This document shows, piece after piece, positions 1 through 64,000 of a stretch of 64,000 nt of DNA (positions are counted from its first letter, which is position 1; every line of letters begins with the position of its first letter). Both the position numbers and the translations under genes were made by a program. Source of the stretch: Flavobacterium galactosidilyticum (GTDB taxonomy: Bacteria > Bacteroidota > Bacteroidia > Flavobacteriales > Flavobacteriaceae); assembly GCF_020911945.1 (NCBI RefSeq), contig NZ_CP087135.1, positions 3,197,501 to 3,261,500 of the forward strand, written 5' to 3'. The notes below the pieces were generated by a model. The model did no database searches. It was not told where the DNA came from and saw only the letters and a list, made by a program, of their open reading frames with translations.

Positions 1-1500
<1,500 letters not shown>

Positions 1501-1704
1501 ATATTGTGCGTCAAGCTAAGCTTGACTATTATTATGCGACTCCAATTCTATCGGTGTTATTCAAATCTTTCGATTCTATTACTCTTATTCTTGTGTCACG
1601 CTTGTTAGCGTGACGGCTGTCAATTCAATATGTCTAGGAACGTGTTCTTCTTGTTTTTTTTTTCGCCTCGTTCAACTCACATGGTGTGTCTCTGGAAGCG
1701 GCTG

Positions 1705-1735
1705 CAAAAGTAAAACTTGTTTTCTTAACTGGCAA
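1705..1735 (-). promoter_or_regulatory. rRNA promoter, proximal copy (P1)
   Basis: On the minus strand there is a -33 TTG (1735-1733), a 20-base spacer and a -7 box TACTTTTG (1712-1705), an exact match to the Bacteroidota consensus TAnnTTTG. A GC-rich discriminator (CAGCCGC) follows and an A/T-rich stretch precedes it, as expected for an rRNA promoter. It lies about 200 bases before the 16S start. Confidence 0.8.
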
Positions 1736-1829
1736 GAAAAATTTGAAGTTTTTTTTGAGAAATTTTATCCCTCTTTTCTTCTGGTTTTCTTATCAATCTG
1801 TCAAGGAACTTTGCTTGTTTTGCGGGGTG

Positions 1830-1860
1830 CAAATGTAGTAAGGACTTTCGAATCTCACAA
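1830..1860 (-). promoter_or_regulatory. rRNA promoter, middle copy (P2)
   Basis: On the minus strand there is TTG (1860-1858), a 20-base spacer and TACATTTG (1837-1830), followed by the discriminator CACCCCGC. It lies 125 bases upstream of P1 and shares its layout, including an A/T-rich block upstream that may act as an UP element. Confidence 0.8.
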
Positions 1861-1950
1861 GCTTTTTTAAATCTTTTTTAGAAAATAATTTCTAATCTTA
1901 ATTTGATGTGCTTGTCAGTATTTTAAAGAACGCCTGCGTTGTTGCGGGTG

Positions 1951-1980
1951 CAAAAGTAGCGAGTTTAAACCACTATTCAA
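1951..1980 (-). promoter_or_regulatory. rRNA promoter, distal copy (P3)
   Basis: On the minus strand there is TTG (1980-1978), a 19-base spacer and TACTTTTG (1958-1951), followed by the discriminator CACCCGC. It lies 121 bases upstream of P2. The upstream block (about 1981-2030) is very rich in A and T runs, the strongest UP-like element of the three. Confidence 0.8.
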
Positions 1981-2039
1981 TACTTTTTAAGCGCTTTTTT
2001 AAAAAATTTTAAAACATTTTTTTTAACCCGCTCTAAACG

Positions 2040-2731
2040 TGAAGCTTGAAGTGAAAAGTTTTTTCTTAATCATTGCTAGCGTTTAAATAGAGTAACTCAA
2101 ATAACGCAATAACTAGCCCCGTAGGGTCTTTTGATTGATTTGGTTGTTCCTGTTTTAGGCACGCTCCTATGCTTCTTCTTATACCTACTATATCTAGGGA
2201 GTACATGTATCGCTTTTTATAGGAAGTACCAGAACGCTTATTACTACGAAATCCAACCGTAGATCAGACCAAGGCTGAAACCATCAGCGATGATTGAGCA
2301 TAATTAATTTAAGTTTTATCTCTATACCTTATATATAGGAATGATCGTGATTTTTAAATAATAACAATAAGCCCTGATTTTAAATACAGAATCGCATTAG
2401 GATTAGAAAAGCAATAGATAAGCGAAGCAGAACCAAACTTGACAAGGACTTGCAGCCAATCCCCCAACAATCTATAAAAGAACAGCTATTACTAAAAAAA
2501 GTAATAAAGGCTCTTTTATAAAGGGAAACGCCAAAAAAAATTAAAACTTAATCGTAACGAATAGCTTTGACTGTTACTATTTTGGTTATTATATAAGGTA
2601 GAAATATTAAACGAGTCAAGACAAAGGAAAATCTTGAGCAAATTCAAGTATGTTTTCAGCAAAATATCTTAGTATATCCTTTAGAAAAATCATATTAAAA
2701 TAAACAATTCGCTATTAGTCATTTAATAGCT
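2040..2731. other. Intergenic region between rRNA promoters and the ABC-F gene
   Basis: No ORF, RNA gene or clear repeat is visible in about 690 bases. The stretch near 2100-2300 is less A/T-rich than the rest and could be old gene debris, but no protein family is recognisable in any frame. Confidence 0.5.
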
Positions 2732-2739
2732 TACTTTTG
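2732..2739 (+). promoter_or_regulatory. Probable -7 box of the ABC-F gene
   Basis: TACTTTTG matches TAnnTTTG and lies 17 bases before the GTG start. No convincing -33 TTG lies at the right distance. The implied leader is about 10 bases. Confidence 0.5.
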
Positions 2740-2755
2740 CAAAAAAATTAGCATT

Positions 2756-4618
2756 GTGAATTACTTATCAGTTGAAAATATATCCAAGTCTTTTGGAGAA
2801 AGAACACTTTTTGAAAACATTTCTTTTGGAATTAACAAAGACCAAAAAATTGCCTTTATAGCCAAAAATGGCTCTGGAAAAACTACAATTATGAGTATCA
2901 TTAATGGTTTGGAAGAATCAGATACTGGCCAAGTGGTTTTGAGAAAAGGAATTAGAATGGCTTTCCTATCGCAAAATAACAATTTGCAAGATGAACTAAC
3001 CATTGAAGAAAGCATTTTCGCTTCGGATAACGAAATTCTGAAAGTTATTGAAGCCTATGAAAAAGCATTAGAAAATCCTGAAGATGAAGAAGCGTATCAA
3101 AAAGCTTTTGACGGAATGGATCAGCATAATGCCTGGGATTTTGAAACGCAATACAAACAAATTTTGTTCAAATTGAAGTTGGAAGACTTTAAACTGAAAG
3201 TAAAAAATCTTTCGGGTGGACAGAAAAAACGTTTGTCATTGGCTATTATTTTAATTAATCGTCCTGATTTATTAATTCTGGATGAACCTACGAATCACCT
3301 GGATTTAGAGATGATTGAATGGTTAGAAAGTTATTTTGCTAAAGAAAACATTACTTTGTTTATGGTTACGCACGACCGTTTCTTTTTAGAACGTGTTTGT
3401 AACGAAATCATTGAACTTGATAATGGAAAATTATACAACTACAAAGGAAATTACTCATACTATTTAGAGAAAAAAGAGGAACGCATTGCATCTGAAAACG
3501 CGAGTGTGGATAAAGCGCAAAACCTTTTTGTAAAAGAATTAGAATGGATGCGTCGCCAACCCAAAGCGAGAACGACTAAATCGAAATCGCGTCAAGATGA
3601 TTTTTACGATATCAAGGAAAAGGCACAAAGTCGTCGTCGCGAGAATAAAGTAGAGCTTGAAATAAATATGGAGCGTATGGGAAGCAAGATTATAGAGCTT
3701 CACAAAATTTCCAAAAAATTCAAGGATCATGTAATCATGGATAATTTCAGTTTTGACTTTCAACCAGGAGAACGCATTGGAATCATTGGAAAAAACGGAA
3801 CTGGAAAATCGACTTTTTTAAACTTATTGACAGGAACTTTACCACTTGATAGCGGAAAAGTAGTAATTGGTGAAACTATAAAATTAGGGTATTATACTCA
3901 AAGTGGAATCAACCCGAAACCTGGACAACGTGTAATTGACGTTATTAAGGAATATGGGGAATTTATTCCTTTGATGAAAGGAAAATTAATTTCAGCTTCG
4001 CAATTATTAGAGCGTTTTCTTTTTGATGCCAAAAAACAATACGATTTTGTAGATCGCTTGAGTGGTGGAGAATTAAAACGTCTGTACTTGTGTACCGTTT
4101 TGATTCAGAACCCGAACTTTTTGATTTTGGATGAGCCAACAAACGATTTGGATATCGTAACCTTAAACGTTCTAGAAAGCTTCCTTTTGGATTATCCTGG
4201 ATGCCTTTTGGTAGTTTCGCACGACCGTTATTTCATGGATAAAATTGTGGATCACTTGTTTATTTTTAGAGGACAAGGAGTTGTAGAAAATTTCCCTGGG
4301 AACTATTCCGATTTTAGAGCTTATGAAGACAGTGCTGATGTAGCTCAAAAGGAAGAAAATAAAGCGGAGAAAAAAGATTGGAAACAAAATAATCCTACAG
4401 GAAATTTGACTTTCAACGAGCAAAAAGAATATCAGAAAACAGAAAAGGAAATAAAGGAATTAGAAGCTCAAAAGATTTTGATAGAACAACTTTTTGCTGA
4501 TGGGAAAGTAGCTGATGACAGCATCGAAAAGAAAGCAAATGAATTGCAAAATATCATAAACAAAATAGAAGCAAAAGAAGAACGTTGGTTTGAGTTGAGT
4601 GCCAAAATGGAGGGATAA
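2756..4618 (+). CDS. uup: ABC-F family ATPase, Uup type
   Basis: This is a soluble duplicated ABC ATPase of 620 residues without membrane segments. NBD1 has Walker A AKNGSGKTT (36-44), signature LSGGQKKRL (152-160) and Walker B LLILDEPTNHLD. NBD2 has GKNGTGKST, LSGGELKRL and FLILDEPTNDLD. The charged C-terminal tail (about 555-620) is predicted coiled coil, as in the DNA-binding tail of Uup, which separates it from EttA. ABC-F proteins act on ribosomes, and Uup is also linked to excision of transposons and to DNA repair. The start is GTG, because the frame has no better start and the -7 box lies just upstream. It is a single gene, closed by a hairpin terminator. Confidence 0.9.
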   Translation: MNYLSVENISKSFGERTLFENISFGINKDQKIAFIAKNGSGKTTIMSIINGLEESDTGQVVLRKGIRMAFLSQNNNLQDELTIEESIFASDNEILKVIEAYEKALENPEDEEAYQKAFDGMDQHNAWDFETQYKQILFKLKLEDFKLKVKNLSGGQKKRLSLAIILINRPDLLILDEPTNHLDLEMIEWLESYFAKENITLFMVTHDRFFLERVCNEIIELDNGKLYNYKGNYSYYLEKKEERIASENASVDKAQNLFVKELEWMRRQPKARTTKSKSRQDDFYDIKEKAQSRRRENKVELEINMERMGSKIIELHKISKKFKDHVIMDNFSFDFQPGERIGIIGKNGTGKSTFLNLLTGTLPLDSGKVVIGETIKLGYYTQSGINPKPGQRVIDVIKEYGEFIPLMKGKLISASQLLERFLFDAKKQYDFVDRLSGGELKRLYLCTVLIQNPNFLILDEPTNDLDIVTLNVLESFLLDYPGCLLVVSHDRYFMDKIVDHLFIFRGQGVVENFPGNYSDFRAYEDSADVAQKEENKAEKKDWKQNNPTGNLTFNEQKEYQKTEKEIKELEAQKILIEQLFADGKVADDSIEKKANELQNIINKIEAKEERWFELSAKMEG

Positions 4619-4668
4619 AATTAGCACTCAGTGTTCAGTCGCAGTTTTCCTTAAACACTAAACTTTTT

Positions 4669-4707
4669 AAAAGCCACTACAAAATTTTATTTTGTAGTGG
4701 CTTTTTT
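4669..4707. terminator. Bidirectional hairpin terminator
   Basis: A perfect stem, AAAAGCCACTACAAAA paired with TTTTGTAGTGGCTTTT around a 4-5-base loop, with T-runs on both strands. It lies between the convergent ABC-F and SDR genes and can serve both. Confidence 0.9.
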
Positions 4708-4725
4708 GATATAAAACTCAAACCT

Positions 4726-6276
4726 CTACCAAGGTATCGGATTATAGTCTTTTAAAAATTTCCCACACCAATGTTTTCCTGTGTTTATGCCGTCAAATAA
4801 AGGATCCATTACACGCGCTGCGCCATCCACAATATCTAAAGGAGGTTGGAAATCTTCTTCTTCTTGTTTTCTTTTGGCTAATTCTGCTGGATCTTCATCA
4901 GTCACCCAGCCCGTATCAACTGCATTCATGAAAATTCCGGCTTTCGCCAATTCTCCTGCAGCAGTATGAGTAAGCATGTTCAAGGCCGCTTTGGCCATAT
5001 TAGTATGTGGATGACGCGCTTCTTTAAAAAAGCGATGAAACTTGCCTTCCATTGCTGAAACATTTATAATATGCTTTTGACCCGTATTATCCTTTTTCAT
5101 CACTTCCGAAAGTCGATTACACAATACAAACGGTGCTACAGAATTCACCAATTGTACTTCGATCATTTCGGTAGTTTCTATTTGGCCTAATTTCAAACGC
5201 CAACTGTTGGTTTTTCGCAAATCTACTTGCTGCAAGTCGGCATCGAGTTCTCCTTCCGGGAAAACTTCGTTCGCCACCAATGCATTATCAAATGAATACG
5301 GAATCTGCGATAATTTGGCAGAAGCCCGTAACCCTATTCCAGGTTCCGGTCCGTGCCAAGTTACTGGCATATTTTGATTAGAAGATACTCCCGATGTCAA
5401 CACTTTTAATTCCTCCAAACAATTCGTATGATCTAACAATAATTCTTGCGCCTGCTTTGGCAAATCTGCTATAGCACGTTCTTCGTTTTCCATCATATGC
5501 GTATAAAATCCGGCGGGACGTCGTACTGTTTGCGCCGCATTATTGATTAGAATGTCTAATCGGTCATACTTTTGGTCAATAAAATTACAGAAGATTTCGA
5601 CACTAGGAATATGTCGTAAATCTAATCCGTGAATTTTCAAACGGTGTCCCCAATCCATAAAATCTGGCTCTTTACCAAAACGTAAAGCAGAATCTACTGG
5701 AAAACGAGTGGTTGCTATAACAGTTGCTCCACCACGCAACAACATCAATGTAATATGATACCCAATTTTTAATCGGGATCCAGTGATAATAGCCACTTGC
5801 CCTTTGACATTGGCTGTTTGAAAGCGTTTGGCGTAATTAAAATCACCACAATCAGTACACATCGTGTCGTAAAAATGGTGCATTTTACTATACGAAGTTT
5901 TACATACGTAACAATTTCTAGGTGTTTCTAGCTCCAGTTGCTCTTTACTATTAAGTTCATTAAAAGCTAATAATTTTGGTGCAACAAAAACACTTGCTTC
6001 ACGAGCATAACGAATTCCTGTTTCTTTACGTGCCGTTCTATCTTGCTTTTCTTTTTTGCGTTTCGCAACTGCTTTTCCATCTTTTTTTCTACGAGAAAGT
6101 TCGTCACGATCGGGTCTTGAAAATTGACCTGCGGCTTTGATTAACGCTGTTCTTTGTTGTTTTGGAATATCAAATATCTGATCGGTATCCGTATTTAATT
6201 GAGAGAGAATTTCAATACAACGGTTAATTTCTTCCGAGGTGATTACTCCTTCATGTACTTGTTCTTCGTTCATCAT
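4726..6276 (-). CDS. SDR-fold protein with N-terminal Cys4 module and no catalytic Tyr
   Basis: A 516-residue protein in three parts. Residues 1-120 are charged (Lys/Arg-rich, about 55-90). A putative zinc site, CxxC at C122/C125 and C140/C143, comes next. An extended Rossmann SDR domain begins at about 158, with nucleotide motif TGSRLKIG (165-172) and NNAA (245-248). The catalytic Ser is present (S407), but the YxxxK motif reads T425-N-M-A-K429, so the tyrosine is missing. About 130 residues are inserted between NNAA and the active-site strand compared with a classical 250-residue SDR. It is probably not a standard dehydrogenase; it may be a binding protein or may use other chemistry. Two adjacent ATG codons (6276, 6273) make the start slightly uncertain. 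The substrate is unknown. Confidence 0.75.
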
Positions 6277-6312
6277 CTGCTGAAATTATATAACTATTGA
6301 TTTTTAAGAGCG

Positions 6313-6320
6313 CAAAGATA
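6313..6320 (-). promoter_or_regulatory. Probable -7 box of the Cys4-SDR gene
   Basis: Minus-strand TATCTTTG matches TAnnTTTG, 36 bases before the start codon. The -33 element is not clear. Confidence 0.45.
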
Positions 6321-6434
6321 GTTTTTTTGAAGTGACTTAATTTTTGAACTGACATCTATCTTTTAAACTTTAAAAACGCAACTCACATTAACTCCTAAAC
6401 TTTGTATCTTTACCCCTTGAAGCTTAAAAAAACT

Positions 6435-7214
6435 ATGCTATTCCAAATAAAGTCCTACTTAAAATTTCTTTGGCTATCAAAAAACGAACATGCAGTACAT
6501 TCTCCGTTTGTGTTTACATTGATTACAAAATGTTTTTATGATAAAAAGTCCAAACACGAATATCTGGTCTTGAAAAAATATCGAAAATCACTTCTAGAAA
6601 ATAAAAATACTATTGAAGTAACTGATTTTGGTGCTGGCTCCAAAGTTTTTAAATCCAACAGTAGAGAAATTTCAAAAATTGCTGAGACAGCTGGAATAAG
6701 TTCAAAAAGAGCTGAATTGCTATTTAGAGTTACCAATTATTTTCAACCCAAACACATTCTAGAAATTGGTACATCCTTAGGATTGGCAACCGCTGCCCTC
6801 TCGTTAGGGAATAAAAATTCCGAAATAACTACCTTAGAAGGTTGCGAAAATACGATAGGAATTGCAAAAAATCAATTACAAACAATTAATTGTGCAACTG
6901 TTAAATTTATAAATACGGAATTCAGTGCCTATTTAAAAAACACCAAGCTTAAAAGTCAATTTTTCGACCTAATTTATTTTGATGGAAATCACCAGAAGCA
7001 AGCTACTTTAGACTATTTTGAAGCATTACTCCCTACAATTACTAACGACACAGTATGGATCTTTGATGATATTCATTGGTCTAAAGAAATGGAAGAAGCA
7101 TGGAAAATCATACAAAAACACCCAAAGGTTACGGTAACTATCGACACGTTTCAATGGGGATTTGTATTTTTTAGACGAGAACAACCAAAAGAACATTTCA
7201 TCATTAGGGTATAG
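6435..7214 (+). CDS. Class I SAM-dependent methyltransferase (O-methyltransferase-like)
   Basis: From the ATG at 6435 the product is 259 residues. The frame opens earlier at a TTG (6402), but that codon overlaps a likely -7 region (TATCTTTA, 6405-6412), so the ATG is preferred. Motif I is HILEIGTSLGLAT and a second acidic strand is IYFDGNH, as in the O-methyltransferase/class I fold. A hydrophobic N-terminal patch (LFQIKSYLKFLWL) and HAVHSPFVF precede the domain, a pattern common in Bacteroidota members. The substrate cannot be inferred. The carbonic anhydrase starts 31 bases downstream with its own promoter inside the gap. Confidence 0.8.
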   Translation: MLFQIKSYLKFLWLSKNEHAVHSPFVFTLITKCFYDKKSKHEYLVLKKYRKSLLENKNTIEVTDFGAGSKVFKSNSREISKIAETAGISSKRAELLFRVTNYFQPKHILEIGTSLGLATAALSLGNKNSEITTLEGCENTIGIAKNQLQTINCATVKFINTEFSAYLKNTKLKSQFFDLIYFDGNHQKQATLDYFEALLPTITNDTVWIFDDIHWSKEMEEAWKIIQKHPKVTVTIDTFQWGFVFFRREQPKEHFIIRV

Positions 7215-7219
7215 ATTAT

Positions 7220-7227
7220 TATATTTG
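7220..7227 (+). promoter_or_regulatory. -7 box of the carbonic anhydrase gene
   Basis: TATATTTG is an exact TAnnTTTG match 18 bases before the ATG at 7246. It lies downstream of the earlier in-frame start at 7162, which supports the later start. Confidence 0.6.
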
Positions 7228-7245
7228 CAATCTAAACACACCTAT

Positions 7246-7875
7246 ATGGACATCAAACAAATATTCGAGAATAACAAAAATTGGATTGCAAAAAAGCTTC
7301 AGAGCGACAACAAGTATTTTGAAAAGCTTTCCGACGGACAAACTCCAGAATTCCTATATATAGGTTGTTCAGATAGTCGTGTTTCTGCTGAAGACCTTAT
7401 GGGACTAGAACCCGGACAAGTTTTTGTACATCGAAATATTGCGAACATGGTCCCAAATACGGACCTTAATTCAATGTCAGTTATTAATTACGCAGTGACC
7501 AGCTTAAAAGTTAATCACATTGTAGTTTGTGGACATTACGGCTGTGGTGGTGTACTCGCCGCTATGCAACAAGCAGATTTGGGAATATTAAATCCTTGGT
7601 TAAGAAACATTCGCGATGTATTTCGTTTGCATAGAAATGAACTCGATGCTATTGAAGATGAAGGGCAAAAATATAGAAGGCTAGTTGAACTTAATGTTCA
7701 AGAACAATGCATCAACGTGATAAAAACTGCTGAAGTTCAAAGAGCAAACAGACAGCGCAATCTAAAGGTGTACGGATGGGTTTTTGATATTCACACTGGA
7801 AATTTAATTGATTTGAATATTGATGTTGACGCTATATTTAAAGAAATTACATCTATTTATAAAATAGCAGATTAA
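7246..7875 (+). CDS. can: Beta-class carbonic anhydrase
   Basis: Predicted zinc enzyme interconverting CO2 and bicarbonate in the cytoplasm, 209 residues. The zinc ligands are visible: C41 in the IGCSDSRV motif, and H97 and C100 in VVCGHYGCGGVLAA. The D43-R45 dyad that gates the zinc is intact. HRNIANMV (62-69) is the usual third conserved block. The frame is open from 7162, inside the methyltransferase gene, but family length and the promoter at 7220 favour the ATG at 7246. It forms a single transcription unit ended by a strong hairpin. Confidence 0.93.
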   Translation: MDIKQIFENNKNWIAKKLQSDNKYFEKLSDGQTPEFLYIGCSDSRVSAEDLMGLEPGQVFVHRNIANMVPNTDLNSMSVINYAVTSLKVNHIVVCGHYGCGGVLAAMQQADLGILNPWLRNIRDVFRLHRNELDAIEDEGQKYRRLVELNVQEQCINVIKTAEVQRANRQRNLKVYGWVFDIHTGNLIDLNIDVDAIFKEITSIYKIAD

Positions 7876-7906
7876 ATTTTTATTTACTTTTTTGAAAAGT
7901 AATGAA

Positions 7907-7953
7907 TATAAAAATAGGCTAGTTCACCTCTTGTGAAATAGCCTATTTTTATA
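7907..7953. terminator. Bidirectional hairpin terminator
   Basis: Stem TATAAAAATAGGCTA paired with TAGCCTATTTTTATA, extended inside the loop by a GTTCAC/GTGAA pairing. It closes the carbonic anhydrase unit. Confidence 0.85.
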
Positions 7954-7974
7954 TTATTCGAGTCAAATTTAAAA

Positions 7975-8005
7975 AAATATGACAGCCATCCCTGACTGTC
8001 ATATT
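7975..8005 (-). terminator. Terminator of the lipoprotein gene
   Basis: Stem AAATATGACAG paired with CTGTCATATTT around a 9-base loop. On the minus strand it is followed by seven T residues. It lies 21 bases past the stop of the lipoprotein gene. Confidence 0.85.
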
Positions 8006-8025
8006 TCACCTAAACTAATAATCCC

Positions 8026-8697
8026 TTATTGTTTAGCTTTATTCATTTCTTCTGATTTTGCTCCCATTCTATTTAAGGTATACATTGGTGCAAATTTGAT
8101 TTTTAAACCAGCAATTTTTCTATTGTCTTCAGAAGAAAGACCTTCTTTTTCAACAGTATTTTTTCTGCTATCTAATGCTTCATACATTGCTTTAACCTCG
8201 TCCCAATCTTCACGTGAATATTGATCTTTATTGTTTTCTACGGTGTGAATAAATTGTTGATATACACTATGAATGTTAGCTGCATTTACCCAACTAAAAT
8301 TCATATCATCACCAATTTTTCCAGCACCAAACAAAGCATTTCTAATTTTTTGTTTGCTACTTGGTTCTGCAGCTGCTTCATCAGCCATTTTTTTAGCTTC
8401 CATTTTAATTTTCAAAGCTTCGTATTTCGCTTTACTTGCATCAATACGTGCTTGTTCAGTGGTATTATCTTTGACATCTGCAATTGCAGCTTCAGCTTCA
8501 ACAATTTTCATGTCATAAGAAGATTCGATTGCTTTCCAATTACCTTCTGCTTCAGCCTCAGCTACATTACCTAATGAATCTACATAAGTAACATAAGAGT
8601 CGATTTTCTTTTCTGCTTGTTCTGCTTTCTCATCTTTACAAGATGCAAATCCAATAGTCATTACGGCTAATCCTAAAACTAATTTTGTATTTTTCAT
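8026..8697 (-). CDS. Predicted lipoprotein of unknown function, helical
   Basis: A 223-residue protein with a lipoprotein signal: a short basic start, a hydrophobic core and the lipobox GFASC with C20 as lipidation site. The mature part is rich in Ala, Glu and Lys and probably mostly helical (about 50-115 coiled-coil-like). No enzymatic motif is seen. It should be anchored in the inner or outer membrane facing the periplasm. It is transcribed alone from a strong-looking promoter, which suggests an abundant envelope protein, though this is inferred. The family was not recognised with certainty. Confidence 0.7.
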   Translation of the reverse strand: MKNTKLVLGLAVMTIGFASCKDEKAEQAEKKIDSYVTYVDSLGNVAEAEAEGNWKAIESSYDMKIVEAEAAIADVKDNTTEQARIDASKAKYEALKIKMEAKKMADEAAAEPSSKQKIRNALFGAGKIGDDMNFSWVNAANIHSVYQQFIHTVENNKDQYSREDWDEVKAMYEALDSRKNTVEKEGLSSEDNRKIAGLKIKFAPMYTLNRMGAKSEEMNKAKQ

Positions 8698-8727
8698 AAT
8701 ATTTTGTTTTGATTAATTATTATGTAG

Positions 8728-8757
8728 CAAATGTAAATGATATTGCTATATATTCAA
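8728..8757 (-). promoter_or_regulatory. Promoter of the lipoprotein gene
   Basis: Minus-strand TTG (8757-8755), 19-base spacer and TACATTTG (8735-8728), an exact match to the Bacteroidota consensus. The leader would be about 20-25 bases. Confidence 0.75.
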
Positions 8758-9066
8758 TAAATAACCAATAATTATGTAATTAATTAATATAATTGTGAAA
8801 TTAACAGTGAATGAGAAGTAATTATACAAAATTACAATTTAATTGTATAAGCTTTTTTCATGCATTTTAAGTATTGTTTAAGCAATTTCAATTGCCCATC
8901 TATCATTAAAGAAAGAGAAATAGTGAAAACGCTAGATTTCATTATTTTAATAGTGTAACAAATTTTAAAAATGTCTACTTACTGTTAGTTCAAAAGTTTT
9001 TGTACTTTTAAAATCTGAATTAATAGCATCCTAAGCATCGTCTCAGGTTAAAAATCATACATTCTA
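8758..9066. other. Intergenic region before the ABC ATPase gene
   Basis: Very A/T-rich. A weak -7 candidate (TACTTTTA at about 9003-9010) precedes the ABC ATPase. A phrase at about 9025-9052 (GCATCGTCTCAGGTTAAAAATC) closely resembles one at about 9824-9848 ahead of the next gene. Nothing else is recognisable. Confidence 0.5.
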
Positions 9067-9756
9067 ATGGCAAACCCGCTTATAAAAATAACGAATATCA
9101 AAAGAGATTTTGTACTAGGAAATGAAATCGTTTATGTGCTTAAAGGCATTGATTTAGAAATAAACAAAGGCGAATATGTAGCATTAATGGGTCCTTCAGG
9201 CTCTGGAAAGTCTACACTAATGAATTTATTAGGCTGTTTAGACACACCAACATCCGGAAATTATATTTTAAACGGAAAAGATGTGAGTCAGATGAAAGAT
9301 GATGAACTAGCCGAAATTAGAAATAAAGAAATAGGTTTCGTTTTCCAGACATTCAACCTTTTACCAAGAACAACAGCACTAGATAATGTGGCTTTACCCA
9401 TGATTTATGCAGGTTTTTCTAAAGCAGATCGAAGTAAAAGAGCAACCGAAGTTCTTGAGCAAGTAAATCTTGCGGACAGAATGGATCACCAACCCAACCA
9501 ACTGTCAGGAGGACAACGTCAGCGTGTTGCTATTGCTAGAGCTCTGGTAAACAAACCATCTATTATTCTTGCCGATGAACCTACAGGAAACCTTGACAGC
9601 AAGACTTCACTTGAAATCATGAAACTCTTTGGAGATATCCACGCTAATGGAAATACTGTAATTCTGGTAACGCATGAGGAAGAAATTGCTGCTTATGCGC
9701 ATAGAATCATCCGCTTGAGAGATGGTTTAATTGAGAGTGACACTACAAATAAGTAA
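9067..9756 (+). CDS. ABC transporter ATP-binding protein, MacB/LolD-like
   Basis: A 229-residue single-domain ABC ATPase: Walker [10 protein letters not shown] (42-50), Q-loop Q93, signature LSGGQ (145-149) followed by [10 protein letters not shown], and Walker [13 protein letters not shown] (165-176). PTGNLD and the length are typical of the MacB/LolD/FtsE group, whose ATPases pair with FtsX/MacB-type permeases in lipoprotein sorting, efflux or cell-wall signalling. No permease gene is adjacent, so the partner is encoded elsewhere and the substrate cannot be assigned. Confidence 0.88.
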
Positions 9757-9872
9757 TATCAAATTTATGATATTAGATTTATGATTTTCTATTCATAACA
9801 TCAAATCTGCAATGCTTCCTTAGTTAGCCATCGCTCAGGTCTAAAATCGTTAATAAACAATCTAAAATCACA

Positions 9873-10442
9873 ATGAAAGTATATACAAAAACAGGAGATA
9901 AAGGCACAACAGCTCTTTTTGGAGGAACGCGCGTCCCTAAAGATCACGCCCGCATAGAAAGTTACGGAACAGTTGACGAATTAAATTCACATATAGGATT
10001 AATTCGTGATCAAGATATGAATGCACACTATAAAGATATTTTAATCGAAATTCAAGATCGTTTGTTTACCGTAGGTGCAATTCTTGCTACGCCACCTGAA
10101 AAAGAAGTAATGAAAAATGGAGAGCTACGATTGAAAAAATTAGGAATTATAGAATCTGACATTGAATTATTAGAAAATGAAATTGACGCCATGGAAGAAG
10201 TATTACCACCAATGACGCATTTCGTACTTCCTGGTGGACACACTACTGTGTCATATTGTCATATAGCACGTTGTGTTTGTCGTCGTGCAGAACGTTTAGC
10301 GGTCCATTTAAGCCATAATGAACCTGTTGCTGAGATCGCAATCATGTACTTAAACCGACTTTCTGACTATCTTTTTGTGTTGGCACGAAAGTTGTCTCAT
10401 GACTTGAACGCTAACGAAGTTCAATGGATACCGAGGAAGTAA
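9873..10442 (+). CDS. PduO-type ATP:cob(I)alamin adenosyltransferase
   Basis: 189 residues, the usual length for the family. It begins with MKVYTKTGDKGTTALFGG, the ATP-binding N-terminal motif, followed by YGTVDELNSHIGL. The C-terminal half has the helical-bundle motif CRRAERLAVHL and ends with LNRLSDYLFVLARKL. It transfers adenosyl from ATP to cob(I)alamin to make coenzyme B12. A B12 mutase such as methylmalonyl-CoA mutase is the usual client but is not in the window. It is a stand-alone gene followed by a large inverted repeat. Confidence 0.92.
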   Translation: MKVYTKTGDKGTTALFGGTRVPKDHARIESYGTVDELNSHIGLIRDQDMNAHYKDILIEIQDRLFTVGAILATPPEKEVMKNGELRLKKLGIIESDIELLENEIDAMEEVLPPMTHFVLPGGHTTVSYCHIARCVCRRAERLAVHLSHNEPVAEIAIMYLNRLSDYLFVLARKLSHDLNANEVQWIPRK

Positions 10443-10443
10443 G

Positions 10444-10529
10444 ATTTCAGATTAAGGAATAACGATTTTTGATTTTAAATGTATTAAAAAAATCAAAAAT
10501 CGTTATTCAAAAGTCAAAAATCTGAAATG
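10444..10529. repeat. Large two-part inverted repeat after the adenosyltransferase
   Basis: The inner stem is a perfect 19 bp (AATAACGATTTTTGATTTT, 10459-10477, with its complement at 10490-10508). The outer stem is 9 bp (TTTCAGATT, 10446-10454, with AATCTGAAA, 10520-10528). An asymmetric bulge separates them. The sequence is built from the AATC/GATT words typical of flavobacterial intergenic repeats. It may act as a transcript end, but it has no clean T-tract. Confidence 0.7.
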
Positions 10530-10574
10530 AATTTAAACGTTCTTAACTTTAACTAAAAATAAATCATTTTTTAC

Positions 10575-10604
10575 TTGTCTCTGTCAGTAAAAATTTTATT
10601 TTTG
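10575..10604 (+). promoter_or_regulatory. Promoter of the DUF2795 gene
   Basis: TTG (10575-10577), 19-base spacer and TATTTTTG (10597-10604). The predicted leader is about 15 bases. Confidence 0.75.
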
Positions 10605-10626
10605 CACAAAACTAAATCGACAACAA

Positions 10627-10848
10627 ATGTATTGGACATTAGAATTAGCATCCTACCTGAGCGATGCCCCGTGGCCTGCTAACAAAGACGAACTTATTGA
10701 CTACGCTATTAGAGCAGGAGCTCCATTAGAAGTAGTAGAAAACCTTCAATCTATAGAGGATGAAGGCGAGATATATGAATCAATGGAAGAAATATGGCCA
10801 GATTATCCTACTGACGAAGATTATCTTTGGAATGAGGATGAATATTAA
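10627..10848 (+). CDS. DUF2795 family small protein
   Basis: A 73-residue acidic protein (many Glu/Asp, C-terminal DEDYLWNEDEY). The sequence from MYWTLELASYLSDAPWPANK onward fits the DUF2795 family, small proteins common next to core genes in Bacteroidota. The function is unknown. It has its own consensus promoter and hairpin terminator, so it is a monocistronic unit placed just before secA. No catalytic motif or signal peptide is present. Confidence 0.85.
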   Translation: MYWTLELASYLSDAPWPANKDELIDYAIRAGAPLEVVENLQSIEDEGEIYESMEEIWPDYPTDEDYLWNEDEY

Positions 10849-10856
10849 AAGGTAAA

Positions 10857-10891
10857 CCAATAAAAAAGTCTCTAAAGAGGCTTTTTTTTGG
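10857..10891 (+). terminator. Terminator of the DUF2795 gene
   Basis: Stem AAAGTCTCT paired with AGAGGCTTT (one G-U pair), followed by a run of eight T residues. Confidence 0.85.
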
Positions 10892-10933
10892 TTTTAATTA
10901 ATAGAATTACACAATTAGAAATAAAATCATATC

Positions 10934-13900
10934 ATGAGTTTCATAAATAGCATTATTAAAGTCTTTGTTGGTGATAAATCACAGAAAGATGTAAAAGCAT
11001 TACAACCTTATCTTAACAAAATTAAAACTTTTGAAAAGCCTTTAATGTCATTAACCAATGACGAACTTAGAGGACGTACTGCATTTTTCAAAGAAAAAAT
11101 AAAACAAGATCGTTCTGAAAAAGATGCGAAAATTGCTGCCTTGAAGAAGGAAGTAGAAAGTATTCTTGACATTGACAAAAGAGAAGATATTTATATCGCT
11201 ATTGATGCTCTAGAAAAAGAAGCTTATGATATTTCTGAAAAAACGTTGATGGACATTCTTCCTGAAGCATTTGCTGTAGTTAAAGAAACAGCAAGACGTT
11301 TTAAAGACAATTCACAAATTGTAGTTACGGCAACTCCTAAAGACCGTGAATTATCAGCTTCAAAAACTTATATTACTTTAGATGGAGACAACTCAGTTTG
11401 GAGTAATACGTGGAGTGCTGCAGGTAAAGAAATCACTTGGGACATGATTCACTATGACGTACAATTAATTGGCGGAATGGTGCTTCACGAAGGAAAAGTA
11501 GCAGAGATGCAAACTGGTGAGGGAAAAACATTAGTAGCAACTTTACCACTTTACTTAAATGCTTTGACTGGAAACGGAGTGCATTTAGTTACTGTGAATG
11601 ACTATTTAGCAAAACGTGATAGTACTTGGAAAGCACCTTTGTTCGAATTCCATGGTATGACCGTTGAATGTATCGATAATTACCAACCTAATTCAGACGA
11701 AAGAAGAAAAGCATATGATGCTGATATTACTTACGGAACGAATAACGAATTTGGTTTTGACTACTTAAGAGATAATATGGCGCATTCGCCAAATGATTTA
11801 GTTCAAAGAAAACATAACTATGCTATTGTTGATGAGGTCGATTCAGTATTAATTGATGATGCTAGAACACCATTAATTATTTCTGGACCAGTTCCGCAGG
11901 GAGATCGTCATGAATTTATCGAAATGAAACCAAAAATCGAAAACCTAGTAGCGCTGCAACGTCAACTAGCAAACGGTTTTTTAACTGAAGCAAAAAAATT
12001 AATAAAAGAAGGAAACACTAAAGATGGTGGTTTCCAATTACTAAGAGCTTACAGAGCATTGCCAAAAAACAAAGCTTTAATTAAGTTTTTAAGTGAAGAA
12101 GGAATTAAACAATTGCTTCAAAAAACTGAAAACCAATACATGCAGGATAACAAAAGAGAAATGCACAAGATTGATGAGGCATTGTATTTTGTTATCGAAG
12201 AAAAAAATAATCAAGTAGAATTATCTGACAACGGTATCATGTACCTTTCTGGAGATACTGATGCTGATTTCTTCGTACTTCCAGATATTGGAACAGAAAT
12301 CGCTACTATTGAAAAGAAAAATTTAGATAAAGACACTGAAGCAGAAGAGAAAGAAAAATTATTCCAAGATTTTGGAGTAAAAAGTGAGCGCATCCATACA
12401 TTGACACAGCTTTTGAAAGCCTACACTTTGTTTGAAAAAGATGTTGAATATGTAATCATGGAAAACAAAATCATGATTGTAGATGAGCAAACAGGTCGTA
12501 TTATGGATGGTCGTCGTTATTCTGACGGACTACACCAAGCGATTGAAGCTAAAGAAAATGTAAAAATCGAAGCGGCTACTCAAACATTTGCAACAGTTAC
12601 TTTACAAAACTACTTTAGAATGTACAACAAACTAGGTGGAATGACAGGAACTGCTGTTACCGAAGCTGGTGAGTTATGGACTATATACAAATTAGATGTT
12701 GTAGAAATTCCTACTAACAGACCAATGGCACGATTAGATAAAGAGGATTTTATTTATAAAACTACTCGTGAAAAATTCAACGCCGTTATTGAAGATGTAA
12801 CCGAATTGTCTAAAGCAGGAAGACCAGTACTTATAGGAACAACTTCGGTAGAGATTTCAGAATTATTGAGCCGAATGTTGAAAATGAGAGGCGTTACACA
12901 CAATGTCTTGAATGCAAAAATGCACAAACAAGAAGCACAAATTGTTGAAGAAGCTGGTAAACCAGGAGTAGTTACTATTGCAACAAACATGGCTGGTCGT
13001 GGTACCGATATTAAATTATCTGCTGAAGTAAAAGCAGCTGGTGGATTAGCTATTGTAGGTACAGAACGTCATGACTCTCGTCGTGTTGACCGTCAATTAC
13101 GAGGTCGTGCAGGACGTCAAGGAGATCCAGGAAGCTCACAGTTTTACGTTTCTCTTGAAGACAACTTAATGCGTTTGTTTGGTTCTGAAAGAGTAGCCAA
13201 AGTAATGGACAGAATGGGATTGCAAGAAGGAGAAGTGATTCAACACTCGATGATGACAAAATCTATCGAGCGCGCGCAGAAAAAAGTAGAGGAAAATAAC
13301 TTTGGTGTTCGTAAGCGTTTATTAGAATACGATGATGTTATGAATGCGCAACGTGAAGTAATTTACAAACGTCGTCGTCATGCTTTGTTTGGAGAGCGTT
13401 TGAAACTGGATATTGCTAATATGCTTTATGATACTTGCGAAGTAATTATCGCAAATAATAAAGTTGCAAATGATTTCAAAAACTTCGAATTTGAATTGAT
13501 TCGTTATTTCTCTATCACTTCACCAGTTACTGAAAGTGAATTCAATAAGCTGAACGAAATCGAATTAACTGGAAAAGTATATAAAGCGACATTAGAATAT
13601 TACACAGAGAAAACGGCACGAAGCGCGAGAGAAGCGTTCCCAATTATTAAAAGTGTTTACGAAGATCAAAACAACCAATTTGAGCGTATTGTAGTTCCGT
13701 TTACAGATGGAATCAAATCGTTGAATGTGGTTACTGATTTGAAAATAGCTTATGATACTCAAGGAGCCCAATTAGTTGCTGATTTCGAGAAAAACATAAC
13801 ATTAGCAATCGTTGATGAAGCTTGGAAAAAACACTTGCGCAAAATGGACGAATTGAAACAATCTGTTCAATTAGCCGTTCACGAACAAAAAGATCCGTTA

Positions 13901-14275
13901 CTTATTTACAAATTAGAAGCATTTAATTTGTTTAGAAGTATGATTGACAGTGTAAATAAAGAAGTAATTTCATTCTTGTTCAAAGGAGATTTACCAGCAC
14001 AAGAAAATCAAAGAATTCAAGAAGCAATTGACGTTGCGCCAAGAGAAGACTACGAACTAAATAAGGACGAAATTCCTAGTAGTGAGGAAGCTAATCGCGA
14101 AGCGGGACAAACACAACCACGCCAAGTGACTGAAACGATCACGAGAGATATGCCAAAAATCAATCGTAATGATAACGTAACCGTTCAAAACGTGGCTAAC
14201 GGACAAATACAAGAAATGAAATACAAAAAAGCCGAAAGCTTAATCGCTTCAGGACAATGGGTTATTGTTAAATAA
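10934..14275 (+). CDS. secA: Preprotein translocase ATPase SecA
   Basis: The motor that drives unfolded preproteins through SecYEG at the inner membrane. It has 1113 residues against about 900 in E. coli. Walker A MQTGEGKT lies at about 192-199, roughly 90 residues later than in E. coli because of an insertion between about 55 and 170. DEAD-like IVDEVDSVLIDDARTPLIISGP follows, then a second insertion with helical content (about 330-420), NMAGRGTDIKL and RQLRGRAGRQGDPG. The C-terminus ends in QWVIVK without the Cys-rich SecB/zinc tail. Such insertions are usual in Bacteroidota SecA. The ORF is intact and monocistronic. Confidence 0.97.
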   Translation: MSFINSIIKVFVGDKSQKDVKALQPYLNKIKTFEKPLMSLTNDELRGRTAFFKEKIKQDRSEKDAKIAALKKEVESILDIDKREDIYIAIDALEKEAYDISEKTLMDILPEAFAVVKETARRFKDNSQIVVTATPKDRELSASKTYITLDGDNSVWSNTWSAAGKEITWDMIHYDVQLIGGMVLHEGKVAEMQTGEGKTLVATLPLYLNALTGNGVHLVTVNDYLAKRDSTWKAPLFEFHGMTVECIDNYQPNSDERRKAYDADITYGTNNEFGFDYLRDNMAHSPNDLVQRKHNYAIVDEVDSVLIDDARTPLIISGPVPQGDRHEFIEMKPKIENLVALQRQLANGFLTEAKKLIKEGNTKDGGFQLLRAYRALPKNKALIKFLSEEGIKQLLQKTENQYMQDNKREMHKIDEALYFVIEEKNNQVELSDNGIMYLSGDTDADFFVLPDIGTEIATIEKKNLDKDTEAEEKEKLFQDFGVKSERIHTLTQLLKAYTLFEKDVEYVIMENKIMIVDEQTGRIMDGRRYSDGLHQAIEAKENVKIEAATQTFATVTLQNYFRMYNKLGGMTGTAVTEAGELWTIYKLDVVEIPTNRPMARLDKEDFIYKTTREKFNAVIEDVTELSKAGRPVLIGTTSVEISELLSRMLKMRGVTHNVLNAKMHKQEAQIVEEAGKPGVVTIATNMAGRGTDIKLSAEVKAAGGLAIVGTERHDSRRVDRQLRGRAGRQGDPGSSQFYVSLEDNLMRLFGSERVAKVMDRMGLQEGEVIQHSMMTKSIERAQKKVEENNFGVRKRLLEYDDVMNAQREVIYKRRRHALFGERLKLDIANMLYDTCEVIIANNKVANDFKNFEFELIRYFSITSPVTESEFNKLNEIELTGKVYKATLEYYTEKTARSAREAFPIIKSVYEDQNNQFERIVVPFTDGIKSLNVVTDLKIAYDTQGAQLVADFEKNITLAIVDEAWKKHLRKMDELKQSVQLAVHEQKDPLLIYKLEAFNLFRSMIDSVNKEVISFLFKGDLPAQENQRIQEAIDVAPREDYELNKDEIPSSEEANREAGQTQPRQVTETITRDMPKINRNDNVTVQNVANGQIQEMKYKKAESLIASGQWVIVK

Positions 14276-14305
14276 TAACCGTTTTATTTTTTCAATAATT
14301 AAATT

Positions 14306-14339
14306 TCCCAATTACTTTTTTGTAGTTGGGATTTTTTTT
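14306..14339 (+). terminator. Terminator of secA
   Basis: Stem TCCCAATTAC paired with GTAGTTGGGA (one wobble pair) around TTTTTT, followed by eight T residues. Confidence 0.88.
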
Positions 14340-14433
14340 GCGCTCATTTTCAGGAGCAATTAGCATAATCCATTATATGGGCATACTAAATTAGCCATAA
14401 CATAAAGTTAAGAAGTAATATTAATGTTAATCT

Positions 14434-14710
14434 ATGGAACAAGTCCACAAAATTTATGAGAAAGCTTTTAAAGAGAGCTGTCCAATTGAGTTACTATAAA
14501 AAAAACATATAAGAACTTAACAGAAAACTAGGCATTACAGCTCCACAGTTATATAAATAGCGTAAATAGTCCGAGGACTTTGGAGCAGTACGTTTCCTGG
14601 AAAATAAAATTTGAAACAAAAAAAGTATATCATTGATTTATGGAAACAAGCTTAATTCTAAAGAGCAAATTGAAACTGTAAATCTCTGAATAAATTGAAG
14701 TTTGGCACAA
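14434..14710 (+). pseudogene. Decayed IS3-family OrfA (transposase HTH subunit)
   Basis: Conceptual translation gives YEKAFKE, then after a frameshift RAVQLSYYKKNI-stop-ELNRKLGITAPQLYK-stop-RK-stop-SEDFGAVRF, and further on SKEQIET. This matches the N-terminal helix-turn-helix protein of IS3-type elements (pattern ELARELGITAPQLYKWRKEY..FG.GSF). Two of the stops fall where the family has Trp or a charged residue. No OrfB and no terminal repeats could be found near it, so it is an old relic. It lies in a 550-base stretch without intact genes. Confidence 0.75.
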
Positions 14711-14835
14711 TAAAAAAAGAAGGAGAAAAAGGTATACTGCTCTGAATACGAAACTAATTAATATTTTGATAATCAATTAATTGCAAAAATACAACTTAAC
14801 TTAATATATAGTTTTCGTTTGGATATCCAGATATA

Positions 14836-14875
14836 AAAAGAGGCTATTTCATAAATTTTTAATAGCCTCTTTTTA
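14836..14875. terminator. Bidirectional hairpin terminator
   Basis: Stem AAAAAGAGGCTATT paired with AATAGCCTCTTTTT around a 12-base loop. It lies 21 bases past the end of the OmpA-like remnant and presumably served that gene on the minus strand. Confidence 0.85.
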
Positions 14876-14895
14876 CAATTTCCAGTGACCAAATC

Positions 14896-15489
14896 CTATT
14901 GTATGGACACAATGATAAACTCACTGCGTCGGTTTGATTGGTGCTCTTCTTCAGTACAGGCGACACCATCTGCACATTTATTGACCAATTGATATTCACC
15001 ATACCCTTTTGCTGATAAGCGAGAGCCCTTAATTCCATTTTTAATCAACCAAGATTTACTAGAAATTGCTCTTCTTTCTGATAAGCGCTCATTATATTCA
15101 GCAGTATTCCTACTATCTGTATGCGAACGAATATCTATTTTAATGGTTGGATTTTGCAGCATTACATCTAAAATTTTAGACAATTCTAAAGCTGCATCCG
15201 GACGAATATCTGATTTATTTAAATCAAAATAGATCGTTTTTATGCCAAATGCTTTTGCAATATCGTCTCCAATTGTTACTTTTTTCAAGGTTTTTTCTAT
15301 TGTTATCGGAACAAAGGTTTTACCGGTATAATTTACAATTATGGTCGGAATTTCATCTTTATTGTATTCTTCTTTTTCAGTTTTGATGTAATATTTAGTA
15401 TCACAATCTACCGCTCCAAAATCAAATTCACCTTTATCATTTGTGGCAGTCGTTTGTAACAATTCATAACTACTAGATAATTCATATAT
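14896..15489 (-). pseudogene. 5'-truncated OmpA-family outer-membrane protein gene
   Basis: The minus frame encodes the end of a carboxypeptidase-regulatory-like beta domain (TTATNDKGEFDFGAVDCDTKYYI). A complete C-terminal OmpA peptidoglycan-binding domain follows (IYFDLNKSDIRPDAALELSKI, IDIRSHTDSRNTAEYNERLSERRA). In full-length flavobacterial relatives this is the last third of a protein of about 600 residues that starts with a signal peptide. Here the frame meets a stop at 15490-15492, with no ATG in between (only a TTG at 15462) and no signal peptide. The fragment is well preserved, so the truncation may be recent, but export is not possible as read. Confidence 0.75.
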
Positions 15490-16089
15490 TCAAAAGAAAA
15501 TTAGATTCAAATTTAAATCTAAAATTTAAACAAAAAAGCATATTTTGAAGGTATTGATAAGTAAATACTAGTTGGGCAATTTTATCTGATAATTACAATC
15601 GAACAAAAACACACTTAATATCAGTGGAAGATTTACCATTCTAAATAAAAAAAGCGATCTCACCTGAGCCCTCTGTCAAAATTGCGAATTTTGCAATAAA
15701 TTCACTTTTAGGTTTCTTAATAAATTTTATCTTAGCCTAAAGAACGAGGTTGCGAAGCTCAAATGCCGACAAACGTTCAGGCCAGCGGATACAAAACCAA
15801 TTAAAAAAAATACGAGATGAGATTGCCTAGGTCCTCATAATAGCCTAGTGCAATTCTTTTTTTTTTTAAAACCGTGTGAACTAAAAAAAAATCAGTACGA
15901 GCGTATTTCAAAATGACAATTGGTTACTTGTATCCATCATACTGCACAAAAGTGGAGTAGAAAAATAAAACCAAAGAAGAATTGCTTCAAGTGAGTACTT
16001 GGTCAAAGAGCGTAAAATGAAAAATATTGAGAGCTACTTAGCTTTAAATTCTCTAATATTAGAGTAAAACTATCTTAAAATTAAAACAA
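15490..16089. other. Gene-free decayed stretch with an orphan terminator
   Basis: No intact ORF in 600 bases. The missing 5' part of the OmpA-like gene is not recognisable here. A phrase at about 15940-15960 (ACTGCACAAAAGTGGAGTAG) faintly resembles IS3/IS150-type terminal repeats, at low confidence. The only firm structure is the hairpin listed at 15822-15871. Confidence 0.5.
15822..15871 (+). terminator. Orphan hairpin with long T-tract
   Basis: TTGCCTAGG pairs with CCTAGTGCAA (one bulge) and is followed within two bases by a run of about twelve T residues. On the plus strand this is a textbook intrinsic terminator, but no plus-strand gene precedes it for over a kilobase. It either ended a lost gene or ends a small untranslated RNA. 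Confidence 0.6.
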
Positions 16090-16611
16090 ATGATTAATAA
16101 AAATAGCATTACAATTCACAGCGATTTACTCCTTGCAAAAGAACATCTTTACGAAATCTGTAATTTTGAGTGGACGAATCTGCAAAAGGATAAAGAAAGC
16201 GCAGAATATGGAGCTCATTCTTTTCAAGTAAATAATCAATCTGTATTATTTCGTTCTGCTAAAATCACTCCAACTAAAATAGGACAATTTGTAACTTTAT
16301 GGAAGAGAATTGACAATGGCCCAATTCAACCTTTCGATGTTTCTGACGGCATTAATCTATTTATTATTAGCACTAGAAAAGACAATCGTCTTGGACAATT
16401 TATTTTCCCAAAATCAGTCCTTCATGATAAAGGGATTATTTCAACAAATAACATAGGAGGAAAACGAGCAATTCGCGTCTATCCGCCTTGGGATGAAACT
16501 CTAAATAAGCAAGCTCAAAAAACGCAACAATGGCAATTGGATTATTTTTTAGAAATTCCGATAGACAAACCAATCGACAAGGAACGCGCAAAAATGCTAT
16601 ATGATTTATAG
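16090..16611 (+). CDS. mepB: MepB family protein
   Basis: A 173-residue cytoplasmic protein matching the MepB family (named from the mepRAB locus of Staphylococcus aureus, where mepA is a multidrug efflux pump and mepB has no established function). Recognisable family blocks are SAEYGAHSFQVNNQSVLFRSAKITPTKIGQFVTLW, IISTRKDNRLGQFIFPKSVL and GGKRAIRVYPPWD. No mepA or mepR is nearby, so the drug-resistance context does not carry over. The last 6 bases overlap the end of the convergent trmH gene. It lies at the edge of a decayed strip and may be accessory. Confidence 0.8.
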   Translation: MINKNSITIHSDLLLAKEHLYEICNFEWTNLQKDKESAEYGAHSFQVNNQSVLFRSAKITPTKIGQFVTLWKRIDNGPIQPFDVSDGINLFIISTRKDNRLGQFIFPKSVLHDKGIISTNNIGGKRAIRVYPPWDETLNKQAQKTQQWQLDYFLEIPIDKPIDKERAKMLYDL

Positions 16612-17277
16612 AACTAATTTAGGATTATCCAAAAAATAACGCTCTTCGATTCTTTTGATATCTTTGATAGACTTTTTAGCCCAATCTAATCTTTTTTCTA
16701 AAATTTCATCTTTGGATAAATGCCAATCAATATTGGAATTGCGCAATCGATTCGTCAAGTTTTGAATAAGAATTGCAGCAGAAACGGAAATATTCAAACT
16801 TTCGGTAAAACCGACCATTGGGATTTTTAGAAAACCATCAGCACGATTCATAATTTCTTCTGATAAACCGTCTCTTTCAGTTCCAAAAAATAAAGCGCTT
16901 GGTTTACTAATATCAAAATCATCCATCAGGCAATCGCCTTCATGAGGAGTAGTGGCAATGATTTGGTAGCCTTTATCCTTTAAAGTATCTACACAATTCG
17001 TAATACTATCGAAAGCATTAATATCTACCCATTTCTGAGCGCCCATAGCAATTTCCTTATCAATTCTTTTGCCATAACGCTGCTCGATCACATTCAATTC
17101 TTGAATCCCAAAAACTTCACAACTACGCATAACCGCACTGGTATTATGCATCTGGAAAATATCTTCGACAACAATGGTGAAATGCTTGGTTCTATTTTCC
17201 AATACTTTTAGGAATTTTTCTTTACGGTTGTCAGTCAGTATATTTTCAAGAAAATTAAGGTAAGCGGTATCGACCAT
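16606..17277 (-). CDS. trmH: tRNA (Gm18) 2'-O-methyltransferase, SpoU/TrmH family
   Basis: A SPOUT-fold RNA methyltransferase predicted to methylate the ribose of G18 in tRNA with SAM. The knot motifs are visible: NTSAVMRSCEVFGI, FFGTERDGLSEEIM and IPMVGFTESLNISVSAAILIQNL. The C-terminal helix with LDWAKKSI matches TrmH. The frame opens at a TTG (17298), but that codon overlaps a -7 box (TATTTTTG, 17303-17296), so the ATG at 17277 is chosen, giving 223 residues. The TrmH assignment over other SpoU members rests on length and the C-terminal extension. Confidence 0.85.
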   Translation of the reverse strand: MVDTAYLNFLENILTDNRKEKFLKVLENRTKHFTIVVEDIFQMHNTSAVMRSCEVFGIQELNVIEQRYGKRIDKEIAMGAQKWVDINAFDSITNCVDTLKDKGYQIIATTPHEGDCLMDDFDISKPSALFFGTERDGLSEEIMNRADGFLKIPMVGFTESLNISVSAAILIQNLTNRLRNSNIDWHLSKDEILEKRLDWAKKSIKDIKRIEERYFLDNPKLVL

Positions 17278-17295
17278 TTTATATTGTTTTGTTGG

Positions 17296-17303
17296 CAAAA
17301 ATA
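17296..17303 (-). promoter_or_regulatory. -7 box of trmH
   Basis: Minus-strand TATTTTTG matches TAnnTTTG, 19 bases before the ATG. A -33 TTG is not at the standard distance. Confidence 0.5.
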
Positions 17304-17359
17304 CTAAAAAAGACTAGCTTTCATTAACTCAACAAATTAATAAACCGCAAAAAACTATC

Positions 17360-17382
17360 TTAGCCACCAATTCACTAATTTT
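17360..17382. repeat. Left arm of a split palindrome
   Basis: TTAGCCACCAATTCAC and the next seven bases (TAATTTT) are complementary, with one mismatch in 23, to 21977-21999 on the far side of the element. Joined together they would form a long stem with a loop of about 15 bases between trmH and cobB. Similar GCCAC...GTGGC palindromes are common between flavobacterial genes. Confidence 0.75.
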
Positions 17383-17400
17383 ATTTTTTACAATTTGAAA
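17379..17400. other. Putative attL (22-bp direct repeat)
   Basis: The 22 bases ending in TTTTACAATTTGAAA recur at 21958-21979 in the same orientation with a single mismatch (T/A at base 7). The pair brackets the integrase remnant and its cargo, as expected for attL/attR of a tyrosine-recombinase element. It overlaps the loop-proximal end of the split palindrome. Confidence 0.65.
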
Positions 17401-17465
17401 TAATACAATTTCGCCATTTTTAAAATAAATTTTCAGTAAAAATACATCAAAGATTAAAAACAGGT

Positions 17466-17508
17466 AAAACGGTTGTAAATAAAGGATTTACAGCCGTTTT
17501 GTATTTTT
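17466..17508 (+). terminator. Hairpin terminator at the left end of the element
   Basis: Stem AAAACGGTTGTAAAT paired with ATTTACAGCCGTTTT, then GTA and a run of eight T residues on the plus strand. No plus-strand gene lies to its left in the integrated state (trmH runs away from it). In an excised circle it would lie downstream of the element's right-end genes. Confidence 0.75.
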
Positions 17509-17687
17509 TTTGGTAATGAGTTATCGAGCAGTAAAAAGCGAGGTTTTGCAAAAGTAAGGTTACTAAAACGTTACTTTTAAACATTGAGAATAATCGTTTC
17601 AAAATACTGTATTTCAACTTTTTGCCTAGTTTTTCATATTGTTCTGTAGCTCATATAAGTTTAATTTTATCATTAAGAATTGTGAGT

Positions 17688-18861
17688 ATGAGAACGACTA
17701 AAAAATCAACGTTTAAAGTACTGTTCTACCTTAAAAAGAACGCCCCAAAGAAAAACGGAAAAGTTACGGTTATGTGCAGGATTACCGTAAACGGCAAACA
17801 ATCTGCATTCAGCACCAAGTTGGATATTTCCGCAACAAATTGGGATTTGAAGTACGGCAGGGTTTTAGGCAAGAGCCGAGAAGCCCAGGAGGTAAACAGC
17901 AAACTTGACAAAATCCTTCAGGTATTGACGAATGCTATTCTAAAATTCTGAAGAATGAGGGGCTGTAAACAGTGCTAAACTTAAAAACGCCTTTCTCGGT
18001 ATGGAAAGCGGAGAACTTACCTTTTTCAAGTTCTATGAACAGTTCCTTTCCGATTATGAGAAAAAAGTAAACAGCGGACTTCGGGAAAATGGTACACGCA
18101 GTAAATACAAAATACTTCTAAAACACCTGCGCAATTTTGCACTGACAAAATACGGTTACTCTGACTTATCATTCAATGACCTTACATCTGATTTTGTGCA
18201 GGACTTTGATTATTACCCGCGTGACGACCAAAGTTTGACACACAACACTATTTGGCTGTATATGATTGAATTTACCACACTTTGCCGATTAGCAATGAGC
18301 AGAAAGCATCTTGCTTTCAATCCGTTCAGTGAGTATAAGAATACCAAAAAAGACAAAGACAGAGGTTATTTGCTAAGGAATGAATTGGAACAGCTCGTAA
18401 CGTTCAACTGCGAGAAAAAGAAAGACGAATTGGTTAAAGATTCGTTTGTTTTCAGTTGCTTTACAGGGCTTTCTTATTCAGATATGAAAGGTCTAAAAAA
18501 CAGTAATATTCAAGATTTCTTTGACGGTAACCAGTGGATTATTGTACGCAGAAAGAAAACGGCAACATCATCAAACGTGATGCTCTTGGATATTCCAAAA
18601 ATGATTATTGAGAAATATGCAGGGTTCTCAAAGGAGGGAAAGGTATTTCCCGTACCATCAAATACAGTTTGTAATGACAGCCTAAAGCGAATATCCGAAC
18701 AAATCGACTGCTTGAAAGAAAAGAAAGTAACCTTTCATTTGGCTCGTCATACGTTTTGTCTTGCTCGGAGCGATTTCAGTGCAAGTGCAATGGTGTTGAG
18801 TAACTCTTTGTCCACGTATTGTTTTGTCATACGTGCAAAGTGCAAAATGTTGTGTGAGTAA
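17688..18861 (+). pseudogene. Broken tyrosine recombinase (Bacteroidota integrase)
   Basis: The ATG at 17688 opens an Arm-type DNA-binding domain (FKVLFYLKKNAPKKNGKVTVMCRITVNGK). The frame stops at 17951. Reading on with two single-base deletions restored (near 17936 and 17960) continues smoothly (SKILKNEG, then SAKLKNAFLGMESGELTFFKFYEQF). The core domain follows, with CFTGLSYSDMKGLKN (Ser where classical integrases have Arg I, as in IntDOT-like enzymes) and HLARHTF. After that, at about 18756, homology stops: the final conserved block and the nucleophilic Tyr are lost. It therefore cannot mobilise the element. It looks richer in G+C than the cargo downstream. Confidence 0.9.
18748..18830 (-). 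pseudogene. Head fragment of an XRE-type regulator gene
   Basis: The minus strand from the ATG at 18830 reads MTKQYVDKELLNTIALALKS, then LRARQNV and a stop at the junction with the integrase. This looks like the first helices of an XRE helix-turn-helix regulator (pattern LALRLKELREEKGLTQ). The rest is missing. The fragment faces the truncated integrase, which suggests one internal deletion removed the 3' ends of two facing genes. Assignment rests on only 27 residues. Confidence 0.45.
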
Positions 18862-18889
18862 ATAATTACATATTTGCCATTTTAATTTA

Positions 18890-18897
18890 TATATTTG
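18890..18897 (+). promoter_or_regulatory. Probable -7 box of the cargo operon
   Basis: TATATTTG is an exact TAnnTTTG match 66 bases before the first cargo gene. No TTG lies at the standard distance. Confidence 0.45.
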
Positions 18898-18962
18898 AGG
18901 GTATTAAAAAACGGGCAAGGCGAAAACCAAATAGAGTAGGCAAAATAAAAAACTATAAAACT

Positions 18963-19265
18963 ATGAACATATTAAAAATTGTAAACGGTAAGTTAGAATT
19001 AAGAAAATCAAATGGTTCACTAATTCGGATTATACAAACATCAGGTGTTGTAAATGCCGACATTAAAAATGACGGCAGTTTGATTGTTATAACTAACGAT
19101 AAAGGACAAGTTATTTTGCGGAAAGAAAATGCTGCTTTAGTTCGCACTATCTCTACAAGTAATAATACTAATGCAAAATTTAACGGAAACGATATCTTAT
19201 TAACAAAAAGCAATGGTAAATTAGAAGTGAGAAAAGAAAACGGAAGTTTAATAAGAACAATGTAA
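18963..19265 (+). CDS. Small beta-repeat protein, first gene of cargo operon
   Basis: A 100-residue protein made of about two and a half repeats of 37-39 residues. The repeat core is NGKLELRKSNGSLIRI (8-23), KGQVILRKENAALVRT (47-62) and NGKLEVRKENGSLIRT (84-99). Between cores come short strands such as NDGSLIVIT and GNDILLTKS. Alternating hydrophobic residues predict beta-hairpins, like blades of a small propeller or roll. There is no signal peptide, Cys or catalytic motif. The nuclease gene starts 4 bases after its stop, so the two are probably translated together; a binding or regulatory role towards the nuclease is inferred. I do not recognise a named family. Confidence 0.75.
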   Translation: MNILKIVNGKLELRKSNGSLIRIIQTSGVVNADIKNDGSLIVITNDKGQVILRKENAALVRTISTSNNTNAKFNGNDILLTKSNGKLEVRKENGSLIRTM

Positions 19266-19269
19266 ATAT

Positions 19270-20385
19270 ATGGTTGAGAAAAACTTATCACAATTATTAG
19301 CTAAAATTACTTCCACAATTAAAGTTTATGAAAAACATGCTGAACTTTCTGGAGAAAATTTCAATATTTTCTCCATAATGGGAATGGAATCTGATGAAGT
19401 TCGAACACATTCTGCCGTAATTGGAGAGTTGTTAAATCCAAAAGGAAGTCATTCATTAGGAAGTAAACCTTTGGAATTGTTTTTAAATCAAATTTCATTT
19501 TTGCAAAATTTAATTTTAGATTGTAATTCATCAATTTGTCAGAAAGAAGTACATATTGGAAAAATTAATGAGGATAAAACAGAAGGAGGAAGGATTGATC
19601 TAATTGTAAAAGATAATGGAGGTGTAAAATTGGTGATTGAAAATAAAATTTATGCCGCTGAACAAAAAAATCAATTAAAGAGGTATAAAGAAAAATACAC
19701 TAATGCAAAAGTTCTGTATTTAACTTTAGATGGATTGGATAGTAAAGGGGATTTTAATGAATATGATATAATTTCTTATCAAAATCATATTTTAAATTGG
19801 ATTGAAGCTTGTGCAAAAGAAGCTTTTGATAAACCAATGGTGAGAGAAGTTTTAAACCAATATGCATATTTAATAAGAAAGTTAACGAATCAATCAACTA
19901 ATGTGGAAATGAAAGATGAAATACAAAAGATAATTAAAGATTACTATACAGAGTCTGCCGAAATTTATAAAAATTTTGTCGATGTAAGGAATAGCTTTGT
20001 TAAAGAAGCTTTTGATGAAATTAAAAACAGAGGAAATCTTCTTGGCAAGTGGAATATTGAATTTGATATATTAAATATTTGGAGTTCTAATACTTCACAA
20101 GCTTTACTTTTTTCTGATATAAAAGATTCTACAAATTTTTATTATTTGAGATACGAATATTCATCTTCAAAATTATTTTTAGGAATCGTCCCAAGAACAT
20201 TAAAGAAAAGCGGTAAACGTTCGATTCAAAGAGAAGAAATACGTTTTTTAAATGACGTTGACTTTGTTACAGAATATTTAAATTTAAAGATGAAAGCTAT
20301 AGATAATGTTATTAAAGTCATACAGAATTATATCGAAAATAATATATCAACATATAGTCCTCATCATATAAACGAGAAAGAATGA
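19270..20385 (+). CDS. PD-(D/E)XK nuclease superfamily protein (PDDEXK_4-like)
   Basis: A 371-residue cytoplasmic protein. The N-terminal half carries the fold's active-site series: E43/H47 in SDEVRTHSAVIGELLNP, D110 in GGRIDLIV and E124-N-K126 in KLVIENKI. AAEQKNQLKRY (129-139) follows, a Q-x(3-5)-Y pattern common after the ExK motif. This predicts a metal-dependent nuclease, and all core residues look intact. The C-terminal half (about 200-371) is helical then beta-rich, with no domain I can name. It sits between the repeat protein and a secreted protein, overlapping the latter by ATGA. A role in defence or element maintenance is inference from context. Confidence 0.8.
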   Translation: MVEKNLSQLLAKITSTIKVYEKHAELSGENFNIFSIMGMESDEVRTHSAVIGELLNPKGSHSLGSKPLELFLNQISFLQNLILDCNSSICQKEVHIGKINEDKTEGGRIDLIVKDNGGVKLVIENKIYAAEQKNQLKRYKEKYTNAKVLYLTLDGLDSKGDFNEYDIISYQNHILNWIEACAKEAFDKPMVREVLNQYAYLIRKLTNQSTNVEMKDEIQKIIKDYYTESAEIYKNFVDVRNSFVKEAFDEIKNRGNLLGKWNIEFDILNIWSSNTSQALLFSDIKDSTNFYYLRYEYSSSKLFLGIVPRTLKKSGKRSIQREEIRFLNDVDFVTEYLNLKMKAIDNVIKVIQNYIENNISTYSPHHINEKE

Positions 20386-21734
20386 AAAAAATATTTACAA
20401 TAATTGCAATTACGATATCTGCCTTAGGGAACGCACAAATTGAAGAAGCTATAGAAAAAATTACATTTAACAAAGAATATTTAGTTGATTTTAAAAGCAA
20501 AGAATTAGCAGTTACTAAAGACACCACAATTGTTAAATTGTCAAAGACACCAGAAATAACGAGTTTAGAATTACAATTATCACGTATAGAAGAGTCAATA
20601 AATAAGCCGTTTGACTTTAAACAATATATGAAAAATGGAGAGCTTAAAATTCCTCTACCTCAATTTAGGCGACCTTACTATTCTGAAAAAACAATTTACA
20701 AGGCTAAATATGATTTTTCAAAGTATAGGGATTCACTAAAAACACAAGTTATAAGCAAACTAAATAAATATTTGGAAGATCGAAAAAATAATTCATACTT
20801 AATAGTTTCGGTTGAGAACGATCTTTCACAAATTGGTTTTACATTCAGTAGTACAACTACTCAACGCTCAAGGAGTAGTACTTCATACACAGCTGGATTT
20901 ACATCCTATAAAGTGGTTGTAGAGTCATCAAAATTTTCAAGTGACAAACCAAGCAAAAAAGAAGTTCAAGATTTAATAACTCAATTAACTGAATATCAAA
21001 TTGAATATCCAGTTAAATTAATAGAACCTACTGCTACTGAAATTGAATATACTAATATCAAGTCTAAACTAGAAAAAGAAATAGCAAAAAATTCACGTAA
21101 TGTAATTGATCAAGTGATTGATAAGTCTTTCAATATAGAAACACTATATGGAAAAACATTTGTATATGCATATCTTGATCCCTATAAAATTTACGACAAA
21201 TCAAATGGAAAAAGTTTAAAATTAACTGAATCAGCAATAGTACTCAATAGGCATATGAATCAGCATAGAGTAGCTGCGGATATTGAAAAAGCAAAATCTC
21301 TTGGTTATAATATACAAGGGAATACAATTGTTTCAAAATCAGGACGTGTTTACAATTTAGTAATGAATTCATTAAATTATTTAATTGAGAATCCTGACTA
21401 TTTCAGTAAAATTGATTTGGCAGTTAAAAATTATTTTGATAAAAAGAAAACTGCAAATAGCTATAATACCCAATTTGAGAAATATATTAGACTTTACAGA
21501 ATAAATATTTTGAGAGGAATGAATAAAGCTGATATCAACGCTTGGCATACACTAACATTAAAAGCAAGAAAATTACAATTTGAAATTGGAAAATTAAAAG
21601 AAGAATTGTTTCAGAGTTATGGACTAATTTATCCAAGGTCAACCCCAGAACATGACAATATTGATACTACTTATGTTGATATTTTTTTATCAAATGTATT
21701 GTATTCATTGAATGCATTATCAATTCAGGAATAA
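20382..21734 (+). CDS. Secreted protein of unknown function, third cargo gene
   Basis: A 450-residue protein with a clear signal peptide (MKKIFTIIAITISALGNAQ, cleavage after about 19). The mature part is lysine-rich. It has a beta-rich stretch at about 140-185 containing a Ser/Thr/Arg-rich run (FSSTTTQRSRSSTSYT), followed by helical segments. There is no lipobox, no late membrane segment and no C-terminal sorting domain. No family was recognised. The start overlaps the nuclease stop (ATGA), so it is translationally coupled. An exported product behind a nuclease gene is an odd pairing. Confidence 0.75.
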   Translation: MKKIFTIIAITISALGNAQIEEAIEKITFNKEYLVDFKSKELAVTKDTTIVKLSKTPEITSLELQLSRIEESINKPFDFKQYMKNGELKIPLPQFRRPYYSEKTIYKAKYDFSKYRDSLKTQVISKLNKYLEDRKNNSYLIVSVENDLSQIGFTFSSTTTQRSRSSTSYTAGFTSYKVVVESSKFSSDKPSKKEVQDLITQLTEYQIEYPVKLIEPTATEIEYTNIKSKLEKEIAKNSRNVIDQVIDKSFNIETLYGKTFVYAYLDPYKIYDKSNGKSLKLTESAIVLNRHMNQHRVAADIEKAKSLGYNIQGNTIVSKSGRVYNLVMNSLNYLIENPDYFSKIDLAVKNYFDKKKTANSYNTQFEKYIRLYRINILRGMNKADINAWHTLTLKARKLQFEIGKLKEELFQSYGLIYPRSTPEHDNIDTTYVDIFLSNVLYSLNALSIQE

Positions 21735-21792
21735 GAACATAGTGTACTTTAATAACTAGATGGCTCGGATTTATAGTATGTAGACAAACGTT

Positions 21793-21812
21793 AGCGCAGG
21801 CATTTGCCTGTG
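21793..21812. repeat. Small GC-rich hairpin after the cargo operon
   Basis: GCGCAGGC-ATTT-GCCTGTGC, one G-U pair. It is preceded by GACAAACGTT, a 10-base word that also occurs at about 15768-15777. It could be part of a recombination site or simply a stem; there is no T-tract. Confidence 0.5.
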
Positions 21813-21835
21813 CCCACAAAGAGTAGCAAATACAA

Positions 21836-21874
21836 TAAAAAAAGTTGTAGTCAAAAAAAGCTACAACTTTTTTG
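21836..21874. terminator. Terminator of the cargo operon
   Basis: Stem AAAAAAAGTTGTAG paired with CTACAACTTTTTT around a 10-base loop, with T-runs on both strands. Confidence 0.85.
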
Positions 21875-21957
21875 TTTATTTTTAAAATAAAAAACATTTA
21901 GAAATCAAGTCGTATTAAGTCTTAATTTTCTTAATACCTAAATGATTCAAAACGAGA

Positions 21958-21979
21958 TTTTATATTTTACAATTTGAAA
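21958..21979. other. Putative attR (22-bp direct repeat)
   Basis: Partner of 17379-17400, same orientation, one mismatch. It abuts the right arm of the split palindrome. Confidence 0.65.
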
Positions 21980-21999
21980 ATTGGTGAATTGGTGGCTAA
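21977..21999. repeat. Right arm of the split palindrome
   Basis: AAAATTGGTGAATTGGTGG followed by CTAA is the reverse complement (one mismatch) of 17360-17382. It lies 11 bases before the cobB start. Confidence 0.75.
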
Positions 22000-22009
22000 A
22001 AATATAAAC

Positions 22010-22702
22010 ATGAAAAAGAAATTAGTAGTTTTAACGGGCGCGGGAATCAGTGCAGAAAGTGGCATAAAAACTTTTCGAGACGGCGACGGACTTTGGGAAG
22101 GTCATAACGTGATGGATGTAGCTACGCCTGAAGGTTGGCATAAAAATCCAGCTTTAGTACTTGATTTTTATAACCAGAGAAGAAGACAACTTAAAGAGGC
22201 CAAACCCAATTTAGGACATGAAATTCTGGCTGAATTAGAAAAAGATTTCGAGGTGCATATTATCACACAAAATGTTGATGATTTACACGAACGAGCTGGT
22301 AGCACGAATGTTTTGCACCTACATGGCGAATTATTAAAAGTGCGTAGTGTACGTAATCTGAATCATATTTTAGATTGGCAGGAAGATTTGAACTTTGGAG
22401 ATCTTGACGACGAAAACAATCAGTTGCGACCTCACATTGTTTGGTTTGGAGAGGAAGTTCCTGCGCTTGACCAAGCGATACAAATTACAGAAACTGCTGA
22501 TTATTTTGCTGTTATTGGAACGTCACTACAAGTATATCCTGCAGCTGGATTAATTGATTTTACCTCTAGAGAAACACCGCTTTTTTACATTGACCCAAAA
22601 CCTATAAAAATTCCAAATCTTAGAAATCCATTAGAAATCATTCCAGAAGTGGCCTCCAAAGGTGTTGAAATCATGAGAAATAAGTTGCTTTCATTTCTAT
22701 AA
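22010..22702 (+). CDS. cobB: Sirtuin-type NAD-dependent deacylase without zinc cysteines
   Basis: The ATG at 22010 gives 231 residues; an upstream in-frame TTG falls inside the repeat arm and is rejected. Sirtuin motifs are GAGISAESGIKTFR (10-23), TQNVDDLHERAGS (86-98) and the catalytic H105 in LHLHGEL. Y54-N-Q-R57 is the YxxR signature of class III enzymes, which prefer succinyl or malonyl lysine. The whole protein contains no cysteine, so the usual Cys4 zinc site is absent; its place is taken by a short acidic loop (about 118-138). It uses NAD+ to remove acyl groups from lysines in the cytoplasm. The split palindrome sits directly upstream. Confidence 0.88.
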   Translation: MKKKLVVLTGAGISAESGIKTFRDGDGLWEGHNVMDVATPEGWHKNPALVLDFYNQRRRQLKEAKPNLGHEILAELEKDFEVHIITQNVDDLHERAGSTNVLHLHGELLKVRSVRNLNHILDWQEDLNFGDLDDENNQLRPHIVWFGEEVPALDQAIQITETADYFAVIGTSLQVYPAAGLIDFTSRETPLFYIDPKPIKIPNLRNPLEIIPEVASKGVEIMRNKLLSFL

Positions 22703-22780
22703 AACAAAAAAAAAGGATAAAGAAGTGTTTTTATCCAGTTCAAATATCATAAATCGTACTACTAATTTCTAATATCTGCT

Positions 22781-22788
22781 TATATTTG
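22781..22788 (+). promoter_or_regulatory. -7 box of purB
   Basis: TATATTTG is an exact TAnnTTTG match 25 bases before the ATG. The -33 is not obvious. Confidence 0.55.
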
Positions 22789-22813
22789 CGACTTTCGAAC
22801 AAACAACTAAACA

Positions 22814-24160
22814 ATGACTACTTTAAACGAATTGAATGCTATATCGCCAATAGATGGTAGATATAGAAACAAGACTATTTCGCTGGCTCCATTTTTCTCA
22901 GAAGAAGCCTTAATCAAATACCGCGTATTGGTTGAAATTGAATATTTTATTGCTTTGTGCGAAGTGCCTTTGCCACAACTAAAAGACGTAAACCCAAATT
23001 TATTTGAAAGCTTACGTGACATTTATAAAAACTTTTCTACTGAAGATGCGCTGTGGATCAAGGAAACCGAGAAAGTAACAAACCACGATGTAAAAGCAGT
23101 AGAATATTTCATCAAAGATGCTTTTGAGAAATTAGGTTTGTCCCAATATAAAGAATTCATCCATTTTGGATTGACTTCTCAAGATATTAATAACACGGCG
23201 ATTCCACTTTCTACAAAAGAAGCTTTTGAAAAAGTATATATGCCTTCATTGATTACTTTGACTTCTAAATTAAAAGATTTAAGTGTCGAATGGAAGGACA
23301 TTCCAATGCTTGCTCGTACGCACGGACAACCAGCTTCTCCTACTCGTTTGGGTAAAGAAATTGGTGTTTTTGTAGAGCGTCTAGAAGAGCAAATGCGTTT
23401 GTTGTTTAATATTCCTTTTGCAGCTAAATTTGGTGGAGCAACTGGAAATTACAATGCACATCATGTAGCGTATCCTCAAATTGACTGGAGAAAATTTGGT
23501 GGGAAATTTGTGGAAGAGAATCTTGGTTTACACCACTCCTTCCCTACTACACAAATTGAACATTACGATCACTTTGCAGCATTTTTTGATGCATTAAAAA
23601 GAATCAACACGATCATTATCGATTTAGACAGAGATATTTGGACGTATGTTTCTATGGAATATTTCAAACAAAAAATCAAAGCAGGAGAAATAGGATCTTC
23701 GGCAATGCCACATAAAGTAAATCCAATTGATTTTGAAAATTCAGAAGGGAATTTAGGAATTGCAAATGCTATTTTCGAACATTTATCTGCTAAATTACCG
23801 ATATCAAGATTACAACGCGATTTAACGGATAGTACAGTTTTAAGAAACATTGGAGTTCCAATTGGTCACACGATAATCGCATTTGAAGCGACTTTGAAAG
23901 GATTAAACAAATTATTACTAAACGAATCTAAATTTCACGAAGATTTAGAGAAAAACTGGGCAGTTGTAGCTGAAGCTATTCAAACGATATTGCGTAGAGA
24001 AGCGTATCCAAATCCTTATGAAGCACTGAAAGGATTAACTAGAACCAATGAGGCGATTGACAAAAAAGCAATTCATGGTTTTATAGCAACACTTGATGTT
24101 TCAGCAGAAATAAAAGCAGAATTAATGCAAATAACGCCAAGCAATTTCTTGGGAATCTAA
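22814..24160 (+). CDS. purB: Adenylosuccinate lyase
   Basis: Purine biosynthesis enzyme that removes fumarate from SAICAR and from adenylosuccinate. It has 448 residues, the normal length. The fumarase/aspartase-superfamily signature GSSAMPHKVNPIDFENSEGN is intact, and ARTHGQPASPTRLGKE (with the catalytic His) and HFGLTSQDINNTA are present. It is monocistronic, with its own -7 box and a hairpin terminator. Confidence 0.96.
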   Translation: MTTLNELNAISPIDGRYRNKTISLAPFFSEEALIKYRVLVEIEYFIALCEVPLPQLKDVNPNLFESLRDIYKNFSTEDALWIKETEKVTNHDVKAVEYFIKDAFEKLGLSQYKEFIHFGLTSQDINNTAIPLSTKEAFEKVYMPSLITLTSKLKDLSVEWKDIPMLARTHGQPASPTRLGKEIGVFVERLEEQMRLLFNIPFAAKFGGATGNYNAHHVAYPQIDWRKFGGKFVEENLGLHHSFPTTQIEHYDHFAAFFDALKRINTIIIDLDRDIWTYVSMEYFKQKIKAGEIGSSAMPHKVNPIDFENSEGNLGIANAIFEHLSAKLPISRLQRDLTDSTVLRNIGVPIGHTIIAFEATLKGLNKLLLNESKFHEDLEKNWAVVAEAIQTILRREAYPNPYEALKGLTRTNEAIDKKAIHGFIATLDVSAEIKAELMQITPSNFLGI

Positions 24161-24185
24161 GACTTATAAAATCATTAGAATCATC

Positions 24186-24232
24186 AATTCCCATTAAAAA
24201 GAGAAAAACACTTCTTTTTAATGGGAATTTTT
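24186..24232. terminator. Terminator of purB
   Basis: Stem AATTCCCATTAAAAAG paired with CTTTTTAATGGGAATT around a 12-base loop, followed by TTT. Confidence 0.88.
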
Positions 24233-24337
24233 CGTTTAAATCAATTCATAAAAAGTCATTTTAACAAAAAACACTATCATTAAAAAAATATTTTATATAC
24301 CTTACCACAATACAAAAAACAATTATAACACGAATAA

Positions 24338-26581
24338 ATGCCCATGAATACCGAGGAAACAGTAGCGAACGTATCGCTACATTTACAACCCTTAATTAGT
24401 GATTTAGGATTGATATTAATGACGGCTGCAGTTGCAGTTTTATTATCTAAAAAAATTAAACAACCGCTAGTTCTTGGTTATTTAATTGCTGGTTTTTTGG
24501 CAGGACCACATTTTGTATTTTTCCCTACTGTAAAAGAAGTTAGCAGCGTAGAAGTTTGGGCAGAGATTGGAGTAATTTTTCTCTTATTCAGTTTAGGACT
24601 GGAATTTAGCTTTAAAAAGTTAATGAAAGTAGGCGGAAGCGCCTCAATTACTGCTATTACACAAATAATTTCCATGATTGTCATAGGTTATATGGTAGGT
24701 CAATGGATTGGTTGGAACTCTATGGATAGCGTGTTTTTAGGAGTTATTCTCTCAGTTTCGTCAACCACTATCATTCTCAAAACGTTCGACGAATTAGGTG
24801 TAAAAACTCAAAAATTTGCAGGAATTGTTATTGGTTCCTTAATTGTTCAGGATATTGTTGCGATTTTAATGATGGTATTATTATCAACCATTGCCGTGAG
24901 CCAGCAGTTTTCAGGAAGTGAATTGATGTTATCCGTTTTAAAACTGATATTTTTCTTGACAATTTGGTTTGTTGGCGGAATCTTTTTTATTCCAACATTA
25001 CTAAAAAAGGCTAAGAATATATTAACTGACGAAATGCTATTGATCATCTCGCTTGCCTTGTGCTTGATGATGGTTATTCTAGCTGCTAATGTTGGATTTT
25101 CTCCCGCATTAGGTGCTTTTATTATGGGATCTATCATTGCCGAAACTACACAGGCAGAACATATTGAACATCTAGTTAAACCGGTAAAAGATCTTTTTGG
25201 AGCAGTATTTTTTGTTTCTGTTGGTATGTTAATTAATCCAGAAACGTTGTATGAATATGCTTTACCTGTGGCTATTTTAACCTTAGTGGTTATTATTTGT
25301 CAATCTATAAGTTCTACAATAGGTGCGTTACTATCCGGATTACCCTTAAAACAATCCGTACAGACAGGAATGAGTTTATCGCAAATAGGGGAATTCTCCT
25401 TCATTATTGCAACATTAGGAATGTCTTTAAATGTCACCAGTGATTTCCTTTATCCTATTGTAGTAGCGGTCTCAGCGGTGACGACTTTTACTACTCCTTT
25501 TATGATAAAATTTGCTACTCCATTTTCTGAATTTTTGGAAGACAAATTACCTAGAAGATGGATTAAAAGAATTGAACGTTATAGTGCCAATGCACAATCA
25601 ATCAAGTTAGTGACAAATTGGCAAATAGTAGTTCGGGCTTTTTTGACTCAAGTAATTATTCATTCCGTAATTATTGTAGCTATTATTCTACTATCATCTA
25701 AATATATTTTACCCTTAGTACAAGATCTAAAATTTGGAAATCTCTTTGGCGCATTAATAACATTAGTGATAATATCACCATTTTTATGGGCTCTTTCATT
25801 GCGACGTGTTGCTGTTAAAGAAGTGGCAATTTTAAGAGAGGAGCGTAAATATCGTGGCCCTATTCTCATGATGGTTTTACTGCGAATGGTTTTAACCCTT
25901 TTTTATATTGGTTTTTTACTAAATATCTTTTTCTCACCAGGAATCGCCTTTATAGCGCTGATTTTTGCTGTCGTTGTATATTTTGTTTTTCCAAAAAAAT
26001 TAAATGCACAGTATGACAAAATTGAAGATCACTTTTTGAGAAATTTAAATGCAAGAGAAGTCAAGAAGATTGTCAGAAGCAGAAGTGATTTAACACCTTG
26101 GGACGGACACATGTCCACATTTACAATTGCACCAACTTCAAATGTAGTTGGCAAGACATTAAACGAATTAAAAATACGTGAACTATTAGGAGTTAATATC
26201 GCCTTTATCAAAAGAGGAGACTTTACTATAAATATCCCCACTAAAAATGAACGTTTGTTCCCAGGAGATGAGATTTGTATCATTGGTACAGATAATCAAG
26301 TCAACCAGTTTAAAGGGTATTTACATCAAAATGAAATTGAAATTCCAGAAATCATTGTATCTGATATTATCTTAAAACAATTAGAACTAAAGGAAGAGGA
26401 ATTCATTGGCAAAAATATTCGTGAATCACAACTTCGTGAAAAAACTAATGCCTTAATTGTAGGAATAGAACGAAGTGGAAAGCGAATTCTTAACCCAGAA
26501 TCAACAATGATTTTGGAGAAAAATGACATTCTATGGGTTGTGGGAAGTAAAAGTTTATTAAAAGCATTTTTCAAGAATTAA
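24338..26581 (+). CDS. CPA2-family cation:proton antiporter with two TrkA-C domains
   Basis: A 747-residue inner-membrane protein. The first 385 residues form a Na+/H+ exchanger-type membrane domain (GYLIAGFLAGPHF, FLLFSLGLEFSF, GAFIMGSIIAETTQAEHIE). About four further membrane segments lie at 430-560. The cytoplasmic tail has two TrkA-C (RCK_C) ligand-binding domains (about 590-665 and 670-747: VGKTLNELKIRELLGVNIAFIKRG and IGKNIRESQLREKTNALIVGIERSG). There is no TrkA-N NAD domain, unlike the second antiporter downstream. The probable role is K+ or Na+/H+ exchange for ion and pH balance; the ion cannot be read from sequence. An ATG two codons later is an alternative start. Confidence 0.88.
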   Translation: MPMNTEETVANVSLHLQPLISDLGLILMTAAVAVLLSKKIKQPLVLGYLIAGFLAGPHFVFFPTVKEVSSVEVWAEIGVIFLLFSLGLEFSFKKLMKVGGSASITAITQIISMIVIGYMVGQWIGWNSMDSVFLGVILSVSSTTIILKTFDELGVKTQKFAGIVIGSLIVQDIVAILMMVLLSTIAVSQQFSGSELMLSVLKLIFFLTIWFVGGIFFIPTLLKKAKNILTDEMLLIISLALCLMMVILAANVGFSPALGAFIMGSIIAETTQAEHIEHLVKPVKDLFGAVFFVSVGMLINPETLYEYALPVAILTLVVIICQSISSTIGALLSGLPLKQSVQTGMSLSQIGEFSFIIATLGMSLNVTSDFLYPIVVAVSAVTTFTTPFMIKFATPFSEFLEDKLPRRWIKRIERYSANAQSIKLVTNWQIVVRAFLTQVIIHSVIIVAIILLSSKYILPLVQDLKFGNLFGALITLVIISPFLWALSLRRVAVKEVAILREERKYRGPILMMVLLRMVLTLFYIGFLLNIFFSPGIAFIALIFAVVVYFVFPKKLNAQYDKIEDHFLRNLNAREVKKIVRSRSDLTPWDGHMSTFTIAPTSNVVGKTLNELKIRELLGVNIAFIKRGDFTINIPTKNERLFPGDEICIIGTDNQVNQFKGYLHQNEIEIPEIIVSDIILKQLELKEEEFIGKNIRESQLREKTNALIVGIERSGKRILNPESTMILEKNDILWVVGSKSLLKAFFKN

Positions 26582-26600
26582 AGTTAAATACATTCTTTAC

Positions 26601-26641
26601 TAAATCCTTCTAAAAATATTTTTATTTTCTGGAAGGATTTA
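26601..26641 (+). terminator. Probable terminator after the antiporter
   Basis: Stem TAAATCCTTC paired with GAAGGATTTA, loop about 21 bases, followed after GTGG by five T residues. The long loop makes it weaker than the others. Confidence 0.6.
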
Positions 26642-26763
26642 GTGGTTTTTGAAACTAAAAATCAATCCTTTTTTTATACCTTTCAACAAATAAATCAATA
26701 AAAAACTACTGTATGTCATGCAATTACAACTTTAAAAAAAACAAATAGCAAAATCGTAAATTA

Positions 26764-27369
26764 ATGTCTAAGAATAAAATATTAATATTATTTTCTCATC
26801 CTCTATTCGAAAAATCCCACGCAAACAAGGCGCTGGTGGATAATATTCCCATATCAGAAAACATCACTTTTCATGATTTGTATGAAGAATACCCTGATTT
26901 TGACATTGATGTAAAGCGAGAACAGCTGTTATTAAGCAAACATGATATTATTATTTGGCACCATCCCATGTACTGGTATAGCTGTCCGCCACTTATGAAA
27001 CAATGGATCGACATGGTTTTAGAGCATAATTGGGCATATGGAAAAAAAGGGAAAGCATTAATAAACAAAATTATATTTCAAGTAATAACGACGGGAGGCG
27101 ATAAAGAAAATTATTGCGAAACAGGAAAGGATCGTTATAGCATTCTTGAACTACTAGAGCCTTTTAATCAAACTGCTAAAGTGTGTAATATGTTATACTT
27201 ACCACCATATGTCGTGCACGGAACACACAATATGACAGCAGAAGATTACGAGAAAAATGGCTTAATTTTCGGCTATTTCCTCGACTACTTGGAAAATATC
27301 AACTTAGACACAGATGAAATTTTGCAACACCATTATTTGAATGAATGGTTTGCTACAATAAAAGTTTAA
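26764..27369 (+). CDS. KefF/KefG-type NAD(P)H-dependent oxidoreductase
   Basis: 201 residues, flavodoxin-like NAD(P)H quinone reductase fold. It opens with ILILFSHPLFEKSHANKAL, the phosphate-binding first loop of the family, and has IIIWHHPMYWYSCPPLMKQWIDMVL, the FMN/quinone-site block. In E. coli KefF and KefG are the ancillary subunits needed for full activity of the KefC and KefB potassium efflux systems. Here the stop is one base from the start of a KefB/C-like antiporter, so the same partnership is very likely. Confidence 0.88.
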   Translation: MSKNKILILFSHPLFEKSHANKALVDNIPISENITFHDLYEEYPDFDIDVKREQLLLSKHDIIIWHHPMYWYSCPPLMKQWIDMVLEHNWAYGKKGKALINKIIFQVITTGGDKENYCETGKDRYSILELLEPFNQTAKVCNMLYLPPYVVHGTHNMTAEDYEKNGLIFGYFLDYLENINLDTDEILQHHYLNEWFATIKV

Positions 27370-27370
27370 T

Positions 27371-29260
27371 ATGGAGACTGATTTTTTATTACAAGCAATT
27401 ATTTATTTAGCGGCAGCTGTAATCTGTGTTCCTATTGCAAAAAAACTAGGTCTGAGTTCAATCTTGGGTTATCTTCTTGCGGGAATAGTTATTGGCCCTT
27501 ACGTTCTGGGATTTATAGGTCAAGAAGGACAAGACATTATGCACTTTGCTGAATTTGGAGTAGTAATGATGTTGTTCTTAATTGGTTTAGAATTGGAACC
27601 TCGCAAGTTTTGGAAAATGCGAAAATTCATTGTTGGGATGGGTTCTGCGCAACTCATAGGAACTACCGTCATTTTATTTTTAGGCTTTCTTCTTTTCATG
27701 GATTGGAGTTGGAAAACAGGATTGGCTATTTCATTAGCTTTAGCATTATCATCGACCGCGATTGTATTACAAACCTTAAAAGAAAAAGGATTGTTAAACA
27801 CTTCTCTTGGGCGTTCTTCATTTGCCGTTTTACTCTTTCAAGATATTGCAGTAATTCCCATTTTAGCATTTTTACCGTTACTATCTACCGTAAATATAGA
27901 AGCTGTAAGCGAAGGACCACAATCCTTAATTGCTGGCTATCCTAGTTGGTTACAAACCTTAATTGTACTTGGCATCATATCTACTATCTACTTTGCTGGT
28001 CGTTATGTATTTGTTCCACTATTACATATTATAGCAAAAACGAGGTTGCAGGAATTGTTTACTGCTTCGGCTTTATTGCTAGTTGTAGGAGTTTCTTATT
28101 CGATGCAATTAGTAGGATTAAGTCCGGCACTTGGCGCATTTATGGCAGGAGTGGTATTGGCAAATTCTGAATTTCGTCACGAATTAGAAGGTGATATTGC
28201 TCCATTCAAAGGTTTACTTTTAGGCCTTTTCTTCCTTGGTGTCGGTGCCTCGATAAATTTTCAATTGATTATTCAAAATCCACTTTTCATATTTGTTTTT
28301 GGAGCTATTTTAACGCTTGTAAAATTCGTGGTTTTATTTTTAATGAGCCGATTCAATAAAAAAAGCTTAGACCAAAATTTTCTTTTTGCGATTGGATTGA
28401 GTCAAGCAGGTGAATTTGGTTTTGTTATCATGAGTTTCTGTATGCAACTAAGTATTATTCCTACTATTTTGGCTAATCAGGTTATGGCTGTTATTGCTAT
28501 GAGTATGGTCGCTACTCCTTTTTTACTACTAATCAACGAACGCTTAATTTACCCATTTACAAGAGTCAAAGAAAAAGTTACTGAACCAAAAAAAGAAAAT
28601 GATTTTATAGACGAGCCTACTCCTGTTATTATTGCCGGTTTTGGGCATTTTGGCAGTACGGTTGGGCGTTTATTAAAAGCTAATAAGGTAAAATTAACAA
28701 TACTAGATTATGACTCAGAACGAATTGATCTATTGCGAAAAATGGGATTCAGGGTATATTATGGAGATGCAACACGATTGGAATTATTGAAAGCAGCGGG
28801 TTGTGAAAATGCAAAAATATTTATTGCAGCAATTGATAATCCATCGGTTAATTTACAAATGATTGAAACTTTACAGAAACATTTTCCTCATTTAAAAATT
28901 TTAACTCGGGCTCGTAATCGAAATGATGCTTACGAACTCATCGATCACAGCGTAAAACACATTTATAGGGAAACCTTATTTAGCGCCGTTAATATGGGAG
29001 TTGACGCGTTAGTTGAACTAGGCCATCGCAAATATTCTGCAACACGACAAGGGCAACAATTTATAAAATATGACGAAATTACAACACTGAAGTTGGCAGA
29101 AAAACGACATGATAAAATGGCCTACATGATCACCATAAAAGAAGAAGTCGAAATACAAGAAGAACTACTAAAAACGGATACTTATTCCCAAATTGCGGCT
29201 ACAAATCATAGTTGGGATAGTGAACATTTGAAAAATAATTTAGCGGACAATAACGAATAA
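27371..29260 (+). CDS. KefB/KefC-type potassium:proton antiporter
   Basis: 629 residues: about twelve membrane segments (1-390) with GYLLAGIVIGPYVLG and MLFLIGLELEPRKFW, then a TrkA-N (RCK) domain at about 418-535 with the NAD motif GFGHFGS and D-Y-D after the second strand. This is the arrangement of glutathione-gated K+ efflux proteins, which acidify the cytoplasm during electrophile stress. Whether gating here uses glutathione is not known, as many Bacteroidota lack it. It is co-transcribed with the KefF-type gene. Confidence 0.9.
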   Translation: METDFLLQAIIYLAAAVICVPIAKKLGLSSILGYLLAGIVIGPYVLGFIGQEGQDIMHFAEFGVVMMLFLIGLELEPRKFWKMRKFIVGMGSAQLIGTTVILFLGFLLFMDWSWKTGLAISLALALSSTAIVLQTLKEKGLLNTSLGRSSFAVLLFQDIAVIPILAFLPLLSTVNIEAVSEGPQSLIAGYPSWLQTLIVLGIISTIYFAGRYVFVPLLHIIAKTRLQELFTASALLLVVGVSYSMQLVGLSPALGAFMAGVVLANSEFRHELEGDIAPFKGLLLGLFFLGVGASINFQLIIQNPLFIFVFGAILTLVKFVVLFLMSRFNKKSLDQNFLFAIGLSQAGEFGFVIMSFCMQLSIIPTILANQVMAVIAMSMVATPFLLLINERLIYPFTRVKEKVTEPKKENDFIDEPTPVIIAGFGHFGSTVGRLLKANKVKLTILDYDSERIDLLRKMGFRVYYGDATRLELLKAAGCENAKIFIAAIDNPSVNLQMIETLQKHFPHLKILTRARNRNDAYELIDHSVKHIYRETLFSAVNMGVDALVELGHRKYSATRQGQQFIKYDEITTLKLAEKRHDKMAYMITIKEEVEIQEELLKTDTYSQIAATNHSWDSEHLKNNLADNNE

Positions 29261-29315
29261 TTTCTGTTCGTATTAAAATCTGAGCTGTTTTTTAAAATTC
29301 AAAATACCACCAAAT

Positions 29316-29362
29316 AAAAAAGCATAATTAAAATCCTAAACGGAAATTAATTATGCTTTTTT
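29316..29362. terminator. Bidirectional terminator between kef and pepD
   Basis: Stem AAAAAGCATAATTAA paired with TTAATTATGCTTTTT with T-runs on both strands, between convergent genes. Confidence 0.85.
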
Positions 29363-29378
29363 CTATTTTCTTAGAAAA

Positions 29379-30842
29379 CTATTTTACTGGTATGTTAGCT
29401 AAAATTTCTAATACAAATTTCCAGAACTTCTGAGAAGATGAAATACTTGCTCTTTCGTCTGGTGAATGCGCACCGTGAATAGTTGGTCCAAAAGAAATCA
29501 TATCCATATTAGGGTAATTAGTTCCTAAAATACCACATTCTAATCCAGCGTGACACGCCACTACTTGTGGTTTTGCATTATTTTGTTTCTCGTAAATCCC
29601 AACCAAAATATCTAATATTTCTGATTCTGAATTAGGAGTCCATCCTGGATAAGATCCTGAAAACTCTACTTCACAACCCATCAATTCAAATGCGGAACGC
29701 AAAGCGTTAGCCAAATCAAATTTAGAAGTTTCAACAGATGAACGTGTTAAACACTGTACTACAAGTTGTCCATTACCTAAAACTACTTTAGCAATATTGT
29801 TTGATGTTTCTACAAGGTTATCAAAATCAGCGCTCATTCTGTAAACGCCATTATGAGCCGTGTACATTGCTCTCACAAAATAAAACTGCGCAATAGACGG
29901 CATCACTTTAGCAGGAGCAGCATCCATTTTTTCAAAAATAACTTCTAAATTAGGTTCAGTTGTTTTATATTCTGTTTTTATCTCGTTTACAATTTGCTGC
30001 ATATCAAAAACAAAAGCTTCATCATACACGCCCGCAATAATAACTTTAGCCGTGCTTTCACGGGGAATCGCATTACGCAAACTACCTCCAATTATTTCTG
30101 AAATTTGCAATCCAAAATTATCAAAACCATCAAATAATAAACGGTTCATAATTTTGTTAGCATTACCTAAACCTTTGTGAATATCCATTCCTGAATGTCC
30201 ACCTTTCAAGCCTTTTACACTGATTGTATACCCTACTGAACCTTCAGGAGTTTCCTCTTCATCATATTCTGCAGTTGCTGTTACATCAATTCCACCAGCG
30301 CAACCAATATCAATTTCATCATCTTCTTCGGTATCCATATTCAAAAGAATTTCTCCTTGAAGAACGTCACCTTTAAGATTCAAAGCGCCCGTCATTCCAG
30401 TTTCTTCGTCAATGGTAAACAAAGCTTCGATGGCAGGATGCGGAATGTCAGTGCTTTCTAGGATTGCCATCATAGCAGCAACTCCAAGACCGTTATCAGC
30501 ACCAAGAGTCGTCCCTCTAGCGCGAACCCAATCCCCATCAACATACATATCGATTCCTTGTGTATCAAAATCAAAAACGGTATCCGCATTTTTTTGATGC
30601 ACCATATCCAGATGGCCTTGAAGTACGATTGGTTTTCGGTTTTCCATTCCAGCAGTTGCAGGCTTGCGGATAATTACATTGCGAATTTCATCTTCAAAAG
30701 TCTCTAATCCAAGGCTTTTTCCGAAATTTTTTATAAACTCAATTACAAGCTCTTCTTTTTTAGAAGGACGAGGTACGGCATTCAAATCAGCAAACTTATT
30801 CCAAAGTGCTTTTGGTTCTAAATTTCTTATTTCTTGACTCAT
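29379..30842 (-). CDS. pepD: Aminoacyl-histidine dipeptidase (Xaa-His dipeptidase)
   Basis: Zinc metallodipeptidase of the M20 family, 487 residues, close to E. coli PepD. Metal-binding motifs are VLQGHLDMVHQK (first His and Asp ligands), TLGADNGLGVAAMMA (bridging Asp), TIDEETGMTGA (catalytic Glu pair) and MDTEEDDE. The lid domain follows in the middle, and FGPTIHGAHSPDE near the C-terminus gives the last His ligand. It hydrolyses short peptides in the cytoplasm; there is no signal peptide. It is monocistronic. Confidence 0.93.
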   Translation of the reverse strand: MSQEIRNLEPKALWNKFADLNAVPRPSKKEELVIEFIKNFGKSLGLETFEDEIRNVIIRKPATAGMENRKPIVLQGHLDMVHQKNADTVFDFDTQGIDMYVDGDWVRARGTTLGADNGLGVAAMMAILESTDIPHPAIEALFTIDEETGMTGALNLKGDVLQGEILLNMDTEEDDEIDIGCAGGIDVTATAEYDEEETPEGSVGYTISVKGLKGGHSGMDIHKGLGNANKIMNRLLFDGFDNFGLQISEIIGGSLRNAIPRESTAKVIIAGVYDEAFVFDMQQIVNEIKTEYKTTEPNLEVIFEKMDAAPAKVMPSIAQFYFVRAMYTAHNGVYRMSADFDNLVETSNNIAKVVLGNGQLVVQCLTRSSVETSKFDLANALRSAFELMGCEVEFSGSYPGWTPNSESEILDILVGIYEKQNNAKPQVVACHAGLECGILGTNYPNMDMISFGPTIHGAHSPDERASISSSQKFWKFVLEILANIPVK

Positions 30843-30951
30843 TTATTTTTGTTTGAAGTTTAACATTTACAAGTCACAAAGTTACAAAGTTTAAATTCCT
30901 TATGGTACTAATTGATATTGTAATTATATTTACAATTCGAAAAAACATACT

Positions 30952-32013
30952 GTGAAACGCAAATACATCCTTCCTTACTTTTTATTTTTTCAAATAATAC
31001 TCTTGAAAATTATTCCTTACTTTCCAGAAACGGTGGAGCAGTATTATAGCAATAGATTATATCTTATTATTTCCAAAATCGAAAGAATTGTTTTAGGAAA
31101 TATTCCTTTTTCAGTTGGTGATTGTCTTTATTTTATTTTGATTGTATTGGGTCTTAAATGGCTTCTAAAAAAGAGAAAAACCTGGAAATTAGACTGGAAA
31201 AATAATACTCTAGCTATTTTAAGCTTTATTTCAGTATTTTATTTTTGTTTTCATCTACTTTGGGGATTAAATTATTATCGCCAACCACTATTTGAAAAAA
31301 TGGCTATTGAAAGGGAATACTCGGATGCAGATTTATTGGCTTTCACCAAAAAGATAATCGTAAAGACAAATGCTGTCCAAAATCAGATAACAAATAATGA
31401 TAATCTAAAAGTCGTGGTTCCCTATTCACAAGAACAGTTTTTTGAAAAGAGTTTGAATGGATACAAAACACTTTCCAATCAATATTCTTTTTTTGATTAT
31501 GAAAACACAAGTATCAAGAAATCATTATTCAGTTTGCCCCTGACTTATATGGGTTTTGGTGGATATTTGAACCCGTTTACTAACGAAGCCCAAGTAAATT
31601 ATCTTGGCCCTATGTATAGGTTCCCTATGACAACAAATCACGAAATGGCGCACCAAATGGGTTTTGCCAGTGAAAGTGAATGCAACTTCATCGGATTTCT
31701 AGCTTGTATAAAAAATGAAGATTACTACATTCAGTATTCCGGTTATAGTATGGCCTTGCAGTATTGTTTGGGAAATTTATACGCAAAAGATGAAAAAATT
31801 TACGATGAATTATTAAAAACCGTAAATCCTGGTGTATTAAAAAACTATCAAGAGAGTGAACTTTTCTGGAAGCAATATGATACGATTATTGACAAAGGTT
31901 TCCATGCTTTTTATGACCAATTCTTGAAAGCAAATCAGCAGCAAGACGGATTAGACAGTTATAGTAAATATGTAAATTTGATGGTTAATTATTATAAGGA
32001 CAAAGAGTTTTGA
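30952..32013 (+). CDS. DUF3810 membrane protein with HExxH-type zinc motif
   Basis: 353 residues with three N-terminal membrane segments (about 6-24, 58-76, 90-108) and a C-terminal soluble part. The soluble part holds TTNHEMAHQMGFASESECNF, in which HEMAH (230-234) is a zincin motif and a downstream Glu (SESE) could be the third ligand. This fits the DUF3810 family, conserved in Bacteroidota and predicted to be membrane-bound metallopeptidases without an assigned substrate. The start is GTG. It is divergent from pepD. Confidence 0.85.
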   Translation: MKRKYILPYFLFFQIILLKIIPYFPETVEQYYSNRLYLIISKIERIVLGNIPFSVGDCLYFILIVLGLKWLLKKRKTWKLDWKNNTLAILSFISVFYFCFHLLWGLNYYRQPLFEKMAIEREYSDADLLAFTKKIIVKTNAVQNQITNNDNLKVVVPYSQEQFFEKSLNGYKTLSNQYSFFDYENTSIKKSLFSLPLTYMGFGGYLNPFTNEAQVNYLGPMYRFPMTTNHEMAHQMGFASESECNFIGFLACIKNEDYYIQYSGYSMALQYCLGNLYAKDEKIYDELLKTVNPGVLKNYQESELFWKQYDTIIDKGFHAFYDQFLKANQQQDGLDSYSKYVNLMVNYYKDKEF

Positions 32014-32171
32014 AATGATTTATGGTTGTATATTAACGATTTCAGATTTACGACCAGTGACTAGAAAATATAACTTTATTTAATAATTCATTTTAAACTT
32101 TAGATTTTAGGACTAACTACTAATCAATAGTTACTAATTCGTCTTAACATTAACTTTGAAGCGCATTCCTT

Positions 32172-33476
32172 CTATATCTCATCACTTATAAAAGTTGTAA
32201 AACTTTTCTTTTTGTAGGGTCTTATTATTAGTCGGCCTTCGCGGTCGAAGCGAATGTAATTGTATACCCAATTTAAGAAAACTACTGCTTTATTTTTGAA
32301 TCCAATGAGAGAAAACAAATGAACAAACATCCAAACGAACCAAGCAAAAACTCCACTGAAGTGATAGTTTGGTAAATCGACAACTGCTTTATTCCTGCCA
32401 ATTGTTGCCATCGAACCTTTGTCTTTATACTCAAATGCTTTCATGGTTTTGTTTTGAATTAATCTCACGAGGTTATCGCCTAATAAATCGCCTTGCTGTA
32501 TAGCAGGTTGTGCCATCATAGCGTGTCCTTGTGGATATAATTCTGATTCCATCGAAGCGATGTCTCCTAATGCAAAAATATCAGTGTAGCTAAAAACTTG
32601 ATTGAATTCGTTGACACGAATACGCTCTGCTTTTTCCACTACTGATTTACTATCTAACCCTGCAACGATTGCCCCTTGAACTCCTGCGGTCCATATTACA
32701 GTTGCCGTTTCAAAAATTAAATCGGAATTAGTGGTTATCGTGCGACCGTCATAATTAGTAACACGTACATTTTTCCAAATTTTCACTCCTAAATCTGTTA
32801 GAAATTTCTCTGCTGCTACTGAGGCTTTCTCACTCATAGTGTTTAGGATTCGGTCCCCACTTTGAATCAGATTAATTTGCATTTTAGCAATATCAAGATC
32901 AGGGTAATCTTTTTGAAGAATCGCTTTTTTCATCTCTGCCAAAGCACCTGAAAGCTCAACTCCTGTTGGTCCACCACCAACGAGGACAAAATTGATCAGA
33001 CTATTTTGTTCCGTTGTATCTTTAGTTAAAACTGCCTGTTCAAAATTCTCTAATATCAGACTTCGAATGTTGAGCGACTGCGGTATGGTTTTCATAGCCA
33101 TACTGTTGCGCTCAATTTCTTTGTTCCCAAAATAATTAGTTTTAGAACCAGTGGCAATTACGAGATAATCATAACTTAATTCTCCAATTTCAGCGATTAC
33201 TTTTTTGTTAGCAGTATCAATTTCTTCAACGTTAGTTAACCTAAAATAAAAATTATCATACTCCTGAATTACTTTTCGAATTGGATAAGCAATAGAACCC
33301 GCTTCGAGTCCGCCAGTAGCAACTTGGTACATTAACGGTTGGAAATTATGATAATTATGTTTGTCCAATAGAACGACTTGCACTTTTTTATTTTTTAGCT
33401 TTTTGGCTAGTGCAATTCCGGCAAAACCCCCGCCAATGATAACTACTCTAGGTAAAGTTGAATTTGGGATATTCAT
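32172..33476 (-). CDS. ndh: Type II NADH:quinone oxidoreductase (NDH-2)
   Basis: 434-residue FAD flavoprotein. The first Rossmann motif is VVIIGGGFAGIALAKKL (11-27) with D38 as the ribose-binding acid. The NADH-binding motif is FVLVGGGPTGVELSGALAEM. The C-terminal FAD block is IFALGDIAS, and AQPAIQQG contacts the quinone site. A hydrophobic amphipathic C-terminal segment (FSGVFAWFVWMFVHLFSLIGF) anchors it to the inner membrane. It feeds electrons from NADH into the menaquinone pool without proton pumping. Confidence 0.9.
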   Translation of the reverse strand: MNIPNSTLPRVVIIGGGFAGIALAKKLKNKKVQVVLLDKHNYHNFQPLMYQVATGGLEAGSIAYPIRKVIQEYDNFYFRLTNVEEIDTANKKVIAEIGELSYDYLVIATGSKTNYFGNKEIERNSMAMKTIPQSLNIRSLILENFEQAVLTKDTTEQNSLINFVLVGGGPTGVELSGALAEMKKAILQKDYPDLDIAKMQINLIQSGDRILNTMSEKASVAAEKFLTDLGVKIWKNVRVTNYDGRTITTNSDLIFETATVIWTAGVQGAIVAGLDSKSVVEKAERIRVNEFNQVFSYTDIFALGDIASMESELYPQGHAMMAQPAIQQGDLLGDNLVRLIQNKTMKAFEYKDKGSMATIGRNKAVVDLPNYHFSGVFAWFVWMFVHLFSLIGFKNKAVVFLNWVYNYIRFDREGRLIIRPYKKKSFTTFISDEI

Positions 33477-33669
33477 ATATTTTCTTGGTACTGAAATTAA
33501 GTGTTGCTAATATACGAAGTAATATTGTTTTTTGATTTCTGATTCATGATTAACTATTTTTGCTTGCAGATTTTAGAATAAGTTTTTTTTATTGAAATGG
33601 CTATTGACATTCCCATTGCTATTTACATTGATTTTCTTGAAAAGTTCTTATAAAAATAAAACGCTCTAT

Positions 33670-33750
33670 ACTAGCCGTGATTGAAGCGGCATCCCTTGCT
33701 GATTGTGTGAGGAACGACACAATAAGCGAGGATACAGCGAAAAGCAGGTT
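33670..33750. repeat. Flavobacterial intergenic hairpin element
   Basis: Within a 360-base gap there is a conserved-looking phrase, CTAGCCGTGATTGAAGCGGC ... GGATACAGCGAAAAGCAGG, enclosing a compound stem: ATCCCTTGCT/AGCGAGGAT outside and ATTGTGT/ACACAAT inside. I remember variants of this phrase recurring between flavobacterial genes. It has no long ORF. It may be a small structured RNA or a REP-like mobile repeat. The rest of the gap (33480-33669, 33751-33839) shows nothing clear. Confidence 0.6.
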
Positions 33751-33839
33751 CACACTCACTTTTGAATGAAAATGTATGTGCTCCTAAAAAAAAACCGCTA
33801 CTTTGTAACAAAATCTACTATTAGATTACTAACGTATAT

Positions 33840-34343
33840 ATGAGTGAAAATTTAGAATATTCTTTTGTCAAGCAACTGCGCGAAAATCAGAATATAATCC
33901 ACAAAATTTGTAGGTTATATACTAACGACGACGATGCACACAAGGATTTGTTCCAAGAAATCACGATTCAGTTATGGAAAGCGTTTCCAAAGTTTAGAGG
34001 CGATAGCAAATTTTCTACTTGGGCTTACCGAGTAGCTCTAAACACTGCAATTACCCTATATCGAAAAACAAAACGTTCCATAAATACGGTTGAATTTGAA
34101 GGACGGCAGCATTTCTTGAATGACGTAGAATATGATTATGAGGAGGAAGAACAATTGAAATTAATGTACCAAGCGGTTTACCAACTAAATGATATTGAAA
34201 AAGCGCTGATATTTATGTATCTTGAAGATAAGGATTATCACGAAATATCAGAAACGTTGGGGATTAGCGAAGTGAATGCGAGGGTTAAAATGAACAGGAT
34301 AAAGGGTAAATTAAAAAAAATATTAAATCCATTAGGAATATGA
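33840..34343 (+). CDS. ECF-type RNA polymerase sigma factor
   Basis: 167 residues with sigma region 2 (about 10-75: QEITIQLWKAFPKFRGDSKFSTWAYRVALN, the core-binding and -10-recognition helix) and region 4 (about 108-160: LIFMYLEDKDYHEISETLGISEVNARVKMNRIKGKL, the helix-turn-helix for the -35 element). The spacing is typical of extracytoplasmic-function sigma factors. It overlaps the following membrane protein gene by ATGA, the usual sigma/anti-sigma arrangement. Confidence 0.9.
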   Translation: MSENLEYSFVKQLRENQNIIHKICRLYTNDDDAHKDLFQEITIQLWKAFPKFRGDSKFSTWAYRVALNTAITLYRKTKRSINTVEFEGRQHFLNDVEYDYEEEEQLKLMYQAVYQLNDIEKALIFMYLEDKDYHEISETLGISEVNARVKMNRIKGKLKKILNPLGI

Positions 34344-34939
34344 AAGAGCTGGATTTATTAAAAAAAGATTGGCAAAAGATTGACAATCATTTCGAGCAAG
34401 TATCTGAAAATGAAATATATAAAATGATTCATAAAAGATCATCTTCCATTGTGAAGTGGATCTTTATTATTAGTATTTTAGAATTTGTAGTATTAAATTC
34501 TCTAAGTTATTTAATGCCAAATGAAAAAACGAGCGAATCACCAACGGTCGAGCTAGTAATTAGCGTTTTAGATTATTTAAGCTACGGAGTGGCATTATTT
34601 TTCATGTATTTATTTTATAGAAATTATCGTTCTATAACAGTTACTTCGAATACAAAAAAATTAATGGAATGCATTTTAAACACCAGAAAAACAGTACGTT
34701 ATTACATTATTTTTAATCTGATGCTAGTTTTTGTTGTGTCAGTAGTAGTTTTCTTTAATGAATTCCAAACTGAATCTGCAAATACTGATGGAGGGAAAAT
34801 GTTCTTTATCTGTCTACTAATGTTGTTTTTTATTGCAATTTTAATTGGCGTTGTATGGCTTTTTTATCAATTAATTTATGGAATTTTATTAAAAAAACTG
34901 AATAGAAACTACGTCGAATTAAGAAAAATTGACTTGTAA
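34340..34939 (+). CDS. Four-pass membrane protein, putative anti-sigma partner
   Basis: 199 residues. A charged cytosolic N-terminus (1-32) is followed by four hydrophobic segments: about 36-58, 75-95, 113-133 and 152-180. Coupling to the sigma gene (start inside the sigma stop) suggests it controls the sigma factor. It lacks the single membrane span and the zinc HxxxCxxC motif of classical anti-sigma factors, so the mechanism would differ. The role is inferred from position only. Confidence 0.65.
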   Translation: MKELDLLKKDWQKIDNHFEQVSENEIYKMIHKRSSSIVKWIFIISILEFVVLNSLSYLMPNEKTSESPTVELVISVLDYLSYGVALFFMYLFYRNYRSITVTSNTKKLMECILNTRKTVRYYIIFNLMLVFVVSVVVFFNEFQTESANTDGGKMFFICLLMLFFIAILIGVVWLFYQLIYGILLKKLNRNYVELRKIDL

Positions 34940-35091
34940 AACTGATTGTTTTACAGAAGATAAGAAATACACTTTTTAAAATTTTAAAAAGTATTAATCG
35001 CTAAAAGAGTGACTGGATTCTCCATTATCACCTCATTTTTAAAATACTTCCTTATTTTGTAAAATTTAGACTAACAAACATCAGCTATTTA

Positions 35092-35122
35092 TTGCTTGTC
35101 TTTTCCTAATAATCTATCTTTG
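35092..35122 (+). promoter_or_regulatory. Promoter of thrS-infC-rpmI-rplT
   Basis: TTG (35092-35094), 20-base spacer and TATCTTTG (35115-35122). The leader to the thrS ATG is only about 15 bases, so no T-box or other long leader is possible from this start. Confidence 0.75.
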
Positions 35123-35142
35123 CAGTCATAAAATTTTAAAAA

Positions 35143-37089
35143 ATGATTAAGATTACTTTACCCGATGGGTCAATTAGAGAGTATGCTTCTGATGTAACTC
35201 CGATGGATGTTGCTAAAAGCATTAGTGAAGGATTTGCTAGAAATGTAATTTCAGCTTCTTTTAATGGTACAACTCTTGAGACCAGTACTCCATTGACAAC
35301 GGACGGAAATCTTACATTATTCACTTGGAATGACGAGAATGGTAAGAAAGCTTTTTGGCATTCTACTTCTCACGTCATGGCGCAGGTTTTAGAAGAAATG
35401 TATCCAGGAATTAAATTAACTCTTGGGCCAGCAATCGCTAACGGATTTTACTATGATGTAGATTTTGAAGATCATAAAATCACAGATGCTGATTTCAAAA
35501 AAATTGAAGACCGCGTCCTTGAAATTGCAAGAGGGAAACATGAATTTAAATTACGTCCTGTTACTAAAGCAGAAGCTTTAGAATTATACAAAGACAACGT
35601 TTATAAAACAGAACTTATTACTAATCTTGAAGACGGAACAATTACATTCTGCGATCATGATACCTTTACTGATTTATGTCGTGGTGGTCATATTCCAAAC
35701 ACTGGAATTATCAAAGCGATGAAAATCATGAGTGTTGCGGGTGCCTACTGGCGTGGTGATGAGAAAAATAAGCAGTTGACTCGTGTTTACGGAACATCAT
35801 TCCCTAAGCAAAAAGATCTTACAGAATATTTAGCGCTACTTGAAGAAGCAAAACGTAGAGATCATAGAAAACTAGGTAAAGAGCTTGAATTGTTTGCTTT
35901 TTCTTCTAAAGTAGGACAAGGTCTACCGTTATGGTTGCCAAAAGGTGCTGCTTTGAGAGAGCGTTTAGAGCAATTTTTGAAAAAAGCACAGAAAAAAGCA
36001 GGTTACGAACAAGTAGTTACACCACATATTGGTCAAAAAGAATTGTATGTAACTTCAGGTCACTATGCAAAATATGGTGCCGATAGTTTTCAACCCATAA
36101 CTACTCCGCATGAAGGAGAAGAATTTTTGTTGAAACCAATGAACTGTCCACATCACTGTGAAATCTATAATGTAAGACCATGGTCTTATAAAGATTTGCC
36201 AAAGCGTTACGCTGAATTTGGTACTGTTTACAGATATGAACAAAGTGGTGAGTTGCACGGTCTAACGCGTGTACGTGGGTTTACTCAAGATGATGCACAT
36301 ATTTTTTGTACCCCTGATCAGCTAGATGAGGAATTCAAGAAAGTAATTGACCTTGTACTTTATGTATTTGGATCTTTAGGTTTCGAAAATTTCACAGCTC
36401 AGATTTCGTTAAGAGACAAAGAAAATAGAGAAAAATACATTGGTACCGATGAAAATTGGGAAAAAGCAGAAAATGCTATTATTAGCGCTGCTGCCGACAA
36501 AGGATTAAATACTGTTATTGAATATGGTGAAGCTGCTTTCTATGGTCCAAAATTGGATTTCATGGTAAAGGATGCTTTAGGAAGACAATGGCAATTAGGT
36601 ACAATTCAGGTAGATTACAACCTGCCAGAACGTTTTGAATTGACTTATAAAGGTTCTGACAACGAATTACATAGACCTGTGATGATTCACAGAGCGCCAT
36701 TTGGTTCAATGGAACGATTTATTGCGATATTATTAGAGCATACAGCAGGAAATTTCCCACTGTGGTTAATGCCAGAACAGGCTATAATATTGTCTTTGAG
36801 CGAGAAATATGAAATATATGCGAAAAAAGTTTTAGATTTGCTAGAAAATCACGAAATTCGCGCCCTCATTGATAACAGAAACGAAACTATAGGTAAGAAA
36901 ATTAGGGATGCCGAAATGCAAAAAATCCCTTTTATGCTTATCGTAGGTGAAGAAGAAGAGAAAAATGGAACGATTTCTATCCGCCGTCACGGTCAGGAAG
37001 GAAAAGGAAATATTACAATTACAATCGATGAATTTGCTGCAATTGTAAATGATGAAATCAGCAAAACATTAAAAGTATTTACAGTTTAA
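35143..37089 (+). CDS. thrS: Threonyl-tRNA synthetase
   Basis: Class II aminoacyl-tRNA synthetase, 648 residues. The order is TGS ubiquitin-like domain (1-62), the editing domain with the HxxxH zinc-like pair ([11 protein letters not shown]) and the SAD block ([21 protein letters not shown]). The catalytic core follows, with zinc ligands in [10 protein letters not shown] and motif 2 [34 protein letters not shown]. The anticodon-binding domain is at the C-terminus. It heads an operon with infC 16 bases downstream. Confidence 0.97.
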
Positions 37090-37105
37090 CTTAAATTATA
37101 AAGTC

Positions 37106-37663
37106 ATAGCAATAAGAAGCAACAGAGGTTACCAACCTCGCGTAGAAAAAAAAGATGCCCACAGAATAAACGGACTTATTCGTGGTATACAAGAAGTACG
37201 ACTTGTAGGTGAAAATATTGAGCCTGGAGTTTTTAAACTTACAGAAGCTTTAAGATTAGCAGATCAATTCGAACTGGATTTAGTTGAAATTTCGCCTAAT
37301 GCAGAGCCTCCAGTTTGTAAAATCATGGATTACAAGAAATTTGTTTACGAACAAAAGAAACGTGATAAAGTTTTAAAAGCTAAATCGACTCAGGTAACTG
37401 TAAAAGAGATCCGTTTTGGACCTCAAACAGATGAGCATGATTATGAGTTTAAGAGAAAAAACGCAGAAAAATTCTTAAAAGAGGGTTCTAAATTGAAAGC
37501 ATTCGTTTTCTTTAAAGGACGTTCCATTATCTATAAAGATCAAGGTCAAATCTTATTATTAAGATTAGCAACAGATCTAGAAGAATTTGGTAAAGTAGAA
37601 GCGATGCCAGTTTTAGAAGGAAAGAGAATGATCATGTTCATTGCTCCTAAGAAGAAAAAATAG
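37106..37663 (+). CDS. infC: Translation initiation factor IF-3, ATA start
   Basis: The reading frame with IF-3 homology runs from 37106: the codons after ATA give [20 protein letters not shown], the conserved family N-terminus. The first ATG in frame is 73 codons later (37325) and would lose the whole N-terminal domain. No ATG, GTG or TTG lies at the expected place, so the start is read as ATA. The product is 185 residues. The C-terminal domain has [18 protein letters not shown] and ends in APKKKK. E. coli infC starts with AUU and represses itself because IF-3 discriminates against non-standard starts; the same autoregulation is likely here. Confidence 0.9.
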
Positions 37664-37736
37664 TATTCAGTTTACAGTGCTCAGTGTTCACTTTTAAAAT
37701 CTTGAACTTGAAACCTTAAGCTTGAAATAATATAAT

Positions 37737-37755
37737 GAGCTTGCTTCACAAGCTC
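37737..37755 (+). other. Small hairpin in the infC-rpmI spacer
   Basis: GAGCTTG-CTTCA-CAAGCTC, a perfect 7-bp stem without a T-tract. It follows a stretch of CAGTGTTCA/CTTGAAA-type repeat words (37668-37725). It may be an attenuator or RNA-processing site in the operon mRNA, or just part of the repeat. Confidence 0.45.
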
Positions 37756-37798
37756 GCAAAGATAAGTAAGTAAGAATAAATTAAAACACTAGGAAAAA

Positions 37799-37996
37799 AT
37801 GCCTAAAATGAAAACCAAATCTAGCGCCAAGAAACGTTTTAAAGTTACTGGTTCTGGAAAGATTAAAAGAAAGCATGCTTTTAAAAGTCACATCTTGACT
37901 AAAAAATCTAAAAAACGTAAATTAGCATTGACACACTCTGCGCTAGTTCACAAAACAGATATGAAAAGCATCAAACAACAATTAAGAATTATCTAA
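37799..37996 (+). CDS. rpmI: 50S ribosomal protein L35
   Basis: 65 residues, highly basic, starting [20 protein letters not shown] and containing [15 protein letters not shown], the family signature. It lies between infC and rplT as in most bacteria. The gap to infC is 135 bases and is filled by degenerate intergenic repeats and a small hairpin. Confidence 0.97.
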
Positions 37997-38144
37997 TAAA
38001 AGTTTCCAGTCTTAAGAATTAAGTAATAAGACTAAAGCTTAGAGATTTCTTTAGGTTAAAAAAATTTAAAATAACCTTGGAGTATGGCCATTAAGTGCTT
38101 TTGATTAAATTCAAGCCGCCTGCTACAAAAAAAACAATAAAATT

Positions 38145-38489
38145 ATGCCAAGATCGGTAAATTCAGTTGCTAAAAGAGCAAGAAGAAAAAAAATAATGAA
38201 GCAAGCCAAAGGGTTCTTTGGTAGACGTAAAAACGTTTGGACAGTTGCTAAGAACGCGGTAGAGAAAGCAATGTGCTACGCTTACCGTGATAGAAAAGTG
38301 AATAAAAGAAATTTCCGTGCATTATGGATTCAACGTATCAACGCTGGAGCTAGATTGGAAGGGATGTCTTATTCTCAATTCATGGGTAAAGTGAAAAAGA
38401 ACAATATCGAATTGAACCGTAAAGTTCTTGCAGATTTGGCTATGAATCACCCAGAAGCTTTCAAAGCAATACTTAATAAAGTAAAATAA
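38145..38489 (+). CDS. rplT: 50S ribosomal protein L20
   Basis: 114 residues, basic. It starts [20 protein letters not shown] and has [22 protein letters not shown] and the L20 signature block [21 protein letters not shown]. In E. coli and B. subtilis L20 represses its own operon by binding mRNA upstream of rpmI or infC; whether the 148-base spacer here carries such a site cannot be judged by eye. It is the last gene of the operon. Confidence 0.97.
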
Positions 38490-38526
38490 ACGTTTTATCA
38501 ACATAATTTAGATTACTTACTTACAC

Positions 38527-38559
38527 AAACCCCATCCGCATAGCGTGATGGGGTTTTTT
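38527..38559 (+). terminator. Terminator of the thrS-rplT operon
   Basis: Stem AAACCCCATC paired with GATGGGGTTT around CGCATAGCGT, followed by TTT. Strong and GC-rich for this genome. Confidence 0.92.
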
Positions 38560-39307
38560 ATTCATAACGAATTATGAAATGAAAGTAATCAATAGATCAT
38601 AATTTAAATATTTTAGTACAATAGCTTTCAAAAAAAAAAATCTGTCATTTACACAACCGTTGTAATCATTCTTACGCTACAGTTTTATTCATGTGATAAA
38701 AAAATTCTGGCATTATTCCAAATAGTAATAGCAGTTAAGAAAAACGGATTAACAGATTGAAAATTTACTTCAAAGCCAATAACAACGTGCATTTGATTGC
38801 CATTACAAATGATTTAGGATTGATCTAAATTGTTAATACAACAGCGCAAAACGCGTGATTTCATTGCTACTCTAACTTCTTTACCGAGAGAAAATCACCA
38901 ACTCGTTATTACTTTTTTGAGTTCTATTAGGATTCATGATGTACTAAATTAATATACCATTAAGACCCTAATACAACGAATGTTTTTTAGCTTTTTTTGA
39001 CAAATTAAATCAGTCAAAGCCATTCTTACACTTTTATTATTAGTTCAAACTATATTCTTTATATTTAGTAAGGATTACAGATTAGCTCCTATTTTTAAAA
39101 CCACACTAATGTTGGTACATTCATTTTTTTATACTTAAAAAAATAAAAACAAGGCGTTTACGGTTTCCCGTAAAGTAATGCGTTTTAGTTATACTAGTTT
39201 TGATTTACTGAAATCATTAATATAAAACCAGAGTATGCAGAAAAGTGAATCAAATTACGTTTGGGTAAGTCTAAAAACAATATTTGACACCTGTAGTAAA
39301 TAAAAAT
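38560..39307. other. Gene-poor region after rplT
   Basis: About 750 bases without an intact gene. From 38641 the plus frame reads SVIYTTVVIILTLQFYSCDKK, which resembles a lipoprotein signal peptide with lipobox. It is preceded by a run of 11 A residues, has no start codon and stops at about 38760. It may be the head of a dead lipoprotein gene broken by slippage in the A-run. Nothing else is recognisable. Confidence 0.45.
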
Positions 39308-39625
39308 ATGAGAAAAATAATAGCCATAGGACTATTGATGCTTGTTGCCTTATTTACAAGTCCAATCCAAAAACAACACATTCAAAAAACACAAACAAAT
39401 TATTTCAAAATTCATATTAAAGTAAACACTCCAGAGATATCCATTAGCCAAAATAAAAAAAAACAACATCATAATAACAATGCTTCTTTAAATAATATTA
39501 ATAGTTTTTATGAAAATCCAAAATTTGATTTAATACAAAATCTCACCAATACAAATAAAAAGCATATCACCTCTAGACATAAAAAAGGTAAGATTGCTTA
39601 TATCCAAAAAACTACAACTCCATAA
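39308..39625 (+). CDS. Small exported or membrane-anchored protein, unknown
   Basis: From the ATG at 39308 (AAAAATATG context) the product is 105 residues. A start 8 codons earlier is possible but adds no meaning. An N-terminal hydrophobic segment (MRKIIAIGLLMLVALFTSPIQ) looks like a signal peptide or anchor. The rest is Asn-, Lys- and His-rich and low in complexity, without motifs. It lies in a gene-poor zone with the 33-residue ORF downstream. It may be a real small protein or a fast-evolving remnant. Confidence 0.4.
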   Translation: MRKIIAIGLLMLVALFTSPIQKQHIQKTQTNYFKIHIKVNTPEISISQNKKKQHHNNNASLNNINSFYENPKFDLIQNLTNTNKKHITSRHKKGKIAYIQKTTTP

Positions 39626-39702
39626 TAGAAATATGTACTTGACTCAAAAAAAGTACACTCTTTCTATTTTCCCAACCTCATTAAGACAGGAATGAATTAT
39701 CA

Positions 39703-39804
39703 ATGATGAAACTAAATCTATTCTTTTTAATACAAGTAGGAATAATAATTTTAGGTGGAGTATTCATTGTCTATTTAGTATATCACATTTGGAAGAATAA
39801 ATAA
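39703..39804 (+). CDS. 33-residue single-pass membrane micropeptide
   Basis: ATGATGAAA opens a 33-codon frame encoding MMKLNLFFLIQVGIIILGGV followed by a second half ending in VYHIWKNK: one uninterrupted hydrophobic span with a charged C-terminal end, typical of a small membrane protein. Gly-Gly in mid-span could promote helix packing. There is no promoter evidence and no recognised family, so it may be chance, but the amphipathic layout and positive-inside end are suggestive. Confidence 0.4.
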   Translation: MMKLNLFFLIQVGIIILGGVFIVYLVYHIWKNK

Positions 39805-40013
39805 AAAACGATGAGTTTAGAAATTATTTAAATTAAACAAAAAATCAAAATTAGTAATAAATACTATCTCCAATTTTCGATAGTCCTAGACAAAATTATT
39901 TGTTCAGAATCTAATTCGTTAAAACCTACTCATACCTAATAAACACTGCTTTTTTTTCTTTTTTAACTATGAATCAACGTTATTTGAATATAATTAAGCA
40001 TCAAATACATTTC

Positions 40014-40820
40014 ATGAAATTCTTCCTTACTCTCCTACTCTTTCTAATATGCTTTTTTGGATTCTCTCAAACAAAACTCCTTTCTTGGAACATTCAGAAT
40101 TTTGGCAAATCAAAATCTGAAGAAACGATAAGTTTCATTGCTAATACTTTGAGAAACTATGACATTATAGCCATACAAGAGGTTGTAGCAGGTCATGGCG
40201 GAGCTCAGGCAGTAGCAAGACTGGCAGATGAATTGAATCGTAAAGGAGCAAAATGGGATTACACCATTAGCAACCCAACAAGTAGTAGTGCTTATAAAAC
40301 AGAGCGCTATGCTTTTATCTGGAAAACTAGTAAAGTAAGAAAAATAGGGAAAGCTTGGCTGGAAAAAAAATACAATTTGGAGATTGACAGAGAACCCTAT
40401 TTCTGCACGTTTCAATATGAGAACAAACAATTTACTGTAGTTAATTTTCATGCTATTACTAAGAACAAACAACCAGAAACCGAAATTAAATACTTTAAAT
40501 TTTTACCAGATCAATATCCTGACTTAAATTTAATTTTTGCAGGAGATTTCAATTGTCCCCAATCGTACACCGTTTTTAATCCTTTGAAAAAAATGGGATA
40601 TGAGTCCGTTTTTATTGGCCAAAAAACATCTCTAAAAAAAGAGTGTAAAGAAGATGCCTGTTTAGCATCAGAATTTGACAATATCTTCTTCAAGTCTTTA
40701 AAAATAAATCATCTAAATTCAGGAATTATTCCCTTCTATAAAAGCTTTACTACACTAAAAGAAGCTAGAATAATTTCAGATCATATTCCGATATGGTTTG
40801 AGTTTTCAATTCTTAACTAA
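40014..40820 (+). CDS. Secreted endonuclease/exonuclease/phosphatase-family protein
   Basis: From the ATG at 40014 the product is 268 residues with a signal peptide (MKFFLTLLLFLICFFGFSQ). Starting at the upstream ATG (39969) would put 15 polar residues before it, so the later start is preferred. EEP-fold motifs are LLSWNIQNFG, IIAIQEVV (metal-binding Glu), VNFHAI, FAGDFNCP (Asp-Asn pair) and SDHIPIWFEF (catalytic Asp-His). It is probably a periplasmic or secreted metal-dependent phosphodiesterase, most likely a nuclease of the DNase I type. No partner gene is adjacent. Confidence 0.85.
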   Translation: MKFFLTLLLFLICFFGFSQTKLLSWNIQNFGKSKSEETISFIANTLRNYDIIAIQEVVAGHGGAQAVARLADELNRKGAKWDYTISNPTSSSAYKTERYAFIWKTSKVRKIGKAWLEKKYNLEIDREPYFCTFQYENKQFTVVNFHAITKNKQPETEIKYFKFLPDQYPDLNLIFAGDFNCPQSYTVFNPLKKMGYESVFIGQKTSLKKECKEDACLASEFDNIFFKSLKINHLNSGIIPFYKSFTTLKEARIISDHIPIWFEFSILN

Positions 40821-40833
40821 GAATGAGTAAATA

Positions 40834-40869
40834 AAAATGCCCTCACAAAAAATTGGAGGGCATTTTATT
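40834..40869. terminator. Bidirectional hairpin terminator
   Basis: Stem AAAATGCCCTC paired with GAGGGCATTTT, followed on the plus strand by ATTTT. It separates the EEP gene from the convergent GH20 gene and marks the left end of the glycan locus. Confidence 0.88.
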
Positions 40870-40887
40870 TTAATAATTAGTTCAAAT

Positions 40888-42579
40888 TTACATTTTTATT
40901 TTATTTTCATTTTTTGGCAACACCACATCTAAGGCGTTATTTTCTTTAAAATAATTAGCTCCCCACATATCATAGCGTTTTTTCTGAGTTTCAATTTTAA
41001 TTTGAAAATCAGGCCAGTTTTTGGTTTTCTTTGGTGACCATAATACTTCGCTTAATGCACTCAAACGAGGAAAAATCATATACTCTACTTTGGCAGGATT
41101 TTCCATATATTCTGTCCAAACATTTCCTTGAGCTCCCAAAACGTATTTTGCTTGTTCTGCATTCAATTCTTTAGGAACAGGCTCGTAGCTGTAAATTTTT
41201 TCCAATGAAGTTAATCCTCCAATAGTAAGTTCTTTATCATTCTTGGTTTGTGAATGATCAAGATAAACATGGCTTCCAGGAGTCATAATCACTTGATGAT
41301 TTTCTTTAGCAGCAGCAATTCCTCCTGCTTCACCTCTCCAACTCATTACGATTGCATTTGGCGCAAGCCCACCTTCAAGGATTTCGTCCCATCCAATTAA
41401 TGTTCTACCATTTTTATTAATGTATTTTTCCATACGTTGAATAAAATAGCTTTGCAATTCATGTTCATCTTTTAAACCTTTTTCCTTTATTAATTGCTGA
41501 CAAAATGCACTTCTTTTCCAAGCATCTTTTGGAGATTCATCACCACCAACGTGAATGTATTTTGAAGGAAATAAAGCCATTACTTCATCAAGAACATCTT
41601 CCAAAAATTTAAAAGTGTATTCAGTGGGTGCATATACATCCGTAAAAACGCCCCAAGTTTCTTGAACTAGTTTCACTCTTCCATTTGCCAATTCTTGCTT
41701 ACTTTTTTCAGAGATAACATTAGCTGGAATTTCTGTTTTTTCGTCTGGAAAACAGCTTAACATAGGATACGCAGCAATTGCAGCACTACTGTGACCTGGC
41801 ATTTCGATTTCTGGAATTACCGTAATAAAACGATCCGCAGCATACTTAACAATTTCTTTCACATCCTCTTGCGTATAAAATCCACCTTCTGGAGTATTGT
41901 CACTTGCAGTCCCAGGATATCTACCTACAATAGAACCATTTCTCTTAGAACCAATTTCAGTCAATTTTGGATATTTTTTAATTTCAATTCTCCAACCTTG
42001 ATCTTCAGTTAAGTGCCAATGAAAATAATTCAATTTATGCAACGCTAAATAATCAATGTATTTTTTAACGAAAGAAACTGGAAAGAAATGACGCGCTACA
42101 TCTAGCATAGCCCCTCTATATTCAAAACGAGGTTCATCTTTTACAGTAACTGCTGCTATTTTCAGAGCATTGCTTTTTTCAACTGGAAGCAATTGAATCA
42201 AGGTTTGCATTCCGTAAAAAGTACCAATATCAGAATTACCTTCAATTACAACTCCTTTACTATCACTTTTTAAGCTATACCCTTCCGCTTTTAAACCTTT
42301 GATATTTTTAAGGCTATTAAATTTGATATAATCTTTAGTTGCCTTTTTTACGATTGGTAGTTTAAAACCATAATAATCTGACAAATACAAATTCAAAAAA
42401 GAAGCACTAGCCTCATCGATTTTACTAGAAACAACCAAGCTGGTTTTTGGACTAATGACAAAACTTCCTACGTTTGTAGTAACTTCCACCGGCTGAGGAA
42501 TAATTTTTACTTCTTGTGCAAAAGAGATAGCACTACATAAAAGAAGCGAAAACAATAATGATTTAACCATATTTTTCAT
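40888..42579 (-). CDS. GH20 beta-N-acetylhexosaminidase, periplasmic
   Basis: 563 residues with a signal peptide (about 1-21, ending ISFAQ). A GH20b domain (about 23-148) precedes the GH20 barrel. The barrel has FHWHLTEDQGWRIEIKKYPKLTEIG (188-210) and the catalytic pair D347-E348 in HVGGDESP, where the Asp positions the substrate N-acetyl group and the Glu is the acid/base. It removes terminal GlcNAc or GalNAc. It is the last minus-strand gene of the fucose/glycan locus, 426 bases beyond the GH2 gene, so it may have its own promoter. Confidence 0.92.
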   Translation of the reverse strand: MKNMVKSLLFSLLLCSAISFAQEVKIIPQPVEVTTNVGSFVISPKTSLVVSSKIDEASASFLNLYLSDYYGFKLPIVKKATKDYIKFNSLKNIKGLKAEGYSLKSDSKGVVIEGNSDIGTFYGMQTLIQLLPVEKSNALKIAAVTVKDEPRFEYRGAMLDVARHFFPVSFVKKYIDYLALHKLNYFHWHLTEDQGWRIEIKKYPKLTEIGSKRNGSIVGRYPGTASDNTPEGGFYTQEDVKEIVKYAADRFITVIPEIEMPGHSSAAIAAYPMLSCFPDEKTEIPANVISEKSKQELANGRVKLVQETWGVFTDVYAPTEYTFKFLEDVLDEVMALFPSKYIHVGGDESPKDAWKRSAFCQQLIKEKGLKDEHELQSYFIQRMEKYINKNGRTLIGWDEILEGGLAPNAIVMSWRGEAGGIAAAKENHQVIMTPGSHVYLDHSQTKNDKELTIGGLTSLEKIYSYEPVPKELNAEQAKYVLGAQGNVWTEYMENPAKVEYMIFPRLSALSEVLWSPKKTKNWPDFQIKIETQKKRYDMWGANYFKENNALDVVLPKNENKIKM

Positions 42580-43005
42580 TTTTAATTATTAATACTTGAC
42601 AATACAAATCGAATATAAAACATTTTAAACAAATCGTCGAACAGTGCCTACCAGTTTATTATTGGCACAAGCTAATTAGCAGTATTTTGAGCGATTTACA
42701 ACTACAGTATAATTTTAACAAATGAAATAAAATTGAACTAGTCTTTCAGTGCTTTATAAAATTGTAAGCAATCGCTTGTTTGTACTTTTATCCCATAAGC
42801 CAAAAAACATATAGAAATACAAAAGCTGAGAGGTATCAATGACAATTGCCTTTTATACGTAAATACCATTATTGCAAATCTATTTAAGATTCAAATAAAT
42901 TGAATCACTACAGAACTATTTATAGTAAAAAAGTGTATTTTACTCCAAAACAGAACCTATCTATATTGGAGAAAAACACGCCTTTAAATTCTATTTATTG
43001 ATTTT
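42580..43005. other. Intergenic region between GH20 and GH2 genes
   Basis: No ORF or clear consensus promoter. A long-loop inverted repeat (CTCCAA at about 42938-42943 with TTGGAG at about 42965-42970) may be a weak terminator for the GH2 gene. Otherwise nothing is recognisable. Confidence 0.4.
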
Positions 43006-45555
43006 CTATTTCACAGAAACTGTAACTTTTCCAGTCTCTAATCCATTACTTTTAGCAACTACAGTAAACTTTCCTTTTTGCCCTTTTTTAGCTTTTACAA
43101 TTACTAAAGCCATACCGTTGAAAGCATTTCTTTCATGACTTTGAAACGGAGTAAAACTAGTTGCATCGCCATTATCGGTTGCCACAATTTCACCAGCACC
43201 TTCAATAGAAAACTCTATTAACGGATGCGTACGAGGAACTGTTAAACCTGCTGTATCAGTAACTTTTACTGTAATAAAAGCAAAATCAACATCATCAGCT
43301 GCAATAGTATTACGATCTACTGATAACGCTAGTTTTGAAGCTTCTCCTGTAGTTTTCACTACATCAGTTGCCCATTTTTTCCCATTTTTATACGCGACTA
43401 CTTTCAATTCACCTGGAACATACTTAACATCATCCCAAATCAAACGGAAATCTACTCCTTGTTTTTTAGTTTTCTTACCAAGGCTTTTTCCATTTAAGAA
43501 TAATTCTGCTGTATCACCTGAAGTGTAAACATGTACCGGAGTAATCGAATCCATTCTTTCTTTCCAGTTCCAATGCGGTAAAATATGCGCCATAGGCAAT
43601 TCTGGTTTCCACTGAGATTGATAGCTATAAAAACGGTCTTTTGGGAAACCGGCTAAATCGATAATTCCAAAATAACTACTTCTTGACGGCGGATTTTTCT
43701 TTTTAATTTCTTCTAACTTTTTCTGTAATTCAGCCACTTTAGAAGGATCTGATCTAAAATTAAGCAGGTTCGTATCATCAGAATTATAAGGTGTAGGTTC
43801 TCCTAAATAATCAAAACCTGTCCATACATATTCCCCTAACATTTTTGGAAATTTAGCATTCGTTCTAAATTGCTCATCTGGAGTACATCCCCAACCTGGA
43901 TGGGCAGTATCGTACGATGATATTTGCCAATTTTGATAATCATTACCAAAAAAGTATTCCCCACGAGAACTTACTGTCGAAGCAGTTTCACTTCCTAGAG
44001 TAGGCATATCTTTATAACGTGGATCAGCTTCCCATTTTGCTTGTTGACTAAAGAAATAGTTTACACCCATCAAATCTAAAGAAACTGGCGCACCTGCTTC
44101 GCGGCTTGCGTCTGGATCATTATATCCATTAGAAACTGGTCTTGTAGGATCTTCTCTTTTTACAATATCAGCCAAATGTTTCGTTATTTCGACATCTCTT
44201 TGCTGTGGCACTTCATTTCCTATCGACCAAATAAATACAGATGGATGATTGCGATCGCGGTGTATTAGTGCTTTCAAATCTTTCTCATGCCATTCGTCAT
44301 AAATTTTATTGTAGTCATTTTTCTTTTTACCAACTTTCCAGTTATCAAAAGCTTCATCCCATACTAAAAATCCCATTTGGTCTGCTAATTCTAATAATTC
44401 GGGAGCAGGTGGATTGTGTGAAGTACGCAAAGAGTTTACTCCCATTTCCTTTTGGATTTTCAATTGTCTTCTCAAGGCACTAGTGTTTATAGCAGCTCCT
44501 AGGGCTCCTAAATCATGATGATTACAAGTTCCATTAATTACTACTTTCTTACCATTCAAAAGAAAACCTTTAGTCGCAGAAAATTCTATCGTACGAATCC
44601 CGAAAGGTGTATTGTAGCTATCTACTAATTTTCCGTTAATGCTAACAGTAGTTTGCGCCACATAACGATTTGGAGCCACAATATCCCATAATTTTGGATT
44701 CAAAACAGCAGTTTGAGTTTCAGTGACTACATTAGAATTTGGATTTATTGCAACCGTCACCGCTTTAGTTGCAGTCACTTTTTTCGTTGGTTTATTATTT
44801 ATATCTAATTCAAAAAAACTAGTTTGTACTAAAGCATTCACTTTTTTATCCGATTGATTGTCAACCGTAACTGCCAGTTTTACTGTAGCTTTTTTACTTG
44901 TCACTTCTGGAGTTGTGATATAAGTACCCCAATGTCCTACGTGAACTGGATTTGTTTTTACCAACCATACGTGACGGTAGATTCCAGCTCCTGGATACCA
45001 ACGAGAATCCCAATTTTCAGTATCAAGACGTACAGCGATTATATTTTCTTGACCTACTTTTATATAAGGCGTTAAATCCATACGGAAAGAACTATAACCA
45101 TATGGCCATGTTCCAACGTACTGACCGTTTAACCAAATTTTGGCATTAGCCATCGCCCCGTCAAAATCGACAAAAATTTGCTTTCCCTGATCGTCAGCTG
45201 ATACGGTAAAATGCTTGCGATACCATCCTATTCCTCTCCATGGGAGCTTTCCTGTTTCGCCAGTAATATCACTACGAAAAGGTCCTGCAATCGCCCAATC
45301 ATGAGGAAGATTTAGTTTTTGCCATGTTGCATCTTTCTGGTTTGTACTTTCAAGATTTTTTGGCTCCTCCACTCTAGTTCCGTCAGGTTGTAATCCATAA
45401 CGGGAATACAACCAACCTTGATCGAATGATTCTGTATTTACAGCACCCATTCTTTCAATAGTCTTATTATTTTGTGCTATAGTTAGAAAAGGAACAGTTA
45501 AACTTATCCCTACTAGAACTCTTATCAGCAACTGTAATCTATGCCTCTTTTTCAT
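43006..45555 (-). CDS. GH2 family beta-galactosidase, periplasmic
   Basis: 849 residues with an N-terminal signal (about 1-28, ending LTIAQ). It has the sugar-binding jelly-roll (GWYRKHFTV, DLTPYIKVGQENIIAVRLD, RWYPGAGIYRHVWL), the Ig-like domain and the barrel with NGTCNHHDLGALG and RTSHNPPAPELLELADQMGF. The acid/base Glu is in SIGNEVPQ and the probable nucleophile Glu in TLGSETAST. About 200 C-terminal residues form Ig-like modules of the DUF4982/Big type. Beta-galactosidase is the best fit; beta-glucuronidase and beta-mannosidase are less likely alternatives. It would remove galactose from fucosylated oligosaccharides. Confidence 0.88.
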   Translation of the reverse strand: MKKRHRLQLLIRVLVGISLTVPFLTIAQNNKTIERMGAVNTESFDQGWLYSRYGLQPDGTRVEEPKNLESTNQKDATWQKLNLPHDWAIAGPFRSDITGETGKLPWRGIGWYRKHFTVSADDQGKQIFVDFDGAMANAKIWLNGQYVGTWPYGYSSFRMDLTPYIKVGQENIIAVRLDTENWDSRWYPGAGIYRHVWLVKTNPVHVGHWGTYITTPEVTSKKATVKLAVTVDNQSDKKVNALVQTSFFELDINNKPTKKVTATKAVTVAINPNSNVVTETQTAVLNPKLWDIVAPNRYVAQTTVSINGKLVDSYNTPFGIRTIEFSATKGFLLNGKKVVINGTCNHHDLGALGAAINTSALRRQLKIQKEMGVNSLRTSHNPPAPELLELADQMGFLVWDEAFDNWKVGKKKNDYNKIYDEWHEKDLKALIHRDRNHPSVFIWSIGNEVPQQRDVEITKHLADIVKREDPTRPVSNGYNDPDASREAGAPVSLDLMGVNYFFSQQAKWEADPRYKDMPTLGSETASTVSSRGEYFFGNDYQNWQISSYDTAHPGWGCTPDEQFRTNAKFPKMLGEYVWTGFDYLGEPTPYNSDDTNLLNFRSDPSKVAELQKKLEEIKKKNPPSRSSYFGIIDLAGFPKDRFYSYQSQWKPELPMAHILPHWNWKERMDSITPVHVYTSGDTAELFLNGKSLGKKTKKQGVDFRLIWDDVKYVPGELKVVAYKNGKKWATDVVKTTGEASKLALSVDRNTIAADDVDFAFITVKVTDTAGLTVPRTHPLIEFSIEGAGEIVATDNGDATSFTPFQSHERNAFNGMALVIVKAKKGQKGKFTVVAKSNGLETGKVTVSVK

Positions 45556-45603
45556 ATTAATTAATTTAGTTTTATTTTTTTTTTGCTTTCAATCTGTTAG
45601 TAA

Positions 45604-46932
45604 TTATTGTAATCCGCCTTGTCCTGTATATAATTTAATTGGCTTGTCTAATTTAACTTTTAACACAGTTACATACTGATCTAATGCACTTTCCGGCAAA
45701 TCAATATAAACTAATCCTGGAACTGGACTCCATGAAATTTTACCAACAACCTTATGTGTTAACGCAACACCTGTTCCTACGGTTGTGATACTTTCAATTT
45801 TATTATCTAATCCTTTTAGCAATAAAGGTCCGGTTGCTTTTCCATACACAAATAAGTAAAGCGTTGTACTATCCTTTGATAATGTGGTTGGTCCGTAAAA
45901 ATGTCCCAAATCTATTCCTGCAACAGTATTAAAAATACCTTCGCCATTTCTTTTATTCCAAGCTCCTAGCTCTTTCAATATATGTACTTCTTGCTCTGGA
46001 ATGCTTCCATCTTCTTTTGGTCCAATATCTAACAATAGATTTCCACCATTAGAAACTGCATCTACAAAAATGGTAATTACCTCGTAAGGTGTTTTCCAGT
46101 TTTGATCTTGTGGTTGGTATCCCCAGTTGTCATTTATAGTCATACACAATTCCCACCATTTGAAAGTAGGTCTTTTAACTGGAAAATTTTGCTCTGGCGT
46201 ATCATAATCACCATACCCTTGTAATCGTCCGTTTATAATTGTATTTGGATTTCGAGCCAACATAATTTGGCGAACCTTTTGTGATTCCCACTCTTCAGCA
46301 GAATGCTCCCAGTCTCCATCAAACCACCACAAATCAGGATTAAACTTCTCGCTGATCTCTTTTATTTGTCCTTGAAAAAAACTTCTGAACTTATTCCATC
46401 TCCCATAATCATTGGCAATTTTGTATCGTGAACTGTCTTTTAGAAAGCCCGGATAATCCTTATTTGTCCAGTCAATTAAGGAGAAATAAGCACCTGTTTT
46501 TATATTGCGTTTACGCAATTCTTCAAAAAATGGTTTTACCATATCTCTTTTGGCCGGAGTGGCTTTTACAGAACTTAAATTATTCATTTTAGTATCGTAC
46601 ATGGCTACTCCGTCATGATGTTTTGTAGTAATAACAGAATATCGCGCTCCACTTTCTTGAACTAAATCAGCCCAATAAGCAGGATCGTAATTTTTAAGTG
46701 TAAATCCCTTTACTTGTTTCATGTAGTCAGGGTGCGAAATTAATTTGTTGTGAAAACTCCAAGATTCACCAATTCCGTTTACTGAATAAATACCCGTATG
46801 AATAAAAATTCCCAATTTAGCATCTGCAAACCATTGCATCTTATCTTTGATCGTATTAGGATCAATTTTATTTTGTGCTTTGGCACAGAATAAAGCTCCG
46901 CTAAACAGAGCTAATAGTATTATTTTTTTCAT
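45604..46932 (-). CDS. GH29 alpha-L-fucosidase (copy nearest the GH2 gene)
   Basis: 442 residues, signal peptide about 1-19. GH29 motifs: WFADAKLGIFIHTGIYSV, ITTKHHDGVAMYDT (substrate-binding His pair) and DLWWFDGDWEH, where the Asp is the predicted nucleophile. GGNLLLDIGPKEDGSIPE is also a family hallmark. It retains fucosidase chemistry with inverted subsite details compared with the other two copies (GEW versus GESW). It is 48 bases upstream of the GH2 gene in the same direction, probably one transcript. Confidence 0.9.
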   Translation of the reverse strand: MKKIILLALFSGALFCAKAQNKIDPNTIKDKMQWFADAKLGIFIHTGIYSVNGIGESWSFHNKLISHPDYMKQVKGFTLKNYDPAYWADLVQESGARYSVITTKHHDGVAMYDTKMNNLSSVKATPAKRDMVKPFFEELRKRNIKTGAYFSLIDWTNKDYPGFLKDSSRYKIANDYGRWNKFRSFFQGQIKEISEKFNPDLWWFDGDWEHSAEEWESQKVRQIMLARNPNTIINGRLQGYGDYDTPEQNFPVKRPTFKWWELCMTINDNWGYQPQDQNWKTPYEVITIFVDAVSNGGNLLLDIGPKEDGSIPEQEVHILKELGAWNKRNGEGIFNTVAGIDLGHFYGPTTLSKDSTTLYLFVYGKATGPLLLKGLDNKIESITTVGTGVALTHKVVGKISWSPVPGLVYIDLPESALDQYVTVLKVKLDKPIKLYTGQGGLQ

Positions 46933-47178
46933 ATTCTTCTAAATATTTATGATTAAACGAATTTACTAAAACGATTTTGCAAAACAAATAAAAACACTTT
47001 AATCGAGTAATAAAATCATAGTCAAGCTTTTATTACCTCAATTTTCACCTTACTAAAAATAGGATATTGATTTTATAAAACGGCACTACAACAGTAATCC
47101 TGGTAAGCATATAAATCATACACTTTCCAAGATTTATTTTTAAACTCTTTTGCTAAAGTAAAAAATTATTTTACCCTA

Positions 47179-47958
47179 CTATATACTTCGATCCAAATGG
47201 GTATAACCTCCGTCTACATAAATCAATTGTCCAGTAGTATGACTGGATTTTTCGGACAAGAGAAAAACCACCATATTGGCAATTTCTTCAGCTGTTGTCA
47301 TTCTGTTTTCAAACGGAATTTTATCAGTAATTTGTTTTAATTTTTCCTCTGGATTTTCAAAAGTTTGAATCCATGTATTGTATAATGGTGTGTAGCATTC
47401 AGCTACAATTACTGCATTCACACGAATACCATATTTCAATAATTCAACTGCCCATTCTCTGGTTAAAGCATTACGTCCTCCATTAGAAGCTGCATAAGCA
47501 GAAGTGCCACCTTGTCCCGTATCAGCTGTTTTTGAACCTATGTTAACCATACTGCCTTTTGATTTTTTCAGTTCAGGTAAAGCATGATGCGCCATTAAAT
47601 AATAATGAACCAAGTTTTTATGCAGAGACTCGATAAAAGAATTGTAATTTCCGTTTTCTAAACCTACGCCATCATTGACTCCTGCGTTATTTACGAGCCC
47701 ATCGATACGACCAAACTCAGCAACAATTTGCTTTATTGCATTTTCACAATCTTCCGGTTTTGTCAATTCAGCAACTACGGATTTTGCTATTCCACCAGCA
47801 GCTTCAATTTCTTTTATCGCGAGCTGATTGTCACTGTCTTTTCTTCCGATAATAACAGGGATTGCACCTTCTAAAGCCAGAACTTTACAAATCCCCAAAC
47901 CAATCCCTTTGGCACCACCAGTTACAATAATTATTTTATTTTCTAAATGTAAATTCAT
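47179..47958 (-). CDS. SDR family dehydrogenase, probable L-fucose dehydrogenase
   Basis: 259 residues, classical SDR length. The NAD(P) motif is TGGAKGIGLG (12-21), with NNAGVNDGVG (about 90-99) and a catalytic Ser in MVNIGSKT. The active-site motif reads Y-A-A-S-N, so the usual Lys is replaced by Asn (codon AAT, read directly). In the operon it follows the lactonase, mutarotase and FAH genes, so oxidation of L-fucose to L-fucono-lactone is the likely role; it could also serve the later keto-deoxy step, with the SDR at 58074 taking the first. Last gene of its run, 246 bases before the next fucosidase. Confidence 0.8.
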   Translation of the reverse strand: MNLHLENKIIIVTGGAKGIGLGICKVLALEGAIPVIIGRKDSDNQLAIKEIEAAGGIAKSVVAELTKPEDCENAIKQIVAEFGRIDGLVNNAGVNDGVGLENGNYNSFIESLHKNLVHYYLMAHHALPELKKSKGSMVNIGSKTADTGQGGTSAYAASNGGRNALTREWAVELLKYGIRVNAVIVAECYTPLYNTWIQTFENPEEKLKQITDKIPFENRMTTAEEIANMVVFLLSEKSSHTTGQLIYVDGGYTHLDRSI

Positions 47959-47970
47959 TTCTGTTTCCTT

Positions 47971-48798
47971 TTATAAATTATAAAATTTAATGGCGTTTCC
48001 ACCCCAAATTTTATGCTGCTCTTCCTCCGAAAATTTGGAAAAATAATTTTTAACAATAGCTGAAGATTGCTCATAAGATGCTGCTAATAAACTTACCGGC
48101 CAATCACTTCCGAACATTAATCGTTCTATTCCAAAATTACCAACTAAAACATCCAAACAATAATTGAAATCTTCTGCTTTCCAATTCTTCCAATCCGCTT
48201 CCGTGACCATTCCAGAAAGCTTACAAAATACGTTTTTATAGGTTGCTAATTCCCTAATTCCATTTTCCCAATTCGTAAAGTTAGCTTCCTTAAAATTCGG
48301 CTTTGCCAAATGATCAATCACGAAATTTTGTTTTGGAAAACGTTTCACAAACTCAGCAGCAACAGACAAATGCTTAGGTAAAATCAACAGATCATAAGTA
48401 AAATTATACTTCTCCAACTGCGCTATACCATTACAAAAATCAGCTCTTCGTAAAAAATCGTCCTCAGATTCTCCTTGAACAATATGCCGAAAACCTTTCA
48501 ATTTTTCGAACTGTGAAAAATACTGCAATCGCTCTTCTATATCCTTCGACCTAAAATCGACCCAACCCACAACTCCCATGATAAAATCATTTTCTTGAGC
48601 AAGTTGGAGTAAAAAACGGGTTTCGGTTTCACTTTGATCTGCTTGTACAGCAATACAGCCATCAATATCGTTTTTCTGCAACAAAGGAAGTAAATCAGCA
48701 GGCATAAAATCCTGCTGAATCACTTTCATATCGTCACTTATCCAAGCATCTTTTATAGGATGATAGTTCCAAAAATGTTGATGGCTGTCTATTTTCAT
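47971..48798 (-). CDS. Amidohydrolase-family L-fuconolactonase
   Basis: 275 residues of the COG3618 amidohydrolase_2 type. The N-terminal metal-binding motif is DSHQHFWNYHP. Central VIDHLAKPNF and C-terminal MFGSDWPVSLLAA supply the further His and Asp ligands. Proteins of this group hydrolyse sugar lactones or related compounds, and the fucose locus points to L-fucono-1,5-lactone going to L-fuconate. Its start overlaps the stop of the mutarotase gene by 4 bases, and the SDR follows after 12 bases. Cytoplasmic. Confidence 0.88.
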   Translation of the reverse strand: MKIDSHQHFWNYHPIKDAWISDDMKVIQQDFMPADLLPLLQKNDIDGCIAVQADQSETETRFLLQLAQENDFIMGVVGWVDFRSKDIEERLQYFSQFEKLKGFRHIVQGESEDDFLRRADFCNGIAQLEKYNFTYDLLILPKHLSVAAEFVKRFPKQNFVIDHLAKPNFKEANFTNWENGIRELATYKNVFCKLSGMVTEADWKNWKAEDFNYCLDVLVGNFGIERLMFGSDWPVSLLAASYEQSSAIVKNYFSKFSEEEQHKIWGGNAIKFYNL

Positions 48799-49133
48799 TT
48801 CAATTCAAATATTTTCTCCATAAGCATCCACTTTTCGCCAGCTTTAGCCCAAGGCAATGCTTGTTGAAATTTCCACATTAATGCTTCCCATTCTTGTACT
48901 TTAGGATTATTGGCATCATTTTTTGACTTTTCATCAAATGAAAATGTTTCATTTGCCTCGATAATCATAAACATTCTATTACCCACGCCATAAATATCAA
49001 GCACCTCAATTCCAGAATCTTTAATACTTTTTGTAATCTCCGGCCAAATATTTTGATGATAGGATTTGTATTCTGCCATCAACTGTGCATCATAAATTAA
49101 ATCTAATGCTAAACAATATTTTTGTGCTGCCAT
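48795..49133 (-). CDS. Rhamnose/fucose mutarotase family protein
   Basis: 112 residues of the L-rhamnose mutarotase (DUF718) fold, a small ferredoxin-like dimer that interconverts alpha and beta anomers of deoxy-hexoses. Family pieces: YCLALDL, YHQNIWPEITKSIKDSGI (with the catalytic His) and the C-terminal LPWAKAGEKWMLMEKIFEL. The neighbours concern fucose, not rhamnose, so L-fucose is the likely substrate. Stop-start overlap with the lactonase gene and a 3-base gap to the FAH gene show tight co-translation. Confidence 0.9.
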   Translation of the reverse strand: MAAQKYCLALDLIYDAQLMAEYKSYHQNIWPEITKSIKDSGIEVLDIYGVGNRMFMIIEANETFSFDEKSKNDANNPKVQEWEALMWKFQQALPWAKAGEKWMLMEKIFELK

Positions 49134-49136
49134 AAT

Positions 49137-49991
49137 TTATTTAGTATACGCTTTCGCTACTTGTTTACTAGAACCTAAACCGTCCATTCCTAACTCAATA
49201 ACATCTCCCGCTTTGATGTAAATAGGATCTGGCTTAATTCCTAATCCTACACCTAGAGGCGTTCCTGTACTGATAATATCGCCTGGAAGCAAAGTCATAA
49301 ACTGACTTAAATAATGCACTAAAAAGGGAATTTTGAAAACCAAATTCGAAGTATTACTATTTTGGAACTTCTTTCCGTTTACAGTCAACCACATCGGAAT
49401 ATTATTCACGTCATCGATTTCGTCTTGAGTAGCCAAAAAGGGGCCAAGTGGCGCAAACGTATCACAACCTTTTCCCTTTGCCCATTGCCCTCCCATTTCA
49501 ATTTGAAAGGCTCTTTCGCTATAGTCATTCAATAAAGCGTAACCAGCCACATAATCTAAAGCATCCGCTTCTTCAACATAGCTCGCTTTTTTCCCAACCA
49601 CAAAAGCCAATTCAATTTCCCAATCCGTTTTTGTACTGTTTTTTGGAATAATTAAATCATCATCTGGACCGCATAAAGAAGTAGTCGATTTGAAAAAAAT
49701 AATGGGCTCCGTTGGTATTGGTGCACCTGTTTCTCTACAGTGATCCACATAATTTAATCCGATACAGATTATTTTTGAAGGTCTAGCTACAGGTGAACCC
49801 AATCTAATATTTTCATCTACTTCTGGTAAAACTGGATTGGTATCCAAAGCTGCTTTTAATGTTTCTAATCCATTATTCTCAAAGAAAGATTCGTTATAAT
49901 CGGAAACAATTCCTGACACATCGTATCTTTTATCGTTGATTATAACTCCTGGTTTTTCTTGTCCTTCTGCTCCAAATCGTATAAGTTTCAT
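49137..49991 (-). CDS. FAH-family hydrolase, probable 2,4-diketo-3-deoxy-L-fuconate hydrolase
   Basis: 284 residues of the fumarylacetoacetate hydrolase family: KIICIGLNYVDHC (active-site His), the metal-binding Glu pair in DWEIELAFVVGKKA, the Asp in ALLNDYSER, and GDIISTGTPLGVG. FAH enzymes cleave a C-C bond in beta-diketones. In the non-phosphorylative fucose pathway known from Xanthomonas, such an enzyme splits L-2,4-diketo-3-deoxyfuconate to pyruvate and L-lactate. The presence of lutABC upstream to oxidise the lactate supports exactly this assignment. 2-keto-3-deoxy sugar acid dehydratase activity is the alternative. Confidence 0.88.
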   Translation of the reverse strand: MKLIRFGAEGQEKPGVIINDKRYDVSGIVSDYNESFFENNGLETLKAALDTNPVLPEVDENIRLGSPVARPSKIICIGLNYVDHCRETGAPIPTEPIIFFKSTTSLCGPDDDLIIPKNSTKTDWEIELAFVVGKKASYVEEADALDYVAGYALLNDYSERAFQIEMGGQWAKGKGCDTFAPLGPFLATQDEIDDVNNIPMWLTVNGKKFQNSNTSNLVFKIPFLVHYLSQFMTLLPGDIISTGTPLGVGLGIKPDPIYIKAGDVIELGMDGLGSSKQVAKAYTK

Positions 49992-50004
49992 TTGTATAAA
50001 TTTT

Positions 50005-51336
50005 TTATTTTAATTGTAATTCTATAATCGTATCAATAGGATCTAATGTAATTCCTTCTAAATAAACATAAGTTCCTTCTGGTTTCACTTTAAATTTTAA
50101 TGCTTTTTTAGTAGTGAGCAAATTGCATTTTACTATTTTATTTTTCATCTGTGGAATCAAAATAAAAGAACTATCCTTCGGTGTATTAATGATATGAGCA
50201 TAGGCAGTTTTTTCTTTTTTAGTCACTACACCCCAATCTTGCGCCTTTATTATTCCGCCTCTGGTACCGTAAATGCTTTGTCCATTTACATTCATCCAAT
50301 CCCCTATTTCTTTCAAAGTAGCAACGAATTCTGGTTGAATGGTTCCATCCGGCATTGGACCTACATTTAGCAACAAATTAGCATTGAGACCCGCGGCATT
50401 TACCATATAGTGAATTAAATCTTTAGTTGATTTGTATTTCTTATCGGTAATATTAAAACCCCAGGAATCATTCATGGTTTGACAAGTTTCTAATGGCAAT
50501 TGCGAGATGGACTGCCCTCCAAAACCTGTCGAATTTCCTCCAGGCAAGTCTTTTTCAAAAGCTTGAAAATCTTCACCAGCAATTGGTAACAGATGATGGT
50601 TATTAGATATCAAACATTGCGGTTGCAAGGAATGTATTAATTTATAAATCTCATCATAATGCCAGTCTACTTTTGATTTTAAAGTTTTGTCTTGGTCGTT
50701 ATCCAATTGATCCCAATGGCCGTCAAACCAAATTCCATCAATTTTTCCGTATTCGGTCAGCAACTCGGTCAATTGTGCCTTCATAAAACGGATGTAGCTA
50801 TCCCAATCACTTTTTTGAGTTCGCCCTGTTCCTTGTCCAGTTTTCCCAGTTTCGTATTGATAATCGCTTCGGTACCAATCCAACAAAGAATAATATAAAA
50901 ACAACTTGATTCCTTCTTTGTGGCATTCGTCAGCCAATTGTTTTAAGGCATCTTTGCCGTAAGGCGTATTTGTAATTTTCCAATCGGATTGTTTGGTGTC
51001 CCAATTGCTGAAACTGTCGTGATGGCGCGTGATAAACGTAATGTATTTCATTCCGCCCGCTTTGGCTGTAGCTACCCATTTCTTAGCATCAAAATTTTGT
51101 GGATTGAAAACATTTATTAGGCGTCCGTATTCATTCACTCCAATGTTCCGATTGTTCATCACCCATTCACCATCACCCAAGACGCTCGATGCTCCCCAAT
51201 GAATGAACATCCCTAGTTTCATGTCCTGAAATTCCTCTCTTGCTGCCAAGTTCTCAGCAGTGGGTGTGTACGTTTGTGCTTGCAATCCTATTGAAATAAA
51301 AAAACAAAACAGCAAGCGTGAAAATAATTTTCTCAT
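50005..51336 (-). CDS. GH29 alpha-L-fucosidase (middle copy)
   Basis: 443 residues with signal peptide (about 1-20, ending GLQAQ). GH29 motifs: FQDMKLGMFIHWGASSVLG, ITRHHDSFSNWDT and KIDGIWFDGHWDQ with the nucleophile Asp. NLLLNVGPMPDGTIQPE follows. The C-terminal beta-sandwich (about 365-443) is short and regular. It sits between the FAH gene (13 bases) and the GH20-LamG gene (27 bases), so sugar-releasing and sugar-catabolising genes are interleaved in one transcript. Confidence 0.92.
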   Translation of the reverse strand: MRKLFSRLLFCFFISIGLQAQTYTPTAENLAAREEFQDMKLGMFIHWGASSVLGDGEWVMNNRNIGVNEYGRLINVFNPQNFDAKKWVATAKAGGMKYITFITRHHDSFSNWDTKQSDWKITNTPYGKDALKQLADECHKEGIKLFLYYSLLDWYRSDYQYETGKTGQGTGRTQKSDWDSYIRFMKAQLTELLTEYGKIDGIWFDGHWDQLDNDQDKTLKSKVDWHYDEIYKLIHSLQPQCLISNNHHLLPIAGEDFQAFEKDLPGGNSTGFGGQSISQLPLETCQTMNDSWGFNITDKKYKSTKDLIHYMVNAAGLNANLLLNVGPMPDGTIQPEFVATLKEIGDWMNVNGQSIYGTRGGIIKAQDWGVVTKKEKTAYAHIINTPKDSSFILIPQMKNKIVKCNLLTTKKALKFKVKPEGTYVYLEGITLDPIDTIIELQLK

Positions 51337-51363
51337 TTTGGTTATGGTTTTTTGGTAGTTATT

Positions 51364-53745
51364 TTATTCTTCTTCTTTTATGGCTTGAATTTGTGTTTTT
51401 GACAAAATCGTATTGAATACTTTTAAATCTTTCATTTTTCCTTTAAAAGAATTATGACTGTCTCCAATTGTATTTAAAGGACAAAACAAGGTTTTCATTA
51501 CCCAAATCGAATCGTTTTTATGGCCGGTCGGAATTTTTTCTCTGGTAAGTTTTTGGGCTAATTCACCGTTTACATATAATGTCGTTGAATTATTATCTCC
51601 TGTAATGGCAACGCTAGTCCACTTGTTTTCAGGAATTGCAACTCCAAAATCGTAATCCTTTCCTTCATGTGAGAAACCGATATTTGATGTATTGCCTTGT
51701 TTTAATTTTACCGTAGCATGTTTCGATTGAAAAAGTACCGCATTTGGAGGATTATTTCCGGAAGGATTTATTTTAAAACTAACGGTATAATTATATCCAA
51801 TCTCGTTGTACGGAAGCTTTGCATAACTAGTGTTTTCTTTAAAATGTAACACTTTGCGTTTTCCATCAGAAACATATTTTACACTTTCTTTTTCTTTAAT
51901 CTGATCCTTTCCTTTCAAAGTATAATTCAAAACCAAAGAATCTTTAGACTTGATTATTCCTCTTAAATTCAAACCCGGACCTTCATTGATTTTTTTGGCT
52001 TTAGCTGAAAAATCATTAAAATCGACTGCCGTATTTGTGCCACTCCACATTTTCTCGCTCAACACCTGAATTGCTGGAAACACTCTGTCGGTAACATCTT
52101 GAGCGGTGATTCCGTTTTTAGCAACATCATTCCAAACTGCAAACATTCCACCTCTGATAAAAGGATCTCCGCTTTTGAAAATCACATTGCCAATTGTTAG
52201 CGGTTCCCAAGTAGCATACAAATGTTCTATATTCAAATAGTCATAGTAATATCCAGCCGCAGGAACGATGTACAACAAGCCATCGGGTGTGCTAATTAAA
52301 GGATAACCCAATTCTTTCATTTTCAAAGGATCGGCATAACCATTGTACCAAGCATTCATTGTAACTCCTTTTGAAGTTACGGGAGTAGTACCTTGTGCGT
52401 GTGTCAAAGCACCCCAAACGCGAACATCCTTACCAAAACCCTGCAAGTATTTTATAAAATGATCGGTAAATTTTCTAAAAGCTTCTGCCTCTTTTTTATC
52501 GTATTCGTCGGTGCCAATATGCACTTCCTTAAAACGAAATACCGGATTTTCTCCTTCTAAATATTCTTTGAATATATTTTCTACAATGGTATACGTTTCA
52601 GGATTTTTTATGTCTAAATGGTCTTTACCATATTCCTTGCTTGCAATTTGCGGAAATGCTTTGGAAATCGCCAAGGAATGTGCAGGAACATCAATCTCTG
52701 GAATTATATTGATACCATAACTTTCTGCCAATACTTGCAAATCAATAAATTCTTTCTTAGTATAAAATTCACCTTTAGTAGGCAGTTGCGGATAACGTTC
52801 GTTTTCCAATCGAAAACCGCTATACGTACTTTCCCAATCGTTGTTATAATGTTTTACAAATGCATTATCGTTCAGGTGCAACTGAAAATCGCCCATTTTA
52901 TAATACGACATCAGCTTAACATAATCGCGTAAAAAATCAATCTTAAAGTATTTTCTTCCTACATCCAGCATAAAACCACGCACCTCATATTTAGGATAAT
53001 CTCTTGAAATTCCTCTTGGTAACGAACGCATGGTAGCATCTTGTTCCAATATTTGCAAAATACTGCGCGTTCCCCAAAAAGCTCCCTTATATTGAGCCGC
53101 ATGGATAGAAACATACTCTTTTATCGAAAGGAAATAACCTTCGGCTCCCAATTCTGCTGTATTTCCATCCAATGACATAAAAATGTCTCCCGCTTTCGGA
53201 ATTCCTACAATAACAGCTGGTTTTAGTTTAGTTAATTCGAATAAATCGTTTTGAAAAACCGTTGCGGCTGGCACTAATGTAGTTGCATATTTGGCATCCA
53301 CCACAATTCTGGATTTCGTTGTTAGCACCAAATTACCTTCAGTTCCCACCCACTCTCTTAATGAAGGAATAACAAAAGGCTTTGCATTTCCCATTTGATT
53401 TGAATGGCTTCCTTTGACCTCAACAGCAACTGGAATTTCAATAGTTGATTGGTCTTTTTCTTTAGTTGCTTTAAACAATAAATTAACCTTCATATTGTTT
53501 AAAGGAGTAAATACAGCACCGCTTTTTGTTACCACCGAAAGATTATCAGAACCAATTAATTGCAGGCTAAAACCTTCGGGAGCAACTGGCATTTTATAGT
53601 TTGAAATTCCTTTGTTTATAACTGGCTGAACGATAATTTTATCGGTTAGAAAAATAGAATCCAATTTACTCATTTTGGTCTGAGCCGATCCTTCGATTCC
53701 AATTAAAATAATAGAAATCAATAAAGCATACTTTTTATAAATCAT
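51364..53745 (-). CDS. GH20 beta-N-acetylhexosaminidase with C-terminal LamG-like domain
   Basis: From the ATG at 53745 the product is 793 residues with a signal peptide (MIYKKYALLISIILIGIEGS, then AQ). A longer frame start (53772) would overlap the upstream gene and put basic residues ahead of the signal, so it is not chosen. GH20b domain about 125-240. The barrel has VRGFMLDVGRKYF, FQLHLNDNAF and the catalytic Asp-Glu in EVHIGTDEYD. The C-terminal 160 residues (VSFKINPSGNN, WTSVAITGDNNSTTLYVNGELAQKL) form a concanavalin/LamG-type sugar-binding domain. It probably trims GlcNAc from complex glycans. Confidence 0.88.
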   Translation of the reverse strand: MIYKKYALLISIILIGIEGSAQTKMSKLDSIFLTDKIIVQPVINKGISNYKMPVAPEGFSLQLIGSDNLSVVTKSGAVFTPLNNMKVNLLFKATKEKDQSTIEIPVAVEVKGSHSNQMGNAKPFVIPSLREWVGTEGNLVLTTKSRIVVDAKYATTLVPAATVFQNDLFELTKLKPAVIVGIPKAGDIFMSLDGNTAELGAEGYFLSIKEYVSIHAAQYKGAFWGTRSILQILEQDATMRSLPRGISRDYPKYEVRGFMLDVGRKYFKIDFLRDYVKLMSYYKMGDFQLHLNDNAFVKHYNNDWESTYSGFRLENERYPQLPTKGEFYTKKEFIDLQVLAESYGINIIPEIDVPAHSLAISKAFPQIASKEYGKDHLDIKNPETYTIVENIFKEYLEGENPVFRFKEVHIGTDEYDKKEAEAFRKFTDHFIKYLQGFGKDVRVWGALTHAQGTTPVTSKGVTMNAWYNGYADPLKMKELGYPLISTPDGLLYIVPAAGYYYDYLNIEHLYATWEPLTIGNVIFKSGDPFIRGGMFAVWNDVAKNGITAQDVTDRVFPAIQVLSEKMWSGTNTAVDFNDFSAKAKKINEGPGLNLRGIIKSKDSLVLNYTLKGKDQIKEKESVKYVSDGKRKVLHFKENTSYAKLPYNEIGYNYTVSFKINPSGNNPPNAVLFQSKHATVKLKQGNTSNIGFSHEGKDYDFGVAIPENKWTSVAITGDNNSTTLYVNGELAQKLTREKIPTGHKNDSIWVMKTLFCPLNTIGDSHNSFKGKMKDLKVFNTILSKTQIQAIKEEE

Positions 53746-53752
53746 AATTTTA

Positions 53753-55282
53753 TTATTCGTTTTTCTTTTCAAAATAAAGTCCTATTTCTGCCAAAGCAGG
53801 TTGTAATCTTGCAGATTCAATACTCAATCTCACCTTAGAAGCCGTTATCGCAGGAAACTCTAGTAATCGTTTGTAACCAATAGTGGTTCCTTCAGTTGCT
53901 TTTTTCCATTGATTATTGTCCCAATATTCTAAAATAAACTTTTCAACTCTTTGTCCCTTTCTAATATTTTCTTGAAGCAATAAAACATTGAACGTTTTTT
54001 CTCCTTTTAAATCCATTTCAACTGCATTATCATTTCCTTTCATTGAAAATGTATGATCTGTAGCATCGTTTCCATCTAATAAAGGCTTTATTTTTTTAAC
54101 CTTCCCAATGGCTTTTGCATTCTTCAACAAATTCACTTTGAAAATCTCATCCAACTTTCCTCTCCATTCTTTTAGAGCCTTAACATCATAATCTGTAAAC
54201 AAACCTCTTTTGTCTGGTGGAATATTCAACAATAAAACACCATTTCTTCCTACCGAATGAAAGTAAATCTCTTTTAGATATTCTGGCGTTTTAACTTTTT
54301 TGTCTTCTGATTCGTGGTAAAACCATCCCGGACGAATCGATACATCTGTTTCGGCAGGATACCATTTTAAGGCATCTCCATCTTTTAGTTGACGGCGACT
54401 GCCCAAAACATTGCCCATCATATCTCCTGCTGGCGGCGTATCCACTTTTGTTTGAGAACCATTATCGGTTTTACTCTTTTTACCAACAGGGACTACGCTC
54501 CATTCTTCCTCACGCCCGTGTCCGGTTTCAGTACCTACCCAACGTACATCAGGACCAGAAACTGCAATTACTGCTTGAGGTTGCAATTTTCGAATCAAAG
54601 CATACCATCTTTCAAAATCATATACTTGTTTCTTTCCATTAGGACCTTCTCCATTGGCTCCATCAAACCAAACCTCATCTACTTGTCCGTATTGCGTCAA
54701 TAATTCAGTAAGTTGAGCAACCATAACATCATTATAAGCCTCGGTACCATAAGTAGGATGATTTCTATCCCAAGGCGAAACATAAACTCCAAATCCAACT
54801 CCAAGTTCTTTGCAAGCATCAGCAACTTCTTTCACAACATCGCCTTTACCGTCTTTCCAAGGACTTTTTTTCAAGGAATACTCTGTCGTTTTTGTTGGCC
54901 ATAAGCAAAAACCATCATGGTGTTTAGCGGTAATAATAACTTGTTTGATTCCGGCATCCTTCGAGGCTTTAACCCATTGTTTTGCATCCAATGCTGTTGG
55001 ATTAAATAACTTAGGATCATCTTTACCTTCTCCCCATTCCCTTCCGGTAAAAGTGTTGATTCCAAAATGAATAAAGCCAGTTAATTCTAATTTCTGCCAA
55101 CGTAATTGTTGAGGCGTTGGAACAATATTAGCAGCAATATCCACTAATTCCTTTTCAGTCATTGAAGGATTAATTACTACAAAGTTTTTTTGTTGCGCAT
55201 AACCCGAAAATGCAATTGATGAAAAAGCCAAACTTAATAGTGTTCGCTTAAAACGATTTGTACCTGAATAATTTTTTATCAT
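53753..55282 (-). CDS. GH29 alpha-L-fucosidase with C-terminal F5/8-type domain
   Basis: 509 residues, signal peptide about 1-29 (ends FSGYAQ). GH29 motifs: LTGFIHFGINTFTGREWGEG, IITAKHHDGFCLWPT and QVDEVWFDGANGEG (nucleophile Asp). IAVSGPDVRWVGTETGHGREEEW contains the candidate acid/base region. The C-terminal 130 residues look like a discoidin (F5/8) galactose-binding fold (FNVLLLQENIRKGQRVEKFILEYW). The motif set resembles the alpha-1,3/4-fucosidase branch (GH29-B), active on Lewis-type epitopes; that is inference. First of the glycosidase run after lutC. Confidence 0.9.
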   Translation of the reverse strand: MIKNYSGTNRFKRTLLSLAFSSIAFSGYAQQKNFVVINPSMTEKELVDIAANIVPTPQQLRWQKLELTGFIHFGINTFTGREWGEGKDDPKLFNPTALDAKQWVKASKDAGIKQVIITAKHHDGFCLWPTKTTEYSLKKSPWKDGKGDVVKEVADACKELGVGFGVYVSPWDRNHPTYGTEAYNDVMVAQLTELLTQYGQVDEVWFDGANGEGPNGKKQVYDFERWYALIRKLQPQAVIAVSGPDVRWVGTETGHGREEEWSVVPVGKKSKTDNGSQTKVDTPPAGDMMGNVLGSRRQLKDGDALKWYPAETDVSIRPGWFYHESEDKKVKTPEYLKEIYFHSVGRNGVLLLNIPPDKRGLFTDYDVKALKEWRGKLDEIFKVNLLKNAKAIGKVKKIKPLLDGNDATDHTFSMKGNDNAVEMDLKGEKTFNVLLLQENIRKGQRVEKFILEYWDNNQWKKATEGTTIGYKRLLEFPAITASKVRLSIESARLQPALAEIGLYFEKKNE

Positions 55283-55366
55283 TTCTTTCTATATTTTTAT
55301 TAAGATTTATTTTTTAAAAATTACTATTAACCTATGTAATTGATATTGATATTTATTTTCATCTTT

Positions 55367-55951
55367 TTATTCAATAATATAAACCTTTGCACTTCTGGCA
55401 CCATGTGCACCAATTACCAAAGATTGCTCAATGTCAGCCGTTTTTGAAGGACCAGCAATAAAAACTCCGAAACCTTCAGCTCCCGCCTTAATTTTATCGT
55501 AAGCATGATGCATTGTTGCTACAATGTCCTTTCTATCGACTACTAACACCAGATGCTGACAAATAAAAGGCAACAATCTATTCTTCATTTGACTTTCATC
55601 AACCCACACTGCACCATTTTCTGCAACTGCAACAGTTCCTTTGATATAAGCACGCTCCACTTTTTCTAATTCAAAAGCTGAACTAGCACTATTATTTTCT
55701 TCGTTAGAATTTTCTCCAGTAATGGTATCAATAATACAATTACCAGTAGCTTTATCTACTCTAATTCTTTCTTTCAAAATCTCTAAATTCGGAAGCATTT
55801 CTGTCGTACCTCCTATGCTTTCTAAAACCGTTTTAAACTGCACAAAATGATCAGTATAGTTAATGACAGCAGCACGTTCTATTTCTGGAAGCGGCACTAA
55901 AGTAGGCTGATTAGTTGCAATAGCCTTCAATATATTTTCTCTTGAACTCAT
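55367..55951 (-). CDS. lutC: Lactate utilization protein C (LUD domain)
   Basis: 194 residues with the LutC/YkgG-type LUD domain: YIKGTVAVAENGAVWVDES, LPFICQHLVLVV and the C-terminal GVFIAGPSKTADIEQSLVIGAHGARS, which is the family hallmark. With LutA and LutB it makes the iron-sulfur L-lactate dehydrogenase first described in Bacillus subtilis. One base separates it from lutB. Here its role is probably to recover the L-lactate that the fucose route yields. Confidence 0.93.
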   Translation of the reverse strand: MSSRENILKAIATNQPTLVPLPEIERAAVINYTDHFVQFKTVLESIGGTTEMLPNLEILKERIRVDKATGNCIIDTITGENSNEENNSASSAFELEKVERAYIKGTVAVAENGAVWVDESQMKNRLLPFICQHLVLVVDRKDIVATMHHAYDKIKAGAEGFGVFIAGPSKTADIEQSLVIGAHGARSAKVYIIE

Positions 55952-55952
55952 A

Positions 55953-57332
55953 CTATTCCTTTAGTTTTATTTTTCCATTTTTCAAATACCACTCTCTAAA
56001 TGATTCTTTTGGCGGTTCAGGCATTTCTCTTTGTTTGTACCAAGGATTTAATTTATTATTAGTCAAAGCTGGAAATGTTTTCATCATTTTTATACCCATT
56101 TTACCAGCAAAACGATATAATTTTGGTTTTGACAATAAAAAAGCCATTCCCTCCATTCCTATTTTTTTGCTTGTAGCAACATAACCTTCGGCAACAATAA
56201 CTTGTCTCCATTTCCATAACTGCTCATGGATATTAATTTTCACCGGACAAACATTGGTACAACTGCCACATAAAGTAGATGCAAATGGCAAATCAGCATT
56301 GGCTTTCATGTCTAAATTTGGATTCAGAATAGAACCAATAGGTCCAGCCACGGCAGTATGATAACTGTGACCGCCACTGCGTCTGTAAACCGGACAAGTA
56401 TTGAAACAGGCCGCGCAACGAATGCATTTTAACGAATTTCTGAAGTCTTCTCGACCCAATTGTCGGCTGCGACCGTTATCTACAATGACAAGGTGCATTT
56501 CCTGATTAGGTCTGGGTTTGTGAAAATGACTCGAATACGTGGTAATCGGTTGTCCAGTGGCACTTCTTGCCAATAATCTCAAGAACACAGCAAGGTGTTC
56601 GGCTTTGGGAATAATTTTTTCGAAACCCATGCAGGCAATATGTACGGGAGCGGTATGAGCGCCCATATCAGCATTTCCTTCATTGGTACAAACCACAAAA
56701 CCACCAGTTTCGGCGATGGCAAAATTGACTCCGGTAATCGCTAATTCGGACTGAACAAACTTATGGCGCAAGTGTTGTCTTGCAGCTTCGGTTAAATATT
56801 GTGGGTCATTATTTCCTTTTTCTGTTTGTAAATGCTCATGAAAAGTTTCGCTAACATCCTCTCTTTTTAAGTGAATTGCCGGCAATACAATATGACTTGG
56901 TGGTTCTTTTCGGAACTGAACGATACGCTCACCAAGATCTGTATCGACTACTTCAATTCCGTGCTCCTGCAAATATTCATTCAAATGACATTCCTCCGTA
57001 AGCATGCTTTTACTCTTCACAATTTTTTGAATCTTGTGTTTGCGGATTATATCGTGAATTATTTTATTATGCTCTTCACCATCAGCAGCCCAATGCACCA
57101 TGATTCCATTGGCTTTTGCCTTTTCTTCAAATTCAGTTAAATAATTATAAAGATTAGAAAGCGTATGATTTTTTATCTGCGAAGCCCATTCTCTTAGTTG
57201 CTCCCATTCTGGCAAACCATGCGCCGCCTTGTCCCGCTTTTCACGAACAAACCACAAAGTATCGTCGTGCCAATTGGTTCTTGGCTCGTCAGCTATAAAT
57301 TTTTCCGCTAAGTCAGCATGCGTTTTTTTCAT
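55953..57332 (-). CDS. lutB: Lactate utilization iron-sulfur protein B
   Basis: 459 residues. An N-terminal LUD domain (about 60-290: SKSMLTEECHLNEYL, ITGVNFAIAETGGFVV) precedes two [4Fe-4S] motifs, CIRCAACFNTCPVY and CGSCTNVCPVKI, at about 305-375. A membrane-associated helical tail follows. This is the electron-transfer subunit of LutABC, passing electrons from L-lactate towards the quinone pool. It lies 4 bases after lutA and 1 base before lutC. Confidence 0.94.
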   Translation of the reverse strand: MKKTHADLAEKFIADEPRTNWHDDTLWFVREKRDKAAHGLPEWEQLREWASQIKNHTLSNLYNYLTEFEEKAKANGIMVHWAADGEEHNKIIHDIIRKHKIQKIVKSKSMLTEECHLNEYLQEHGIEVVDTDLGERIVQFRKEPPSHIVLPAIHLKREDVSETFHEHLQTEKGNNDPQYLTEAARQHLRHKFVQSELAITGVNFAIAETGGFVVCTNEGNADMGAHTAPVHIACMGFEKIIPKAEHLAVFLRLLARSATGQPITTYSSHFHKPRPNQEMHLVIVDNGRSRQLGREDFRNSLKCIRCAACFNTCPVYRRSGGHSYHTAVAGPIGSILNPNLDMKANADLPFASTLCGSCTNVCPVKINIHEQLWKWRQVIVAEGYVATSKKIGMEGMAFLLSKPKLYRFAGKMGIKMMKTFPALTNNKLNPWYKQREMPEPPKESFREWYLKNGKIKLKE

Positions 57333-57336
57333 CTTT

Positions 57337-58074
57337 TTATAAACTGCTATTCAATATCTCAGCAATATGAATGGTTCGTACTTTACTTCCTTGTCTTTTT
57401 AAAATTCCTTCTAAATGCATCAAACAACTGGTATCTCCACCAGTAATATAATCCACATTGTTGTCATCGTGCTCGACAATTCTATCTTTACCCATTTTGA
57501 CACTTACGGCTTCTTCGAACACACAAAAAGTCCCTCCAAAACCACAGCATTCATCGCTTCGTTTTGTCTTAGACAATTGAATGCCTTTTACCATCGATAA
57601 CAATTGTTCGGGTTTAGAAAATTGAGGCAACATTCTTTCGGTCATCGAAGAAAGTCCTAATCCTCTCTGTCCGTGGCAACTATTGTGCAAACCAACTTTA
57701 TAAGGAAAACGAGCATTTAGTTTTTCAACTTTTAAAATATCAGTCAAAAATTCAGTTAGCTCATAAACATTCTTTCTAATTTGCTCTACTTTTTCCGGAT
57801 GTAAATCGTCTTTTAAATGCTCCTTTACATGCAAAACACAACTTCCGGAAGGCGCTACTATATACTCAAACCCATCAAAATTTTTAATAAAATTAGTATC
57901 ACAACCTTTGCTTGATGTAGCAAAACCGCTATTAGCCATAGGCTGGCCACAGCAAGTTTGTTCCAATGGAAAACTTACATCACAACCTAATTTTTCTAAT
58001 AACTCCAAAGTAGCAATACCTACCTTGGGGTAAAACTGATCGATATAACAAGGTATAAATAAGGCGACCTTCAT
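57337..58074 (-). CDS. lutA: Lactate utilization protein A (CCG-domain)
   Basis: 245 residues with the two cysteine-rich CCG repeats: EQTCCGQPMANSG (about 38-50) and KRSDECCGFGGTFCVFEE (about 170-190), plus IAPSGSCV and HNSCHGQRGL as additional cysteine ligands. These CCG domains occur in heterodisulfide reductase-like and glycolate/lactate dehydrogenase subunits. Its start shares one base with the preceding SDR stop, so lutABC is welded to the fucose pathway genes. Confidence 0.93.
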   Translation of the reverse strand: MKVALFIPCYIDQFYPKVGIATLELLEKLGCDVSFPLEQTCCGQPMANSGFATSSKGCDTNFIKNFDGFEYIVAPSGSCVLHVKEHLKDDLHPEKVEQIRKNVYELTEFLTDILKVEKLNARFPYKVGLHNSCHGQRGLGLSSMTERMLPQFSKPEQLLSMVKGIQLSKTKRSDECCGFGGTFCVFEEAVSVKMGKDRIVEHDDNNVDYITGGDTSCLMHLEGILKRQGSKVRTIHIAEILNSSL

Positions 58075-58838
58075 TAGTTATTTAATTTTATAAATCCACC
58101 ATCAATAGGATAATCAGAACCCGTAATAAAACCAGCTTCATCACTGCAAAGAAACAAGGCAAGAGCGGCCACTTCATCTGGTTTGCCCATTCGTCCGATA
58201 GGTTGTGATTGAGATAATTTGTCGAAAATTTCAGCTTCTTTTCCTGGATACGTTTTTGATATAAATCCATCTACAAAAGGCGTGTGCACTCTTGCAGGAG
58301 AAATAGAATTACAACGGATATTCTCGTTCAAATAATCCTTTGCAACCGACAATGTCATTGCCATTACGGCACCTTTTGCTGTAGAATATGCGAATCGATC
58401 TGGAATTCCTACCCAGGCCGCAATAGAAGCCATATTTACAATTACACCGCCATTGCTTTTTCTAAATTGTGGAATCGCAGCATGCAAACAGTTGTAAACT
58501 CCTTTTACGTTTACATTCATAATACGATCAAAATCAGCCTCAGGAGTTGTATCTACTTTACCAATATGAGCAATTCCTGCATTGTTTACAAGAATATTAA
58601 TCGCTCCAATTTTTTCAAAAGTGGCAATCACTTCTTGTTGATTAGCCACATTACAGGCATGCGAAAAAACTTTTCCACCGTTTGCCTTTATTTCGTCAAG
58701 AGCATCTTTAGCACTTTCGTCAGTTAATTCAAGAATATGAACCGTTGCTCCTTGTTTGGCAAATAAAGCCGAAATCGCTTTTCCTATTCCGCTACCGCCT
58801 CCGGTAACTACTGCAATTTTATTTTGTAATGAAAACAT
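58074..58838 (-). CDS. SDR family dehydrogenase, probable 2-keto-3-deoxy-L-fuconate dehydrogenase
   Basis: 254 residues, classical SDR with all active-site parts: TGGGSGIGKA (12-21), NNAGIAHIG, the Ser in IVNMASIA and the complete motif YSTAK. C-terminal FITGSDYPIDGGF is typical of this branch. Between the UxaA-family dehydratase and lutA, it most likely oxidises 2-keto-3-deoxy-L-fuconate to the 2,4-diketo compound cleaved by the FAH hydrolase. It is the better candidate for that step than the SDR at 47179, whose Lys is replaced. The roles of the two SDRs could be swapped. Confidence 0.85.
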   Translation of the reverse strand: MFSLQNKIAVVTGGGSGIGKAISALFAKQGATVHILELTDESAKDALDEIKANGGKVFSHACNVANQQEVIATFEKIGAINILVNNAGIAHIGKVDTTPEADFDRIMNVNVKGVYNCLHAAIPQFRKSNGGVIVNMASIAAWVGIPDRFAYSTAKGAVMAMTLSVAKDYLNENIRCNSISPARVHTPFVDGFISKTYPGKEAEIFDKLSQSQPIGRMGKPDEVAALALFLCSDEAGFITGSDYPIDGGFIKLNN

Positions 58839-58865
58839 ACTTTCTTTTTTAAGATTTTAAATATT

Positions 58866-60521
58866 TTACAACGAAACTCCCCGTTTCCACGGAATAAAAT
58901 CGTCTTGATTTAACTGAACCGCTTTCGGGATAATTTCGCCACTGGCTGCTTTAATACAATATTCTAGAATATCTTCTCCCATTTCTTCAATTGATTTTTC
59001 ACCACTAATAACTGGACCACAGTCAATATCAATAATATCACTCATTTTTTTAGCCAAAACGGAATTAGTCGCCACCTTAATCACCGGACAAACAGGATTT
59101 CCCGTTGGCGTCCCTAAACCTGTTGTAAACAAAATTAATGTGGCTCCAGCCGCAGCTTTACCAGTTGTTGCTTCTACATCATTTCCTGGCGTGCACACTA
59201 AATTCAATCCTGGTTTTGTAACGGGTTCTGTATAATCCAAAACATCTACTACTGGTGCCGTTCCACCTTTTTTGGCCGCACCAGCACTTTTGATAGCATC
59301 AGTAATCAATCCGTCCTTGATATTTCCAGGAGATGGATTCATGTGAAAACCAGAACCCACTTTGTGCGCCAAAGCATCATAAGATTGCATCAAATCGATA
59401 AACTTCTCCGCTGATTCTTTTGTGACACAACGGTCAATTAAATTCTGCTCTACACCACACAATTCAGGGAATTCTGCTAATAAAACTTTACCTCCTAAAG
59501 CTACTAACAAATCCGAAGTATAACCAACCGCCGGATTAGCAGAAACGCCACTAAAGCCATCGCTTCCTCCGCATTTCACACCTAAAACTAAATCGCTTAA
59601 TGGTGCTGGAGACCTTCCTAACTTATTTATCTCTATCAATCCTTCAAATGTTTGTTTGATCGCATCAGCAATCAATTGCTCTTCACTAACAGTTTGTTGT
59701 TGTTCGAAAACAAGCAATGGTTTATCAAATGAAGGATTTTGTTTTTTAACATCGTTTACAAAATCTTGCACTTGCAAATGCTGACAACCCAAACTCAAAA
59801 GCGTAATTCCAGCTACATTAGGATGATTGGCATACGAAGCCAACAATGCGCTCAAAGTCGCCGAATCCTGACGCGTACCGCCACATCCTCCTTGGTGATT
59901 CAAGAATTTAATTCCATCAACGTTTTTAAACACGCGACTAGTGTTCGTATTTGGTGCAAGTTGGATGTTAACCGAATCCATATCTTCACCATTTTGGTAT
60001 GCTTTCAACAACTGATTGGTATATTGAGTGTATTTATCACTCACAGAATAACCCAATTCGTTTTGCAATGCTTCTTTTATTACATCAAGGTTTCTGTTTT
60101 CACAAAAAACTGTTGGCACAAACAACCAATAATTAGCGGTTCCTACACGGCCGTCTTTTCTTTTATATCCCTTAAAAGTTCTATCCTTATACTTGGTTAC
60201 ATCTGGTGCTTGCCAAGAGTTTTTAACTTTTCTGTAGGCATAAGGTTCAGCAGCATGTTTAAGGTTTTCGATAGTCATCAAACTGCCTTTAGCAACATCA
60301 AACTGTACTTTTCCGACTAATACGCCGTACATAATAACCTCATCACCCGCTTTTAAATCTGTGGTATAAAATTTATGTTTTGCTTTAATTGTATTCTGAA
60401 GAACGAAAGTTTCTCCTTCAAAAATCACATCTTCATTTTGCGGTAAATCTGTTAAAGCCACCAAAACATTATCTTTTGGGTGCATTTTTATTACCAGTCT
60501 TTTCGTTTCATTATTTAACAT
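58866..60521 (-). CDS. UxaA-family sugar acid dehydratase, probable L-fuconate dehydratase
   Basis: 551 residues, altronate/galactarate dehydratase family. A SAF N-terminal domain (about 10-90, with IKMHPKDNVLVAL) is followed by the large catalytic domain. Iron-binding regions include GTANYWLFVPTVFC, FLNHQGGCGGTRQD and LGVKCGGSDGFSG, and near the end LILFTTGLGTPTGNPVCPVIKV. The fucose setting points to dehydration of L-fuconate to 2-keto-3-deoxy-L-fuconate; UxaA-like proteins do this in the Campylobacter jejuni fucose locus, whereas Xanthomonas uses an unrelated enolase-superfamily enzyme. It is 18 bases after fucP. Confidence 0.88.
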   Translation of the reverse strand: MLNNETKRLVIKMHPKDNVLVALTDLPQNEDVIFEGETFVLQNTIKAKHKFYTTDLKAGDEVIMYGVLVGKVQFDVAKGSLMTIENLKHAAEPYAYRKVKNSWQAPDVTKYKDRTFKGYKRKDGRVGTANYWLFVPTVFCENRNLDVIKEALQNELGYSVSDKYTQYTNQLLKAYQNGEDMDSVNIQLAPNTNTSRVFKNVDGIKFLNHQGGCGGTRQDSATLSALLASYANHPNVAGITLLSLGCQHLQVQDFVNDVKKQNPSFDKPLLVFEQQQTVSEEQLIADAIKQTFEGLIEINKLGRSPAPLSDLVLGVKCGGSDGFSGVSANPAVGYTSDLLVALGGKVLLAEFPELCGVEQNLIDRCVTKESAEKFIDLMQSYDALAHKVGSGFHMNPSPGNIKDGLITDAIKSAGAAKKGGTAPVVDVLDYTEPVTKPGLNLVCTPGNDVEATTGKAAAGATLILFTTGLGTPTGNPVCPVIKVATNSVLAKKMSDIIDIDCGPVISGEKSIEEMGEDILEYCIKAASGEIIPKAVQLNQDDFIPWKRGVSL

Positions 60522-60539
60522 AGTTGATATAAATAAAAT

Positions 60540-61883
60540 TTATGCTTTATTAGCTTTGTGTCCGTTGAATGCGAATAATAATATTACTGAGAAACATACT
60601 AACGGAACTAAATACCCCATTTGAATACTTCCTGTAGCGTCAGAAATTAATCCTAAAACAGGAGGTAATAGCGCTCCGCCTACAATTGACATTACGATTA
60701 ATGATGATCCAATTTTAGTATTATTTCCTAAACCGTCTATGCCCATTGAAAAGATAGTAGGGAACATAATACTCATAAAGAATGCAATAGAGATTAATGT
60801 ATAAACTACAACCATCCCAGTTCCTGTAATGGCGAGGATTGTCAAAAAGATATTAATCATAGCATAGATGATCAACAATTTGCGAGGTTGAATGTATTGC
60901 ATCAAAAATGTACCAGCAAAACGGCCTAACATAAACGCTAAACCAAAGAATCCTAAATATTTAGCAGCTGCTCCTTCTTCTATTCCAGCAGCAGTGGTTG
61001 CCATTTTAATAAAAAAGCTTCCTACACAAACTTGAGCGCCCACATAGAAAAACTGTGCTACAATTCCCCATCTTAATTTCATTGACTTAAGTGCACTCGA
61101 AAAACTAGATTCCCCAGCACCTTCGCTATCATTTTCTTTAACATCTGGCATCCTAGTGAAATAAACTAGTATTGTAACAACAAAAATGATCAGCCCTAAA
61201 ACCAAGTAAGGCATCTTAACACTTGCCGCTTCTGATGCTAAATAAGCTTGTAAATCTACTGATGACATGCTTGCCATCTCAGCTTCTGTATAATTTTTAC
61301 CAGACAATATCATTGGCCCTACAAAGGTAGGTGCTATAAAAGCAGCTAGCCCATTAAAAGATTGTGCAAAATTCAGTCGCTTAGTCGCAGTCTCTGGCGG
61401 ACCTAATACAGTAACATAAGGATTTGCCGCAGTCTCTAAAAATGTTAAACCACAAGCGATAATAAATAGCGCACCAAGAAAATAAACGTATTGTAACGAA
61501 TTTGCCGCTGGCACAAAAAGAATCGATCCAATACCAAAAAGCACTAAACCAATTAAAATCCCTGTTTTATAACCATATTTACGGGCTACGAATCCCGCAG
61601 GCAATGCCATAGCAAAATAGGCAATAAAAACAGCGGAGTCAACTAGCGAGGATTCTAAATCTGTTAAGTTGAAAGCTTTTCGCAAATGCGGAATCAAAAT
61701 AGGATCTAGATTATGAACAAATCCCCAAAAGAAAAACAAGCTAGTCACTAACATAAATGGAAAAAGCCACTTTTTTGATTCAGTAGAGTCCTCATTTCCT
61801 TTTTTATCACAAGAAAATTTACTTTCTTGCAAATCAATATTTACAGCGCTTTTTTGTGGACCCAACTGAGAATTTAATGCCAT
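60540..61883 (-). CDS. fucP: L-fucose:proton symporter (MFS, FucP family)
   Basis: 447 residues with twelve predicted membrane segments. It has the FucP family's first-helix motif FFFWGFVHNLDPILIPHLRKAF and A-A-N-P-Y-V-T (ETAANPYVTVLGPPETATKRLNFAQSFNGL) in helix 5. The long hydrophilic N-terminus (1-35) precedes helix 1. It imports L-fucose from the periplasm with protons, matching the periplasmic fucosidases downstream. It is the first gene of the operon, transcribed divergently from the AraC-family regulator across 116 bases. Confidence 0.92.
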   Translation of the reverse strand: MALNSQLGPQKSAVNIDLQESKFSCDKKGNEDSTESKKWLFPFMLVTSLFFFWGFVHNLDPILIPHLRKAFNLTDLESSLVDSAVFIAYFAMALPAGFVARKYGYKTGILIGLVLFGIGSILFVPAANSLQYVYFLGALFIIACGLTFLETAANPYVTVLGPPETATKRLNFAQSFNGLAAFIAPTFVGPMILSGKNYTEAEMASMSSVDLQAYLASEAASVKMPYLVLGLIIFVVTILVYFTRMPDVKENDSEGAGESSFSSALKSMKLRWGIVAQFFYVGAQVCVGSFFIKMATTAAGIEEGAAAKYLGFFGLAFMLGRFAGTFLMQYIQPRKLLIIYAMINIFLTILAITGTGMVVVYTLISIAFFMSIMFPTIFSMGIDGLGNNTKIGSSLIVMSIVGGALLPPVLGLISDATGSIQMGYLVPLVCFSVILLFAFNGHKANKA

Positions 61884-61962
61884 ACCTATTTTTTTTATTA
61901 AATTTATAATTATTTGGAAGTCGAAAGTTATAATAATTACGATATACTAATTAATCCGATAT

Positions 61963-61970
61963 TATCTTTG
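61963..61970 (+). promoter_or_regulatory. -7 box of the AraC-family regulator gene
   Basis: TATCTTTG, exact TAnnTTTG match 30 bases before the ATG. The divergent fucP promoter may use TAACTTTC (minus strand, about 61923-61930), one base off consensus. The shared 116-base region is the natural place for the regulator's operator. Confidence 0.5.
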
Positions 61971-61999
61971 TTTAATTACTATTTACCCATACAACAGTA

Positions 62000-62866
62000 A
62001 TGAAAATCGAAAAAACTAAAATAACTCCTTACTTAAACACCTCAATTTCTGTAATTTCCAGAGAAGAGACATTTTTTCAATCTCCTTTTCATTCGCATCC
62101 AGAACTTGAATTAGTGTATATTAAGGAGAGCTTTGGCAAGAGGATCATTGGGAATTCTGTAGCTCCTTTTGAATCTGGAGACATGGTCTTTTTAGGTTCT
62201 GATATTCCTCATGTCTGGCTGAACGATGAAATGTATTACCAAGAAGTTAATGACTTAAAAGCTAAAGCGATTGTCGTTTATTTTAATAAAGAACTCTTTG
62301 GCACTACATTTTACGAACTTAAAGAAGTTCAAAAAATAAAAACGCTCTTCAATAATGGCATCCGAGGCCTAGCTATACACGGTAAAACCAATAAAAAAAT
62401 TGCAAAAAAACTTGAGAAACTCGTTCACAAAAAAAAATTCGAAATTATCATTGGATTGTTTGAAATCCTATCTATTCTCTCTGAAAGCACCGATCTAACT
62501 TTTGTAAATAACGAAGCCTATTCGCCTGCTACTAATCAAAACACAAATGACCGATTGTCAGATGTTTTTATTTTTATAAAAGAACATTATAAGAAAGATA
62601 TTTCATTAATCGAAATTGCTAAAATTGCCAATCTTACTCCTACCTCGTTCTGCAGAATGTTTAAAGTTAAAGCTAAAAAAAGCTTTGTAGAATACCTAAA
62701 TGAAGTCCGTATTGCTAATGCTTGCAAATTCCTAATAGAAACCGACTTGGGAATATCTGAAATCGCTTATGAATGCGGTTATAAAACTGCTTCTAATTTC
62801 AACAAAATTTTTAAAAAGTTAAATGGAGTAACGCCAGGAGAGTATAAGAAGAACACAGAAAACTAA
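62000..62866 (+). CDS. AraC-family transcriptional regulator of the fucose locus
   Basis: 288 residues. An N-terminal cupin sensor (about 10-85: FHSHPELELVYIKESFGKRIIG, FLGSDIPHVW) precedes the AraC/XylS DNA-binding domain with two helix-turn-helix units (about 188-285: DISLIEIAKIANLTPTSFCRMFK and DLGISEIAYECGYKTASNFNKIFKKLNGVTPGEYK, the family signature). Divergent from fucP, so it probably senses fucose or a fucose metabolite and activates the catabolic operon. This differs from the HTCS or SusR regulators of many Bacteroidota glycan loci. Confidence 0.9.
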   Translation: MKIEKTKITPYLNTSISVISREETFFQSPFHSHPELELVYIKESFGKRIIGNSVAPFESGDMVFLGSDIPHVWLNDEMYYQEVNDLKAKAIVVYFNKELFGTTFYELKEVQKIKTLFNNGIRGLAIHGKTNKKIAKKLEKLVHKKKFEIIIGLFEILSILSESTDLTFVNNEAYSPATNQNTNDRLSDVFIFIKEHYKKDISLIEIAKIANLTPTSFCRMFKVKAKKSFVEYLNEVRIANACKFLIETDLGISEIAYECGYKTASNFNKIFKKLNGVTPGEYKKNTEN

Positions 62867-62907
62867 CTTCCTCTCGCTCAAAATATCCTACAATCATTTG
62901 TTTAAGT

Positions 62908-62947
62908 AAAAAAAGAACCTTTATTGCACTAGCTTTAAAGGTTTTTT
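62908..62947. terminator. Bidirectional hairpin terminator
   Basis: Stem AAAAGAACCTTTA paired with TTAAAGGTTTTTT, between the convergent regulator and GH27 genes; T-runs on both strands. Confidence 0.85.
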
Positions 62948-62981
62948 CTGCTACATCTTATTTTCAAAAAAAAGGAACTGT

Positions 62982-64000
62982 CTATTTCTTTATTTGCAAC
63001 ATTATAATACCGTGAGCTGGAATAGAAGTCTCAAATTCATTTTTAAAACTTCCTAAATCTGATTTTGTCCAAAGATTACGCAATTTTTGAGTTCCTTGCA
63101 GTTGCACTGCAGAAAAAGGAAACTTTACAGTTCTAGTTTCGTTAGCTAAGTTTAACATTCCAACCACTAGACTACCATCTTCCATTTGCTTTGTCCAAAA
63201 CTCAGTATTGTCTATTGTTTTTACCAATGATCCAGCTCTACCTAAAGCATCCTGATTCACAGCGATAACTTCCTCATTTGTAAGCAAACTAAGTGTAGCT
63301 TCATCCATCAATTCCATGTTAGCGCCTATTAGCAAAGGAGCGCTCAACATACACCACATACTCATTACCGTTCTTTGTTCTTCAAAGGTTAAACCGTTTC
63401 CTCCTGCTTTTCCAGAGCTTTGGGCTCCAACTGCTCCTATTTGTAAAATATCAGGGTCATTCCAGTTCCCTGGTTTTACATAAGAAGCCTTATCAGAAAG
63501 CTTTTTGAAAGCATTTCGAACAGAAGGCCAAGTATCATGAACATCTTGTTCAGTACGCCAAAGCTGACCTCCGCTTTCATTACCCCATTCCCATACGTTC
63601 CCCATTCCGTATTGACAAAGCGCATGAATAATGTCCCTTTTTTGAGCATGTAAAGCATCTGACATTACACGGAAAGGTTTCATCAATTCCTCTTTCGAAT
63701 TATCTTTTGCAATAGAACCGTAGCTGCACCAATCGTATTTTAAATAATCAAATCCATTATCTGCAAAAAATTTAGCATCTACTAATTCATATCCGTAACT
63801 TCCTGCAACTCCGGCGCATGTTAGTGGACCAGGTGAACTATATATTCCAGCCTTAAACCCCATTTTGTGCATGATAGCTGGGAATTGCTTAATATTTTTG
63901 AAAAAGGTGTTCGGAATTAATTCATCATTAGTATCTCTAACTGAACCTACTCTTTCTGGAAGATTATTAGGCCCTTCATAATAACCATAAACTCCTTCTG
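62982..64000 (-). CDS. GH27 alpha-galactosidase, 5' part outside the window
   Basis: The minus frame is open to the right edge; residues before the first in-window ATG (63872) read GYYEGPNNLPERVGSVRDTN and continue the family sequence, so the gene is partial here, with about 339 codons visible. GH27 motifs: MGFKAGIYSSPGPLTCAG, FDYLKYDWCSYG (nucleophile Asp) and NWNDPDILQIGAVG (acid/base Asp region). The C-terminal beta-sandwich ends HGIIMLQIKK. It would remove terminal alpha-galactose, as on blood-group-B-like or plant-derived glycans. Its direction and content extend the glycan locus beyond the window. Confidence 0.9.
   Translation of the reverse strand, partial: EGVYGYYEGPNNLPERVGSVRDTNDELIPNTFFKNIKQFPAIMHKMGFKAGIYSSPGPLTCAGVAGSYGYELVDAKFFADNGFDYLKYDWCSYGSIAKDNSKEELMKPFRVMSDALHAQKRDIIHALCQYGMGNVWEWGNESGGQLWRTEQDVHDTWPSVRNAFKKLSDKASYVKPGNWNDPDILQIGAVGAQSSGKAGGNGLTFEEQRTVMSMWCMLSAPLLIGANMELMDEATLSLLTNEEVIAVNQDALGRAGSLVKTIDNTEFWTKQMEDGSLVVGMLNLANETRTVKFPFSAVQLQGTQKLRNLWTKSDLGSFKNEFETSIPAHGIIMLQIKK

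Follow-up and report, generated by a model that had tools for sequence, protein, structure and literature searches.

An IceA2-like propeller gene directly precedes a candidate defence nuclease beside an integrase remnant in Flavobacterium galactosidilyticum

Layout of the insert

The window, the whole 64,000-nt stretch of F. galactosidilyticum DNA that was analysed, carries three open reading frames (ORF1 to ORF3) and the remains of an integrase gene between an RNA methyltransferase gene and a sirtuin gene. The features of the locus are as follows.

16606..17298, minus strand: SpoU/TrmH-type RNA methyltransferase, left flanking gene (PF00588, 1e-33)
17360..17382, plus strand: inverted repeat of 23 nt, left arm, pairing with 21977-21999 at 96% complementarity and close to the insert edge
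17688..17951, plus strand: integrase remnant, Arm DNA-binding domain (PF17293, 4.6e-17, at 17688-17948); frame broken after it
18001..18861, plus strand: integrase remnant, SAM-like and partial catalytic domain (PF13102, 2.1e-16); C-terminus lost
18910..18942, plus strand: RNA leader with a degenerate pseudoknot of DUF805b type; its end is 20 nt from the ORF1 start codon
18963..19265, plus strand: ORF1, IceA2-like three-bladed beta-propeller fragment, 100 aa
19270..20385, plus strand: ORF2, PD-(D/E)XK nuclease, PDDEXK_4 / PDC-S26, 371 aa (PF14281, PDC-S26)
20382..21734, plus strand: ORF3, secreted protein of 450 aa, no family assigned (no library gave an E-value below 0.01)
21789..21878, plus strand: dispersed palindromic repeat of REP/RAYT type, containing the hairpin 21838-21873
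21977..21999, plus strand: right arm of the inverted repeat, near the other insert edge
22010..22702, plus strand: sirtuin, right flanking gene (PF02146, 2.5e-42)

The two flanking genes lie 4.7 kb apart in the window. In a sirtuin search, 52 of 61 genus genomes gave a match (E <= 1e-60); the 25 loci retrieved comprise the window's own and 24 relatives. In 15 of the 24 relatives the methyltransferase gene was found about 40-700 nt from the sirtuin gene, with no insert between them (1.5-kb flanks; 11 of the 15 spacings listed); in the remaining 9 it was absent from the fetched 1.5-kb flank. This difference in spacing indicates an insert of about 4-4.7 kb in the window.

The integrase remnant confirmed the view of the first-pass annotation that the element is decayed. 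Its Arm domain and its SAM-like and catalytic domains are in different frames, and the catalytic match to PF00589 (E 3.8e-4, 20.7 bits, below the cut-off of 27.1) spans model positions 3-138 of 172. The fragment at 18001..18861 also matched the phrog_1 integrase at 1e-17. No further mobility gene was recognised in the ORF list of the insert. GC content was 0.27-0.29 in the cargo, compared with 0.38 in the integrase fragment and 0.35-0.38 in three host genes, and the cargo and the integrase may therefore differ in origin or time of arrival.

The three cargo ORFs are on the same strand, and their spacing was as first described: a 4-nt gap (19266-19269) separates ORF1 from ORF2, and ORF2 and ORF3 share an ATGA overlap. 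Chance ORF length was assessed on the plus strand in 500 Markov-1 simulations of the segment, in which the longest open frame reached 120 codons (mean 65). ORF2 and ORF3 are thus far beyond chance. The length of ORF1 (100 codons) is by itself within the chance range; however, homologues of ORF1 exist. A search of the 160 nt 5' of each ORF found no Bacteroidota-type promoter at the spacing used.

A single terminator had been proposed to close the cargo. The terminator-like hairpin at 21838-21873 exists, but its position is some 100 nt beyond the end of ORF3 and within a dispersed repeat of RAYT type; it therefore neither marks a module nor provides evidence of an operon end. It may still stop transcription. 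The region 21735-21885 folds at a z of -3.6. Matches to the repeat were found in 19 of 150 genus genomes, its own included, many of them partial. Like REP/RAYT elements, the repeat recurs as inverted pairs, and in one relative (G151) a Y1_Tnp transposase ORF is flanked by copies in inverted orientation; unlike in that relative, the ORF list places no transposase gene beside the window copy.

The RNA leader and the three cargo genes

Directly 5' of ORF1 lies the leader element CGGGCAAGGCGAAAACCAAATAGAGTAGGCA. In a 101-nt search, the DUF805b RNA model (RF02914) matched positions 18917-18942 at E 0.005, its 17.5 bits falling short of the gathering score of 35.6. The same model scored above gathering before the ORF1 relatives L034/L054, L048 and L056, and did not reach gathering in L051. 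The element before ORF1 and some of its relatives is the same as the DUF805b leader; the window copy differs in being degenerate, with 4 of 6 conserved pseudoknot pairs kept and 2 of 6 broken. Among 34 distinct copies, pair 11-31 was broken in the window copy only. The window leader is either degenerate or functioning differently.

A leader pattern was written from the window and its relatives; the reversed control pattern gave no matches. At up to 3 mismatches, the element was present in 19 of 53 genus genomes, its own included, and its core occurred without mismatch in 18 viral contigs, some of which are almost the same sequence. In 39 of 40 listed loci the leader is followed, 15-27 nt on, by the start of an ORF of 40 codons or more, and the genes were of varied kinds. 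The 34 distinct copies form two interleaved 3-bp helices, with 96.6% of 204 cells paired and 25 double-change cells; none of 500 shuffles was as high on either measure. Taken alone, neither the number of covarying pairs nor that of pair types was exceptional: 63 and 304 of the 500 shuffles, respectively, were as high. The 31-nt leader was also considered as the end mark of an ORF1 cassette, and this was rejected since it precedes many unrelated genes and is a leader listed in Rfam. A match of the leader to the Rfam preQ1 model (E 6.2) was at chance level.

ORF1 had been described as a small beta-repeat protein, which holds as far as it goes; it is more fully an IceA2-like propeller. The structure model of ORF1 is a three-bladed propeller fragment and superposed on Helicobacter pylori IceA2 (PF05862, 7xfp) over 93 residues at 1.3 Å, with 34% identity. 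Against solved structures, the ORF1 profile matched designed propellers (2.8e-9) and IceA2 (6.9e-5). Because its score against PF05862 (22.1 bits) falls below the gathering cut-off of 25, ORF1 is termed IceA2-like rather than IceA2; the PF05862 domain is present in 18 of 29 ORF1 homologues. The Pfam matches of ORF1 included no antitoxin family. The family is rare: among 150 genus genomes and among 395 phylum genomes, only two of each set have a member, its own genome included in each count.

ORF2 matched PF14281 at 3.6e-28 (99.2 bits, above the curated cut-off of 22.3) and the PADLOC model PDC-S26 at 3e-98, with residues 1-345 aligned to model positions 1-355 of 401. The S in PDC-S26 stands for single-gene candidates. 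The active-site residues that were first read from the window alone proved invariant: the GGRxD ... IENK motif (D110, E124-x-K126) is kept across 28 aligned sequences. ORF2 is therefore a near whole-length member of PDC-S26 with an intact D...ExK motif, differing from that model's setting in that an IceA2-like gene precedes it. The family is patchily distributed, being found in 9 of 299 family genomes (E <= 1e-20) and, by profile, in 17 of 395 class genomes (E <= 1e-30), its own included both times.

For ORF3, the original description as exported and unrecognised was borne out. The N-terminus has a signal-peptide-like stretch ending in NAQ (judged by eye), and past this start no 19-residue window exceeded 1.1 on the hydropathy scale. 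One full-length homologue, 92% identical, was found among 7,998 candidates scored. It lies on a 3,572-nt contig, as does a nuclease homologue (P0002) 98% identical to ORF2. The two homologues most likely represent the same locus in a near relative and for that reason are not an independent occurrence. This near-identical pair was the only pairing of ORF3 and ORF2 seen elsewhere. Residues 332-413 of ORF3 resemble part of a secreted 305-aa protein of another Flavobacterium genome (37% over 86 aa, an ORF of L002), scoring 42.7 bits where 1,000 shuffles gave no more than 26.9.

Genomic neighbours of the nuclease and propeller families

Distinct nuclease loci other than the window numbered 29 (24 genome, 3 plasmid and 2 viral; flanks of 1.5 kb in 24 and 5-6 kb in 5). 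In at least 5 of the 24 genome loci, the nuclease has a type I restriction-modification (R-M) subunit no more than 1.5 kb away: HsdS in L099, L102, L103 and L120, and HsdM in L100. A KAP NTPase also lies within that distance in L099 and L100. The neighbour family scan covered six of the 24 loci plus L130; one neighbour in L098 was scanned, with no result. Of the 22 plasmids with a match, three were read, and in all three a WYL gene adjoins the nuclease. The company kept by these ORF2 relatives is that of a defence gene, and a defence role for ORF2 as an anti-phage candidate is well supported. Of the defence, competition or addiction module first proposed, the defence part can be retained for ORF2 as a candidate (PDC-S26 membership, R-M and KAP neighbours), but competition and addiction gained no specific support.

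The proposal that the three genes form one system was not supported by this comparison. Neither profile nor pairwise searches found an ORF1 relative in the read flanks of the 29 nuclease loci, and no ORF3 homologue was found in them, so that the three families occurred together in 0 of 29. Outside the window, a close IceA2-like neighbour of the nuclease (by profile) was seen only in L055, which was found from the ORF1 side. ORF1 and ORF3 had no match in the plasmid collection or in viral contigs, and ORF3 had none in phage records.

ORF1-family loci were collected from genome contigs (37) and supplemented with L034 to give 38, of which 30 remained after removal of eight near-duplicates (L034, L041, L042, L043, L056, L057, L062 and L067). 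L034, which is in G170, a genome of the same genus, and L054, a Flavobacterium record, have identical sequence beside ORF1. Restriction or defence genes lay within 1 kb of the ORF1 relative in 10 of the 30 distinct loci: GmrSD (L039, L054, L060), HsdR (L046, L047), KAP (L053, L064), PvuRts1I-SRA (L035), a secreted Endonuclease_NS (L052) and PDC-S26 (L055). In L055, the one locus of 30 with a close ORF2 homologue adjacent to the ORF1 relative, PDC-S26 is directly upstream and a SIR2-like gene (named by eye) is downstream. More distant PDC-S26 nucleases lay within about 2.5 kb of ORF1 relatives in L051 and L053. Neighbours were assigned to loci by pairwise matches, in L052 partly by eye; several of the neighbours were initially named from inspection by eye, and only part of these were then scanned.

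With eight defence proteins as queries, 10 of 72 near, 2 of 94 middle and 0 of 82 far proteins matched; one of the two middle matches was the remainder of L060's own GmrSD. The far set of 82 proteins also contains R-M and nuclease genes (at least 2 Methylase_S, 1 PDDEXK_3 and 1 Endonuclea_NS_2); the Pfam and PADLOC tallies on neighbour alignments cover the first 25 families, and families with a single protein beyond these do not appear in them. Housekeeping genes adjoin some ORF1 relatives (e.g. L036, L049). Because the defence families were chosen after looking, and because of the far-set R-M genes and the housekeeping neighbours, the 10 of 30 should be taken as a lead, without the weight of a calibrated test. 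The suggested link to integrases gained no support: a single-sequence search found no relative of the integrase fragment in the 29 nuclease loci or the ORF1-family loci.

Of 31 ORF1 relatives, 6 (L035, L038, L039, L051, L054 and L060) have a terminator-like hairpin on their 3' side, compared with 20 of 244 control ORFs. These counts suggest separate transcription of the ORF1 relative in some loci; as a rule for the family, a 3' hairpin was rejected, the excess being weak. The window ORF1 has no such hairpin downstream.

Proteins of 99-100 aa with beta repeats (L099, L100, L053, L130) were considered as ORF1 relatives and rejected, with a profile-profile probability of 0.2 (three aligned). These proteins, beside PDC-S26, KAP or GmrSD, resemble ORF1 only in size, repeat appearance and position. 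In L130, a member of the same second beta-repeat family as in L099 and L100 precedes GmrSD.

Possible roles of the cargo

At roughly even confidence, we propose that the locus is an acquired anti-mobile-element cargo in which ORF2 is the effector, ORF1 an accessory, scaffold or sensor, and ORF3 a passenger, preceded by a degenerate DUF805b leader. The cargo would have been gained horizontally and left in the chromosome beside the integrase remnant. ORF2 would act as a cytoplasmic PD-(D/E)XK nuclease that cuts DNA, its target most likely being invading DNA or, once triggered, the host's own; PDC-S26 is itself a candidate defence model only. The ORF1 propeller fragment, whose fold is predicted, probably self-associates to complete a ring, and its operon-like spacing is consistent with a partnership with the nuclease translated right behind it. 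ORF3 would be exported, and it is probably a passenger that is transcribed along with the other two genes instead of being conserved with them.

A less probable account, though one we take seriously, is that ORF2 is a stand-alone defence nuclease and that ORF1 is an independent mobile small gene which landed upstream of it, with no cooperation between them. The PDC-S26 matches are to single-protein models, the neighbours of ORF1 relatives are very varied and include housekeeping genes, the read flanks of the 29 other nuclease loci hold no ORF1 relative by profile, and 6 of 31 ORF1 relatives are followed by a hairpin. The 4-nt gap and shared strand in the window argue against such independence, as do the restriction genes of unrelated families adjacent to ORF1 relatives in 10 of 30 loci, PDC-S26 in L055 among them. 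That the three genes constitute one system, with secreted ORF3 sensing or acting in the periplasm, appears improbable. It would account for the ATGA overlap and the open frames, and the 98% and 92% homologues of ORF2 and ORF3, being on contigs of equal length (3,572 nt), indicate that the pair was probably kept in a second population; however, ORF3 homologues are absent from the 29 nuclease loci, the plasmid and phage collections and the viral contigs, and no nuclease was recognised by eye in the 3.2-kb locus of G056 around the partial relative of ORF3.

It is very unlikely that ORF2 is a self-toxic nuclease neutralised by ORF1 as in a toxin-antitoxin pair: a small gene with tight spacing directly 5' of the nuclease is the arrangement expected of one, but the ORF1 model is a propeller fragment matching IceA2, no antitoxin family is among its Pfam matches, and the nuclease occurs in 29 loci with no ORF1 relative by profile. 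Slightly less probable still is that the three genes are neutral remnants at an early stage of decay. The broken integrase and the loss of 2 of 6 leader pairs are compatible with this, whereas the 371- and 450-codon frames are open and the nuclease motif is kept.

The comparison with H. pylori places ORF1 in a wider setting. In the available excerpt of PMC13340068, iceA is still termed a controversial virulence factor, the gene adjoins the hpyIM methyltransferase gene, iceA1 is said to resemble NlaIII, and no mechanism is given for IceA2. The ORF1 model shares the IceA2 fold, and the iceA/hpyIM adjacency fits the pattern of the ORF1 family beside restriction genes; ORF1 differs in being in Bacteroidota and in preceding a nuclease, the H. 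pylori neighbour being a methyltransferase. More speculatively, IceA2-like three-bladed propellers could be accessory parts, acting as ring-forming scaffolds or triggers, that several unrelated nuclease defence systems share in Bacteroidota and, by descent, at the H. pylori R-M locus; IceA2, a disputed virulence marker, would then be anti-phage at root. We regard this broader claim as tentative and rather doubtful.

Literature searches for PDC-S26 and DUF805b by name, and for PDDEXK_4 with defense, returned no report. IceA2 with crystal structure gave no match with either term in its title or abstract, and IceA2 with phage, Bacteroidota or propeller gave none that named IceA2 among the matches listed. 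The parts of the locus are of known kinds; their arrangement, in which an IceA2-like candidate partner accompanies a PDC-S26 nuclease, appears to be without report in the literature searched. An IceA2-like protein encoded directly before an intact candidate defence nuclease, in a family found beside unrelated restriction genes, would give IceA2 a concrete, testable role, and the candidate PDC-S26 gains a possible partner in ORF1. The structured DUF805b leader is now also shown before genes of the ORF1 kind.

Small beta-repeat genes ahead of KAP or GmrSD

A second family of beta-repeat proteins, 99-100 aa long, showed no relationship to ORF1, the IceA2-like propeller-fragment protein, by profile. 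Four members were located in loci fetched from elsewhere, L099 and L100 being nuclease-side (PDDEXK_4) loci and L053 an ORF1-family locus:

L099 743-1042: second-family member
L100 2727-3026: second-family member
L053 6576-6875: second-family member
L130 1492-1794: second-family member

Directly behind these genes lies a gene for a KAP NTPase or GmrSD, a placement that parallels the IceA2-like arrangement. L131 holds a fifth member, with neither of these genes as its neighbor.

DUF805b-type leaders and the 'KGMxVEV' family

Leaders of the DUF805b type (pseudoknot RNA, RF02914) were found upstream of genes in 18 contigs from the viral collection (L154-L171), some of them near-identical, and phages therefore probably use this leader as well. 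In two further loci, the leader is followed by a member of a small-protein family, 'KGMxVEV' (66-73 aa); a similar protein, judged by eye, directly precedes the PDDEXK_4 nuclease of L115.

L052 5596-5630 (-): 'KGMxVEV' family/leader site
L148 766 (+): 'KGMxVEV' family/leader site
L115 1277-1477 (+): 'KGMxVEV'-like protein

ORF1 relatives and the integrase end

In four ORF1-family loci (L035, L039, L054 and L060), hairpins with T-rich tails separate the ORF1 relative from the restriction gene downstream. P0147, a metagenomic protein, joins an integrase C-terminus in frame to an ORF1-like N-terminal half, either a recombination product or an assembly chimera.

Past the break in the window's decayed integrase, the other strand carries an open stretch that, judged by eye, seems to encode protein; it is perhaps a piece of another mobile gene.

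18756-18876 (-): open stretch, HNILHFARMTKQYVDKELLNTIALALKSLRA

Other RNAs in the window

33669-33755 (+): Flavo-1 RNA (RF01705), 53.3 bits, exceeding the gathering score
1-1500 (-): 16S rRNA gene, truncated by the window's left edge
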